Positions 1 through 34,996 of a stretch of DNA of 34,996 nucleotides are shown piece after piece. The notes beneath the pieces were generated by a model that was not told where the DNA came from, did not search any database, and worked only from the letters and a program-made list of their open reading frames with translations. Made by a program: the position numbers and the translations under genes. Positions within the stretch are counted from its first letter, which is position 1, and every line of letters begins with the position of its first letter. Origin of the DNA: a virus. The stretch covers positions 1-34,996 of IMG/VR virus record IMGVR_UViG_3300046559_000118, one strand, 5' to 3'.

Positions 1-832
1 CCTTAGTGCTTATCCTGACTGGGGAGTAGCCGCTCGAGCGCCAAATCATGCCGCGGCCTTCACTGTTCTGCCCCACCCACACGAGCGTACTATCCAAGTC
101 CACGAGCGAGAACCCAGCCGCCGCGCCTTGCTCGAGCAGCGCCCCAGGAATAGGCAGATAGGGATTCAGCGGATCAGCCGTCGTGTAGTAGACATCCGAC
201 GTCAGCGACCCCAGCAACCACAGTTGGCCGAGGACTACCGACATGGACACCCACGGGTCCGGTTGCGTGCTGCGAAGGGCTTTGCTACCCAGACTCCAGC
301 CGGTGGCCTGGCTGCCGTCATTGATGGCCGACCAGTAGAAGGCCGAGGCCGTCGCATCGAACGCAATGAACCGGCTGCTGAGATAGACCACCTGACGAAT
401 CGGGACGCCGGCGCCTGAAAACGTGGTGATCTTCTCGAAGCTATTATCGGAAAACTTGAAGTGGTAGAGACTGCCCCCACTCGTGACCATCATCGCGTCG
501 ATGGCGGGATTGGCCGCAAAGGTGGCCGGGTAGCTGTCGCTGTCCACATCCCCGCGATCGGTAACGGTCCCGTTACTGGCGTATTCCTTGAGCTTGAATC
601 CCACGACAGCAAACAGGCGATTGGTCAGCCCACCGGTCGCAAACAATCCGCGGCCTGGACTCTGCGCCACGGTCGCAAAGGTTGTGAACCCCGGACAGGG
701 ATAGAGCACATAGGGCACTTTCGCGCCTTGCGACTCCATCCGCTCCACATACCAGTTCATGCAGAACTCGACATCCGCATTCGGACTCTGCGACGTATAG
801 GACGGCCCGAGGAAGTTGGGGATCACGGCCAT
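1..832 (-). CDS. P22 gp10-like packaged DNA stabilisation protein, 3' end cut
   Basis: This reading frame starts at ATG 832 and stays open to the window edge, so only the first 277 residues are seen. The N-terminus carries the pattern typical of podoviral gp10-like proteins: an opening close to PNFLGPSYTSQSPNAD followed by a short stretch with CMNWY and then PGF. Later residues look like beta-propeller strands (GLFATGG, LFAVVG, QLWLLGS, WVGQNS). In P22, gp10 sits below the portal and gp4 and plugs the head after packaging. Here the gene is the leftmost of the late cluster, and its ATG follows the stop of the upstream gene after one base. The family call is from recognised sequence pattern, not from a search. 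Confidence 0.75.
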   Translation of the reverse strand, partial: MAVIPNFLGPSYTSQSPNADVEFCMNWYVERMESQGAKVPYVLYPCPGFTTFATVAQSPGRGLFATGGLTNRLFAVVGFKLKEYASNGTVTDRGDVDSDSYPATFAANPAIDAMMVTSGGSLYHFKFSDNSFEKITTFSGAGVPIRQVVYLSSRFIAFDATASAFYWSAINDGSQATGWSLGSKALRSTQPDPWVSMSVVLGQLWLLGSLTSDVYYTTADPLNPYLPIPGALLEQGAAAGFSLVDLDSTLVWVGQNSEGRGMIWRSSGYSPVRISTK

Positions 833-833
833 A

Positions 834-1172
834 CTAGGGGGTCCGCTCCCGGCGCTTCGCCATTTTGTCGCCAAACGCCATGTAGAACAGTTGCCCCAAC
901 ACCGCCATCGCGATACTGCGGAGCCACCACGTAATCTCGGTCACGCTGCTCTCGAGCTTCGACACCCGCGCTTGGAAATCTTCGGCTTCGATGAGTGTGA
1001 CCCGACGCGACAGCTCGTTAATCGCCCAATCGACTGGCGACTGTCCAGCCGTCACGAAATCATGCTGGTTGGGCATCGCATGGAGACGCAGCATCGACAG
1101 CCAGCCCACGAGCAGCGTGCCAATGGCGATGCACCAGAACGCGATCAGGATGACCCGGAGAGGACGCCGCAT
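834..1172 (-). CDS. small late membrane protein with two hydrophobic segments
   Basis: A 112-residue protein whose ATG (1172-1170) overlaps the stop of the upstream gene by one base (TAATG), which fixes the start. A strong hydrophobic helix lies at about residues 7-28 after a basic start (MRRPLR). A helical, charged stretch with coiled-coil character follows at about residues 45-80 (RRVTLIEAEDFQARVSKLE). A second hydrophobic segment at about 83-100 (WWLRSIAMAVLGQLFYMAF) precedes a basic tail (KMAKRRERTP). I do not recognise the family. It could be a holin-type or a tail-associated membrane protein. The topology alone does not decide this, and the better holin candidate is at 29843. Confidence 0.7.
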   Translation of the reverse strand: MRRPLRVILIAFWCIAIGTLLVGWLSMLRLHAMPNQHDFVTAGQSPVDWAINELSRRVTLIEAEDFQARVSKLESSVTEITWWLRSIAMAVLGQLFYMAFGDKMAKRRERTP

Positions 1173-1783
1173 TAGCTTGTCGCCGCCGTGAGGGTGAAGT
1201 AATGCACGGTGATCCGCACCGCGCCAGTCGTGAATACGCCCGCATTCGCGGTGAGCACCACGCCCGTCGCGCTGACATACAGCGTGGGTTTCCACGTCGA
1301 AAGGTGATTCGTCAGGTTCGAGATCGTGCCCACGCTCAGCGCCTGCGTGTTCGCGAAGGCGTTGGTGGTCGTGCCGTCACCGGCTTTCCACGTCGTCAGC
1401 GCCGCGCCGGTCAAGATGGTCGTCACGCGCGTATCGACCGCCCAGACAATCGACCCGGCGGGGATGAGGCTGGCCGCCGTCACCGTGGAAGCGCCGCTCG
1501 TCGTCGCCAGAAGCACCGTCGCCTGCTGATACTGGCTGATCTGGCCGTTGGCGCCGAGCACGTTCAGAGCCGTGGTGCCCGTCAGCGTCGTCCCGCTCAC
1601 GGCGGCGGTAGCCGCCAGGCTCGTGGCCGTAATCGCGGTCGCGCTGAGCGTGCTGTTGTCCGTGATGGCGTTCGTGGTCGTGAGCGCGCCGCCGTCGGTG
1701 ATGTCGCCGGTCGTGGTAATCGTCGCCACGGACAGGTTCGCCCCCGATGGCAGCGAATAGGTCAAAAAGACGCTCGACGCCAT
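1172..1783 (-). CDS. Thr/Ser/Ala-rich beta-repeat virion protein, probably fibre-associated
   Basis: A 203-residue protein almost without charged residues in its first half and rich in Thr, Ala, Ser and Gly. It shows short repeated beta-strand phrases (TITTTGDITDGGALTTTNAITDNSTL), as in trimeric fibre shafts. The second half (from about residue 100: SLIPAGSIVWAVDTRVTT, later VRITVHYF at the end) looks like a compact beta-sandwich. The gene lies between the fibre at 1900 and gp10, so an adhesin or fibre-tip role is likely. No catalytic motif is visible. Confidence 0.7.
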   Translation of the reverse strand: MASSVFLTYSLPSGANLSVATITTTGDITDGGALTTTNAITDNSTLSATAITATSLAATAAVSGTTLTGTTALNVLGANGQISQYQQATVLLATTSGASTVTAASLIPAGSIVWAVDTRVTTILTGAALTTWKAGDGTTTNAFANTQALSVGTISNLTNHLSTWKPTLYVSATGVVLTANAGVFTTGAVRITVHYFTLTAATS

Positions 1784-1900
1784 CTAGCCCACCCCCAAGA
1801 GTGCCAACAACTTCGCGCCGCCGCCAGGCGATGGCGGAATCGGCGGGGTCAGAATGGCCGCCAACGGGGCGCCACCTACTGGGGCTGCTCCGATGGCCAT
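1784..1900 (-). CDS. 38-residue Pro/Gly/Ala-rich small protein
   Basis: A short frame that exactly fills the space between two fibre genes. Its ATG (1900-1898) overlaps the stop of the upstream fibre gene by one base (TAATG), and its TAG ends directly before the ATG of the next gene. The product is hydrophobic and Pro/Gly-rich (MAIGAAPVGGAPLAAILT, then PPIPPSPGGG, then KLLALLGVG). The exact fit between neighbours is the main reason to call it a gene. I do not recognise the family and no function can be given. Confidence 0.5.
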   Translation of the reverse strand: MAIGAAPVGGAPLAAILTPPIPPSPGGGAKLLALLGVG

Positions 1901-3138
1901 TAGGCGACAAACTCCGCATCGGCAGTGTAGTGAACGCCGACGAGATCGCCCACCGCGCCCGAACCGTCACCCGTCGCCGTCACCACGAACCAGCGATCCG
2001 TCGTGGAGTTGGTGCGGATCGCTGTCGCGGTCTGCGCGGCTGCTGCGCCGCCGCTGAACCTCCAGCACTGAGCGCCAGAGGCCGTGGGCGTGAATAGCGT
2101 GACCGTGGGCGGAATCTTCCACATCTGGACTGGGAAGGTCACGGGATAGTTCGCCGCCAATGCCGAGGTTGTCGTCTTGCCAATCAGGCCCGTGGCCCCA
2201 GATCCGGCCGTCGCCTCCGACAAACTCGCGGCCGGGACGACGGTCAACGGGAACGACTTGTTGAAGAACCGCTGACACCGCACCACTTCATCGGCCAAGG
2301 GGAACGGGATGTAGTCCACCAGATCCGTGCCCTGCGTCATCTGGAACTCCGCAATCCCGCAGGCGTCCGAGGCCGCGCCAATCGTGTCGCGGTAGAGCAC
2401 CGGGCATAGATTCTGTGCCGAGGACGGGATCGTGAAGGTGCAAGACGAGCGCAGCCAGTTGGCTGTCGAGGTGATCGAAGCCGCCACGCCGCTGACCGTC
2501 GCATTCTCGAGGCCAATCGCATCCGGCGTGATCTGGATGAGGTTCGTGCCCCACGTCGGGTCCGTGCTCGCGCCGCCGATGGCCGAGATGAACGTCGGGC
2601 AGACATCGACCGTGCCGGAGGAATTGAGATAGAGCAGCCCGAGCCGATATGTCGCATTCGACCCAGCGAACTGCTTCAACTTCACCGAGAGGCGGACTTG
2701 CTTGCCACGCAGGTGAGCCATGTCTGACGCAATCACAAACTGCGATAGGATGAACTTCGCGGCGTTCGTGGCCTGCGTGATCTTGCCGTAGTAGCGGGCC
2801 AAGAGATTCGTCTCAGGCGCCGCAATGGAATCGATCTGCGCCCATGAGGGCGTGGTGGCGTTGCCGACTGTCACCGCCCATCGGTCAGCGACCTGGCCGG
2901 CGCGCGTGGTTGTGCTGACGCTTGGAATGGCCGTCGAAGCCGTTGCCACGCGCTGCTGCACATAGAACCCGCCGTTGTAGAGGATGTTCTGCTCGTCCAG
3001 CCCCATGTTGGCGAACGTGCTGATCACGCCGTTCTGGTCGCGGGTCTTGTAGCGCCCATCGGCCGAGTCGATGTAATCCAGCACCCGATTCGAGGTCGGA
3101 TTGTTGGACGGAGCCGTTTCTGTCGGTCGATTCCACAC
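1900..3138 (-). CDS. tail fibre / carbohydrate-binding tail protein
   Basis: A 412-residue protein starting at GTG 3138, with a GGAG box about nine bases ahead. The first 50 residues look like a short attachment region (DYIDSADGRYKTRDQNGVI). A long jelly-roll-like domain follows at about residues 55-280 (NGGFYVQQRVATAS, ADRWAVTVG, RLSVKLKQF, a CGIAEFQMT region), typical of carbohydrate-binding modules in phage tail proteins. The phrase DEVVRCQRFFNKSFPL marks the start of a C-terminal beta domain. It lies directly downstream of the tailspike and is probably part of the adsorption apparatus. Confidence 0.75.
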   Translation of the reverse strand: MWNRPTETAPSNNPTSNRVLDYIDSADGRYKTRDQNGVISTFANMGLDEQNILYNGGFYVQQRVATASTAIPSVSTTTRAGQVADRWAVTVGNATTPSWAQIDSIAAPETNLLARYYGKITQATNAAKFILSQFVIASDMAHLRGKQVRLSVKLKQFAGSNATYRLGLLYLNSSGTVDVCPTFISAIGGASTDPTWGTNLIQITPDAIGLENATVSGVAASITSTANWLRSSCTFTIPSSAQNLCPVLYRDTIGAASDACGIAEFQMTQGTDLVDYIPFPLADEVVRCQRFFNKSFPLTVVPAASLSEATAGSGATGLIGKTTTSALAANYPVTFPVQMWKIPPTVTLFTPTASGAQCWRFSGGAAAAQTATAIRTNSTTDRWFVVTATGDGSGAVGDLVGVHYTADAEFVA

Positions 3139-3140
3139 GG

Positions 3141-4841
3141 TCAGATCTCCAAAATCATGGCACCTGAGAACTCCCAGACGGTGCCCGTCGGCTGGGTCCA
3201 GCCGGTCGGCACCACGAGGGATTCGCAGTCAAAGACATACATCTCACCCGTGCCGTTCGGTGAGCCGTTGATGAGCTTGGTCCTGTTGCCTGAGAACGTG
3301 CCTTGCGCGGGCACGGCATTGGCGACGAGTGCCTGCGGGTCCACCGTCAGTTCGATATCGTTCTCGGCCCCCGCCACGATGTTGAACTGTGAGAGCGCCA
3401 GATTCTGGTCTCCAGCCCCTGATGCGAGCAGCGCGGCCCCACCACGCACGCGGTTGTTATTCCCTGAGGTGATGTGGACGTTATCGCCACCATTGGCGAA
3501 AAACTGCAAGTCAAAGATGTTGCCATTCCCGCCATCGATATTGATCCCGTGCCGCAGGTTGTAGCCGCAGAACCCGTTGAAGAAATTGCCCGTGCCGGTG
3601 ACGTGAATCCCATCGCCTGAGGTCGAGTGGTTGATGTTCCCACCTTCCTCCTGCATCAGCCCCATCCAGGTGTTGTATTTGCCGTTCTCCTCGATGGCAT
3701 GCAGGCCGAGGTTATCCACGAGCAGCCCCGTCACCATGATGTTGAACCCGGCTGAGTCGTTTTGCACCCCGATGCCGTCACACAGCTGCACCACCACGCT
3801 TTGGAGCACGGTCTGGACTTGCGCCTTGAGAACGATGCCGCCCACTTTCATATTGACCATCTGGACTTCGATGATCATGTTCGGGTTGGTCGCCACCGTG
3901 CCCGTGTTGTCGAACTGGATGCCTGCACAACTTGGGGCGGGTGACTGCGACTTCCCTCCAGCCATCCGCAGGTTCCGCACCACGCAGCCCGTATTGGTCG
4001 TGGACTTCAACTGAATCATCGCGGCATTGGCATTGGCAGGCGGTGATACCAGCAGCGTCCCCATCCCCGACCCGCTCAACTGCTGGGTGTTGTTCAGTTT
4101 GATGACCGAACAGAAGCAGCTCGCTGGCGGGATGAGCACGTTCGAGCTGGCCCCAATCAGGTCCAATGCATCCTGAATCGGCCCCGCGTCGTCAGGCCCG
4201 ACACCCTTAGTTGTCGCGGCCGATGGCGCGTTGTCATTCAGCGTGAGTGTGGTGGTGCCACCACCAGCCGTGATGTAGCTCGTGAACAGAGTGCCATTGT
4301 CGAGCACGACCCAGATGCCATTGCCGTTCACGAAGCTCAAGGCCGAGGCGACCGTGAGGCTGTTCGTGCCAGATCCAATCGATCCCGTGGTGGTGGTGAG
4401 TGACCCAGAGAACCGCCGCGTGAGGGCCGGGCTCATCACATCGACCCAGGGCGAGCCGTTCACGCGCATCGTGCCGAACGTTGGCGCATCCGCACTCGCA
4501 CCCTGAATCAGCGAGGCCACGGCGAACTTGGCTGAGTAATCGGCCGTGACCCACTTCGTGCCGGCCGAGAGATTCACCGCGGCATTGGCGTTGGAGCTTT
4601 CCTGAATCGTCGTCCGCGCAAGTGTGGTCCCAGAGTTGGTATAGACGCCTTGTCCGGTTTCCCAGTCACCCGTCGGCGTGCCGTTCGTGTCAACCGCCCA
4701 GAGCGAGTAATTGACGACGATGCCGTCATAGCCCGCCGGGAACAACTGATAGCCCGTGACTGCGGCGCCGAGCGTGAGCGTGCCCGTCCCGGTCGTGGTC
4801 GTTTTGACCAACACGCGATCATGGAACAGGGGCTGGCTCAT
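3141..4841 (-). CDS. tailspike with N-terminal fibre domain and right-handed beta-helix
   Basis: A 566-residue protein. Residues 1-110 match a domain common at the start of phage fibres ([20 protein letters not shown] ... WETGQGVY ... [12 protein letters not shown]). From about residue 130 the protein has the rhythm of a right-handed parallel beta-helix, with Asn ladders and short G-N-rich turns ([31 protein letters not shown]). Such spikes often bind and cut host surface polysaccharide. Candidate acidic residues are present, but an active site cannot be assigned by eye. A short beta domain ends the protein. The gene overlaps the upstream one by an ATGA junction (4838-4841). Confidence 0.8.
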
Positions 4842-5206
4842 GGCGCCTCATACCCCACATTGGCATCGAGCGCCGTGACGGGCGCCGATCCGCCCGTGGC
4901 CGTCGTCGTCGCCGCCACCTTGATCGCATTGGCGAAACTCAACCGCAGGGACGCCACATTGGCGCCAGATGTGGCCGGGATGCCAATCGACCAGACGGGC
5001 GTGGTGGACCCCACACTCACCGCACCGGCCGTATCGTAGAACTGCACATAGGCCACGGAGGCATTCGGGTTGTAGACAAAGTAGGAGGTCATCACCCCGG
5101 CCCCGCTGCTAATCGTGACGGCGGTGTTCGACAAGCCATTGGCGAGCACGGGAACCGTCGGATTCCCCGTGCTGCCGCCGCCGCCGACCCAGATGCTATT
5201 GGCCAT
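4838..5206 (-). CDS. small beta-rich virion protein
   Basis: A 122-residue, nearly charge-free, Gly/Ala/Thr/Val-rich protein ([57 protein letters not shown]). The strand pattern suggests a single beta-sandwich domain. Its end overlaps the tailspike start by four bases, so the two are probably translated together. It resembles its upstream neighbour in size and composition, and the pair could be decoration or spike-adaptor proteins. No catalytic motif is seen and the family is not recognised. Confidence 0.65.
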
Positions 5207-5212
5207 CGACGC

Positions 5213-5596
5213 CTAGTAGGCGACGAGGCCGACGCTCACGGTCCCGCCTCCACCGATGACGGTCGAAATGCGCGCCCGCACATAGAAGAACGCCGCCTGC
5301 GAGATGTGGACGGCCACTTGCACGCCCCCGCTGATCGTGGAGGCATTCAAGGTCGTGATGGCTGAGTACTTGCCCACATCCTGACCGATGGGGACGTAGA
5401 TGGGCTGACCCAGATCGGCCGGGGCGCATTCCTCAAACGTGATCACGCCGGAACTGGTCGTGCTCAGGCCGGCGCAGTAGAACGTGATGTTCGCGCAGCC
5501 CCGCACATCGACCCATGGGCCATAGGTTTCGTCGGCACTCGCGGCCGTGATCTGCTGACTGAGAATCGGGATTTGCCCGTAGGTGCCAATCGCCAC
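5213..5596 (-). CDS. small beta-rich virion protein
   Basis: A 127-residue protein that starts at GTG 5596, overlapping the stop of the joining-protein gene by one base (TAGTG). It is Thr/Ser/Ala/Val-rich with predicted strands throughout (GPWVDVRGCANITFYCAG; GVITFEECAPADLGQPIYV; VAVHISQAAFFYVRARIS). This pattern is often seen in small structural proteins placed between the head-completion gene and the fibre genes. It could act as a tail or spike adaptor. That role is inferred from position only. Confidence 0.65.
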   Translation of the reverse strand: MAIGTYGQIPILSQQITAASADETYGPWVDVRGCANITFYCAGLSTTSSGVITFEECAPADLGQPIYVPIGQDVGKYSAITTLNASTISGGVQVAVHISQAAFFYVRARISTVIGGGGTVSVGLVAY

Positions 5597-6354
5597 TAGT
5601 TGCCTCCGGCGTTCGTCTGAATGTTGTATAGCGTGCGACTGGACAGCCCGAACGAGGCATCATTCAGCGCATCGGACAACTTGACATTGGACCGCTTGAA
5701 CGTCGCGAGGCTGCTCACGGCGATCCGGGCATCCGACGCCGATAACTGCCGACCGTAACTGCCGGCAATGGTATCTGCGAGGTTGTACTTGAGCGCACGC
5801 GGTAATCCATCCGGCACGTAATAGGTCGTCGTCAAATCCGCAAACTGCGCGACGGACTTCTGCAGGAACAGCTCCAGATCGTTCGTGCTGATCGACGGCA
5901 CCGGCCAGAGACAGATGCTCCCGAGGTCATTCGCATATGTCGGGTTGTAGTAGAGGCCGGTCGGCTGGGTGTTGCTCATCCCCGGCAACTGGTTCGCGTC
6001 GTAGGCATCATCGGTGTAGATCCCGAGCGGCACGCGGACTTCCGGGGTCGTCGCCGTCAGCACGAGATTCGCGGCCGTAATCGAACCCTGATTCGATGGG
6101 CGATCCGTGTTGAAATCGCCCCCTGTGCCAATCGTGTATGGATTCGTCTCGCCGCCCTTGTTGGCGGTCAACGTGAACCGCTCTCGGCCAATGACAGGGA
6201 TGAACAGATCCCGATTCCCCCACTCGCTCAGCATGTCGTTCATCTGCGTGCGCGCGTAAGTCAGATCGGCGTTCGGGGGCGTTTCTGATGGGCTAAAGAC
6301 GCCCAAGAGCAGAAACGCCCCAGTCCCGATATCAGTCGCCGTCACCGCCGGCAT
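5596..6354 (-). CDS. head-to-tail joining protein, P22 gp4-like tail accessory factor
   Basis: A 252-residue protein of the podoviral tail accessory (gp4-like) type. The N-terminal helices carry the typical pattern: IGTGAFLLLGVFSPSETP, then a helix with MNDMLSEWGNRDLF. The C-terminal half has the helical block expected for the family (GLPRALKYNLADTIAGSYGR, then a helix with SLATFKRSN). In P22 the gp4 ring is the first protein added below the portal after packaging. P22 gp4 is 166 residues, so this protein is longer, mainly through the central beta insert (about residues 60-150). It sits between the head genes and the tail genes, as expected. Confidence 0.75.
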   Translation of the reverse strand: MPAVTATDIGTGAFLLLGVFSPSETPPNADLTYARTQMNDMLSEWGNRDLFIPVIGRERFTLTANKGGETNPYTIGTGGDFNTDRPSNQGSITAANLVLTATTPEVRVPLGIYTDDAYDANQLPGMSNTQPTGLYYNPTYANDLGSICLWPVPSISTNDLELFLQKSVAQFADLTTTYYVPDGLPRALKYNLADTIAGSYGRQLSASDARIAVSSLATFKRSNVKLSDALNDASFGLSSRTLYNIQTNAGGN

Positions 6355-6366
6355 TGAGCCCCTTAC

Positions 6367-7371
6367 TTACTGCGGGTTGACGGCCAAGCCGCCCGCTGCC
6401 GCCGACACGGCCGCCATGTCGATGTAACTGTTCGCCAGCGCGTTAGTGTCCCCGAACTTGGTCGCGCCGACGGAGACGCAGTCTTTGAACAACAGCATCC
6501 CTCCCGGCGCCGCATTGGTCAGGCTGGCGAGCACCGTCTGGGTCGTGCCGCCGCTCTTGATCGCGTTGATGAACGAACAGCGATTGAACAGCGTGAAGCG
6601 ATCGATGCAGTCCGCGCCCGTGCCGAGAATGGTCAACGCCCCAGAGCTGGTGGACTGGCTCGGGAAGAGGCAATCTTCAAACACGTTGCGCGGCGTAGCG
6701 CCGGCCAGTTCCAGACTCGCATTCGTGGTCGCGCGGGCTTTTGTGTCCGTCCCGATGGTGCAATGCGTAAAGTAGTTTTCCCCGCTGCCGGCTGAGCCGA
6801 TCTTGAGATTCCGCGACCCGGCGCTCGTGCCGGACCCCGCATCGGTATCCGACATCCCGGCAAAATGGCAGTTCGAGAAGGTGTTGTCGCTGCCTGTGAT
6901 CGTCATGCAAATCTGGGACGTCGTGCCGGTGTCGAAGCCTTGGAACCATTCGATATTCACGAAGTAACAGCCGCTCGCGGAGATCGTGAAGAAGTTCGCG
7001 AAGGCCGTCACCGCGGCGGTCGGCGCGATCCGGGCGCGTTGCGACAAAAGGCCCGGCTCAGACACGCCGACCATGTGCGCCCCGCTTTTCGCCCAGGCGA
7101 AATTCGCAGACAAGCGCACGCTGCCGGTGGACGCCCCATTGCCCACAAGCACGATCACGTCGTTCTTGTTGCTCCGCAATGCGGCGTAGGCGGTCGCCAG
7201 ATCGGTATAGGGCCGCTGAACCGTGCCGTCTGGGCTCGAGGCGGGATTCCCAAACGAGGGCCAGAGATACACGAGGTTACCCGGCGTAAACGGCAAGACC
7301 GACGCAAAGTTGGCGTTGATGTCGAGGATGTTCTGGCGGGTAAAGGCCCCGCCGCCGCTGATCAGATTCAT
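6367..7371 (-). CDS. right-handed beta-helix virion protein in the head module
   Basis: A 334-residue protein. Residues 1-60 form a small lead-in (MNLISGGGAFTRQNILDINA). A region like the start of parallel beta-helix proteins follows (GTVQRPYTDLATAYAALRSN, then NDVIVLVGNG). Many short strand-turn repeats come next (GCYFVNIEWFQGF; SDNTFSNCHFAG; GENYFTHCTIG; RNVFEDCLF; TLFNRCSFINA), with Cys/Asn at regular places. Its location between the decoration-like genes and the joining protein suggests a head-surface fibre rather than a tailspike. A GGAGTCCC ribosome site precedes the ATG. Enzyme activity cannot be judged. Confidence 0.7.
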   Translation of the reverse strand: MNLISGGGAFTRQNILDINANFASVLPFTPGNLVYLWPSFGNPASSPDGTVQRPYTDLATAYAALRSNKNDVIVLVGNGASTGSVRLSANFAWAKSGAHMVGVSEPGLLSQRARIAPTAAVTAFANFFTISASGCYFVNIEWFQGFDTGTTSQICMTITGSDNTFSNCHFAGMSDTDAGSGTSAGSRNLKIGSAGSGENYFTHCTIGTDTKARATTNASLELAGATPRNVFEDCLFPSQSTSSGALTILGTGADCIDRFTLFNRCSFINAIKSGGTTQTVLASLTNAAPGGMLLFKDCVSVGATKFGDTNALANSYIDMAAVSAAAGGLAVNPQ

Positions 7372-7399
7372 GGGACTCCTTCCACTGGCTCAGCCAGGG

Positions 7400-7417
7400 C
7401 CGTGCGAACCCGCACGG
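7400..7417 (-). other. intergenic stem-loop between head genes
   Basis: A perfect 7-base-pair stem (CCGTGCG with CGCACGG) closed by a four-base loop lies in the 56-base gap between the 7428-7901 and 6367-7371 genes. A smaller stem (CTGGC/GCCAG) lies just downstream on the message. No T-run follows, so it is not an intrinsic terminator. It may stabilise or divide the late message. Confidence 0.5.
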
Positions 7418-7427
7418 AAGGGTCGTG

Positions 7428-7901
7428 CTAGGACTTCGCCGCGTCTGGCGCCATCTGCGCCTTAGTCCGACGATGTCGCTTGACCGGCGTGTGCGGCACG
7501 TCCGGGAGGTGTTTCGCACCATGCGCGGCTTCCGCCTGTCGCACTTCGGCGGCCGCATTCTCACTCAGGCGCCCGTGGCGAATCGCATACTCACGCTCGG
7601 CGGCCAGTTCGCCGTGAACCTGCTGTTCTTTCTCGACCGCGTCGAACGCGGCTTTCGGGCCGACGTAAAACCCGCGCGACTCGAGATTGCGCTGCTCGTC
7701 GGCGTTCATGGCCTGCCGAGTTTCCTCGACTTCAATGCCCTTCTCGCCGCGACGCGCCTTGTACATCTGCTGCGGGAACTCCTCAAACTTAAATGGTCGT
7801 CCAGGAGCGCCCCACTTGCTGTGATGGGCTTCCCACTTCCGCATTTCCTTGGCGTATTCGGTGGACTGGCCGACTTCGATGGAATCGTGGACACCCAACA
7901 T
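7428..7901 (-). CDS. conserved-type phage protein, charged and helical
   Basis: A 157-residue, strongly charged protein between decoration-like genes. The first third has a pattern seen in unnamed phage proteins of the head region (WGAPGRPFKFEEFPQQMYKA, then ESRGFYVGPKAAFDAV). A long helical stretch rich in Ala, Glu and Arg follows (about residues 90-130), and the tail is basic (HTPVKRHRRTKAQMAP). An AAGGAG ribosome site lies ten bases ahead of the ATG. No enzymatic motif is visible. A role in the virion is inferred from position. Confidence 0.65.
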   Translation of the reverse strand: MLGVHDSIEVGQSTEYAKEMRKWEAHHSKWGAPGRPFKFEEFPQQMYKARRGEKGIEVEETRQAMNADEQRNLESRGFYVGPKAAFDAVEKEQQVHGELAAEREYAIRHGRLSENAAAEVRQAEAAHGAKHLPDVPHTPVKRHRRTKAQMAPDAAKS

Positions 7902-7922
7902 AGCTCAGACTCCTTGAGAGAC

Positions 7923-7950
7923 GGCCGACCGAGAGTGATCTCGGCCGGCC
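7923..7950 (-). other. strong intergenic stem-loop downstream of decoration gene
   Basis: In the minus-strand message the sequence forms a 12-base-pair stem (GGCCG, a G-U pair, CCGAGA with TCTCGG, T, CGGCC) around a four-base loop TCAC. It lies between the stop of the 7963-8598 gene and the ribosome site of the next. There is no T-run after it, so RNA protection or partial pausing is more likely than full termination. Confidence 0.55.
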
Positions 7951-7962
7951 GGATATTGCCGC

Positions 7963-8598
7963 TTACGCGAGCGCGATGAGGATCGCGGTCAGCGTGCCGC
8001 TGAACTGCGACTGCGCCTGATTCCAGATCCCGTTGATCGCCATCAGACTCAAGGTCTGCTGCGATCCGGTCGTGAAGGTCGCGACCGTGTAGCCCGTGCT
8101 GGCGTTCCCCAGTCCCGCCGTATATGTCACGGTATGCGCGGCCTTCCCATTGCTCGCGATGTAGAGCAGCGACCCATCTTGGTCCTTGCCGGGATTCGCC
8201 AAGGTCATCGCCAGCGCGTTCGTGCCGTTGATGATCGCCACGGTGTCCTCGCCAGAGGCCGGGAGCGTAATCGCGCCGGCGGCGGAATAGGACTCCACCT
8301 TGCGCCGCCGACCGGCGAGGGCATAGGCCGTGCTGACGCTGGCGTTGGGATTGCCGAAGTCTGATCCCGTGCCGGCGGTGGCATTGGCGCCAGAGGGATG
8401 CGCGATGGGCAGCGTCCCGTTGACGCCACGACGGACCGGGACAATCGTCGCCGTGCCGTTGTAGGTGCTCGTGATCTGCATGAACTCGTTGTCCACCTGG
8501 ACGTAGGAGTTCGTCGCAAAGCCCGAGGCCGAGGTGACCGTGATCTGCTCGTCGCCAACGGCGCACGCCGCGCTGAGGGTGGTTGTCGTTAATGCCAT
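7963..8598 (-). CDS. probable head decoration / cement protein
   Basis: A 211-residue beta-rich protein just downstream of the coat gene, only four bases after its stop. Residues 1-75 resemble the small module often found in phage head proteins (QITVTSASGFATNSYVQVDN, EFMQI, VRRGVNGTLPIAH). The rest is a second beta domain (SYSAAGAITLP; GSLLYIASNGKAAHTVTYTA; SLMAINGIWNQ). Position after the coat gene and the lack of charged or catalytic motifs suggest a cement or decoration role, which is inference. Confidence 0.6.
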   Translation of the reverse strand: MALTTTTLSAACAVGDEQITVTSASGFATNSYVQVDNEFMQITSTYNGTATIVPVRRGVNGTLPIAHPSGANATAGTGSDFGNPNASVSTAYALAGRRRKVESYSAAGAITLPASGEDTVAIINGTNALAMTLANPGKDQDGSLLYIASNGKAAHTVTYTAGLGNASTGYTVATFTTGSQQTLSLMAINGIWNQAQSQFSGTLTAILIALA

Positions 8599-8602
8599 TG
8601 GC

Positions 8603-9838
8603 TTAGCTCCACGCCCGCAGGGCGAAGTAGGGCAGAATCGGGGCCGCTCCCACGAGCGCGTCCATGCGTCGTGGCATCTGGTCCGTCTGCGCGTTGTACT
8701 GATCGACGTAGCGGACGGATACCTTATCCGTCTTCGCGCCAGGTGTGCGTCCTGCCACCGCGCCGGCCAGCTTCACCGGCAGATCCGCGGACACGAAGGC
8801 GAAGGCCGCCGGGTTGGCAATCAGGTTCTGCTTGCTATTGGTCGCCGTCATGGTCGCGCTGACCGTACCGGTCGCCCCAAGGAACGTGATCGCCGCGTTG
8901 TTCGCACACAGGGCGTTGATGGTCTGGAGCTGAGAGTTCGTGTCCGCGATCATCGAGGGGCTGATGTTGAGCGTGACTGTGCTTGAGCCAGAGGCATCCG
9001 CGGTAATGACAAACTGCTGCAGAATCCCGGTGTTGGTGTAGGAGATCGGGTTCACGCCGTAGACGCTGTCAATCGTGAACACGTCGCCCTGCTTGAAGGC
9101 GTAGGTGCCCAAGCCCGAGAGCGCCAGCGTCGAACCCGTCTGGTTCGCGCTCGAGGTGACGGGCGTGCCGCTCGTCATGGAACCCGTCGTGAACATAGGC
9201 ATGTTCGAGTCCCACGCCCATTCCGCCACGCCAAACGCGCCCATCCCGAACAGCCCCGTCTTGAAGTAGGAGCTGATCTGCGACGCCGGGTTGAACAGGG
9301 CCGCATTGGTCGAGAGGAGCGACGACTGCTGGCGCGGATCGATCACGCCGAGCAGTTCTTCGGGAACGCCGAAGGCCCGCAACATCGCCACGCCGTCGTT
9401 CCAGGTGTCGTTCGAGGTGATGCGTATGCCGGGGCTGCCAATCGAGAAGTAGACCGACTTGTAGACCTGACCCAGGAAGAACACATCGCACTCGTTCGCG
9501 AGCGCAACCCCGGCCGGCTTCGTGTAGCGCGACTGGACTTCCTCCACGAGCACGGCGTCATCAGCGGACGACCAGCCCATCGCCACCTGCAACTGATCGG
9601 TGAGCGAGATGGGAACGGTCTGGTTCAGAATCGGCTGCTGCTGGAGGGCTTGCCCGCGCTTGACGCGGAACCGCTGCGGGATGCGCTGGCTGACGGTATA
9701 CCCAATCTGGGCGCCGTCCGGCTTGTCTTTCCACTCGTCGCCGTACGTGGGATCGGTCAGGTTCAACGCCTTGATGTTGTTGTCCCAGAACATCGCCACG
9801 TCCGTACTGACCCAGTTCGGACTGATAAACGTATTCAT
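8603..9838 (-). CDS. major capsid (coat) protein, P22 gp5-like
   Basis: A 411-residue coat protein of the P22 type (HK97 fold with an inserted beta domain). The N-terminal helix (WVSTDVAMFWDNNIKAL), the strand region PQRFRVKRGQALQQQP and the phrase DDAVLVEEVQSRY fit that family. The central part (about residues 205-335) is a Thr/Ser-rich inserted domain. The C-terminus (IANPAAFAFVSADLPVKL, SVRYVDQYNAQTDQMPRRMD) is the conserved A-domain strand set with the arginine-containing end. The family is usually 390-430 residues long. It follows the scaffold gene directly, as in P22, and its ribosome site lies in a hairpin (see 9839). Confidence 0.88.
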   Translation of the reverse strand: MNTFISPNWVSTDVAMFWDNNIKALNLTDPTYGDEWKDKPDGAQIGYTVSQRIPQRFRVKRGQALQQQPILNQTVPISLTDQLQVAMGWSSADDAVLVEEVQSRYTKPAGVALANECDVFFLGQVYKSVYFSIGSPGIRITSNDTWNDGVAMLRAFGVPEELLGVIDPRQQSSLLSTNAALFNPASQISSYFKTGLFGMGAFGVAEWAWDSNMPMFTTGSMTSGTPVTSSANQTGSTLALSGLGTYAFKQGDVFTIDSVYGVNPISYTNTGILQQFVITADASGSSTVTLNISPSMIADTNSQLQTINALCANNAAITFLGATGTVSATMTATNSKQNLIANPAAFAFVSADLPVKLAGAVAGRTPGAKTDKVSVRYVDQYNAQTDQMPRRMDALVGAAPILPYFALRAWS

Positions 9839-9865
9839 GCTCGTACCCTCACGAAGGGCGCGAGC
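9839..9865 (-). promoter_or_regulatory. hairpin covering the coat-gene ribosome binding site
   Basis: Read on the minus strand, GCTCG (9865-9861) pairs with CGAGC (9843-9839), and inside it CCCT pairs with AGGG, part of the GAGGG ribosome site eight bases before the coat ATG. The stem is 5 + 4 pairs with a small internal loop. It could hold back coat translation until ribosomes finishing the scaffold gene open it. The pairing is seen; the control role is inferred. Confidence 0.4.
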
Positions 9866-9878
9866 CGGCCTGATCTAC

Positions 9879-10910
9879 TTAGCGAGCCTTCGGCGCAAAG
9901 GCGCGGCGATGCTCATCGATAGATCGAATCGACCCATCCGTCGGGGGTGGTGTCGAGCCGGATCGCTGAGCCTCAGTCCGCAATGGTGTGGGCGGCTTCG
10001 GAGGCAGAACCATGGGGGTCACGCTGGGGGCCGCACCATTCGAGCCGGCCGCCGCAGGGACAGTCGATGCGAACCGTTGCGCGAGCAACGTGAGCTGCTT
10101 CACTTGCTGCAGCGGTGAACTCCGGAGCATCGCATCTAACTGCTCCGGATGTTGCTGGAGATGATACAGGACATCCGGCCCGTTGTCATCATCCAAGATG
10201 AAATCCCCGACCGGCGTGCCTGGCTGAACATAGGGATCCATCGCGGGGTGGAACGCCTTATACGCCACCGCCTCGAAATCGGCATACTTCGCTTTCGCCG
10301 CTTCCGTCCGCTGGCGGAACGTCCCGAACCGCTGGGCCATCACCTGCTGCTGCTGGGCCACGGCGTTCTCGCGGCGCCGGTCATAGGACGCCAACGCTCG
10401 CGCATGAGCCAAGTAGGGGTCGTCGGATTTGCCGATGAAGTCTTGGAGCGTGGGTTCGGGTTCGCCAAATCCGGGCGTCTGGATGGGGGCCGGCATGGTC
10501 TGGACTGGCGGCGCGGCCGGCATCTGGGCAGGCTTGCCCACGCGCTCAATCAGTTCCGCGCGGCGCCGAATCGTATAGGCCCGCTCGCTCTCGCCGTCTT
10601 GTCTCGCGATGTCCTGACCGAACTGTTCCTCCGCCGTCTTGAGACGCTTCGTCAGCGCGTCAATCTGCGCCAGATCATCTGGGGTGGCTTGCTGGCTCTT
10701 GGCCCGATGCCGCTTGAATCCGGGCTGATACTGGCCGCGCCCGTCTCGGCGCTGCTGGGGCTCTGGCGCCACCGGTTCGCCCACCGCATCCGCCACCGCC
10801 GCATCGGCCGCATGCTCAATCGCATCTGGACCGAAGCGATTGCGGTGATCCTCAATCGAAGTCGTCTGGACTTCCGGAATTTCCTCTGGGACGACGGCAG
10901 GTTCACTCAT
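9879..10910 (-). CDS. scaffolding protein, P22 gp8-like
   Basis: A 343-residue, highly charged and helical protein between portal and coat genes, the standard place of the scaffold. It begins with an acidic part (EEIPEVQTTSIEDHRNRF) and carries Gln/Arg-rich coiled-coil stretches (DALTKRLKTAEEQFGQDIAR; RRRENAVAQQQQVMAQRF). It includes the FEAVAYKAFHP region common in podoviral scaffolds and ends with a basic, Pro-rich tail (RSIDEHRRAFAPKAR) that would contact the coat. P22 gp8 is 303 residues. Its start overlaps the portal stop by an ATGA junction (10907-10910). Confidence 0.78.
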   Translation of the reverse strand: MSEPAVVPEEIPEVQTTSIEDHRNRFGPDAIEHAADAAVADAVGEPVAPEPQQRRDGRGQYQPGFKRHRAKSQQATPDDLAQIDALTKRLKTAEEQFGQDIARQDGESERAYTIRRRAELIERVGKPAQMPAAPPVQTMPAPIQTPGFGEPEPTLQDFIGKSDDPYLAHARALASYDRRRENAVAQQQQVMAQRFGTFRQRTEAAKAKYADFEAVAYKAFHPAMDPYVQPGTPVGDFILDDDNGPDVLYHLQQHPEQLDAMLRSSPLQQVKQLTLLAQRFASTVPAAAGSNGAAPSVTPMVLPPKPPTPLRTEAQRSGSTPPPTDGSIRSIDEHRRAFAPKAR

Positions 10911-13252
10911 GCGGGCTCCTGGGGTGAGGCGGGCGGTTGCTGGGCGGCGGCTTGCTGCTGCTGAACCGCCGACTGCGCGGCCATGGCGGACTCATGCGCG
11001 TGCTCGAGCAGTTGGCCGGCGGTCGTGTGCTGCTGGTCGCTCAACTGACTGGCTGCATCGTGGGCGCTCGTGTGCAGCATCTGGGCGACCCCCACCTTCT
11101 CATCGAGGACGGCGGCAATCCGCTTCGTCTCGGCCTCAATCGACGCCTCGGCGGCCGATGCCTGAATCTTCTGCTGGGTCGCTTGGATCGTCGCCTGCAC
11201 CTGCATCGCCGCGATCCTGAACCGCGTCTCATTATCGAGTTGGGCAATCTGCAAACGCGTCTGGCTGTCGAGCTGCTTCTCGGCCATGCCCGATTTCGCC
11301 TGCTGGACTTCCTGCTGCAACTGCTGGATCTGCGTCTGCGCCTGCTGCACCTGCGGATTTGGCGGCGCACTGCCCTGTTGCTCGGCCGCGATCATCTGCT
11401 GAATCGGCGGGGCCAGCATGGCCTTCGCCCGATCCGCGAGCTGCAGCCGATTCGGCGTATCGCCCGTCTTGAGATACAGATCCCCGAACCAGGTCATCAG
11501 CGACGGTTCAGCCTGAATCAACTCACCCAGCGCGGTATTCTCCTGCGTGCGACGGGACTCGGCCGAGCGCGTCACCTTCACAATCACGTTGAACTGCGCG
11601 TCCTTGGTGAGTTTCGCCACCTTCTGCGCCTGCTGCACCATCTGCTGTTTGGCCGGGTCTTGGCCGATCTGCATCTGCTGTTCTTCGCCTTCACCCGTCA
11701 GAATTCTGACGAGGCGGCCGGGTCGAATGCCATAGATGGGGTAGAGCTTGTTGTTGATGACCTGCCCCTCGTATTGCATCGACCTCGCGAGATTATCGAG
11801 GTAGTGGCTGCTCGACAGTTGCGCGTTCTGGATGACGGCATCAATCGCCTTACCAGACTTCGCACTCGGGGCCAGATTCGCCAAGCTCGCATCGGTCGCG
11901 TTCTTGAGCATCTGGTCGAACATGGCAATGGAATTCGCCATGGGGGCCAGATTGGGATCGAAACTAGCCCGCGCCGGAGCACGGAGTTCGCGCCCTTGAT
12001 CGTCATAGGTGCGGATGGGAAGAAACGGCAGGGCTCGCGTGGCCGCGAGTTTCCACTGGTCCTCATAACCATCAATGGCATCAGGATCGACCGTGACTGG
12101 CGAGATGGGCGTCAACCCCACCTGCTCCACCAGTTTCGACGTCATGTAGTTGAGCGCCATCTGCGGGTCACGGGCCGGCCGAATCACCCCATTGGCGCGA
12201 CGCTGCTCGTCGTAGGGCAACACCTCATCGCCCAAGACCTTGATGATGGGCATGTCCGGTCCGCTCTCGGTCGTCTGCTCGAGCGTGATTGATCCGCCCG
12301 CGCACTTGCAGAACTCGATCGTCTTATCGATGACTCTGCGCGTATCAATAAAGACCGTGCCTTCCGGCGCGTACTGCGCGGCCTCTTGTGGTGTGACATC
12401 CTCAGGGGAAGGCCCAACCCAGAACGTCTGTCCTGCGCCGGTGATGCCGAGCATCTTGGGCTGATACTTCGTCTCCCAATAGTCCACAATACGAATTGAT
12501 CGGTTGTCGCCCTCCTGCTTGTACCACTCCGGATAGGCTTCCGTCAGGCCCATGAACTCGTCGTCAGACATCCCGGCAAAGGATTTCCACTTCTTGCCGT
12601 CCACGTCCTGCCCGTACTCGGCTTCAAACCGATCACAAGACATCCATGTCCCCATGAACTCCCAATCGGCATCGGAGCCGTCTGGCATCGTATGGGTCGG
12701 ATCGAGCTTCACTGCTTCCTGATTGAAAATGCGGTCGATGTAGACTTCTTGGTCCCACGTCTTTCCGGGCAAGAATCTGGTGCGGACGATGTAGTACCCG
12801 CGGCCCGAAATCACCGCCCGCTTATAGGCCCATGTCCGGGCATCCGCCGCATGGGACGCCCGCTGAATCCGCCGCATGAGCCCTTCCCGGAGCGTGATCT
12901 CTTCGTCATCCGGCGTGATGCCCAGATCTCCAAAGTCCTCGGCCGGCGTGAGCTCAATCCCGATGTCGGCTTGCCGCTCCTGGTTGAGGATCTGTCGGAC
13001 GGGTTCCTTGACCTTGTCGATGACGAGCGTCGGACGGGCTGGGACCGCCGGCATCCCATTGACCGGCTGCTGACCTTGACGCGCCAGCCGAATCGTCTCC
13101 GGCCACTGCTGCCCATCCTCAAAGGCGATGTCCTCCAACTCGCGCTCGCATTGCTGCGATTCGCTGTCATTGGCGAACTTCCACCGCTCACGTAACTTCT
13201 TGAAGAAGTCGCTATCGCGGGGCAGGCGGGGAACCTTGGGCGCGTCGGCCAC
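10907..13252 (-). CDS. portal protein, P22 gp1-like
   Basis: A 781-residue protein of the P22 portal family (P22: 725). The N-terminus has the family's opening: LRERWKFANDSE, EDIAFEDGQQWPETIR, RPTLVIDKVKEPVRQI and RQADIGIELTP. The middle (about residues 100-500) forms the wing and stem, with DWEFMGTWMSCDRFEAEYGQ, the conserved FCKCAGG strand and PYDEQRRANG. From about residue 610 the protein is Gln-rich and coiled (QQAQTQIQQLQQEVQQAK), which fits the long C-terminal barrel of podoviral portals. Its stop and start overlap its neighbours by a few bases. Confidence 0.88.
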   Translation of the reverse strand: MADAPKVPRLPRDSDFFKKLRERWKFANDSESQQCERELEDIAFEDGQQWPETIRLARQGQQPVNGMPAVPARPTLVIDKVKEPVRQILNQERQADIGIELTPAEDFGDLGITPDDEEITLREGLMRRIQRASHAADARTWAYKRAVISGRGYYIVRTRFLPGKTWDQEVYIDRIFNQEAVKLDPTHTMPDGSDADWEFMGTWMSCDRFEAEYGQDVDGKKWKSFAGMSDDEFMGLTEAYPEWYKQEGDNRSIRIVDYWETKYQPKMLGITGAGQTFWVGPSPEDVTPQEAAQYAPEGTVFIDTRRVIDKTIEFCKCAGGSITLEQTTESGPDMPIIKVLGDEVLPYDEQRRANGVIRPARDPQMALNYMTSKLVEQVGLTPISPVTVDPDAIDGYEDQWKLAATRALPFLPIRTYDDQGRELRAPARASFDPNLAPMANSIAMFDQMLKNATDASLANLAPSAKSGKAIDAVIQNAQLSSSHYLDNLARSMQYEGQVINNKLYPIYGIRPGRLVRILTGEGEEQQMQIGQDPAKQQMVQQAQKVAKLTKDAQFNVIVKVTRSAESRRTQENTALGELIQAEPSLMTWFGDLYLKTGDTPNRLQLADRAKAMLAPPIQQMIAAEQQGSAPPNPQVQQAQTQIQQLQQEVQQAKSGMAEKQLDSQTRLQIAQLDNETRFRIAAMQVQATIQATQQKIQASAAEASIEAETKRIAAVLDEKVGVAQMLHTSAHDAASQLSDQQHTTAGQLLEHAHESAMAAQSAVQQQQAAAQQPPASPQEPA

Positions 13253-13458
13253 TAGCGGGACTTCTTCGGATGTAAGTACCCGCCGAGATTGGCATGGGGA
13301 TGCTTGACGTGCGCCGGCTTACCCTTCATCGAGCCCGCGGCGAAGTCGTGCATCTGCTGGTGGGTCATCGACCCGCGAATCTTGCGGGCCATCTGGAAGG
13401 ACGCGCCATGTTCGGCGGCACCCATCAGACGTTGCTGTGCGCGTGATTTGCTCGGCAT
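13252..13458 (-). CDS. small basic phage protein resembling the DUF3008 type
   Basis: A 68-residue basic protein between the large terminase and portal genes; its TAG shares one base with the portal ATG. The pattern MPSKSRAQQRLMGAAEHG and later MTHQQMHDFAAG-KGKPAHV matches a small conserved family (DUF3008-like, as I recall it) often found beside phage packaging genes. Its role is unknown. An AGGAGC ribosome site precedes the ATG. Confidence 0.7.
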   Translation of the reverse strand: MPSKSRAQQRLMGAAEHGASFQMARKIRGSMTHQQMHDFAAGSMKGKPAHVKHPHANLGGYLHPKKSR

Positions 13459-13467
13459 AATTCGCTC

Positions 13468-14961
13468 CTACTGCATCCCCCACGCCATCTCACCGCGGGT
13501 GGGCATCACTGTAACATCGTCCGTCAACTTCCTGACGCGGGCTTTGACCGGCTGGGCAAACGTCAGCGCCAGCGCATCGGCATCATCCGGGCTATCCAGT
13601 CCCCTCGCCTTCATGTCCGCTTTGGCTTCCAGCCAGATGCGCTGCTGGTTCTCCGGCCGCAACCCTGGCCCCGTCAGATCGGCCTCCAGCTGCGGGTCTT
13701 TGTCGATCGCGCCCGTGATCAGCCACTGCTTCATCGCCTGCCACATGTGATCCCGCATGAACCGGCACTGGGGATCAGGCGAATGGGCCCCAAAGTTCAC
13801 GTCGATGACGTTCTTGAACCCCAAGGATCGTAACCGCGACCCAATCGGGCCCGCAATGCCAGCCGCGTCGAGGAACAAGGTATGCACCCGCTGGCCTCCC
13901 CATTCGCGACTCAGGACATCGGCAAGTCGGTTGGTGAGGACGGACGGGTCTCGGGTGAACTCGCCCCTAATCCGAATCGGAGGAACACTGCGGGCATCCG
14001 CCCCGCGGCGGAAGCGTATGACGTTATCGTCCTCACCCCCCCAGGCGAGATCTGCGCCTGCCAGTAACGCTTCGTCGGGAAGCACGGCCACCTGACGAGT
14101 CTGAGCCTGGAGGACCCGTTCCTGGTCAATGAACTGAGCATCCGATGCGCGCGGCGGCAACCCGCGCACCCGCACGCGGACAAAATCGGAATCTTCGCCA
14201 TAGTCCTGAATCCACTCGGCAATCTGCTGCTTATTCGTGAACCGTGACTCTCGGCTGTCAATGATGCGCGTGCGCCAGCGGGTGCGCTCGGCGCCGAACG
14301 TGACGCGGTGAAACTTGCCGGTGGACCGGGTGCAGTTGCCCTGCAGGAAGATCATCGGCTCGCCGTCCGTCAAGCCGCCTTCGGCCACATCGAAGATCTT
14401 GTCAGGGATGGCGCTGGCTTCGTCAAACGCATAGAAGCTCGTGCTATCAGCCGCGTGCTGCCCGGCGAAGGCTTCCGAGTTCTCCTCACGGCAGGACTGC
14501 GGCGCACAGAACCAACTCTCGCGGAAGTCGCTGTGATACATCCGCTGCGTCGTGACGGTGAACCAGTGGCTGGTGAGGCACAGTTTCGTCCAGCGTTGAA
14601 TCTCCGCCCACGTCTTGGTTTCGAGCTGGGTGAACGTGTTGGCGGTGATGGTGCCCTTGCAGTGCGGGCGGGTGGACATGATCCAGTTGACGATCCAGGC
14701 GAGGCGCGCCGTCTTGCCGGTGCCGTGGCCGCTCGAGACAGACTCTCTGACCGCGGGGACCGCATCGCGGCCATTGAAGGCGTTGGTTCTGACCGACTCG
14801 CCAAGCTCAGCCAGCGTCTCGGCCTGCCAGTCATCCGGGCCGGCGTGCTGCTCGAGCGGGCCTGGTTCGCCCCAGGGATAGCAATACTGCACGAAGCCGA
14901 GCGGATCGGCGTAGAACTGGCTCACAAACTCGGCGAGTTCCTGATCAGCCGCGGTCGGCAT
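13468..14961 (-). CDS. terL: terminase large subunit
   Basis: A 497-residue packaging motor. The N-terminal ATPase has a Walker A loop SGHGTGKT (about 77-84), a Walker B with FYAFDEASAI (Asp180-Glu181) and a coupling region around GNCTRSTGKFHR. The C-terminal RNase H-like nuclease has the expected acidic residues: Asp304 in GADLAWGGEDD, Asp365 in LFLDAAGIAG and an Asp cluster at 457-462 (DSPDDADALALTF). It drives DNA into the prohead through the portal and cuts the concatemer. The length is typical. Its start lies inside the end of the small 14945-15112 gene, so coupling is likely. Confidence 0.93.
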   Translation of the reverse strand: MPTAADQELAEFVSQFYADPLGFVQYCYPWGEPGPLEQHAGPDDWQAETLAELGESVRTNAFNGRDAVPAVRESVSSGHGTGKTARLAWIVNWIMSTRPHCKGTITANTFTQLETKTWAEIQRWTKLCLTSHWFTVTTQRMYHSDFRESWFCAPQSCREENSEAFAGQHAADSTSFYAFDEASAIPDKIFDVAEGGLTDGEPMIFLQGNCTRSTGKFHRVTFGAERTRWRTRIIDSRESRFTNKQQIAEWIQDYGEDSDFVRVRVRGLPPRASDAQFIDQERVLQAQTRQVAVLPDEALLAGADLAWGGEDDNVIRFRRGADARSVPPIRIRGEFTRDPSVLTNRLADVLSREWGGQRVHTLFLDAAGIAGPIGSRLRSLGFKNVIDVNFGAHSPDPQCRFMRDHMWQAMKQWLITGAIDKDPQLEADLTGPGLRPENQQRIWLEAKADMKARGLDSPDDADALALTFAQPVKARVRKLTDDVTVMPTRGEMAWGMQ

Positions 14962-15112
14962 CGTAGAGAATTCTCACTGGGGCCGGCACCACTCTAGTGC
15001 TCACCACGGTGCCGTCACGATTCACCTGATCGATCTGATAGCCGGGCAGCGTACCAGACGGCACGGGGAGCGCGGTGATGCGGACCGAACCCATCAGGTC
15101 TTGTGCCGTCAC
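14945..15112 (-). CDS. 55-residue protein ahead of terL
   Basis: A small frame starting at GTG 15112, which overlaps the stop of the upstream gene (GTGA), and ending 17 bases inside the terL start. The product is beta-rich with few charges (MGSVRITALPVPSGTL, PGYQIDQVNRDGTVVSTR, VRILYDADRG). Tight overlaps on both sides and protein-like composition support it. I do not recognise the family. A competing ATG frame in this stretch gives only 33 residues. Confidence 0.5.
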   Translation of the reverse strand: MTAQDLMGSVRITALPVPSGTLPGYQIDQVNRDGTVVSTRVVPAPVRILYDADRG

Positions 15113-15228
15113 TCATCCTCCATGTGCTTCGTGATGTCGCGGCCGGCACTGGCGATGATGACCAGCGCCATCCCCGCGATGATCACAATGGCGCCCATGC
15201 AGCCGAGGCCCCAGTAGACGAAGCGCAT
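15109..15228 (-). CDS. 39-residue single-span membrane protein
   Basis: ATG 15228 follows a GGTGAG box. The product has one hydrophobic span of about 24 residues (FVYWGLGCMGAIVIIAGMAL, VIIAS) and a charged end (GRDITKHMEDE). Its stop overlaps the GTG of the next gene. It could be a small lysis or membrane-targeting factor; nothing more can be said. Several such tiny membrane proteins occur in this phage. Confidence 0.5.
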   Translation of the reverse strand: MRFVYWGLGCMGAIVIIAGMALVIIASAGRDITKHMEDE

Positions 15229-15232
15229 CAAC

Positions 15233-15475
15233 TCACCAGGAGTAGACGACGCGGGCGCCGGCGGTATTGTCGCCACTCGTCAGGTCATGCCGGAAGTAGC
15301 CCTGCACCTGCCATTGATCGGCATCCCCAAGGGTGAAGCTCGCCACGACTGACGCCCCGGTGGCATCCGTGGCGACGATCACGGCGTTGGTGTGGCCGGC
15401 TGGTAGCTGGGATGAGGCCAGCGTCTGCGCCACGATGTCATCGAGCTGCGCGGTGCCAAAGAGCGTGGTCGGCAT
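15233..15475 (-). CDS. small virion-type protein, 80 residues
   Basis: An 80-residue protein, helical at the start (DDIVAQTLASSQLPAGHTNA) and then strand-rich (VIVATDATGASVVASFTLGD, QWQVQGYFRHDL), ending VVYSW. It sits three bases after the stop of the coiled-coil gene. It looks like a small globular alpha-beta protein. The family is not recognised. Confidence 0.6.
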   Translation of the reverse strand: MPTTLFGTAQLDDIVAQTLASSQLPAGHTNAVIVATDATGASVVASFTLGDADQWQVQGYFRHDLTSGDNTAGARVVYSW

Positions 15476-15478
15476 AAC

Positions 15479-15805
15479 CTACGCCGGCGGGGCGGCCGGG
15501 GTGTTGGCGGCGACCGCATCGGCCAGCGCCTTCGTCTGCTGGTCAATCGTCGCGGCCAAGGCATCGATCTGCGCGATCGTGGCGGGGTCGGTGACGTTCG
15601 CCTTGAGCGCGGCGACTTCAGCGGAGAGCGTCTGCAAGAGCGTGACGACACTCGCGTTCACGGTCGTTTCGGCGGCCACGCTGGCCGTCAGGGTCGCAAT
15701 CGAATCAGCAAGAGCCATGAGTCTGTCCTCCAGTTGGTGAAGGCGCGCGTGCAGCCCGAGTAGGAGCGTCTCGAGGCGGTTATCGCGTGCCCAGCGTCCC
15801 CACAT
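15479..15805 (-). CDS. coiled-coil, Ala-rich phage protein
   Basis: A protein of up to 108 residues made mainly of heptads (SIATLTASVAAETTVNASVV; LLQTLSAEVAALKANV; TIAQIDALAATIDQQTKALA) with an Ala/Pro tail. Similar short coiled-coil proteins occur in many phage late regions without a known role. Two starts compete. ATG 15805 begins one base after the upstream stop and extends the coiled coil (NRLETLLLGLHARLHQLEDR). ATG 15718 has a better ribosome site (GGAGG, eight bases ahead) and would give 79 residues. Both may be used. Confidence 0.65.
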   Translation of the reverse strand: MWGRWARDNRLETLLLGLHARLHQLEDRLMALADSIATLTASVAAETTVNASVVTLLQTLSAEVAALKANVTDPATIAQIDALAATIDQQTKALADAVAANTPAAPPA

Positions 15806-15806
15806 G

Positions 15807-16103
15807 CTACACCCGTTCGGCGGAGTCTAACTCGCGGATTCTCGCCTTGAGGCCAGCGATAGACTCCGCGCACTTCTCGGCATGCGCGAGTTGCGCCTGC
15901 TTCATACACAACTCACACCAGTAGGTGTACAGACCGTGTGAATAGGCCAGCGAACCACCGTCGCCAGCCCATATACCAACCGGATGAGCGGTCGTGCCGA
16001 GTCGGCCGCAATTCTTGCAGGTGTTCTGATCGATGACATCATCCCATATGGCCTGCGTCGTCGCGTAGACAGCCTGCTGACTGGACCACAGAACGTTCGC
16101 CAT
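15807..16103 (-). CDS. 98-residue protein with a four-Cys zinc-binding pattern
   Basis: The start is set at ATG 16103, which has a GGGAG box six bases ahead and overlaps the upstream stop (TGATG); a longer frame upstream covers another gene. The product opens with a helix (SSQQAVYATTQAIWDDVID). It has CKNCG and, about 35 residues later, CELC, a likely zinc site. It ends in a charged helix (HAEKCAESIAGLKARIREL). Function unknown. Confidence 0.65.
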   Translation of the reverse strand: MANVLWSSQQAVYATTQAIWDDVIDQNTCKNCGRLGTTAHPVGIWAGDGGSLAYSHGLYTYWCELCMKQAQLAHAEKCAESIAGLKARIRELDSAERV

Positions 16104-16198
16104 CAGCTTCTCCCAAGGAAACGCATGATCGTCTCGAGAAGGCGCCATGCGACCACGATGAGCGCGCTGATAATCGCCACGCCGAGCAGCCAACCCAT
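16103..16198 (-). CDS. 31-residue single-span membrane protein
   Basis: A tiny frame locked between two genes: its ATG overlaps the upstream stop and its TGA overlaps the downstream ATG, both as TGATG. The product is a single hydrophobic helix (GWLLGVAIISALIVVAWRLL) with a short basic end (MRFLGRS). The linked overlaps are good evidence that it is translated. It may be a small holin-like or accessory membrane peptide; the role is not known. Confidence 0.55.
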   Translation of the reverse strand: MGWLLGVAIISALIVVAWRLLETIMRFLGRS

Positions 16199-16404
16199 CA
16201 GCCCACCATCGCGCCGTAGCCGGCCGCGCCCAACGCCCCCAAGATCGCCCCCTGCAGCCAGCGCCAGGCCGCCACGCGCCAGTTGTAGCTCACGGCATCA
16301 CTGAAGCTTTTCCAACTGCGGAAGGCTTGGAGATCGACGGCGGCGGCGGAGACAAGGCCACTCACCGCGCCTTTGGTAATCGGACTCGCGAGAACTGCGC
16401 TCAT
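16198..16404 (-). CDS. 68-residue protein with Gly/Ala-rich hydrophobic end
   Basis: ATG 16404 overlaps the small-terminase stop (ATGA) and is preceded by AAGGG. The product reads SPITKGAVSGLVSAAAVDLQ, then AFRSWKSFSDAVSYNWRVAA, then a hydrophobic helix (WLQGAILGALGAAGYGAMVG). It resembles small proteins seen near phage packaging genes. The last 25 residues could span or sit on a membrane. Function unknown. Confidence 0.6.
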   Translation of the reverse strand: MSAVLASPITKGAVSGLVSAAAVDLQAFRSWKSFSDAVSYNWRVAAWRWLQGAILGALGAAGYGAMVG

Positions 16405-16826
16405 GTGCTGCTGCCCTTCTTGAGCCGCGCCCGCGCTTTCTGCAAGGCCGCGACGACATCCACCTGTCCGCTGACGTTCATGTCCACAGACTCCACCGGC
16501 TTGTCGAGCACGCGATTGGCGAGATCGGTCCACGCTTGCACGCTCGGATCCTTCTCCCAGACTTCCATGTGCTCAAGCTCCTGGTCACTCTCAAGCATCG
16601 CGGCCGTGACCTTCTCGAACTTGCCGGTCTTGCTGTTGCGCGCGACGAGGTATTTGAGCCCTTTGGCGTTCGCAATCTGAGCGGCGGCCATCTCGTGCAT
16701 GTGAACCGCAAAGACCGTTCTGAGCGCCTCGCGCATGAGGGCTTTGTCTTTAGTCGCAGGCTGGGGCGTGCCAGGCGGTCTGCCGGCACCGGGACGCTTG
16801 CCGCCGCGTTTCGATTCATGCGCCAT
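16401..16826 (-). CDS. terS: probable terminase small subunit
   Basis: A 141-residue protein with the Gly/Pro/Arg-rich opening (KRGGKRPGAGRPPGTP) seen at the start of many small terminases and other phage DNA-binding proteins. Helices follow (DKALMREALRTVFAVHMHEM) and then a basic C-terminus (QKARARLKKGSS). It would recognise the packaging site and hand it to the large subunit encoded about 1.4 kb downstream. Six small genes separate the two, which is unusual. The ATG lacks a clear ribosome site and a stop codon lies immediately before it, so this is the longest possible start. Confidence 0.6.
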   Translation of the reverse strand: MAHESKRGGKRPGAGRPPGTPQPATKDKALMREALRTVFAVHMHEMAAAQIANAKGLKYLVARNSKTGKFEKVTAAMLESDQELEHMEVWEKDPSVQAWTDLANRVLDKPVESVDMNVSGQVDVVAALQKARARLKKGSST

Positions 16827-16864
16827 TCAAATGAATCAAACTGTGCGGTTAGGGCACACGCGAG

Positions 16865-17089
16865 TCATGCGAGCGTCAGGCCGCCCTTGGAGGCCGTGAG
16901 CGAATGACAGATGCCCGTGAAGTAGGCGCGCGGTTGTCTGGCGGTGCGGCCTTTGTAGACCGAGGTGAGCGGAACTGACACACGCACGGTTTTGGCATTC
17001 CGCCAGCGGTCGCGGCCGAGCTTGACGCACCAGACACGGCCATCCGCGCGGTGGGCATCGAAGCAGAGCGTGAAGCGGCGGAGACGCAT
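16865..17089 (-). CDS. small basic protein, 74 residues
   Basis: ATG 17089 overlaps the upstream stop (TGATG). The product is basic and strand-rich (MRLRRFTLCFDAHRADGRVW, CVKLGRDRWRNAKTVRVSVP, RQPRAYFTGICHSL). It looks like a small nucleic-acid-associated or regulatory protein at the head of the late operon, but no named fold is recognised. A longer overlapping frame is Cys/Pro/Arg-rich and was not accepted. Confidence 0.55.
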   Translation of the reverse strand: MRLRRFTLCFDAHRADGRVWCVKLGRDRWRNAKTVRVSVPLTSVYKGRTARQPRAYFTGICHSLTASKGGLTLA

Positions 17090-17280
17090 CAGCGCTTCCG
17101 CAACACCGGCTCGCCGGCATCGAAACAGACACGCGAGAGCGTCATCACACGGGCCCAGTCATCCAGAACCTCGCGAGCTACCCAATCAGGCGTAATAAAT
17201 CCTGATCCAATGGTAGATTTCGGCCGATTGCGGGCCGCAAGCCGCTGGCGACGACGGGTGAGCGTGCGCGGTGAGCCCAT
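17089..17280 (-). CDS. first gene of the leftward operon, 63 residues, basic
   Basis: The product has a very basic N-terminal tail (SPRTLTRRRQRLAARNRPKS) and a helical second half (TPDWVAREVLDDWARVMTLS, then RVCFDAGEPVLRKR). There is no clear ribosome site before ATG 17280. It lies about 120 bases downstream of the terminator at 17399-17432 and would be the first gene read if polymerase passes it. A DNA- or RNA-binding role, for example in late control, is possible from charge and place, but not shown. Confidence 0.5.
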   Translation of the reverse strand: MGSPRTLTRRRQRLAARNRPKSTIGSGFITPDWVAREVLDDWARVMTLSRVCFDAGEPVLRKR

Positions 17281-17361
17281 AAGGAAAGTTGGCGGCTGGC
17301 GTCATGTGACGCGGGCGGTCGTACGCATCCGCTTTCTCAGCCGGCCGAGCGTATTCTACGC

Positions 17362-17390
17362 TTGACAGCGCGGTTTGTGAAGCGCAGAAT
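17362..17390 (+). promoter_or_regulatory. rightward sigma70-type promoter candidate
   Basis: A perfect -35 hexamer TTGACA (17362-17367) is followed by 17 bases and a -10 CAGAAT (17385-17390; four of six match). Transcription would start near 17397 and run toward the rightward genes, with a leader of over 440 bases before ATG 17840. It faces the leftward promoter candidate at 17483-17511. Confidence 0.4.
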
Positions 17391-17398
17391 CGGCGGGT

Positions 17399-17432
17399 AA
17401 GAAAAAGCCCCGAGGCGGTGAACCTCGAGGCT
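17399..17432 (-). terminator. intrinsic terminator in the leader of the leftward operon
   Basis: On the minus strand AGCCTCGAGG (17432-17423) pairs over ten bases (one G-U) with CCTCGGGGCT (17415-17406) around a seven-base loop, followed by TTTTTC. This is a strong leftward terminator. It lies upstream of all late genes and about 45 bases after the leftward promoter candidate, so late expression should need read-through. Confidence 0.75.
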
Positions 17433-17433
17433 G

Positions 17434-17839
17434 GAGTGCTCGGCCTGCTGACACAGGACAAGCGGGGACAAAACAGGCCCCCATCCTACAACACGCAGCA
17501 CCACTCAGCAACACAAATCACCACGGTTGGCGGCTTCGCGCCGAAAAGCCGCGGAACACAGGAACGACGGCCGAGACGAGGAGCAACCTGATGGGGCCTG
17601 CGGGCCTCCCTCGCCGGTCGCTGGCGTCGTGCGGGGCGTGCGCGGGTGGCACGCAGGCCGCGGGGTGTGAGAGGACTCCTACCCATCCTCCATGCCTGAC
17701 AACATCGGACGCTGGGGCTGTGTCGGTTGTGCAGCACGCGCCACTTCGGGCTGACGCGGTACGACAACACCAGGATCAGGCCCCCAGTGTTTACGGGGCA
17801 CATCAGGGTCTGGGGTAGCCCTATCGTTCAGGAGCCTGT
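17434..17839. other. 406-base non-coding control region between the divergent operons
   Basis: No convincing gene was found: the open frames on both strands have Arg/Pro/Cys-rich, random-like products. The region holds the leftward promoter candidate (17483-17511). It also holds a 7-pair stem GCGGCTT/AAGCCGC at 17530-17552, just upstream of that promoter's -35, and a GGCC-TGCG-GGCC palindrome near 17595-17606. These could be binding sites for regulators, which is inference. Confidence 0.6.
17483..17511 (-). promoter_or_regulatory. leftward promoter candidate for the late operon
   Basis: Read on the minus strand: TTGCTG (17511-17506), 17 bases, TAGGAT (17488-17483). The -10 is the same hexamer as in the strong rightward promoter at 18048. 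The -35 is weak (three of six), as is common where an activator or antiterminator helps. The start point would be near 17476, just before the terminator. Confidence 0.4.
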
Positions 17840-17974
17840 ATGAGAAAACCAGTCAAACCGACCTGTTGCGCATGCGGTGTGGAGCACGTCTCGGCGGTGT
17901 CATTCAGCACGCAATGGCCGGCGCGTCTGCGCTGCATGCTGTGCTGGGTGGCCTATTACCTACGGCGTGACTGA
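17840..17974 (+). CDS. 44-residue zinc-ribbon protein
   Basis: A short frame with a strong ribosome site (AGGAG five bases before ATG). The product has a basic start (MRKPVKPT), a CCAC knuckle (CCACGVEHVSAVSF), then about 20 residues on a second knuckle in RLRCMLCWVAYYLRR. The two Cys pairs suggest a small zinc ribbon. It is the first gene on the rightward strand and could be a regulator or host-acting protein; no family is recognised. Confidence 0.65.
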   Translation: MRKPVKPTCCACGVEHVSAVSFSTQWPARLRCMLCWVAYYLRRD

Positions 17975-18005
17975 GCGGTCTGGGCACACCGCCGAATTTA
18001 TTTTC

Positions 18006-18017
18006 ACTAGGCCTAGT
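18006..18017. promoter_or_regulatory. 12-base perfect palindrome, operator candidate
   Basis: ACTAGGCCTAGT is its own reverse complement. It ends eight bases upstream of the -35 of the strong rightward promoter, in an A/T-rich stretch, centred near -49. This fits a dimer-binding site for an activator or repressor. CTAG is generally rare in many bacterial genomes, and it occurs twice here. Confidence 0.45.
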
Positions 18018-18024
18018 TTTGTGC

Positions 18025-18053
18025 TTGACAGGTGAATTGGCTAGCGGTAGGAT
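18025..18053 (+). promoter_or_regulatory. strong sigma70-type promoter giving a leaderless message
   Basis: A perfect -35 TTGACA (18025-18030), a 17-base spacer and -10 TAGGAT (18048-18053). The expected start point, about seven bases after the -10, falls at 18059-18061, on the ATG at 18060. No ribosome site can exist for that gene on such a message. Confidence 0.75.
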
Positions 18054-18059
18054 AAGCAC

Positions 18060-18254
18060 ATGACACAGACGCTGACCGACATTATTCGACGGTTTGATTC
18101 CCAACTCTGGCGCAAGGGTGAGCGCAGGCCGTCTCAAGGGGAGATGCGAGACCTTCGAGATGCGGGATATGCGACGGAATGGCCTGATCATTCCTTCACG
18201 TTGTCGGATGACGCGAGAGCCGTTCTCAACCAACTGCGAGTTGGTCGTGTCTAA
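18060..18254 (+). CDS. 64-residue protein read from a leaderless message
   Basis: The ATG coincides with the predicted transcription start, as for lambda cI from its maintenance promoter. The product is small and charged (MTQTLTDIIRRFDSQLWRKG; SQGEMRDLRDAGYATEWPDH; LSDDARAVLNQLRVGRV). The order helix, basic turn, helix, strand-like piece and helix suggests a small winged-helix or otherwise DNA-binding domain, but I cannot assign a family. Being first behind the strongest promoter, it could be an early regulator. That is inference. Confidence 0.65.
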   Translation: MTQTLTDIIRRFDSQLWRKGERRPSQGEMRDLRDAGYATEWPDHSFTLSDDARAVLNQLRVGRV

Positions 18255-18402
18255 GTCTCGTCTCATCAGCACGCAGGAAGCCGGCCGCATGCGCTGGGCT
18301 GGTAAGACAGCCGCCGAGAAGCGGGCGCATGCCGAGATGATGAACCGGGCGGCCCAAAAAGCTCGGCAGGCCAAGCGGCTCGAGAAAGCGGGCAAGGCAT
18401 GA
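18247..18402 (+). CDS. 51-residue basic helical protein
   Basis: The start chosen is GTG 18247, overlapping the upstream stop by eight bases; a longer frame inside the upstream gene is less likely. The product is very basic and helical (RLISTQEAGRMRWAGKTAAE, KRAHAEMMNRAAQKARQAKR). It may bind nucleic acid. Its end overlaps the next ATG (ATGA). Short proteins with this Arg/Lys/Ala pattern are common in phage early regions, without known role. Confidence 0.55.
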   Translation: MSKSRLISTQEAGRMRWAGKTAAEKRAHAEMMNRAAQKARQAKRLEKAGKA

Positions 18403-18608
18403 GCGATATTCAGCGGCATCGATTTCATGTGTGGGTGGATGTGCCGGTGAAGTCTGGCGATGGCTGGAGCCAGTATCCGGACTACAGCGCCGAGGAAATT
18501 GGCCGTGCGCTGCGTCGGGCCTTACATCACCACCTCGAGTTCGATGCCGTCGTTGAACATGCCGACAGCGCCATCGTAGACGAGGACGAGAAAGCGAGCG
18601 CGAAATGA
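18399..18608 (+). CDS. 69-residue hypothetical protein
   Basis: An ATGA overlap on both sides places it firmly in the chain. The product has a beta start (RHRFHVWVDVPVKSGDGWSQ), a helix with a His run (GRALRRALHHHLEFDAV) and an acidic end (SAIVDEDEKASAK). The alpha-beta layout resembles small dsRBD- or KOW-sized folds, but no family can be named. Confidence 0.6.
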   Translation: MSDIQRHRFHVWVDVPVKSGDGWSQYPDYSAEEIGRALRRALHHHLEFDAVVEHADSAIVDEDEKASAK

Positions 18609-18817
18609 CGATCTACGACGGCTACCGCACGATTGAGCTTCGCGGTGAAGTGCCAACCGAACGCGCCATTCGCGCGGCCTACTTCGGCGGGATTGCGTGG
18701 GCGTTTATGCGAAGTTGGGTGCGCACAGCCACCGATGACAGCGCCCCGAATGATGCCTACTGGGCGGCGAAGGAATCGGCGCACTATGCCCGTCTCGCGC
18801 TGGGAGAAACCGAATAA
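18605..18817 (+). CDS. 70-residue hypothetical protein
   Basis: ATGA overlap with the gene before and TAATG overlap with the one after. The product reads TIYDGYRTIELRGEVPTERA and then a helix with FGGIAWAFMRSWVRTA and AYWAAKESAHYARLAL. It is mainly helical and slightly hydrophobic in the middle. The family is not recognised. Confidence 0.6.
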   Translation: MTIYDGYRTIELRGEVPTERAIRAAYFGGIAWAFMRSWVRTATDDSAPNDAYWAAKESAHYARLALGETE

Positions 18818-18924
18818 TGTATCCCCTGCGCCGGATCAACTGGGGCGCGTGGCTGCTCGGGCTGCTGTTCTGGGGCCTGGCGTTCGCGTGGGCGTGGAAT
18901 TCACTGAGGCAGATGCAGCCCTAA
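18817..18924 (+). CDS. 35-residue single-span membrane protein
   Basis: The ATG overlaps the upstream stop (TAATG). The product has a basic start (MYPLRRIN) and one Trp-rich hydrophobic span (WGAWLLGLLFWGLAFAWAW), ending SLRQMQP. An early membrane peptide could alter the host envelope, for example in superinfection exclusion, but this is only a possibility. The linked overlap is the main evidence. Confidence 0.55.
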   Translation: MYPLRRINWGAWLLGLLFWGLAFAWAWNSLRQMQP

Positions 18925-18925
18925 G

Positions 18926-18952
18926 AGAAAAAGGCCGTCCTGGAAGACGGCC
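18926..18952 (-). terminator. intrinsic terminator facing against the early operon
   Basis: GGCCGTC (18933-18939) and GACGGCC (18946-18952) form a perfect 7-pair stem. On the minus strand it is followed by TTTTTCTC, so it stops leftward transcription. On the plus strand there is no T-run and the rightward message continues; there the same stem forms just upstream of the ribosome site of the 18970 gene. Confidence 0.6.
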
Positions 18953-18969
18953 CCAAAGGAGACAAACCA

Positions 18970-19428
18970 ATGCCCGACCCCAAGAGTGTAGCCGACCAAG
19001 CCCTGAACATCAACCCGCAGGATCAACCGGAGCCCGTCCCGGTGGCGCTGGACGCGCAATATCCCTCCGAGATCCCGTTCACCTTCTCACCCGTCTCCGG
19101 GCCTGACGGCCACGCCGATGCGGATGTCTACCAAGGGGCGCTCCAGACGCTCACTGAGGCCCTGATGGACGCCTTCCTACTCAGACAGCGTCTCGACCTC
19201 AGCCGCGCCCAGGACGCCCCACAGGCCGTCTGGGACCGCCTGCGGCAGATCGCCCAAATGGCCGTCGCCATCTCAGACCTGAACACCACCGAGCATCAGC
19301 AGGCCCACGCCTTGCGCGATGTCATGGACGAGTTCGAGCTGGAGCCGGGCGAAGGGAAGATTCTGATGTGCCAGTCAGCCATTCGGCACTTCCGCGAGCG
19401 CCTGATCAGCGCGGGGAGCACCCGCTAA
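18970..19428 (+). CDS. 152-residue acidic hypothetical protein
   Basis: A strong ribosome site (AAAGGAG, eight bases ahead). The first 50 residues are Pro-rich and extended (SVADQALNINPQDQPEPVPV; PSEIPFTFSPVSGPDGHAD). The rest is helical and acidic (LQTLTEALMDAFLLRQRLDL; AVWDRLRQIAQMAVAISDL; ALRDVMDEFELEPGEGK). It starts a new transcription segment after the hairpin at 18933. No named family is recognised. Confidence 0.65.
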   Translation: MPDPKSVADQALNINPQDQPEPVPVALDAQYPSEIPFTFSPVSGPDGHADADVYQGALQTLTEALMDAFLLRQRLDLSRAQDAPQAVWDRLRQIAQMAVAISDLNTTEHQQAHALRDVMDEFELEPGEGKILMCQSAIRHFRERLISAGSTR

Positions 19429-19622
19429 TGCGCCGCGTTCCCCAACACCTGCACGCCTGCGCCGACTGCGGCCGGCCGTTCTACCTCTGTTCGGAGCGCG
19501 ATTGCGCCGTCGCGCCGGAGATCTGCCAAGGCTGCGAATTGGACCGACTCGATGCCTACTTCACCCAACCGACCCTTCCAATCACTTGCACAACTCACGG
19601 AGACCATCATGGCAAACATTGA
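19428..19622 (+). CDS. 64-residue zinc-finger-like protein
   Basis: The start is set at ATG 19428, which overlaps the upstream stop (TAATG). The product has CADCGRPFYLC, then a further Cys in RDCAV, and CQGCELDRLDAYF, giving a six-Cys pattern able to hold one or two zinc ions. The C-terminus is His-rich (CTTHGDHHGKH). It overlaps the next gene by 14 bases. Function unknown. Confidence 0.6.
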   Translation: MRRVPQHLHACADCGRPFYLCSERDCAVAPEICQGCELDRLDAYFTQPTLPITCTTHGDHHGKH

Positions 19623-19992
19623 CAGCGTATTCCCGTCCACCTACCTGCGTGCCTCTGACCTGAACGGGGCCGAGCCCATCGTCACGATCGAACGCGCGGC
19701 GGTCGAAAGCCTCGGCCAAGGTGCGCGCGCCGAACAGAAGATCGTCGTCTACTTCAAGGGCAAGTCCAAGGGCCTGGTCTGCAACAAAACGAACGCGCAT
19801 CAGATTGCCGACTTGTGCGGGTCGCGTGACTACGACGACTGGCCCGGCCACAACGTCAAGCTCATCACGATGCAGGTCGAGTATCAGGGCAAGCGCGTGC
19901 CGGCGATTCGTGTCGAGTCGGCGGGGAAGGCCAAGGCCGCGCCAGTGTCTGAGCCGCCCGTCTCTGTGGACGCCGACGACATCCCGTTCTAG
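19609..19992 (+). CDS. single-stranded DNA-binding-like protein with an SSB-type tail
   Basis: ATG 19609 has a GGAGA box six bases ahead. Residues 1-105 match a widespread unnamed phage family (PSTYLRASDLNGAEPIVTIE; IVVYFKGKSKGLVCNKTNAH; QVEYQGKRVPAIRV) that looks like a compact beta-barrel, possibly an OB fold. A flexible Ala/Pro/Val linker follows and the protein ends ADDIPF, the same tail by which bacterial SSB recruits partner enzymes. The exonuclease and a NinB-like gene come next. A DNA-coating, partner-recruiting role is a reasonable inference; DNA binding itself is not shown. Confidence 0.6.
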   Translation: MANIDSVFPSTYLRASDLNGAEPIVTIERAAVESLGQGARAEQKIVVYFKGKSKGLVCNKTNAHQIADLCGSRDYDDWPGHNVKLITMQVEYQGKRVPAIRVESAGKAKAAPVSEPPVSVDADDIPF

Positions 19993-20001
19993 GCCACGCC
20001 C

Positions 20002-20652
20002 ATGCGCTCACTCATTCTCGACCTGGCTACTGCCGCAGTAGACAATGCGGCCGAATACATTACGTTCGATGACATCTCGGCGCCATCGAACTACAAAGAC
20101 CCCGAGAAGATTGCCGCGTTCATCGAAGCGGCCCGCGCTGAACGCTTGGCGAAAGCCGCACTCGATCTCGACCTGTGCCGCATCACGGCCATCGGCTGCC
20201 GGTGGATGGACGGCGATGGCGAGACGCAGATCGTGACCATCCTGCATCCCGAGGAGGAGCGGCCGGCGCTCCAGCAGTTCTTGAGCAACAGCAAGCTCGG
20301 CGCGTCTCGGCTCGTCAGTTTCAATGGCCTGAAATTCGACTGGCCCGTGCTGATGCGCCGGTGCGCCTATCTCGGCTTGCCGGTGCCGAAGATCAGCCTT
20401 GACAAATACCGCACATCGCACATTGATGTCTACGACGTGCTGACCTATCACGGGGCGGTGTCAGGGCACAGCCTCGGGTGGTACGCGAAGCGCATGGGCT
20501 GGACGGATCTGGTCAAGCCGCTCTCTGGGGCGGAAGAAGCGCAGGTGCCGCAGACAGGTCGATGGGACGACCTGCGCGAGTCGCTGCGGCACGACATCAC
20601 AGCCACTGAGCGGCTGGCGGGGTTCTTGGGCGTGAGTGAGCCGGTGCTGTAG
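20002..20652 (+). CDS. DEDD-type 3'-5' exonuclease-like protein, motif I altered
   Basis: A 216-residue protein of the phage DnaQ/polymerase-exonuclease-like type. Motif II is clear (FNGLKFDWPVLMRRCAYLG), followed by HIDVYDVLTYHG and SLGWYAKRMGW. Motif III is the RHDITATERLAGFLG segment. The N-terminus reads LILDLATA where the family normally has D-x-E: the glutamate is replaced by alanine (GCT). It may have lost or changed its nuclease activity, or use another acid. The rest of the fold is intact, including YKDPEKIAAFIEAAR. It lies between the SSB-like and NinB-like genes and probably works in phage DNA repair or recombination. Confidence 0.75.
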   Translation: MRSLILDLATAAVDNAAEYITFDDISAPSNYKDPEKIAAFIEAARAERLAKAALDLDLCRITAIGCRWMDGDGETQIVTILHPEEERPALQQFLSNSKLGASRLVSFNGLKFDWPVLMRRCAYLGLPVPKISLDKYRTSHIDVYDVLTYHGAVSGHSLGWYAKRMGWTDLVKPLSGAEEAQVPQTGRWDDLRESLRHDITATERLAGFLGVSEPVL

Positions 20653-21138
20653 ATGGTGCCCAGTGCCACGACATTTCATGGGGAAGCCTTCTGCGACGAT
20701 ACGGGCAAGTTCTCACTGGCTGATGCCCCGGGTTTCCGGGCATGGTTGGAAGGACAGCACGGCAAGGAACTCGCGTTTAGTGTCCAGCCGAGAGCGTATC
20801 TACGCAGCCTTCGAGCGAATGGCTATTACTGGGGCACAGTCGTCGCCGCCGCGGTGCATGAAAGTGGACAGCCGGAATGCGACATCCACTCATTCTGGTG
20901 CGAGCAGTTTTTGCCTGACGAACGCAAGCGCCTGAAGTTCTTTAATCGGCTGACGGGACAGGCGCTCCAAGTGGACATCGACTCCAGACGTAGTTCGAAG
21001 CTCACCGGCCGCGCGTTCTATGACTTTGTAGAGAACTGCCGACTATGGATGCAAGAGTGGCTCGGTGTGACGGTGCCTGATCCAGATCCTGACTACTGGC
21101 GCAAGCGGACGAAGAAAGCGGTAGAGCATGCTTCCTAA
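20653..21138 (+). CDS. NinB/Orf-like recombination-associated protein
   Basis: A 161-residue protein starting directly after the exonuclease stop. The pattern RSLRANGYYWGTVVAAAVHE, then HSFWCEQFL, then SKLTGRAFYDFVENCRLWMQ and GVTVPDPD is one I know from phage proteins placed beside ssDNA-annealing and exonuclease genes. They share the layout of NinB (lambda Orf), a recombination mediator that loads on SSB-coated DNA. The link to NinB is by pattern and context, not by a search. It overlaps the following HNH gene by 11 bases. Confidence 0.55.
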   Translation: MVPSATTFHGEAFCDDTGKFSLADAPGFRAWLEGQHGKELAFSVQPRAYLRSLRANGYYWGTVVAAAVHESGQPECDIHSFWCEQFLPDERKRLKFFNRLTGQALQVDIDSRRSSKLTGRAFYDFVENCRLWMQEWLGVTVPDPDPDYWRKRTKKAVEHAS

Positions 21139-21454
21139 ACCTGAACCGCACACGCGCGTGAAGGCGCGGCGCCAGCGCCAGCAGGCCCAGCGCACGAAGT
21201 CAGTGAGAGCGGCGGTGTTCCTGCGGGATCGTGGTAGGTGCAGGGTGTATCACTGGTGTCCAGCCACAGACTTACATGAACTGCGGTTTCGCTCTCTGGG
21301 CGGCAAACGGTCGATGGAGAACTGTGTTGCAGTCTCCAGAGCGGCGCATCGCGAACTCCAAGAGCATTGCGTGGCCTATGAATTTGTCTCTCCTGCGCTC
21401 GGTGCTAATGGACGGATTAAGTTCAAGAAGGGCGGAATCGCATGGCTTGGCTGA
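21128..21454 (+). CDS. HNH endonuclease-like protein
   Basis: A 108-residue protein with a basic N-terminal helix (RVKARRQRQQAQRT). The HNH core follows: two Cys (about 38 and 44), DLHELRFRSLGG with the first His at about 50, ENCVAVSR with Asn at about 65, and AAHRELQEH with the last His at about 74. This is the NinG/HNH layout of many phage recombination clusters, where the enzyme cuts branched DNA or nicks during repair. All catalytic positions seem present. It follows the NinB-like gene, as ninG-type genes often do. Confidence 0.7.
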   Translation: MLPKPEPHTRVKARRQRQQAQRTKSVRAAVFLRDRGRCRVYHWCPATDLHELRFRSLGGKRSMENCVAVSRAAHRELQEHCVAYEFVSPALGANGRIKFKKGGIAWLG

Positions 21455-21663
21455 CTCGCCTCATCATGCGCTGGCGAAACAGACATGACCCAGCTGTCAG
21501 GGTTACAGGCTACTCCTACCGCTTCGAGGGCCATGATGAGGCCAAAGCGGATGCAGCCCGACATCGACGCGCTGAGCACGAGCGGCAGACGCGCAAACTG
21601 GCCGACAGCCGCATTCAGTCCAAACCGAAGGTGCGCGAGTTCAAGCGCGTGGGAGGCGAATGA
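21442..21663 (+). CDS. 73-residue basic hypothetical protein
   Basis: It overlaps the HNH gene by 13 bases and the next gene by four (ATGA). The product is basic and helical (AWLTRLIMRWRNRHDPAVRV; DAARHRRAEHERQTRKLADS; PKVREFKRVGGE). A first hydrophobic-basic helix could touch membrane or nucleic acid. No family is recognised; codon and overlap pattern support it as a real gene. Confidence 0.55.
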   Translation: MAWLTRLIMRWRNRHDPAVRVTGYSYRFEGHDEAKADAARHRRAEHERQTRKLADSRIQSKPKVREFKRVGGE

Positions 21664-21878
21664 TGAGCCTTGACGAACGCATGGCTGAGTATCTGGCGAA
21701 GCATCGCGGGCAATGGATCGACGGGCTGCAACTGGCGAAGGTTGGCGGTGCCTACGGTTGGCGCACACGCCTGAGTTCGTGCCGGCGCGAACCGTTCAAC
21801 CTCACCATCGAAAATAGACAGCGTAGGGTCCAGACGCTGCTCGGCCCGCGCACGGTGTCGGAGTATCGCCTGCCATGA
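21660..21878 (+). CDS. 72-residue winged-helix-like phage protein
   Basis: The product follows a pattern I recognise from small phage proteins: MAEYLAKHRGQWIDGLQLAK, VGGAYGWRTRLSSCRR, then LTIENRQRRVQT and SEYRLP. The order helix, helix, recognition-like helix and beta hairpin is that of a compact winged helix, so it may bind DNA as a small regulator. ATGA overlaps on both sides show translational coupling. Confidence 0.65.
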   Translation: MMSLDERMAEYLAKHRGQWIDGLQLAKVGGAYGWRTRLSSCRREPFNLTIENRQRRVQTLLGPRTVSEYRLP

Positions 21879-22084
21879 GCCCCGCACGCGGTCAGGAAAC
21901 GAAGTCCAACGGCCAGCCCGCGCCGCGCGAGTTCAGCACCGGCGATGCACATCGGCGCCCTGATGCCCCGACCACTTCATGGTGGCTCGTCCCGCCTGAG
22001 CAGTTTAGGACCATGGCCAAACAGCAGCAGCCGCGCATGAGCCACACCGTCACGAACTATCAGCCGAAGTCGGAGCAGGAATGA
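21875..22084 (+). CDS. 69-residue disordered hypothetical protein
   Basis: A polar protein rich in Pro, Gln, Ser and Arg (ARGQETKSNGQPAPREFSTG; SWWLVPPEQFRTMAKQQQPR), likely without a stable fold. ATGA overlaps at both ends support translation. It may be an adaptor for the replication-type protein that follows; this is only suggested by order. Confidence 0.5.
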   Translation: MSPARGQETKSNGQPAPREFSTGDAHRRPDAPTTSWWLVPPEQFRTMAKQQQPRMSHTVTNYQPKSEQE

Positions 22085-22395
22085 GCAGCACAAAAACGGT
22101 GGGCGACTCGCTGCTCTTTGACGCCTTCTGGGCCGCATATCCGCGCAAGGATGCCAAGCTGGCGGCGCGCAAAGCCTTCGACAAGGCCAAGCCCACGCCA
22201 GAACTCGTCACGCGCATGCTCGACGCCTTAGCCTGGCAGGTGCATCGGCCTCAGTGGGTGAAGGACCACGGCCAGTATGTGCCGCTGCCGGCGACGTGGT
22301 TACATCGCGGGCAGTGGCTCGACACGCCACCAGAACAGCCGCTGGTGACTGACCATGAGTTTTTCCGTGTGCATGGCTTTCGGAGGCCGTCGTGA
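22081..22395 (+). CDS. stand-alone C-terminal domain of a phage replication initiator
   Basis: A 104-residue protein matching the conserved end domain of many phage O-like replication proteins: FDAFWAAYPRKDAKLAARKA, then a helix with TRMLDALAWQVHRPQWVKD, then YVPLPATWLHRGQW. In larger proteins this domain follows a winged-helix DNA-binding part; here it is alone. It may act in helicase loading or replication start with another protein. No helicase or primase is seen in the window, so the phage may use host enzymes. Confidence 0.65.
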   Translation: MSSTKTVGDSLLFDAFWAAYPRKDAKLAARKAFDKAKPTPELVTRMLDALAWQVHRPQWVKDHGQYVPLPATWLHRGQWLDTPPEQPLVTDHEFFRVHGFRRPS

Positions 22396-22592
22396 ACGCG
22401 CAACTTGAACTATTCGCGCAAACCACCGTGGATTCGCCGTTGTGTCATGCGTGGAGCCTGCCATGCCCACGGAGAGGCCAGGCCATCTATGGTCCACAAG
22501 TCGTCTATAACGGCTGCGTGAATCGCGCGATCAACTGCCTGACATGCGGCTGTCACGGTGAAGAAAGCGTGAAGACGGAGCAGCGAACATGA
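22392..22592 (+). CDS. 66-residue Cys-containing hypothetical protein
   Basis: ATGA overlaps on both sides. The product reads NAQLELFAQTTVDSPLCHAW, SLPCPRRGQ and later NGCVNRAINCLTCGCHGEES. The CLTCGC cluster with the earlier Cys/His could hold zinc. No family is recognised. Confidence 0.55.
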   Translation: MNAQLELFAQTTVDSPLCHAWSLPCPRRGQAIYGPQVVYNGCVNRAINCLTCGCHGEESVKTEQRT

Positions 22593-22870
22593 GACGCGCC
22601 GCCAGAGTTGATGCCAATCATGCCGCCATCGTCGCCGCCTATCGCCAGTTTGGCTATCTGGTGCTGTCGCTGGCAGGCTTGGGCGATGGCGTGCCGGATT
22701 TGCTCGTAAGCCGTCGAGGCCAGTTGCAGCTCGTGGAAGTGAAAACCGCCACGGGCACGCTCACGCCAGACCAGCAGCAGTTCATCGCGGGTGGCTGGCC
22801 GGTGAAGATTGTGCGCGGACTGGACGATGTTCTAGAGACCGCGCCCGCGCGGCCGAGGAAGGGGAGATAG
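22589..22870 (+). CDS. VRR-NUC-type nuclease (PD-(D/E)xK fold)
   Basis: A 93-residue stand-alone nuclease domain. The catalytic strand pair is clear: GDGVPDLLVSRRGQLQLVEV, with Asp37 in VPDLL and Glu50-Val-Lys52 in VEVK, then TGTLTPDQQQFI and the end strand WPVKIVRGLDDV. Phage enzymes of this size often act as structure-specific nucleases, such as Holliday-junction resolution. Together with the HNH and NinB-like genes it completes a recombination set. Confidence 0.78.
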   Translation: MRRAARVDANHAAIVAAYRQFGYLVLSLAGLGDGVPDLLVSRRGQLQLVEVKTATGTLTPDQQQFIAGGWPVKIVRGLDDVLETAPARPRKGR

Positions 22871-22874
22871 AGCG

Positions 22875-23090
22875 ATGATGGATGCTGAACAGCTTAAGCG
22901 CGCCGGGGACCATCCTGCCTCGTCGGCGTCGCTGCGGGACTACTTCGCGGCGAAGGCGATGCAGGCGCTGATTGGCCTCTGTCAGGTGTCGGGTTCGCTG
23001 CACGTCCCGAACACGGTGCAGCTCGCCTACGAGATTGCTGATGCCATGCTGGCGATCCGCGTAGGTCTCGACGCACGCGGGCAGGAGTAA
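22875..23090 (+). CDS. 71-residue conserved-type phage protein
   Basis: The product contains SLRDYFAAKAMQALIGLC and AYEIADAMLAIRVGL, a two-helix pattern repeated in very many unnamed phage proteins. It is small and helical, with no catalytic motif. A weak ribosome site lies ahead of ATG 22875; a second ATG three bases later is also possible. Confidence 0.65.
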   Translation: MMDAEQLKRAGDHPASSASLRDYFAAKAMQALIGLCQVSGSLHVPNTVQLAYEIADAMLAIRVGLDARGQE

Positions 23091-23095
23091 CCGAT

Positions 23096-23326
23096 ATGCG
23101 AGCCACCGTCACGTTCCCGAGAGGCAAACGGGCTGCGAAGCGCGAGGCGTGTCGTGTCGTGGCGCTCTTGATCGAAAACTATTTTGATGTCGGCCAGCCC
23201 CACTCAACGGCGGTTGACGAAGGCGGGCTGGACGAAGACGACCCGCGTATCAAGATTATGTTCGATGCATTCGTAGCGCTCCGAAACGAACTGGAGCGGC
23301 GCGGACAGGAGACGCCCCATGAGTGA
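23096..23326 (+). CDS. 76-residue acidic hypothetical protein
   Basis: A basic start (RATVTFPRGKRAAKREACRV) is followed by a helix with VALLIENYFDV and an acidic turn (GGLDEDDPRIKIMFDAFVAL), ending RNELERRGQETPHE. Mixed helix with charge separation; it overlaps the next gene by eight bases. No family is recognised. Confidence 0.55.
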   Translation: MRATVTFPRGKRAAKREACRVVALLIENYFDVGQPHSTAVDEGGLDEDDPRIKIMFDAFVALRNELERRGQETPHE

Positions 23327-23552
23327 GCGCGCTCGCTATGAAGTTCAACTACGGCATCCGTTATGGGGCTGGGTGTCTGCCGGAACATGGCCCGCTCGTA
23401 CGAAGGCCGAGGGACTGAAATCGTTGGACGACTGCTCGATGGGTGTTCGACGCACGGGTTCAATTCACGCTCACCGCTTGGTAAAACTGGAGGCTGTTGT
23501 AATCGCCTATCGCAAGGCCGCGCGTCGGGCGAGCCGTCAGGAGGGGCGATGA
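23319..23552 (+). CDS. 77-residue hypothetical protein
   Basis: The product reads RYEVQLRHPLWGWVSAGTWP, a strand pair, then TKAEGLKSLDDCSM, and a basic helical end (IAYRKAARRASRQEGR). It looks like a small alpha-beta protein. Overlaps with both neighbours (eight and four bases) support it. Confidence 0.55.
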   Translation: MSERARYEVQLRHPLWGWVSAGTWPARTKAEGLKSLDDCSMGVRRTGSIHAHRLVKLEAVVIAYRKAARRASRQEGR

Positions 23553-23698
23553 GCGACCAGCCGAGAGGAGAAGGCGTGAACGGCAAGAAGTCTCCCTGTC
23601 GCGTTCACAAGTGGGGCACGTGGACATTCGGTCGGTGGAACGGCGGAATTGGGCATCGTCGCGTCTGTCGGCGGTGCGGAGCGGAGCAAACGAGATGA
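23549..23698 (+). CDS. 49-residue zinc-finger protein
   Basis: The start is set at ATG 23549, which has a GGAGGGG ribosome site and an ATGA overlap. The product has CRVHKWGTWTFGRW and then HRRVCRRCGAEQT, a Cys/His-Cys-x-x-Cys zinc site with a Trp-rich turn. It closely resembles in layout the 41-residue protein at 24786. Such tiny fingers are frequent in phage early regions and often act on host enzymes; the role here is unknown. Confidence 0.65.
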   Translation: MSDQPRGEGVNGKKSPCRVHKWGTWTFGRWNGGIGHRRVCRRCGAEQTR

Positions 23699-24114
23699 GC
23701 CTCGACCAGCCGGTAGATTGGACAACTCAGCGCGCGTGGACAGTAGATGATGCGATAGCTGCGCTCGACTCCGAACGCGCCGCCCATGCCGCCACCCGTG
23801 CGGCGCTGGCGCAGGCGACGAAGGGCCAGATTGCCGCTGAACTGGATGCCACGGTCGCGCGACAGCAGGAGGCGCACACAATGGTGGCGTATCGGTCGGC
23901 GCGCCAGGATGTCGAGCAGGCCGAGCACTCGCTGGCGCAGGCGACGACGCAGACGTGCGAGACGTGTAAGTTTAAGGGGACTGCTGGCGGAAATCTCGAC
24001 GTGAATTGGTGCGCGTTGTGGAAACAAACTGTCCCTGACCAAGTAACCGGCTGCAAAGGCTATCAGGCGCTCCCCGCGCCGCCGAAACTAACCACACAAG
24101 GAGACACACCATGA
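23695..24114 (+). CDS. coiled-coil protein with C-terminal four-Cys site
   Basis: The start is set at ATG 23695 (ATGA overlap), giving 139 residues. Residues 15-85 form a helix rich in Ala, Glu and Gln (DDAIAALDSERAAHAATRAA; RSARQDVEQAEHSLAQATTQ). The end has TCETCKFKG, then WCALWK and TGCKGYQ, a four-Cys zinc-like knuckle seen at the ends of several phage proteins. It may be an oligomer with a metal-binding head. No function is known. Confidence 0.6.
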   Translation: MSLDQPVDWTTQRAWTVDDAIAALDSERAAHAATRAALAQATKGQIAAELDATVARQQEAHTMVAYRSARQDVEQAEHSLAQATTQTCETCKFKGTAGGNLDVNWCALWKQTVPDQVTGCKGYQALPAPPKLTTQGDTP

Positions 24115-24455
24115 GACTGAAACGCATCATCATCTGGAGCGGCCTCGCGCTCGCCCTGTTCGCCTGCGGGAGCAAGCCCAACTTACCCGGCGTGACCATG
24201 CTTTACGCCCAGGTGGGCTCGACGCGCACACTCCAGTGGACCGCGGACCCGGCCGCCAGCGTCTACACGGTGCAGCTCGACGGTGTGACGATTGGCAACC
24301 CAACAACGTCCTCGCAAGCCTTCACCGTCCCGGCGAACGGGGCGCACACGTTCGCTGTGACCGCGACGAATACACCGTCAGGGCAGACGGCGACGGTCAC
24401 GTATCCGATCATGGTGGGGCAACCGGCGGTGCCGAGCGGGTTTGTGATCAAATGA
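24111..24455 (+). CDS. phage-encoded lipoprotein with one Ig/FN3-like domain
   Basis: A 114-residue protein with a lipoprotein signal: basic start (MRLKRIII), hydrophobic core and LALALFACGSKP, so Cys19 would carry lipid after cleavage. The F at -2 is not the best lipobox residue. The mature part is one beta domain like fibronectin III (TRTLQWTADPAASVYTVQLD, GVTIG, AFTVPANGAHTFAVTAT). It should sit in the host envelope. Early phage lipoproteins can block further infection by masking a receptor, a role that is possible but unproven here. ATGA overlaps on both sides. Confidence 0.7.
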   Translation: MRLKRIIIWSGLALALFACGSKPNLPGVTMLYAQVGSTRTLQWTADPAASVYTVQLDGVTIGNPTTSSQAFTVPANGAHTFAVTATNTPSGQTATVTYPIMVGQPAVPSGFVIK

Positions 24456-24754
24456 CGGTCGAGGCAGTGATCGAGACGCTGGCGGCAATGGAGCGATCAA
24501 TTCGAGACAGGCACCAGTCTAGCGACAGGGTGTTTGGTGATTCATCGGTGGGTGTGCTGGCTGATATTCCGAGGCAGTTGCTACGCAAGGCTGACGCGCT
24601 GGCCGAGGCGCAGCGGCGGCTGGGACAAATAACGGCAGTCGTAAACCTACTCCAGCCGACGATTGATTTGGCTCCAGTATACGAGCGGGCCAGTGGCAAG
24701 GAAAAACTGGCGGCTGCAGTGCTGGCCCTGCTCACGTCTGAGGGTGTCAAATGA
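24452..24754 (+). CDS. 100-residue helical hypothetical protein
   Basis: The start is set at ATG 24452, overlapping the lipoprotein stop (ATGA). The product is helical throughout (VIETLAAMERSIRDRHQSSD; IPRQLLRKADALAEAQRRLG; LAAAVLALLTSEGVK). No hydrophobic span or motif is present, and the family is not recognised. Confidence 0.55.
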   Translation: MTVEAVIETLAAMERSIRDRHQSSDRVFGDSSVGVLADIPRQLLRKADALAEAQRRLGQITAVVNLLQPTIDLAPVYERASGKEKLAAAVLALLTSEGVK

Positions 24755-24789
24755 CGCGGCCTGACCCGCGTGGAGGGACGACGAAATGA
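24751..24789 (+). CDS. 12-codon mini-cistron linking two genes
   Basis: A 12-codon frame (MTRPDPRGGTTK) with ATGA overlaps at both ends. It contains the GGAGGG ribosome site of the following gene. It may only hand ribosomes on to the 24786 gene. A stable product is doubtful. Confidence 0.3.
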   Translation: MTRPDPRGGTTK

Positions 24790-24911
24790 ACTGGCGCTGC
24801 TGGTTTCGGCACGACTGGGGACCGTGGGAAGTTCGCGTGGATAGGCTCGGTGCGGAATGGCGCTCGTGCCGACGTTGCGGGAAATCTCACTGGCAGTGGG
24901 CGTGGAATTGA
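24786..24911 (+). CDS. 41-residue zinc-finger protein
   Basis: A strong GGAGGG ribosome site about nine bases ahead of ATG 24786. The product is CWFRHDWGPWEVRVDR, then WRSCRRCGKSHWQWAWN: one Cys-x4-His-type pair and a Cys-x-x-Cys pair set in Trp-rich sequence. It shares the layout of the 23549 protein, so the two may have arisen by duplication or act on similar targets. It is the last gene before the RNA island. Function unknown. Confidence 0.65.
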   Translation: MNWRCWFRHDWGPWEVRVDRLGAEWRSCRRCGKSHWQWAWN

Positions 24912-24952
24912 GTAGCGCCCTCGCTCGACGTGGACGCGGCAACGCCGATTGC

Positions 24953-25026
24953 ACGGCTGTAGCTCAGACGCAGAGCGGTCGGCCTTTACGCCGACAGGTC
25001 GCAGCATTTACAAGCTGCCAGCCGTC
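24953..25026 (+). tRNA. tRNA-like cloverleaf with non-standard loops
   Basis: All four stems pair without mismatch: acceptor ACGGCTG/CAGCCGT (7), D stem GCTC/GAGC (4), anticodon stem GTCGG/CCGAC (5) and T stem GCAGC/GCTGC (5). TA stands at positions 8-9 and a typical AGGTC variable loop is present. The loops are odd: the D loop AGACGCA lacks the GG pair. The anticodon loop CCTTTACG has eight bases, or six if its end C and G pair. The T loop ATTTACAA lacks TTC. No CCA is encoded. It may be a decayed tRNA or a tRNA mimic. No amino acid can be assigned. Confidence 0.55.
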
Positions 25027-25033
25027 AGGCACA

Positions 25034-25086
25034 GCGGCGAGTCTCGAAGGCCAAGAGACTGCCGCGTCCATGTGGAGCGAGACTCG
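25034..25086 (+). ncRNA. pair of mutually exclusive hairpins, structured RNA candidate
   Basis: GCGGC-G-AGTCTC (25034-25045) pairs with GAGACT-GCCGC (25055-25065), eleven pairs with one bulge. The same left arm, as CGAGTCTCG (25038-25046), is also a perfect nine-base complement of CGAGACTCG (25078-25086). Only one of the two can form at a time, as in attenuators and switches. The element lies untranslated just after the tRNA-like sequence. Confidence 0.45.
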
Positions 25087-25235
25087 ACGCAGGCGCGGCG
25101 GCGCGTGATGGGTGGGGCCGAATAGACGAATCAGGCCCTAGCGTGTTGTAAACCACGCGCGTACGAGCCACGCCATCGACGCGCGCCGCGTCTGCGTGGG
25201 GGAAGGGAGCGAGCGATGACGAAAGGGACCAGCCG
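25087..25235 (+). other. untranslated, GC-rich stretch with further stems and a 7-codon frame
   Basis: No gene of usual size is seen. Stems GCGTG/CACGC (25141-25158, eight-base loop) and GACGCG/CGCGTC (25178-25192) are present. At 25216-25239 a seven-codon frame (MTKGTSR) ends in an ATGA overlap with the start of the 25236 gene and may feed ribosomes to it. Confidence 0.45.
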
Positions 25236-25856
25236 ATGAGCGACAGAGAATGGGAAGATTCAGCGACTCCAGCCGAAATGCATGAGCAGGCGCAGTATGG
25301 CGGTCGTCCGGAAGATAATCACCCACCACAAGCCACTCCCGTTCAGGGCCGCATTCTCGAATGGACATGCCGTGAGTGCGGCGTCCTCGTCCAGCGCGAT
25401 GAGAGCGGGGTGACGACGGCCGCTGCGCTGTCGCAGGACGCGCTCGACGCCTGCCAGATCCTGCGCGGCCTGTTCTCCGGCGGCATCAACGGCGTGCCGG
25501 ACGACGTGAAGGTCGTCGCGGAGGAAGCGGCGCGATACGTGGGGCTGGAGCGGGAGTCGGCGCGGCAACAGATTGGACAGAACGATGGGCTACGGCGCGA
25601 AGTGAAATTGCAACTCACCGAGCGGTTCAAGGCCGAGACCGATCTCGCCGCCGCCCGGCAGGAGTTGGACGACTATAAATCCGCTACGCAGCACGGTATC
25701 GGACTATCTGACTACGCGGCACTGAACGCGCGGCTCACCCGGCTGCGGGCGTGGCTGGAGCAGGAGATCGCGCGGCTACAGATACGCGGCACTGAATGGG
25801 ATGGCGGCTACAATGAGGCGTGCGAACGCATACTTGCGAGGCTTGGTGAGGTCTAA
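25236..25856 (+). CDS. 206-residue hypothetical protein with coiled coil and Cys pair
   Basis: The N-terminal 60 residues are polar, with a CRECG pair (TCRECGVLVQRDESG). A helical region follows (SQDALDACQILRGLFSGGIN), then long heptads (RREVKLQLTERFKAETDLAA; LNARLTRLRAWLEQEIARLQ), ending GYNEACERILARLGEV. Parts such as YNEACERIL resemble the ends of other phage early proteins. The end is overlapped by the HNH gene, which may have changed or cut its original C-terminus. Function unknown. Confidence 0.6.
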   Translation: MSDREWEDSATPAEMHEQAQYGGRPEDNHPPQATPVQGRILEWTCRECGVLVQRDESGVTTAAALSQDALDACQILRGLFSGGINGVPDDVKVVAEEAARYVGLERESARQQIGQNDGLRREVKLQLTERFKAETDLAAARQELDDYKSATQHGIGLSDYAALNARLTRLRAWLEQEIARLQIRGTEWDGGYNEACERILARLGEV

Positions 25857-26400
25857 GCTCCCACTCCCAATCGATCTCGCATCTATTGATGTCGTTCGAT
25901 TCTGGGCTTGTGTTCAAAAGGGCGATGGTTGCTGGCCGTGGAATGGCGCACGCGACCGCCAGGGTTATGGGGTATTTCGGGCGAACGGGCACAATCTGCG
26001 TCCGCATCGTGTGATCCTGACGATGCTTTACGGACCCCTCCCGTCAGACAAAGTGACCGATCACTTGTGCCGTAACAGGGGATGCGTGAATCCGGCGCAT
26101 CTCGAACTTGTTACCACTAGAGAAAATGTCTTGCGTGGCGAAGGGGTGAGCGCGAAAGCGGCGAAACAAACGCACTGTATAAAAGGCCATCTGCTGTCAA
26201 AAGAGAATGCGCCGAGAGTAGGCAAAACACTCCGAAGCTGTCTCGAATGCCATCGTGCGCGTGTTCGTAAGACCAGAGCAAAGCGTAAGGATATTTATCG
26301 GCTCCGCCGCAAGCCAGAAGCACGATGTCCTCAGTGTGGTCTGACATATCGAGCTAGGCCATGTGGACCCAGCCACGCCACGAGGTGGCGCGCATCATGA
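25846..26400 (+). CDS. HNH (HNH_3-type) homing endonuclease, probable insertion
   Basis: GTG 25846 is taken as start because it gives an 11-base overlap and has GAGG ahead; ATG 25813 and 25801 would run deep into the upstream gene. The core is clear: FWACVQKGDGCWPWNG, NLRPHRVILTMLYGPLP, the pair CRNRGCVNPAHLELVT and then RENVLRGEG. The C-terminal part has three Cys pairs (HCIKGH, CLECH, CPQCG) in basic sequence, likely DNA-contact fingers. Base use is visibly more A/T-rich than in the neighbours from about 25857 to 26350, a sign of later arrival. Confidence 0.8.
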   Translation: MRSKLPLPIDLASIDVVRFWACVQKGDGCWPWNGARDRQGYGVFRANGHNLRPHRVILTMLYGPLPSDKVTDHLCRNRGCVNPAHLELVTTRENVLRGEGVSAKAAKQTHCIKGHLLSKENAPRVGKTLRSCLECHRARVRKTRAKRKDIYRLRRKPEARCPQCGLTYRARPCGPSHATRWRAS

Positions 26401-27269
26401 ACGTCAATAGCCAGCGCCAAATCGTGTCCGGCCAAGGCGGAGAGGGCGTATGGACCGGCCAGTATGTCAGCGATGGCCCGGTCACGATGACGCCGATTGT
26501 CGCGCCGGGGGCGGGGGGTAATGGCCCCTGCTGGCTCGGCCCGCGCGTGCTGCTGGACCGATTCGATGTCGGGCTGGCGACGTGCCGGCCGGATGGGACA
26601 GACTTCATCCCGATTCTTGGTGGTGGACCGGCAACGAGCTACGGCGCATCCGAGATGGGCACGAGTTGGGCAAAGTTTCTGGCCGATGGCGTGACGGGCG
26701 TGCAGGCGGCATGGGGCCTGAGTTTGCCGACGATGCGTTGGCTCAATATGTCGAGCGCGCTGTTCGTCACGCCGCAGTCAGGTGACAGCATCATCGCCTA
26801 TGGTATTGGCGACGATGTGCCGCGCTGGACGCAGCCAGCCGTGGCGATCGACTTCTACGCCGTGGACGCCGATACCGTGCTGTGGACGGACGGGGCGCGA
26901 CGGATTCAGGTTCGCAACCTGCCGCCGCCCGCGCAGGACGGACAGGCGATTCACCCGTTCACCTTCGAGGCGGTCGGCCGGCGCTGGCTCGGCTTGGGAC
27001 GACCTGGCGGATTCGTGATCCGCCCGTGGGACGACGCAACGAAGGGATACATTGTCGTGCCTGAAAGCCAGTACGCTTACGGCCCCTGCGCCGTCCCAGG
27101 AGACGACCCTCAGCATGTGATCGCCTTCTGGTCGCCCAACCCCGGCGAAACGGCTATCATGGCGCAGACCGTCAACTTGACCGCGCCGATGCAGGACTTG
27201 ACACCCATGCAGCCCGTGCCGGCCTTCACGCACAACATCGCCGTGGGCGTGGTGTTCCCCAGCCGATGA
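26397..27269 (+). CDS. beta-propeller-like protein, 290 residues
   Basis: ATG 26397 is chosen: AGGTGG lies eight bases ahead and it overlaps the HNH stop (ATGA). ATG 26361 is possible but has no ribosome site. The protein shows about six similar beta blades (GPCWLGPRVLLDRFDVGLAT; NMSSALFVTPQSGDSIIAYG; AIDFYAVDADTVLWTDGARR; EAVGRRWLGLGRPGGFVIRP; HVIAFWSPNPGETAIMAQTV), with W/G-rich turns. It is probably a binding propeller. It lacks a signal peptide. Its place beside TIM-barrel genes suggests a virion or adsorption role, inferred. Confidence 0.65.
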   Translation: MNVNSQRQIVSGQGGEGVWTGQYVSDGPVTMTPIVAPGAGGNGPCWLGPRVLLDRFDVGLATCRPDGTDFIPILGGGPATSYGASEMGTSWAKFLADGVTGVQAAWGLSLPTMRWLNMSSALFVTPQSGDSIIAYGIGDDVPRWTQPAVAIDFYAVDADTVLWTDGARRIQVRNLPPPAQDGQAIHPFTFEAVGRRWLGLGRPGGFVIRPWDDATKGYIVVPESQYAYGPCAVPGDDPQHVIAFWSPNPGETAIMAQTVNLTAPMQDLTPMQPVPAFTHNIAVGVVFPSR

Positions 27270-27802
27270 GCCAATCAACACTACTTCCATTCGCGCAATC
27301 AGCCTGCATCATGTCTCGGGCTTGGGCGATGCCGTCTCCGCGGACATTTTCCATTCCGCCCATTGAAGATTTCCTAGACCGATGGCTACCGCGCGGAGGC
27401 GTCGTTGTTGATCCGTTCTGTGGAACTAAACCCCATCGTTTCGCCGCTATCGCTAACGATCTAGCGATCTCTCGAGTTGATGCCGAAGATTTTTGCCGTG
27501 GCCTCTCTATACGAGCCGATGCGGTATTATTCGATCCACCCTACTCACCTCGTCAAATTTCGGAGTGCTATAAATCAGTCGGCTTTTCAGTAGGGGTTGC
27601 TGAAACGCAAAACGCATCCCTCTACAAGCGCGTGCGCGATGCGCTCGATTCGTTGCTCATTCCTGGCGGGATCGCGCTGTCGTTTGGCTGGAACTCAAGT
27701 GGCTTCGGGAAATCGCGCGGTTATGAACAAGTCGAGATTCTTCTTGTGGCGCACGGCGGCGCGCATAACGACACGATCTGTGTCGCGGAACGTAAGCGAT
27801 GA
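27266..27802 (+). CDS. DNA adenine methyltransferase, phage type
   Basis: A 178-residue methyltransferase. The SAM-binding motif is VVVDPFCGT (about 47-54) and the catalytic motif is FDPPYS (about 89-94), the form used by amino-methyltransferases, most often N6-adenine. A helix pair and the strand GGIALSFGWNS follow. The opening (SRAWAMPSPRTFSIPPIED) is typical for small phage enzymes. It would protect phage DNA from host restriction or mark it. Sequence is more A/T-rich than the neighbours, suggesting separate gain. It is chained to both neighbours by ATGA overlaps. Confidence 0.8.
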   Translation: MSQSTLLPFAQSACIMSRAWAMPSPRTFSIPPIEDFLDRWLPRGGVVVDPFCGTKPHRFAAIANDLAISRVDAEDFCRGLSIRADAVLFDPPYSPRQISECYKSVGFSVGVAETQNASLYKRVRDALDSLLIPGGIALSFGWNSSGFGKSRGYEQVEILLVAHGGAHNDTICVAERKR

Positions 27803-28473
27803 CATCCCCAGGCCGGATTGCGCTCGTTGGCAACAAAACCGACTGGCGCACCGTCACGCCGGACGGGGTGCAGGTGATCCTCGATCTCGGGTCAGTGGCC
27901 GTCGCCGTGCCGCCTCCGGCGGTGTTCTTCGGTCTGTTCACGGAAGATCCGGCCCAGTGGGAAGCGGTGAAGATGGCCGCGGCGTCGTTCAACGCCAGGC
28001 CGAACTACAAAGTGCGGCCGTGCTTCATTCAGGACGGTGACGGGCCGTTTCCTGACGATGTGCTGGCGACGATGCCGCGCTGGGGCCTGCCGCTCAAGGA
28101 ACTGTATTGGTATGAGAACGAGCCGGTGCTGGCCGATGCCACCGCCCGCTGGTATGTCGAAGCAATTGACCTCGCGCAGCGGTGGAAGTACGACATGGGC
28201 GCGATCATCCAGGCGTATACGATGTCCATTCGCACCGTCGAACAGGTGCAGGCTGTGGCCGTGGCTGGCGTGAAGCACTTGAACGACCGCGGCGCGCGCT
28301 GGAAACTGGCCCTCAATTTCGCGTGGAAAGACCCTCGAGGCGGCGACATCCCAGAACTGGCCGCGCTGCAAACGCAAATCTGTGCCGGTTCGCCAGGCTG
28401 GCCCGCGTTCGAGCCGATCCCGCCGATTCCCCCGCCGCCCGTCACGAAACCGTCTATCATTGCCCTTTGCTAA
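27799..28473 (+). CDS. TIM-barrel-like protein, possible glycoside hydrolase relative
   Basis: A 224-residue protein with alternating strands and helices as in a (beta/alpha) barrel: ALVGNKTDWRTVTPDGVQVI, AVFFGLFTEDPAQWEAVKMA, LKELYWYENEPVLADATARW and AIIQAYTMSIRTVEQVQAVA. The WYENEP strand end carries a Glu at a typical catalytic place, though activity is not shown. A Pro-rich end (PPIPPPPVTKPSII) may be a linker to partners. No signal peptide. It may be a structural relative of glycan enzymes used in the virion. Confidence 0.55.
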   Translation: MTSPGRIALVGNKTDWRTVTPDGVQVILDLGSVAVAVPPPAVFFGLFTEDPAQWEAVKMAAASFNARPNYKVRPCFIQDGDGPFPDDVLATMPRWGLPLKELYWYENEPVLADATARWYVEAIDLAQRWKYDMGAIIQAYTMSIRTVEQVQAVAVAGVKHLNDRGARWKLALNFAWKDPRGGDIPELAALQTQICAGSPGWPAFEPIPPIPPPPVTKPSIIALC

Positions 28474-28482
28474 GGAGTCCGC

Positions 28483-28767
28483 ATGGCTGTCCAGTTGACG
28501 ACGTTCAAAGACCCGCAAGCCCTCACGCTCGCGATCGGCGCGGTGAACAAGTCCTCGCACGTCGGCAAGTTCACATTGTCATTTCCTGACGGTACGGTCG
28601 TCAGTTGCCAACAGGACGGCAGCATTCAAGACCGTCCCAGCGGCGCGGATGCCGCCTTCGAGCAGTGCGACATCGACGGCCAAGTCGCCACCTATTGGTA
28701 CACCTGGAACGGCGTCACGAGTGGGCCGTTCTCGTTCGCGTTCTTCAAGGTCACAGGCAAGTCGTGA
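28483..28767 (+). CDS. 94-residue beta-sandwich protein
   Basis: An AAGGAG ribosome site precedes the ATG. The product is strand-rich with aromatic turns (VQLTTFKDPQALTLAIGAVN; VGKFTLSFPDGTVVSCQQDG; QVATYWYTWNGVTSGPFSFA). It looks like a single binding domain. It ends with an overlap onto the next gene (GTGA). It may be an accessory of the two TIM-barrel-like proteins. Confidence 0.6.
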   Translation: MAVQLTTFKDPQALTLAIGAVNKSSHVGKFTLSFPDGTVVSCQQDGSIQDRPSGADAAFEQCDIDGQVATYWYTWNGVTSGPFSFAFFKVTGKS

Positions 28768-29825
28768 GCAGCGCCGGCAGTCTGATCGCAATGGGCGGAT
28801 CGAGCGCGCCACCAAGCTCGTGGCCGAACCAGCCGCGCAAACCGTTCCTGTCATTCCCGGCGGTCACCGCCTCGCAGCCGCCGGCGCCTTGGGCGTCCTG
28901 CTGGTCTAATGAGCCATATCTGACGGTCATTCCTTCCGGCATCGTGCCCGACAAGCCGACGCTGCGCTTCAACCGCGGGAACGTCATGGGCGTGCGCGTA
29001 CCTGGACTGCCTCCAGTCGATGGGGGGTCGTCAGATCCCAACTTCCTGATCACCTGGTTCCTCGACCGCATGCCATTCGATGATGCTGTGCGCGCGATTG
29101 CCTTCTATCATCAGGTCTGCGGCTATACCCATCTCAATCTGTCGATCCCGCAGTCCATTTACAACTATGGCACGTCGTTCGCAGACTTCTGCAAGATTGC
29201 CAGCGCCTGCAAATCGGCCGGGTTGTGGGTCATCGTCAACGCGCTGGACGGCTCGTATCCGTTCTCGCAAGTTGAGCCGATGCTGGACAGCATGTTCTCG
29301 CAGGGGCTCATCGATAAGTTGCTCGGCTGCTGGCAGGTCGATCAGAAGTACTCCCCGGTGGCCTTCTGGAACGACGCCGTGTTCCCCTGTGCGAACTGGG
29401 CGAATCCCAAGGCGATGACGGTCTGCTGGCAGTGGGTGAACGGCGCCTGCATGTGGTGGGACGATGAGACGTGCGCGAAACTCGGCATCTGCGACCGCTG
29501 GAGCGGGCAAGCCTATCTCAGCAAGACCGTCCTCGAGTCCGAGCAATGGCAGCAGTTCGATACGGAGGCGCCGCTGGGATCGATGCAGTCGGTGAAGGTG
29601 CTGCCGTCACTGCCGTCGAACGTCCACGCCTGCGTCTGCGAATACGACTATCAGGCTGAATTCGACAACCCGCTCACCCGGCTTGAGCCCTATGGCGACT
29701 TGAAGGGTCGGGCGCTGATGGCAACCACTAACACGAGCAGCCAAGGACAGCCCGGAGTGACCGCTGGCTACATGGGCGGCTGTCGTCAGGCCCTGAGCGA
29801 CCCGAATCCCGGCGTCGTGCTCTAA
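28764..29825 (+). CDS. TIM-barrel glycan-related phage protein, 353 residues
   Basis: GTG 28764 overlaps the upstream stop (GTGA). The first 60 residues are Pro/Ser-rich and may be a linker. A barrel follows: NFLITWFLDRMPFDDAVRAI, YHQVCGYTHLNLSIPQSIYN, ASACKSAGLWVIVNALDGS, KLLGCWQVDQKYSP, KAMTVCWQWVNGACMWWDDE and the end YGDLKGRALMATTNTSS with AGYMGGCRQA. I know this pattern from phage proteins near fibre genes that resemble glycoside hydrolases. Acidic strand ends exist but a catalytic pair is not certain. Confidence 0.6.
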   Translation: MSSAGSLIAMGGSSAPPSSWPNQPRKPFLSFPAVTASQPPAPWASCWSNEPYLTVIPSGIVPDKPTLRFNRGNVMGVRVPGLPPVDGGSSDPNFLITWFLDRMPFDDAVRAIAFYHQVCGYTHLNLSIPQSIYNYGTSFADFCKIASACKSAGLWVIVNALDGSYPFSQVEPMLDSMFSQGLIDKLLGCWQVDQKYSPVAFWNDAVFPCANWANPKAMTVCWQWVNGACMWWDDETCAKLGICDRWSGQAYLSKTVLESEQWQQFDTEAPLGSMQSVKVLPSLPSNVHACVCEYDYQAEFDNPLTRLEPYGDLKGRALMATTNTSSQGQPGVTAGYMGGCRQALSDPNPGVVL

Positions 29826-29842
29826 TAGCCGCAGGAGGCCGC

Positions 29843-30037
29843 ATGGACCTGAGTGCTCTGATTAGTCTGATCGTCGTGCTAGTGATTGTCGGCGTGGTGC
29901 TGTACATGATCGAGGCGTACATCCCAATGGCCGCACCGTTCAAGCTCATCATTCGCGTGGTGGTAGTGCTGGCCCTCGCCCTCTACCTGCTCGACATGTT
30001 CGGGCTATGGCACGGTGGCCCAGTGATCAGACGGTAG
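29843..30037 (+). CDS. two-span small membrane protein, probable holin
   Basis: A 64-residue protein with two hydrophobic spans (LISLIVVLVIVGVVLYMI and IIRVVVVLALALYLLDMFG) joined by the turn EAYIPMAAPFK. It matches a small membrane family common in proteobacteria and phages (as I recall, the Thivi_2564 type). A strong AGGAGG site precedes the ATG. Its place beside the endolysin suggests it makes the membrane lesion that lets the endolysin out, although the two genes lie on opposite strands. It overlaps the endolysin end by 11 bases. Confidence 0.7.
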   Translation: MDLSALISLIVVLVIVGVVLYMIEAYIPMAAPFKLIIRVVVVLALALYLLDMFGLWHGGPVIRR

Positions 30038-30470
30038 GCAGGCGCACCAAGACGCATTCGGCGATCGGGATCTGGTGCTCGAATACGCCCGTCCCATTGG
30101 TGCTGAGGCCGTCTGGTGAGGTATTTGCGGCAAGGCCTGTGAGCGGGTCGAGTCCGGTCACAATACCGACGTGATGCGCGACGCCGCGATCCACAAAGAA
30201 ATAGAGGTCATCGACGGCTGGATCATCGACCACGTAGCCCTTCGCTTCGGCGTCACTGAGTTTGTGCTGACAGGAGCCGGTGCGGACGGTCGGCGCATGG
30301 CCGTGATAGGCCACATCCTCGATGAAGCTCACAAAATCGCAGCAGTAGCTATCGCCCGGCATGCCGTTGCAGAACCGCTGGAAAAACTCCACCCAGGCCC
30401 CGTGATTCGGTTCCGTCTCGCGGACAAAGAGAAAATGTCGCGCGCAGGCGGTCAGACTCGCGGGTGTCAT
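30027..30470 (-). CDS. endolysin, CHAP/NlpC-P60-type cysteine peptidase
   Basis: A 147-residue single-domain protein. The catalytic Cys lies in GDSYCCDFVSFIEDVAY (Cys43 or 44), the His in VAHHVGIVTG (about 100), with an Asn-containing strand after it (AANTSPDGLS). This order fits CHAP and NlpC/P60 enzymes, which cut peptide bonds in peptidoglycan. No signal peptide is present, so it would need a holin. It is the last gene of the leftward late operon. Confidence 0.75.
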   Translation of the reverse strand: MTPASLTACARHFLFVRETEPNHGAWVEFFQRFCNGMPGDSYCCDFVSFIEDVAYHGHAPTVRTGSCQHKLSDAEAKGYVVDDPAVDDLYFFVDRGVAHHVGIVTGLDPLTGLAANTSPDGLSTNGTGVFEHQIPIAECVLVRLPTV

Positions 30471-30658
30471 GGCTGCTCAGTCGCCGTCAGTTCGGCGTCG
30501 TTCAGGTTGTAGAGCTTGTCGGGATCGAGCCCTGCCGCCGTCATCGCCGCACGGACTTTCTCGACCAGCGCCGCATGCTGCTGCTCGAACAGCCGCCGAT
30601 CGCTGATGACCGCGCGGAGTTTCCAGAAGGCTTCGCCGGGAATTGTCGTGATCATCAT
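30467..30658 (-). CDS. 63-residue helical hypothetical protein
   Basis: The stop overlaps the endolysin ATG (ATGA). The product is helical (GEAFWKLRAVISDRRLFEQQ; HAALVEKVRAAMTAAGLDPD) with an ordered end (KLYNLNDAELTATEQP). No signal or span. It may be a small accessory of lysis by position only. Confidence 0.55.
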   Translation of the reverse strand: MMITTIPGEAFWKLRAVISDRRLFEQQHAALVEKVRAAMTAAGLDPDKLYNLNDAELTATEQP

Positions 30659-30666
30659 CGCTCCTG

Positions 30667-31239
30667 TTAGCGTTCAAACGCGCGATAGCCGATGGTGCGC
30701 GCCGTGCCGTTCGTCGTGTCCCACAGCCGCATCCAGACCGTATGCGAGCCAGGCGCAATGGTACTGGCATCAATCCATAGCCAGAAGCCTGGGGTCGGTG
30801 AGACGCAGCCGGTCCACCCGACCGCCGCGGCCCAGTTCTGCACATCCTGACGGGCAAAGATGAAGGCCGGGTTGGTGTGCCCACCATTCGGGAAGTCGAT
30901 CTCAGAGTACCAGCGGGCCATGTTGGGTAATGTCGTCTCAGGATCGACCGCGATGTCGATGCCTTGCGGGATGCCAGCAGATCCAGCCTGACATGAGGCC
31001 GCCCATCCGAACACCTGCAACACATAGCCGCCAACATTCGTGTCGTAGATCACTTGTGCCAGATCGACAGAACCCGTGACCGTTGACGACGGATGCCAGG
31101 CTTCGACTTGCGCGAGTCGGGCATGCAACTGCCACACACTGACCGTATCGGGCGGCACGAGCTGATCGCCCTTGACGCGGAATGTCGCGGCGAAGATGCC
31201 TAGCACGAGCAGGACAATGGACGCGAGGATTCTCGGCAT
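30667..31239 (-). CDS. signal-anchored beta-rich protein, 190 residues
   Basis: The N-terminus (PRILASIVLLVLGIFAATF) is an uncleaved anchor or a signal peptide; no lipobox is seen. The rest is beta-rich with Trp turns (AQVIYDTNVGGYVLQVFGWA; ARWYSEIDFPNGGHTNPAFI; GFWLWIDASTIAPGSHTVWM). It resembles an Ig-like or lectin-like exported domain. It could face the periplasm during late infection or be a virion component placed through the membrane. Family not recognised. Confidence 0.6.
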   Translation of the reverse strand: MPRILASIVLLVLGIFAATFRVKGDQLVPPDTVSVWQLHARLAQVEAWHPSSTVTGSVDLAQVIYDTNVGGYVLQVFGWAASCQAGSAGIPQGIDIAVDPETTLPNMARWYSEIDFPNGGHTNPAFIFARQDVQNWAAAVGWTGCVSPTPGFWLWIDASTIAPGSHTVWMRLWDTTNGTARTIGYRAFER

Positions 31240-31252
31240 GGCCTACCCTACA

Positions 31253-32884
31253 CTATTTTTCGGCTTCGAGAGCGTCGAGACGAGCCGTGATCGCCCGAAA
31301 CGCCAGCATGGTGCGACCCGCAAAGGTTTCAGGATTGAAACTGCGCCCATTGGGGTGCAAGGCATCGGGGTCCATGCCGAGCCAGGGGGCATCCTCAATC
31401 GTGGTGTTCGTGAAGGTGATCGGCCCGTACGGATCGTTGATCTTCTTGTAGTCGTAGATGGGCGCATCGACCATATCAGCGAGTGCCTGATCGGCCGATA
31501 GTCTGGTCTGGCTCGTCGCCCAGTCCACAGACCACGGCCGTTTCGTATCGCGCGTGGAGGTTTGCGTGCCGATAATGGTCCCGACGGTATCGCCGCCGCT
31601 CTCGTGTGGGGCGCTCGCATCCGAGATAATGCGAGCCACACCCGTGGAGTCGGCCCAGATGTCCCACGCGGCACCAGTCTTATCCACACTCGTGAGCAAG
31701 CCAGGCGCCCCATTCCCTGAGGAGTTGCGACCCGCGATCAGGGCAGACCCCACAGTCGAGCCCGTCCCATTCGCCCCGCTATTGACCGTGAGTCCATAGG
31801 TGCCTCCACCGACCTGTGGGGCCAGCGACATCCGTTGCGCGCTATTCGCGGCCCATCCCAGCGTGTTCGCAGACGGCAGATATAAACCAGTCGTCGGGAT
31901 CGTGGAGCCGGCCGGGATAAAGGCACTGGCGGTCATATTCCCAGCCCCAGGGTCCGTGGCGGCATTCGCGTTGATGCCGCCCGAGAAGTAACTCGCGTGC
32001 GTCGTGTTCTGATAGATCGCCCAGTTGCCGGTGAATGTCGAATCGTCGCCCATGAAGACGAGCGCGTTGTTCGTTCCGGTCGTGAAATCGACCGACTGGA
32101 ACCCAACGGCGCGGGTGATGGTGTGGCCGCTGCCTTTGGCGATACCGCCAAACTGATAGCCGCGCAGGTTAGCTGTGGAGTACGACGCGGCAGCGGTCGA
32201 GATGCCAATGTAATAGCCGTTGATCGCGCTCGTCGCGGCGCTCGTCGTCGTCAGGTTCGCAATGCTGATGGCGCGTTGATCAGTGCCGCTTGTGGTGGAG
32301 GCAGCGATGGTGATCAGGTTCGCGCCGTTCACCACGCCACCGATGCCCACCAGACCGTTCGCGTCGATGTTGAAATTCGCGTTGAACCCTGCGGTGTTCG
32401 TGGCGCCCGCATACATGACGTTGCCGCTTGTTGCGGCGTTCGGGAGGATGAGCGTGCTCCAGACCGGCACGGTCGTCACGCCAGCCGACCGGAGATAGGA
32501 GCCTGCCGCGACCGCCGCAATGTTGCCGATGTTGTTCGTAGTTGAACCGGCGAGGATGTCGCCAGTCGCCGCCGCATTCGGGAGCAGCAGCGTAGAGGTG
32601 ATCCAGTTCGTCCCATCCGCACGAAGGTAGGCCCCAGTGGTCGTCGCGGTGTCTGGATAGGTCGCCGTCGAGTTGATAAAGTTCGTGCCGTCTGAGCGCA
32701 GGATCTTGCCAGCAGTGTTTGCCGTGATGGTCGCGACGAACGTGCTATTGAGGGATGCCAGTTTGCCCGCCGTGGTCACGAGCGCGACGTTACCCGTCCC
32801 GGCCGTGATGCCGCCGCCAATCGTGGCCGACGCCGCGGTCGTGTCGGTCGTGAGAATCGTAGTTGCCCACAGTGGACGCGCCAT
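31253..32884 (-). CDS. tail fibre with C-terminal S74-type chaperone domain
   Basis: A 543-residue fibre. Residues 1-190 are imperfect repeats of about 25-30 residues (ILRSDGTNFINSTATYP; TGAYLRADGTNWITSTLLLP; GSYLRSAGVTTVPVWSTLIL). A beta shaft follows. The end (from about residue 430) has TSTRDTKRPWSV, then a helix and APIYDYKKINDPYGP, and the last coiled piece FRAITARLDALEAEK. This fits the peptidase_S74 intramolecular chaperone that trims itself off after trimer folding; the S-x-R-x-x-K pattern differs a little from the usual S-D-x-R-x-K. The ATG follows the upstream stop without a gap. Confidence 0.75.
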   Translation of the reverse strand: MARPLWATTILTTDTTAASATIGGGITAGTGNVALVTTAGKLASLNSTFVATITANTAGKILRSDGTNFINSTATYPDTATTTGAYLRADGTNWITSTLLLPNAAATGDILAGSTTNNIGNIAAVAAGSYLRSAGVTTVPVWSTLILPNAATSGNVMYAGATNTAGFNANFNIDANGLVGIGGVVNGANLITIAASTTSGTDQRAISIANLTTTSAATSAINGYYIGISTAAASYSTANLRGYQFGGIAKGSGHTITRAVGFQSVDFTTGTNNALVFMGDDSTFTGNWAIYQNTTHASYFSGGINANAATDPGAGNMTASAFIPAGSTIPTTGLYLPSANTLGWAANSAQRMSLAPQVGGGTYGLTVNSGANGTGSTVGSALIAGRNSSGNGAPGLLTSVDKTGAAWDIWADSTGVARIISDASAPHESGGDTVGTIIGTQTSTRDTKRPWSVDWATSQTRLSADQALADMVDAPIYDYKKINDPYGPITFTNTTIEDAPWLGMDPDALHPNGRSFNPETFAGRTMLAFRAITARLDALEAEK

Positions 32885-33595
32885 TTAGGTGAGCCTCGTC
32901 AAGCTGGCCTGCCACACAAACCCCGTGCCGCTACTGACCTTCACTTTGATGCCATAGGCTTTGACCACACCCGCCGTCGCAAAGGGAATCGCGAGACTGG
33001 TCACGAGCGACCCCGTCGTGCTCGTGCCGGTCATGGATTGAATGGGCGTATCGGGCGACCCATCCGACAGGTTCATAATCGCGACCGTGGTGGTAATGCC
33101 CGCCACCGACTCGATCATCGCGCGAATCCCGAACGTGCCGACGAGCAACGCGGAATCAATAAAGAAAAACGCGCTATTCGCCAGACAGGTATCGGCGGTG
33201 ATGCCGCTGGGATAATTCGTCGCTGTGATGGGCGAGAACTCTGACCCGCCGAAGTTATAGGCCGTCGCGCCAATGCCCACAATCGACTGCGAGAGCCCCG
33301 TCGATGGCACGCCGTCAATCGTCCAGATCGCCCCACTGGGGCTGACTGGTGGCGGCACCACCGATGGCGTGAGCACGAACTTGTAACTGGTGGCGGACAG
33401 GAACACCCGGCAGCGTCCGGAGCTATCGAGCACGACAGGGTTTGTGTTCGGTGTGCCGTTCGCATCACTGTAGGTCGCCTGATTCGTCGTCGTGCCAGAG
33501 GCGTAGGTATAGAGCAGTCCGCCGTTCAGCGGTTCTCCGTTGTTGTCGAAGAACTGGCAGACTGGCCAGGGGATGATCGTGAGCGGGTTGCTCAC
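32885..33595 (-). CDS. fibre/tailspike protein with podoviral head-binding-type N-terminus
   Basis: A 236-residue protein. Residues 1-100 carry the pattern found at the start of many podoviral spikes and fibres: VCQFFDNNGEPLNGGLLYTY, ASGTTTNQATYSD, TNPVVLDSSGRCRVFL, and YKFVLT. This part docks to the virion. The second part is a beta-sandwich (FFIDSALLVGTFGIRAMIES; AYGIKVKVSSGTGFVWQASL). It is short for a full spike and likely pairs with the following S74 fibre as base and shaft. Confidence 0.72.
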   Translation of the reverse strand: MSNPLTIIPWPVCQFFDNNGEPLNGGLLYTYASGTTTNQATYSDANGTPNTNPVVLDSSGRCRVFLSATSYKFVLTPSVVPPPVSPSGAIWTIDGVPSTGLSQSIVGIGATAYNFGGSEFSPITATNYPSGITADTCLANSAFFFIDSALLVGTFGIRAMIESVAGITTTVAIMNLSDGSPDTPIQSMTGTSTTGSLVTSLAIPFATAGVVKAYGIKVKVSSGTGFVWQASLTRLT

Positions 33596-34996
33596 GGCTG
33601 CGGCCCCTGATCTGCGCCGTAGGCGGCGGCGAGGGCCTTCACCATCACCGGCGTCAACTGACTCTGCCCGATCTGCCCAAGTTTCTGTGTCGCCAAGCCA
33701 ATCGCGCCCGTGAGCGTGGGGCTGTGCATCGCTAAGCGGAGCGTCGTGTAGGCGCCAGCCGATGCCGCCGCTTCAAGCGGCCGTCCACCAGCCGCCCCAG
33801 CAATTGCCCCGGCTAAGATCGCGGTCGCATCGAAGGTGTTGAGGCTGGACTTTAGCGCCCGATCCTCTGCCATCGCCTTGAGCCCGATCAACCCTTGCTC
33901 CGTCGCCAAATCCTTCGCCGCCGAAGGCACGGCGGTCAGCACGGCCTTGCGATTGGCGGCGGCGAGTCCTTCATGCCAGAGCGTTTCAATCTGATTGACT
34001 GGTGCGCCGCGCGATTCGGCCTTGTAGGCTGCGGTGGAGAGCGTCTGCTCTGCCCGCTTTTGGCCCAAGGTATCAGCAAGACTCATCGGGAGCGGATTTT
34101 CCTTGAGATACTGATCGGCCAGATCATTAAGTTCTTTCACGGCATCTTCACGCAACCCACGCCCACCTTGACTTAAGAGATTCGCTTTTTGAAGCACGTA
34201 GGCTTTTGCCTGCGCCGCAAGGTTTTGTGTAGCAACCATCGTCGGCGGAGCCGCATTAGCCTTGGGAGGCGCGAGGGAAGGCTGAACTACCTCTTGCGTG
34301 GATCGCCTCAACACGCCAGATCCGTTCGGAAGATTGGTCACCGATGGTTGAGCGGTCGTTCCTAAATATTGCGGATCTCCTGTGCGAGTTAGAACTGATT
34401 GCGGCGTGCCTTCACGCCAAATGACCCCCGGTTTCGATGAACTAAGAAACTCAGATGTCGGTGCGTCTCCAAGTGGAATATCTACGGTTGTCGATCGCAC
34501 TGTGGGTTGGGCTGGTCCGAGTAGTCCGCGCACGTTTGGACGAGCATCGTCGGCGGCTTTCACGGCGGCTTTGATATTGCTTTCAACTTGGCTTAGACGT
34601 GCCTGAATGGCATCAGGCGTCGGCAGGATCTTCTCAGTCAACCCAGTCTCTGCCGCCGTGGGAAAGTCACGATTGAGCGTCTTGGACGGCATCAGGCCCA
34701 AGTCATATAGCCAACTGGCGACACGCGGGGTGATGGCCTTCGCCGCGGCTTGGATACCGCGCCCCGCCACTTCACCGCCTGCTCCAAGCGCCGCCTGCGT
34801 GCCGATCTGCTGCGCGGAGTCGGCGGGCGTGGGGATGTTGCCGGGTGTGCCCGCATTCGCGGCATCATGGGCCAGTAGGCCAGCCGCCGCCCCTCCACCC
34901 GCCATCAGGCCCGCAAATCCTGCGGCTGGAGCCAACGACATGCCAGCCGTTAGCGGAGCCGTGGCCGCGCCCGCGACCAACGCGCCGGCTGCGGCG
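33592..34996 (-). CDS. internal virion / ejection-type protein, 5' end cut
   Basis: The frame is open to the right edge, so the N-terminus is missing; at least 467 residues are seen. The first visible part is Ala/Gly-rich and hydrophobic (GMSLAPAAGFAGLMAGGG), as in ejection proteins that meet membranes. A polar linker with Pro/Ser follows, then helices (NLAAQAKAYVLQKANLLSQG; KELNDLADQYLKENPLPMSL; AAANRKAVLTAVPSAAKDLA) and an Ala/Gly-rich end. The stretch about 34050-34660 is more A/T-rich than the rest. The call rests on composition and on position next to fibre genes. Confidence 0.55.
   Translation of the reverse strand, partial: AAAGALVAGAATAPLTAGMSLAPAAGFAGLMAGGGAAAGLLAHDAANAGTPGNIPTPADSAQQIGTQAALGAGGEVAGRGIQAAAKAITPRVASWLYDLGLMPSKTLNRDFPTAAETGLTEKILPTPDAIQARLSQVESNIKAAVKAADDARPNVRGLLGPAQPTVRSTTVDIPLGDAPTSEFLSSSKPGVIWREGTPQSVLTRTGDPQYLGTTAQPSVTNLPNGSGVLRRSTQEVVQPSLAPPKANAAPPTMVATQNLAAQAKAYVLQKANLLSQGGRGLREDAVKELNDLADQYLKENPLPMSLADTLGQKRAEQTLSTAAYKAESRGAPVNQIETLWHEGLAAANRKAVLTAVPSAAKDLATEQGLIGLKAMAEDRALKSSLNTFDATAILAGAIAGAAGGRPLEAAASAGAYTTLRLAMHSPTLTGAIGLATQKLGQIGQSQLTPVMVKALAAAYGADQGPQP

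Follow-up and report, generated by a model that had tools for sequence, protein, structure and literature searches.

The window, meaning the whole 34,996-nucleotide stretch of viral DNA that was analyzed, contains an intergenic gap of 324 bases (24912-25235) that is nearly filled by predicted structure. It is flanked on the same strand by a short frame with CxxC pairs and by a longer frame for which no family was found (Table 1), and no promoter or terminator signal was seen at the structured element. The upstream frame and another at 23363-23698 have similar Trp-rich, CxxC-containing ends (MNWRCWF...CRRCGK and CRVHKWGTW...CRRCGA) and, judged by eye, are possibly related. By its protein matches the phage itself groups with P22-like podoviruses in the broad sense: its terminase is 45-49% identical to those of Vibrio, Salmonella, and Pseudomonas phages, and a portal and a NinB-like protein were matched as well.

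Table 1. Features of the structured intergenic element and its flanking reading frames (window coordinates; all on the plus strand)
Feature	Coordinates	Strand	Remarks
Upstream 41-aa ORF with CxxC pairs	24786..24911	+	Stop at 24909-24911; without clear family
Domain 1 closing stem, 5' arm	24920..24941	+	22 nt; one G-G mismatch, one G-U
P2, 5' side (CGCCG, TGC)	24943..24952	+	Predicted outward extension of the acceptor stem, pairing with 25029-25039
tRNA-Asn-derived cloverleaf	24953..25025	+	21 Watson-Crick pairs; D, anticodon, and T loops altered; without CCA
Altered T loop ATTTACAA	25006..25013	+	Candidate loop-loop partner of 25146-25153
P2, 3' side (GCA, CGGCG)	25029..25039	+	Predicted fold
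Hairpin P3, loop GAAGGCCAA	25040..25060	+	Predicted fold
Domain 1 closing stem, 3' arm	25060..25081	+	Partner of 24920-24941
Domain 2, second multibranched fold	25083..25201	+	Closing arms 25083-25099 and 25185-25201, like the domain 1 arms
Domain 2 hairpin loop TTGTAAAC	25146..25153	+	Complementary to the T loop over 7 bases
Downstream 206-aa ORF	25236..25856	+	No family found; element stops just before the start region

At this locus the initial annotation described a four-stem cloverleaf free of mismatches but with loops that break tRNA rules, and this description is borne out. All 21 pairs are Watson-Crick, in an acceptor stem ACGGCTG/CAGCCGT (24953-24959/25019-25025), a D stem GCTC/GAGC, an anticodon stem GTCGG/CCGAC, and a T stem GCAGC/GCTGC; the TA at positions 8-9 and the variable region AGGTC are present, as was claimed. 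Also as claimed, the D loop (AGACGCA) has no GG, the anticodon loop has 8 bases (or 6, if the stem is drawn as GTCGGC/GCCGAC), and the T loop, ATTTACAA, has no TTC; it is 8 bases long rather than 7. The weakest part of the predicted cloverleaf is the D stem, with a pair probability of 0.46. When both strands of the window were scanned with a 7/4/5/5-bp cloverleaf descriptor, 24953-25025 was the sole match. The same descriptor matched once in 60 shuffled strands (~0.03 per window), so that the geometry by itself is only moderately unlikely by chance.

The likeness of the cloverleaf to tRNA, on the other hand, is beyond chance, and the relation to tRNA that had been asserted is upheld both by a covariance model and by blastn. 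The covariance-model check, which the initial annotation had proposed, had a divided outcome: in a local scan the Rfam tRNA model RF00005 scored 32.0 bits, above its gathering score of 29 (E 5.2e-5), whereas an Rfam scan of the whole window, run with fast filters, gave no match and so missed the cloverleaf. ARAGORN called 0 tRNA genes in the whole window.

Judged by its sequence, the cloverleaf is a descendant of a tRNA-Asn gene. Over the half made up of the D arm, anticodon stem, and variable region, its identity to tRNA-Asn genes of phages is 84-88%, and blastn against 50,697 phage records returned tRNA-Asn matches with E down to 3e-5. Among the matches listed, all those with E<0.01 map to 24958-25001, that is, to the D and anticodon arms, and all the annotated ones are tRNA-Asn. 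Short matches were obtained from plasmids, the best two, in Pseudomonas records, lying over the tRNA-like part. A covariance model of domain 1 (R1; the domain is defined below) gave six matches in 398 genomes of one phylum. Its top two were tRNA-Asn(GTT) genes and the remaining three that were fetched were tRNA-Arg (two) and tRNA-Lys (one); all five are ordinary tRNAs, aligned to the cloverleaf part only.

The features by which a tRNA decodes have been lost from this descendant. In tRNA alignments G18 is replaced by C and the D loop has no G18-G19, the anticodon loop carries one extra base when aligned with tRNA-Asn and does not contain GTT, TTC is absent from the T loop, and no CCA is encoded 3' of the cloverleaf (CAGCCGT-C-AGG). 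With its loops so altered, the cloverleaf seems no longer able to work as an ordinary tRNA. Its T and acceptor arms have diverged from extant tRNA-Asn, yet 21 of 21 pairs are intact. Stems were thus kept while loops changed, as had been pointed out; the selection for shape read into this pattern is plausible.

The frame of the initial annotation is too narrow, for it missed both the tRNA-Asn ancestry and a larger element. It took 24953-25026 as the extent of the feature, but these are not its boundaries: in the predicted fold the ends of the cloverleaf run on into further helices, and the cloverleaf appears to be one module of a structured element of ~290 nt, from 24920 to about 25205 on the plus strand. 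Domain 1 (24920-25081) consists of the cloverleaf and a hairpin, P3, within a 22-nt inverted repeat whose arms are 91% complementary. The AAGGCC of P3 is complementary to GGCCTT in the anticodon arm. Because the acceptor stem is continuous with the outer helices there is no free CCA end, and the free-standing RNA of 74-77 nt that had been proposed finds no support.

Domain 1 folds with a z-score of -6.3, and domains 1 and 2 together with one of -7.4, in a sequence that is GC-rich, a composition that favors stems. Both strands of the element fold well, the plus strand (-175.4) being more stable than the minus strand (-162.3), and, apart from one G-G, every imperfect pair in the predicted fold is a G-U when read on the plus strand. 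In a fold scan of the whole window, on both strands, the element was among the strongest regions, second to a stretch at ~17.3-17.5 kb. That stretch (17247-17546, minus strand), the strongest local fold of the window, lies around divergent gene clusters and has a terminator-like hairpin on the minus strand; the z-score of a longer stretch is only -2.1, and positions 17399-17468 match the anti-hemB model weakly (21.9 bits, gathering 49.5).

Domain 2 follows in tandem, and its closing stem is related to that of domain 1. The two stems align over 17+17 nt and have a G-G mismatch at the same position, and the locus as a whole has four related closing arms in alternating orientation. Of 16 pairs compared, 5 differ between the domains and all 5 still pair; 2 of these show two-sided changes and 3 show one-sided changes that gain or lose a plus-strand G-U. 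All the observed changes are transitions. In Monte Carlo trials with an equal number of changes, all pairs were kept in 4-5% of cases if only transitions were allowed and in ~0.04% with arbitrary changes, while a shuffle control reached the observed level in 121 of 500 cases; this covariation is that of two paralogous stems of one genome. Across 463 kb, the best plus-strand match of each domain's covariance model (R1 and R2), self-matches aside, was the other domain, with weak E-values of 0.28 and 0.17 that are rough, each model having been built from one sequence entered twice.

Complementarity between the domains is apparent in their loops. A run of 7 bases in the altered T loop, ATTTACAA, is complementary to the domain 2 loop, TTGTAAAC (P 0.0036 when bases were shuffled among seven hairpin loops), and the anticodon loop has a second match, of 5 bases, to the same domain 2 loop (joint shuffle P 0.0006). 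Because the match had been noticed before testing, both P values err on the optimistic side. The bare kissing duplex is AU-rich and weak, at a computed -3.4 kcal/mol. Complementarity to the domain 2 loop could explain why TTC was lost from the T loop.

The element is known from one genome only, in one assembly, and its description rests on computation. Searches of viral contigs with three neighboring or replication proteins and one more returned no relatives. A terminase search gave 50 related records, in which the element was not found by blastn, which returned only short, weak pieces, or by R1; most of these records are short, fragmentary contigs, so its absence from them is weak evidence. 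L007, the nearest relative by terminase (100% over 335 residues), is a contig of 4.3 kb in which the element was found by neither blastn nor R1. R1 and R2 gave no convincing outside match over the relatives, and seven of their strongly folded regions, read by eye, did not have the architecture of the element. Matches to the loop pattern in viral contigs and genomes were set aside as chance at the loci that were read or folded, except for an archaeal tRNA-Thr (L110) and a YrlA-like RNA (L107).

Five consecutive tRNA genes occur at G014:C1:41819-42248, in a record whose phage terminase is 62% identical to that of this phage; besides it, only one of the 50 terminase relatives has a tRNA above the cut-off. 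At L088:6900-7150, TGTGTCATG-type motifs are repeated, iteron-like, in both orientations within a strongly folding stretch. The YrlA-like permuted tRNA-like RNA lies at L107:5951-6071, on a viral contig of 104 kb that has four tRNA genes, and scored 29.5 bits against RF02553 in a 401-nt scan (gathering 69, E 1.7e-4).

Comparison with known RNAs helps to place the element. With phage and bacterial tRNA-Asn (RF00005) it shares the D arm, anticodon stem, variable region, and four-arm geometry; unlike them, it is without GTT, G18, TTC, and CCA, has an 8-base anticodon loop, and has its acceptor stem lengthened by helices. YrlA, a bacterial Y RNA (RF02553), likewise has a tRNA-like module mounted on a long stem of 5' and 3' parts, and retains D and T loops recognized by tRNA-modifying enzymes (PMC8394870). 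In the YrlA Rfam model, however, the arms are permuted (T arm, hairpin, D arm), whereas the element keeps the tRNA order, and RF02553 had no match in the window, up to E 10 in the local scan. GOLLD and ROOL are ornate phage-borne RNAs with elaborate folds, kissing loops, and an association with tRNA genes, GOLLD often exceeding 800 nt (PMC12286853). They are much larger than the element but have phage origin, an elaborate fold, candidate kissing loops, and a link to tRNA genes in common with it; kissing loops hold them in homo-oligomeric complexes, while the loop complementarity of the element is a computed one. Neither they nor other Rfam families matched in the whole-window or local scan, tRNA being the sole match.

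Phages have also been reported to carry tRNAs that have altered anticodon loops and escape tRNA nucleases; these tRNAs, mutated in the anticodon loop, are decoding ones and are proposed to take the place of host tRNAs (PMC10264068). Like the element they are phage encoded and tRNA derived and have a changed anticodon loop, but the element is without decoding features. Their existence, the retained tRNA shape, and the 8-base anticodon loop are what speak for the options raised by the initial annotation, a decoy aimed at an anticodon nuclease or at a host enzyme that acts on tRNA, or else a frameshift-type tRNA. We consider these highly unlikely. The anticodon loop that such a nuclease would read is among the altered parts and is unlike that of tRNA-Asn, the elbow bases and CCA are gone, and a longer helix encloses the acceptor end. 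Neither option has found positive support, the T loop matching the loop of the neighboring domain instead, and the neighbors scanned gave no informative defense match, only one to a homing endonuclease and methyltransferase. Simple decay of a phage tRNA-Asn gene, with drifted loops, stems intact by chance, and unrelated inverted repeats, would account for the ancestry, for changes limited to a few loop positions, and for the lost decoding function, but is improbable given the 21 intact pairs in a cloverleaf whose T and acceptor arms are unlike those of present-day tRNA-Asn, the 22-nt repeat that encloses it, and the match of its T loop to a neighboring loop.

The four related arms in alternating orientation and the good folding of both strands might also be expected of an element acting as DNA (an origin, a site of packaging or recombination, or a MITE-like inverted repeat) in which tRNA-derived sequence is present by coincidence. 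Such a reading has little probability, since the imperfect pairs are plus-strand G-U apart from the one G-G, a loop-loop match is unexpected in a DNA site, and no PF00589 integrase is present in the record; an attP reading was dropped for the last of these reasons. A structured leader or operon-internal control, in which the fold would influence, in cis, how the gene at 25236 is transcribed or translated and would never be released, deserves more credence, short of being likely. It suits an element that lies between same-strand genes, stops near the downstream start region, and shows no promoter or terminator of its own. There is, however, no sign of a switch, as the start is not obviously covered by the fold and no terminator-like hairpin is seen, and a two-domain fold of 290 nt is elaborate for such a role.

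Computation reveals tRNA-Asn ancestry, loss of decoding features, a stem enclosing the cloverleaf, and a tandem second domain with a related stem. The explanation that we prefer, and to which we assign an even chance, is that a captured tRNA-Asn gene has become a structural module within a larger phage RNA, ~290 nt long and of plus-strand sense. The element would be transcribed along with its operon, and its long closing stems may be RNase III-type processing stems or may protect the RNA. The cloverleaf would serve as a junction module, its altered T loop docking on the domain 2 loop through a 7-base kissing contact that would replace the lost elbow between D loop and T loop. The folded product would not be a tRNA but a stable noncoding RNA or RNA-protein scaffold, or else a structured leader of the 25236 gene; we slightly favor a noncoding RNA over a leader.

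More tentatively, the element may represent a new class of phage noncoding RNA that arose by tRNA exaptation, with two tandem domains and a tRNA-derived T loop docked on the second of them. Docking might also take place between molecules, because the anticodon loop has a second 5-base match to the same domain 2 loop. If real, this would be a case in which a phage recruited a tRNA as a building block of a structured RNA, a loop-loop contact with another domain taking the place of the tRNA elbow, and would offer a concrete, testable route to tRNA mimics and to the ornate RNAs of phages.
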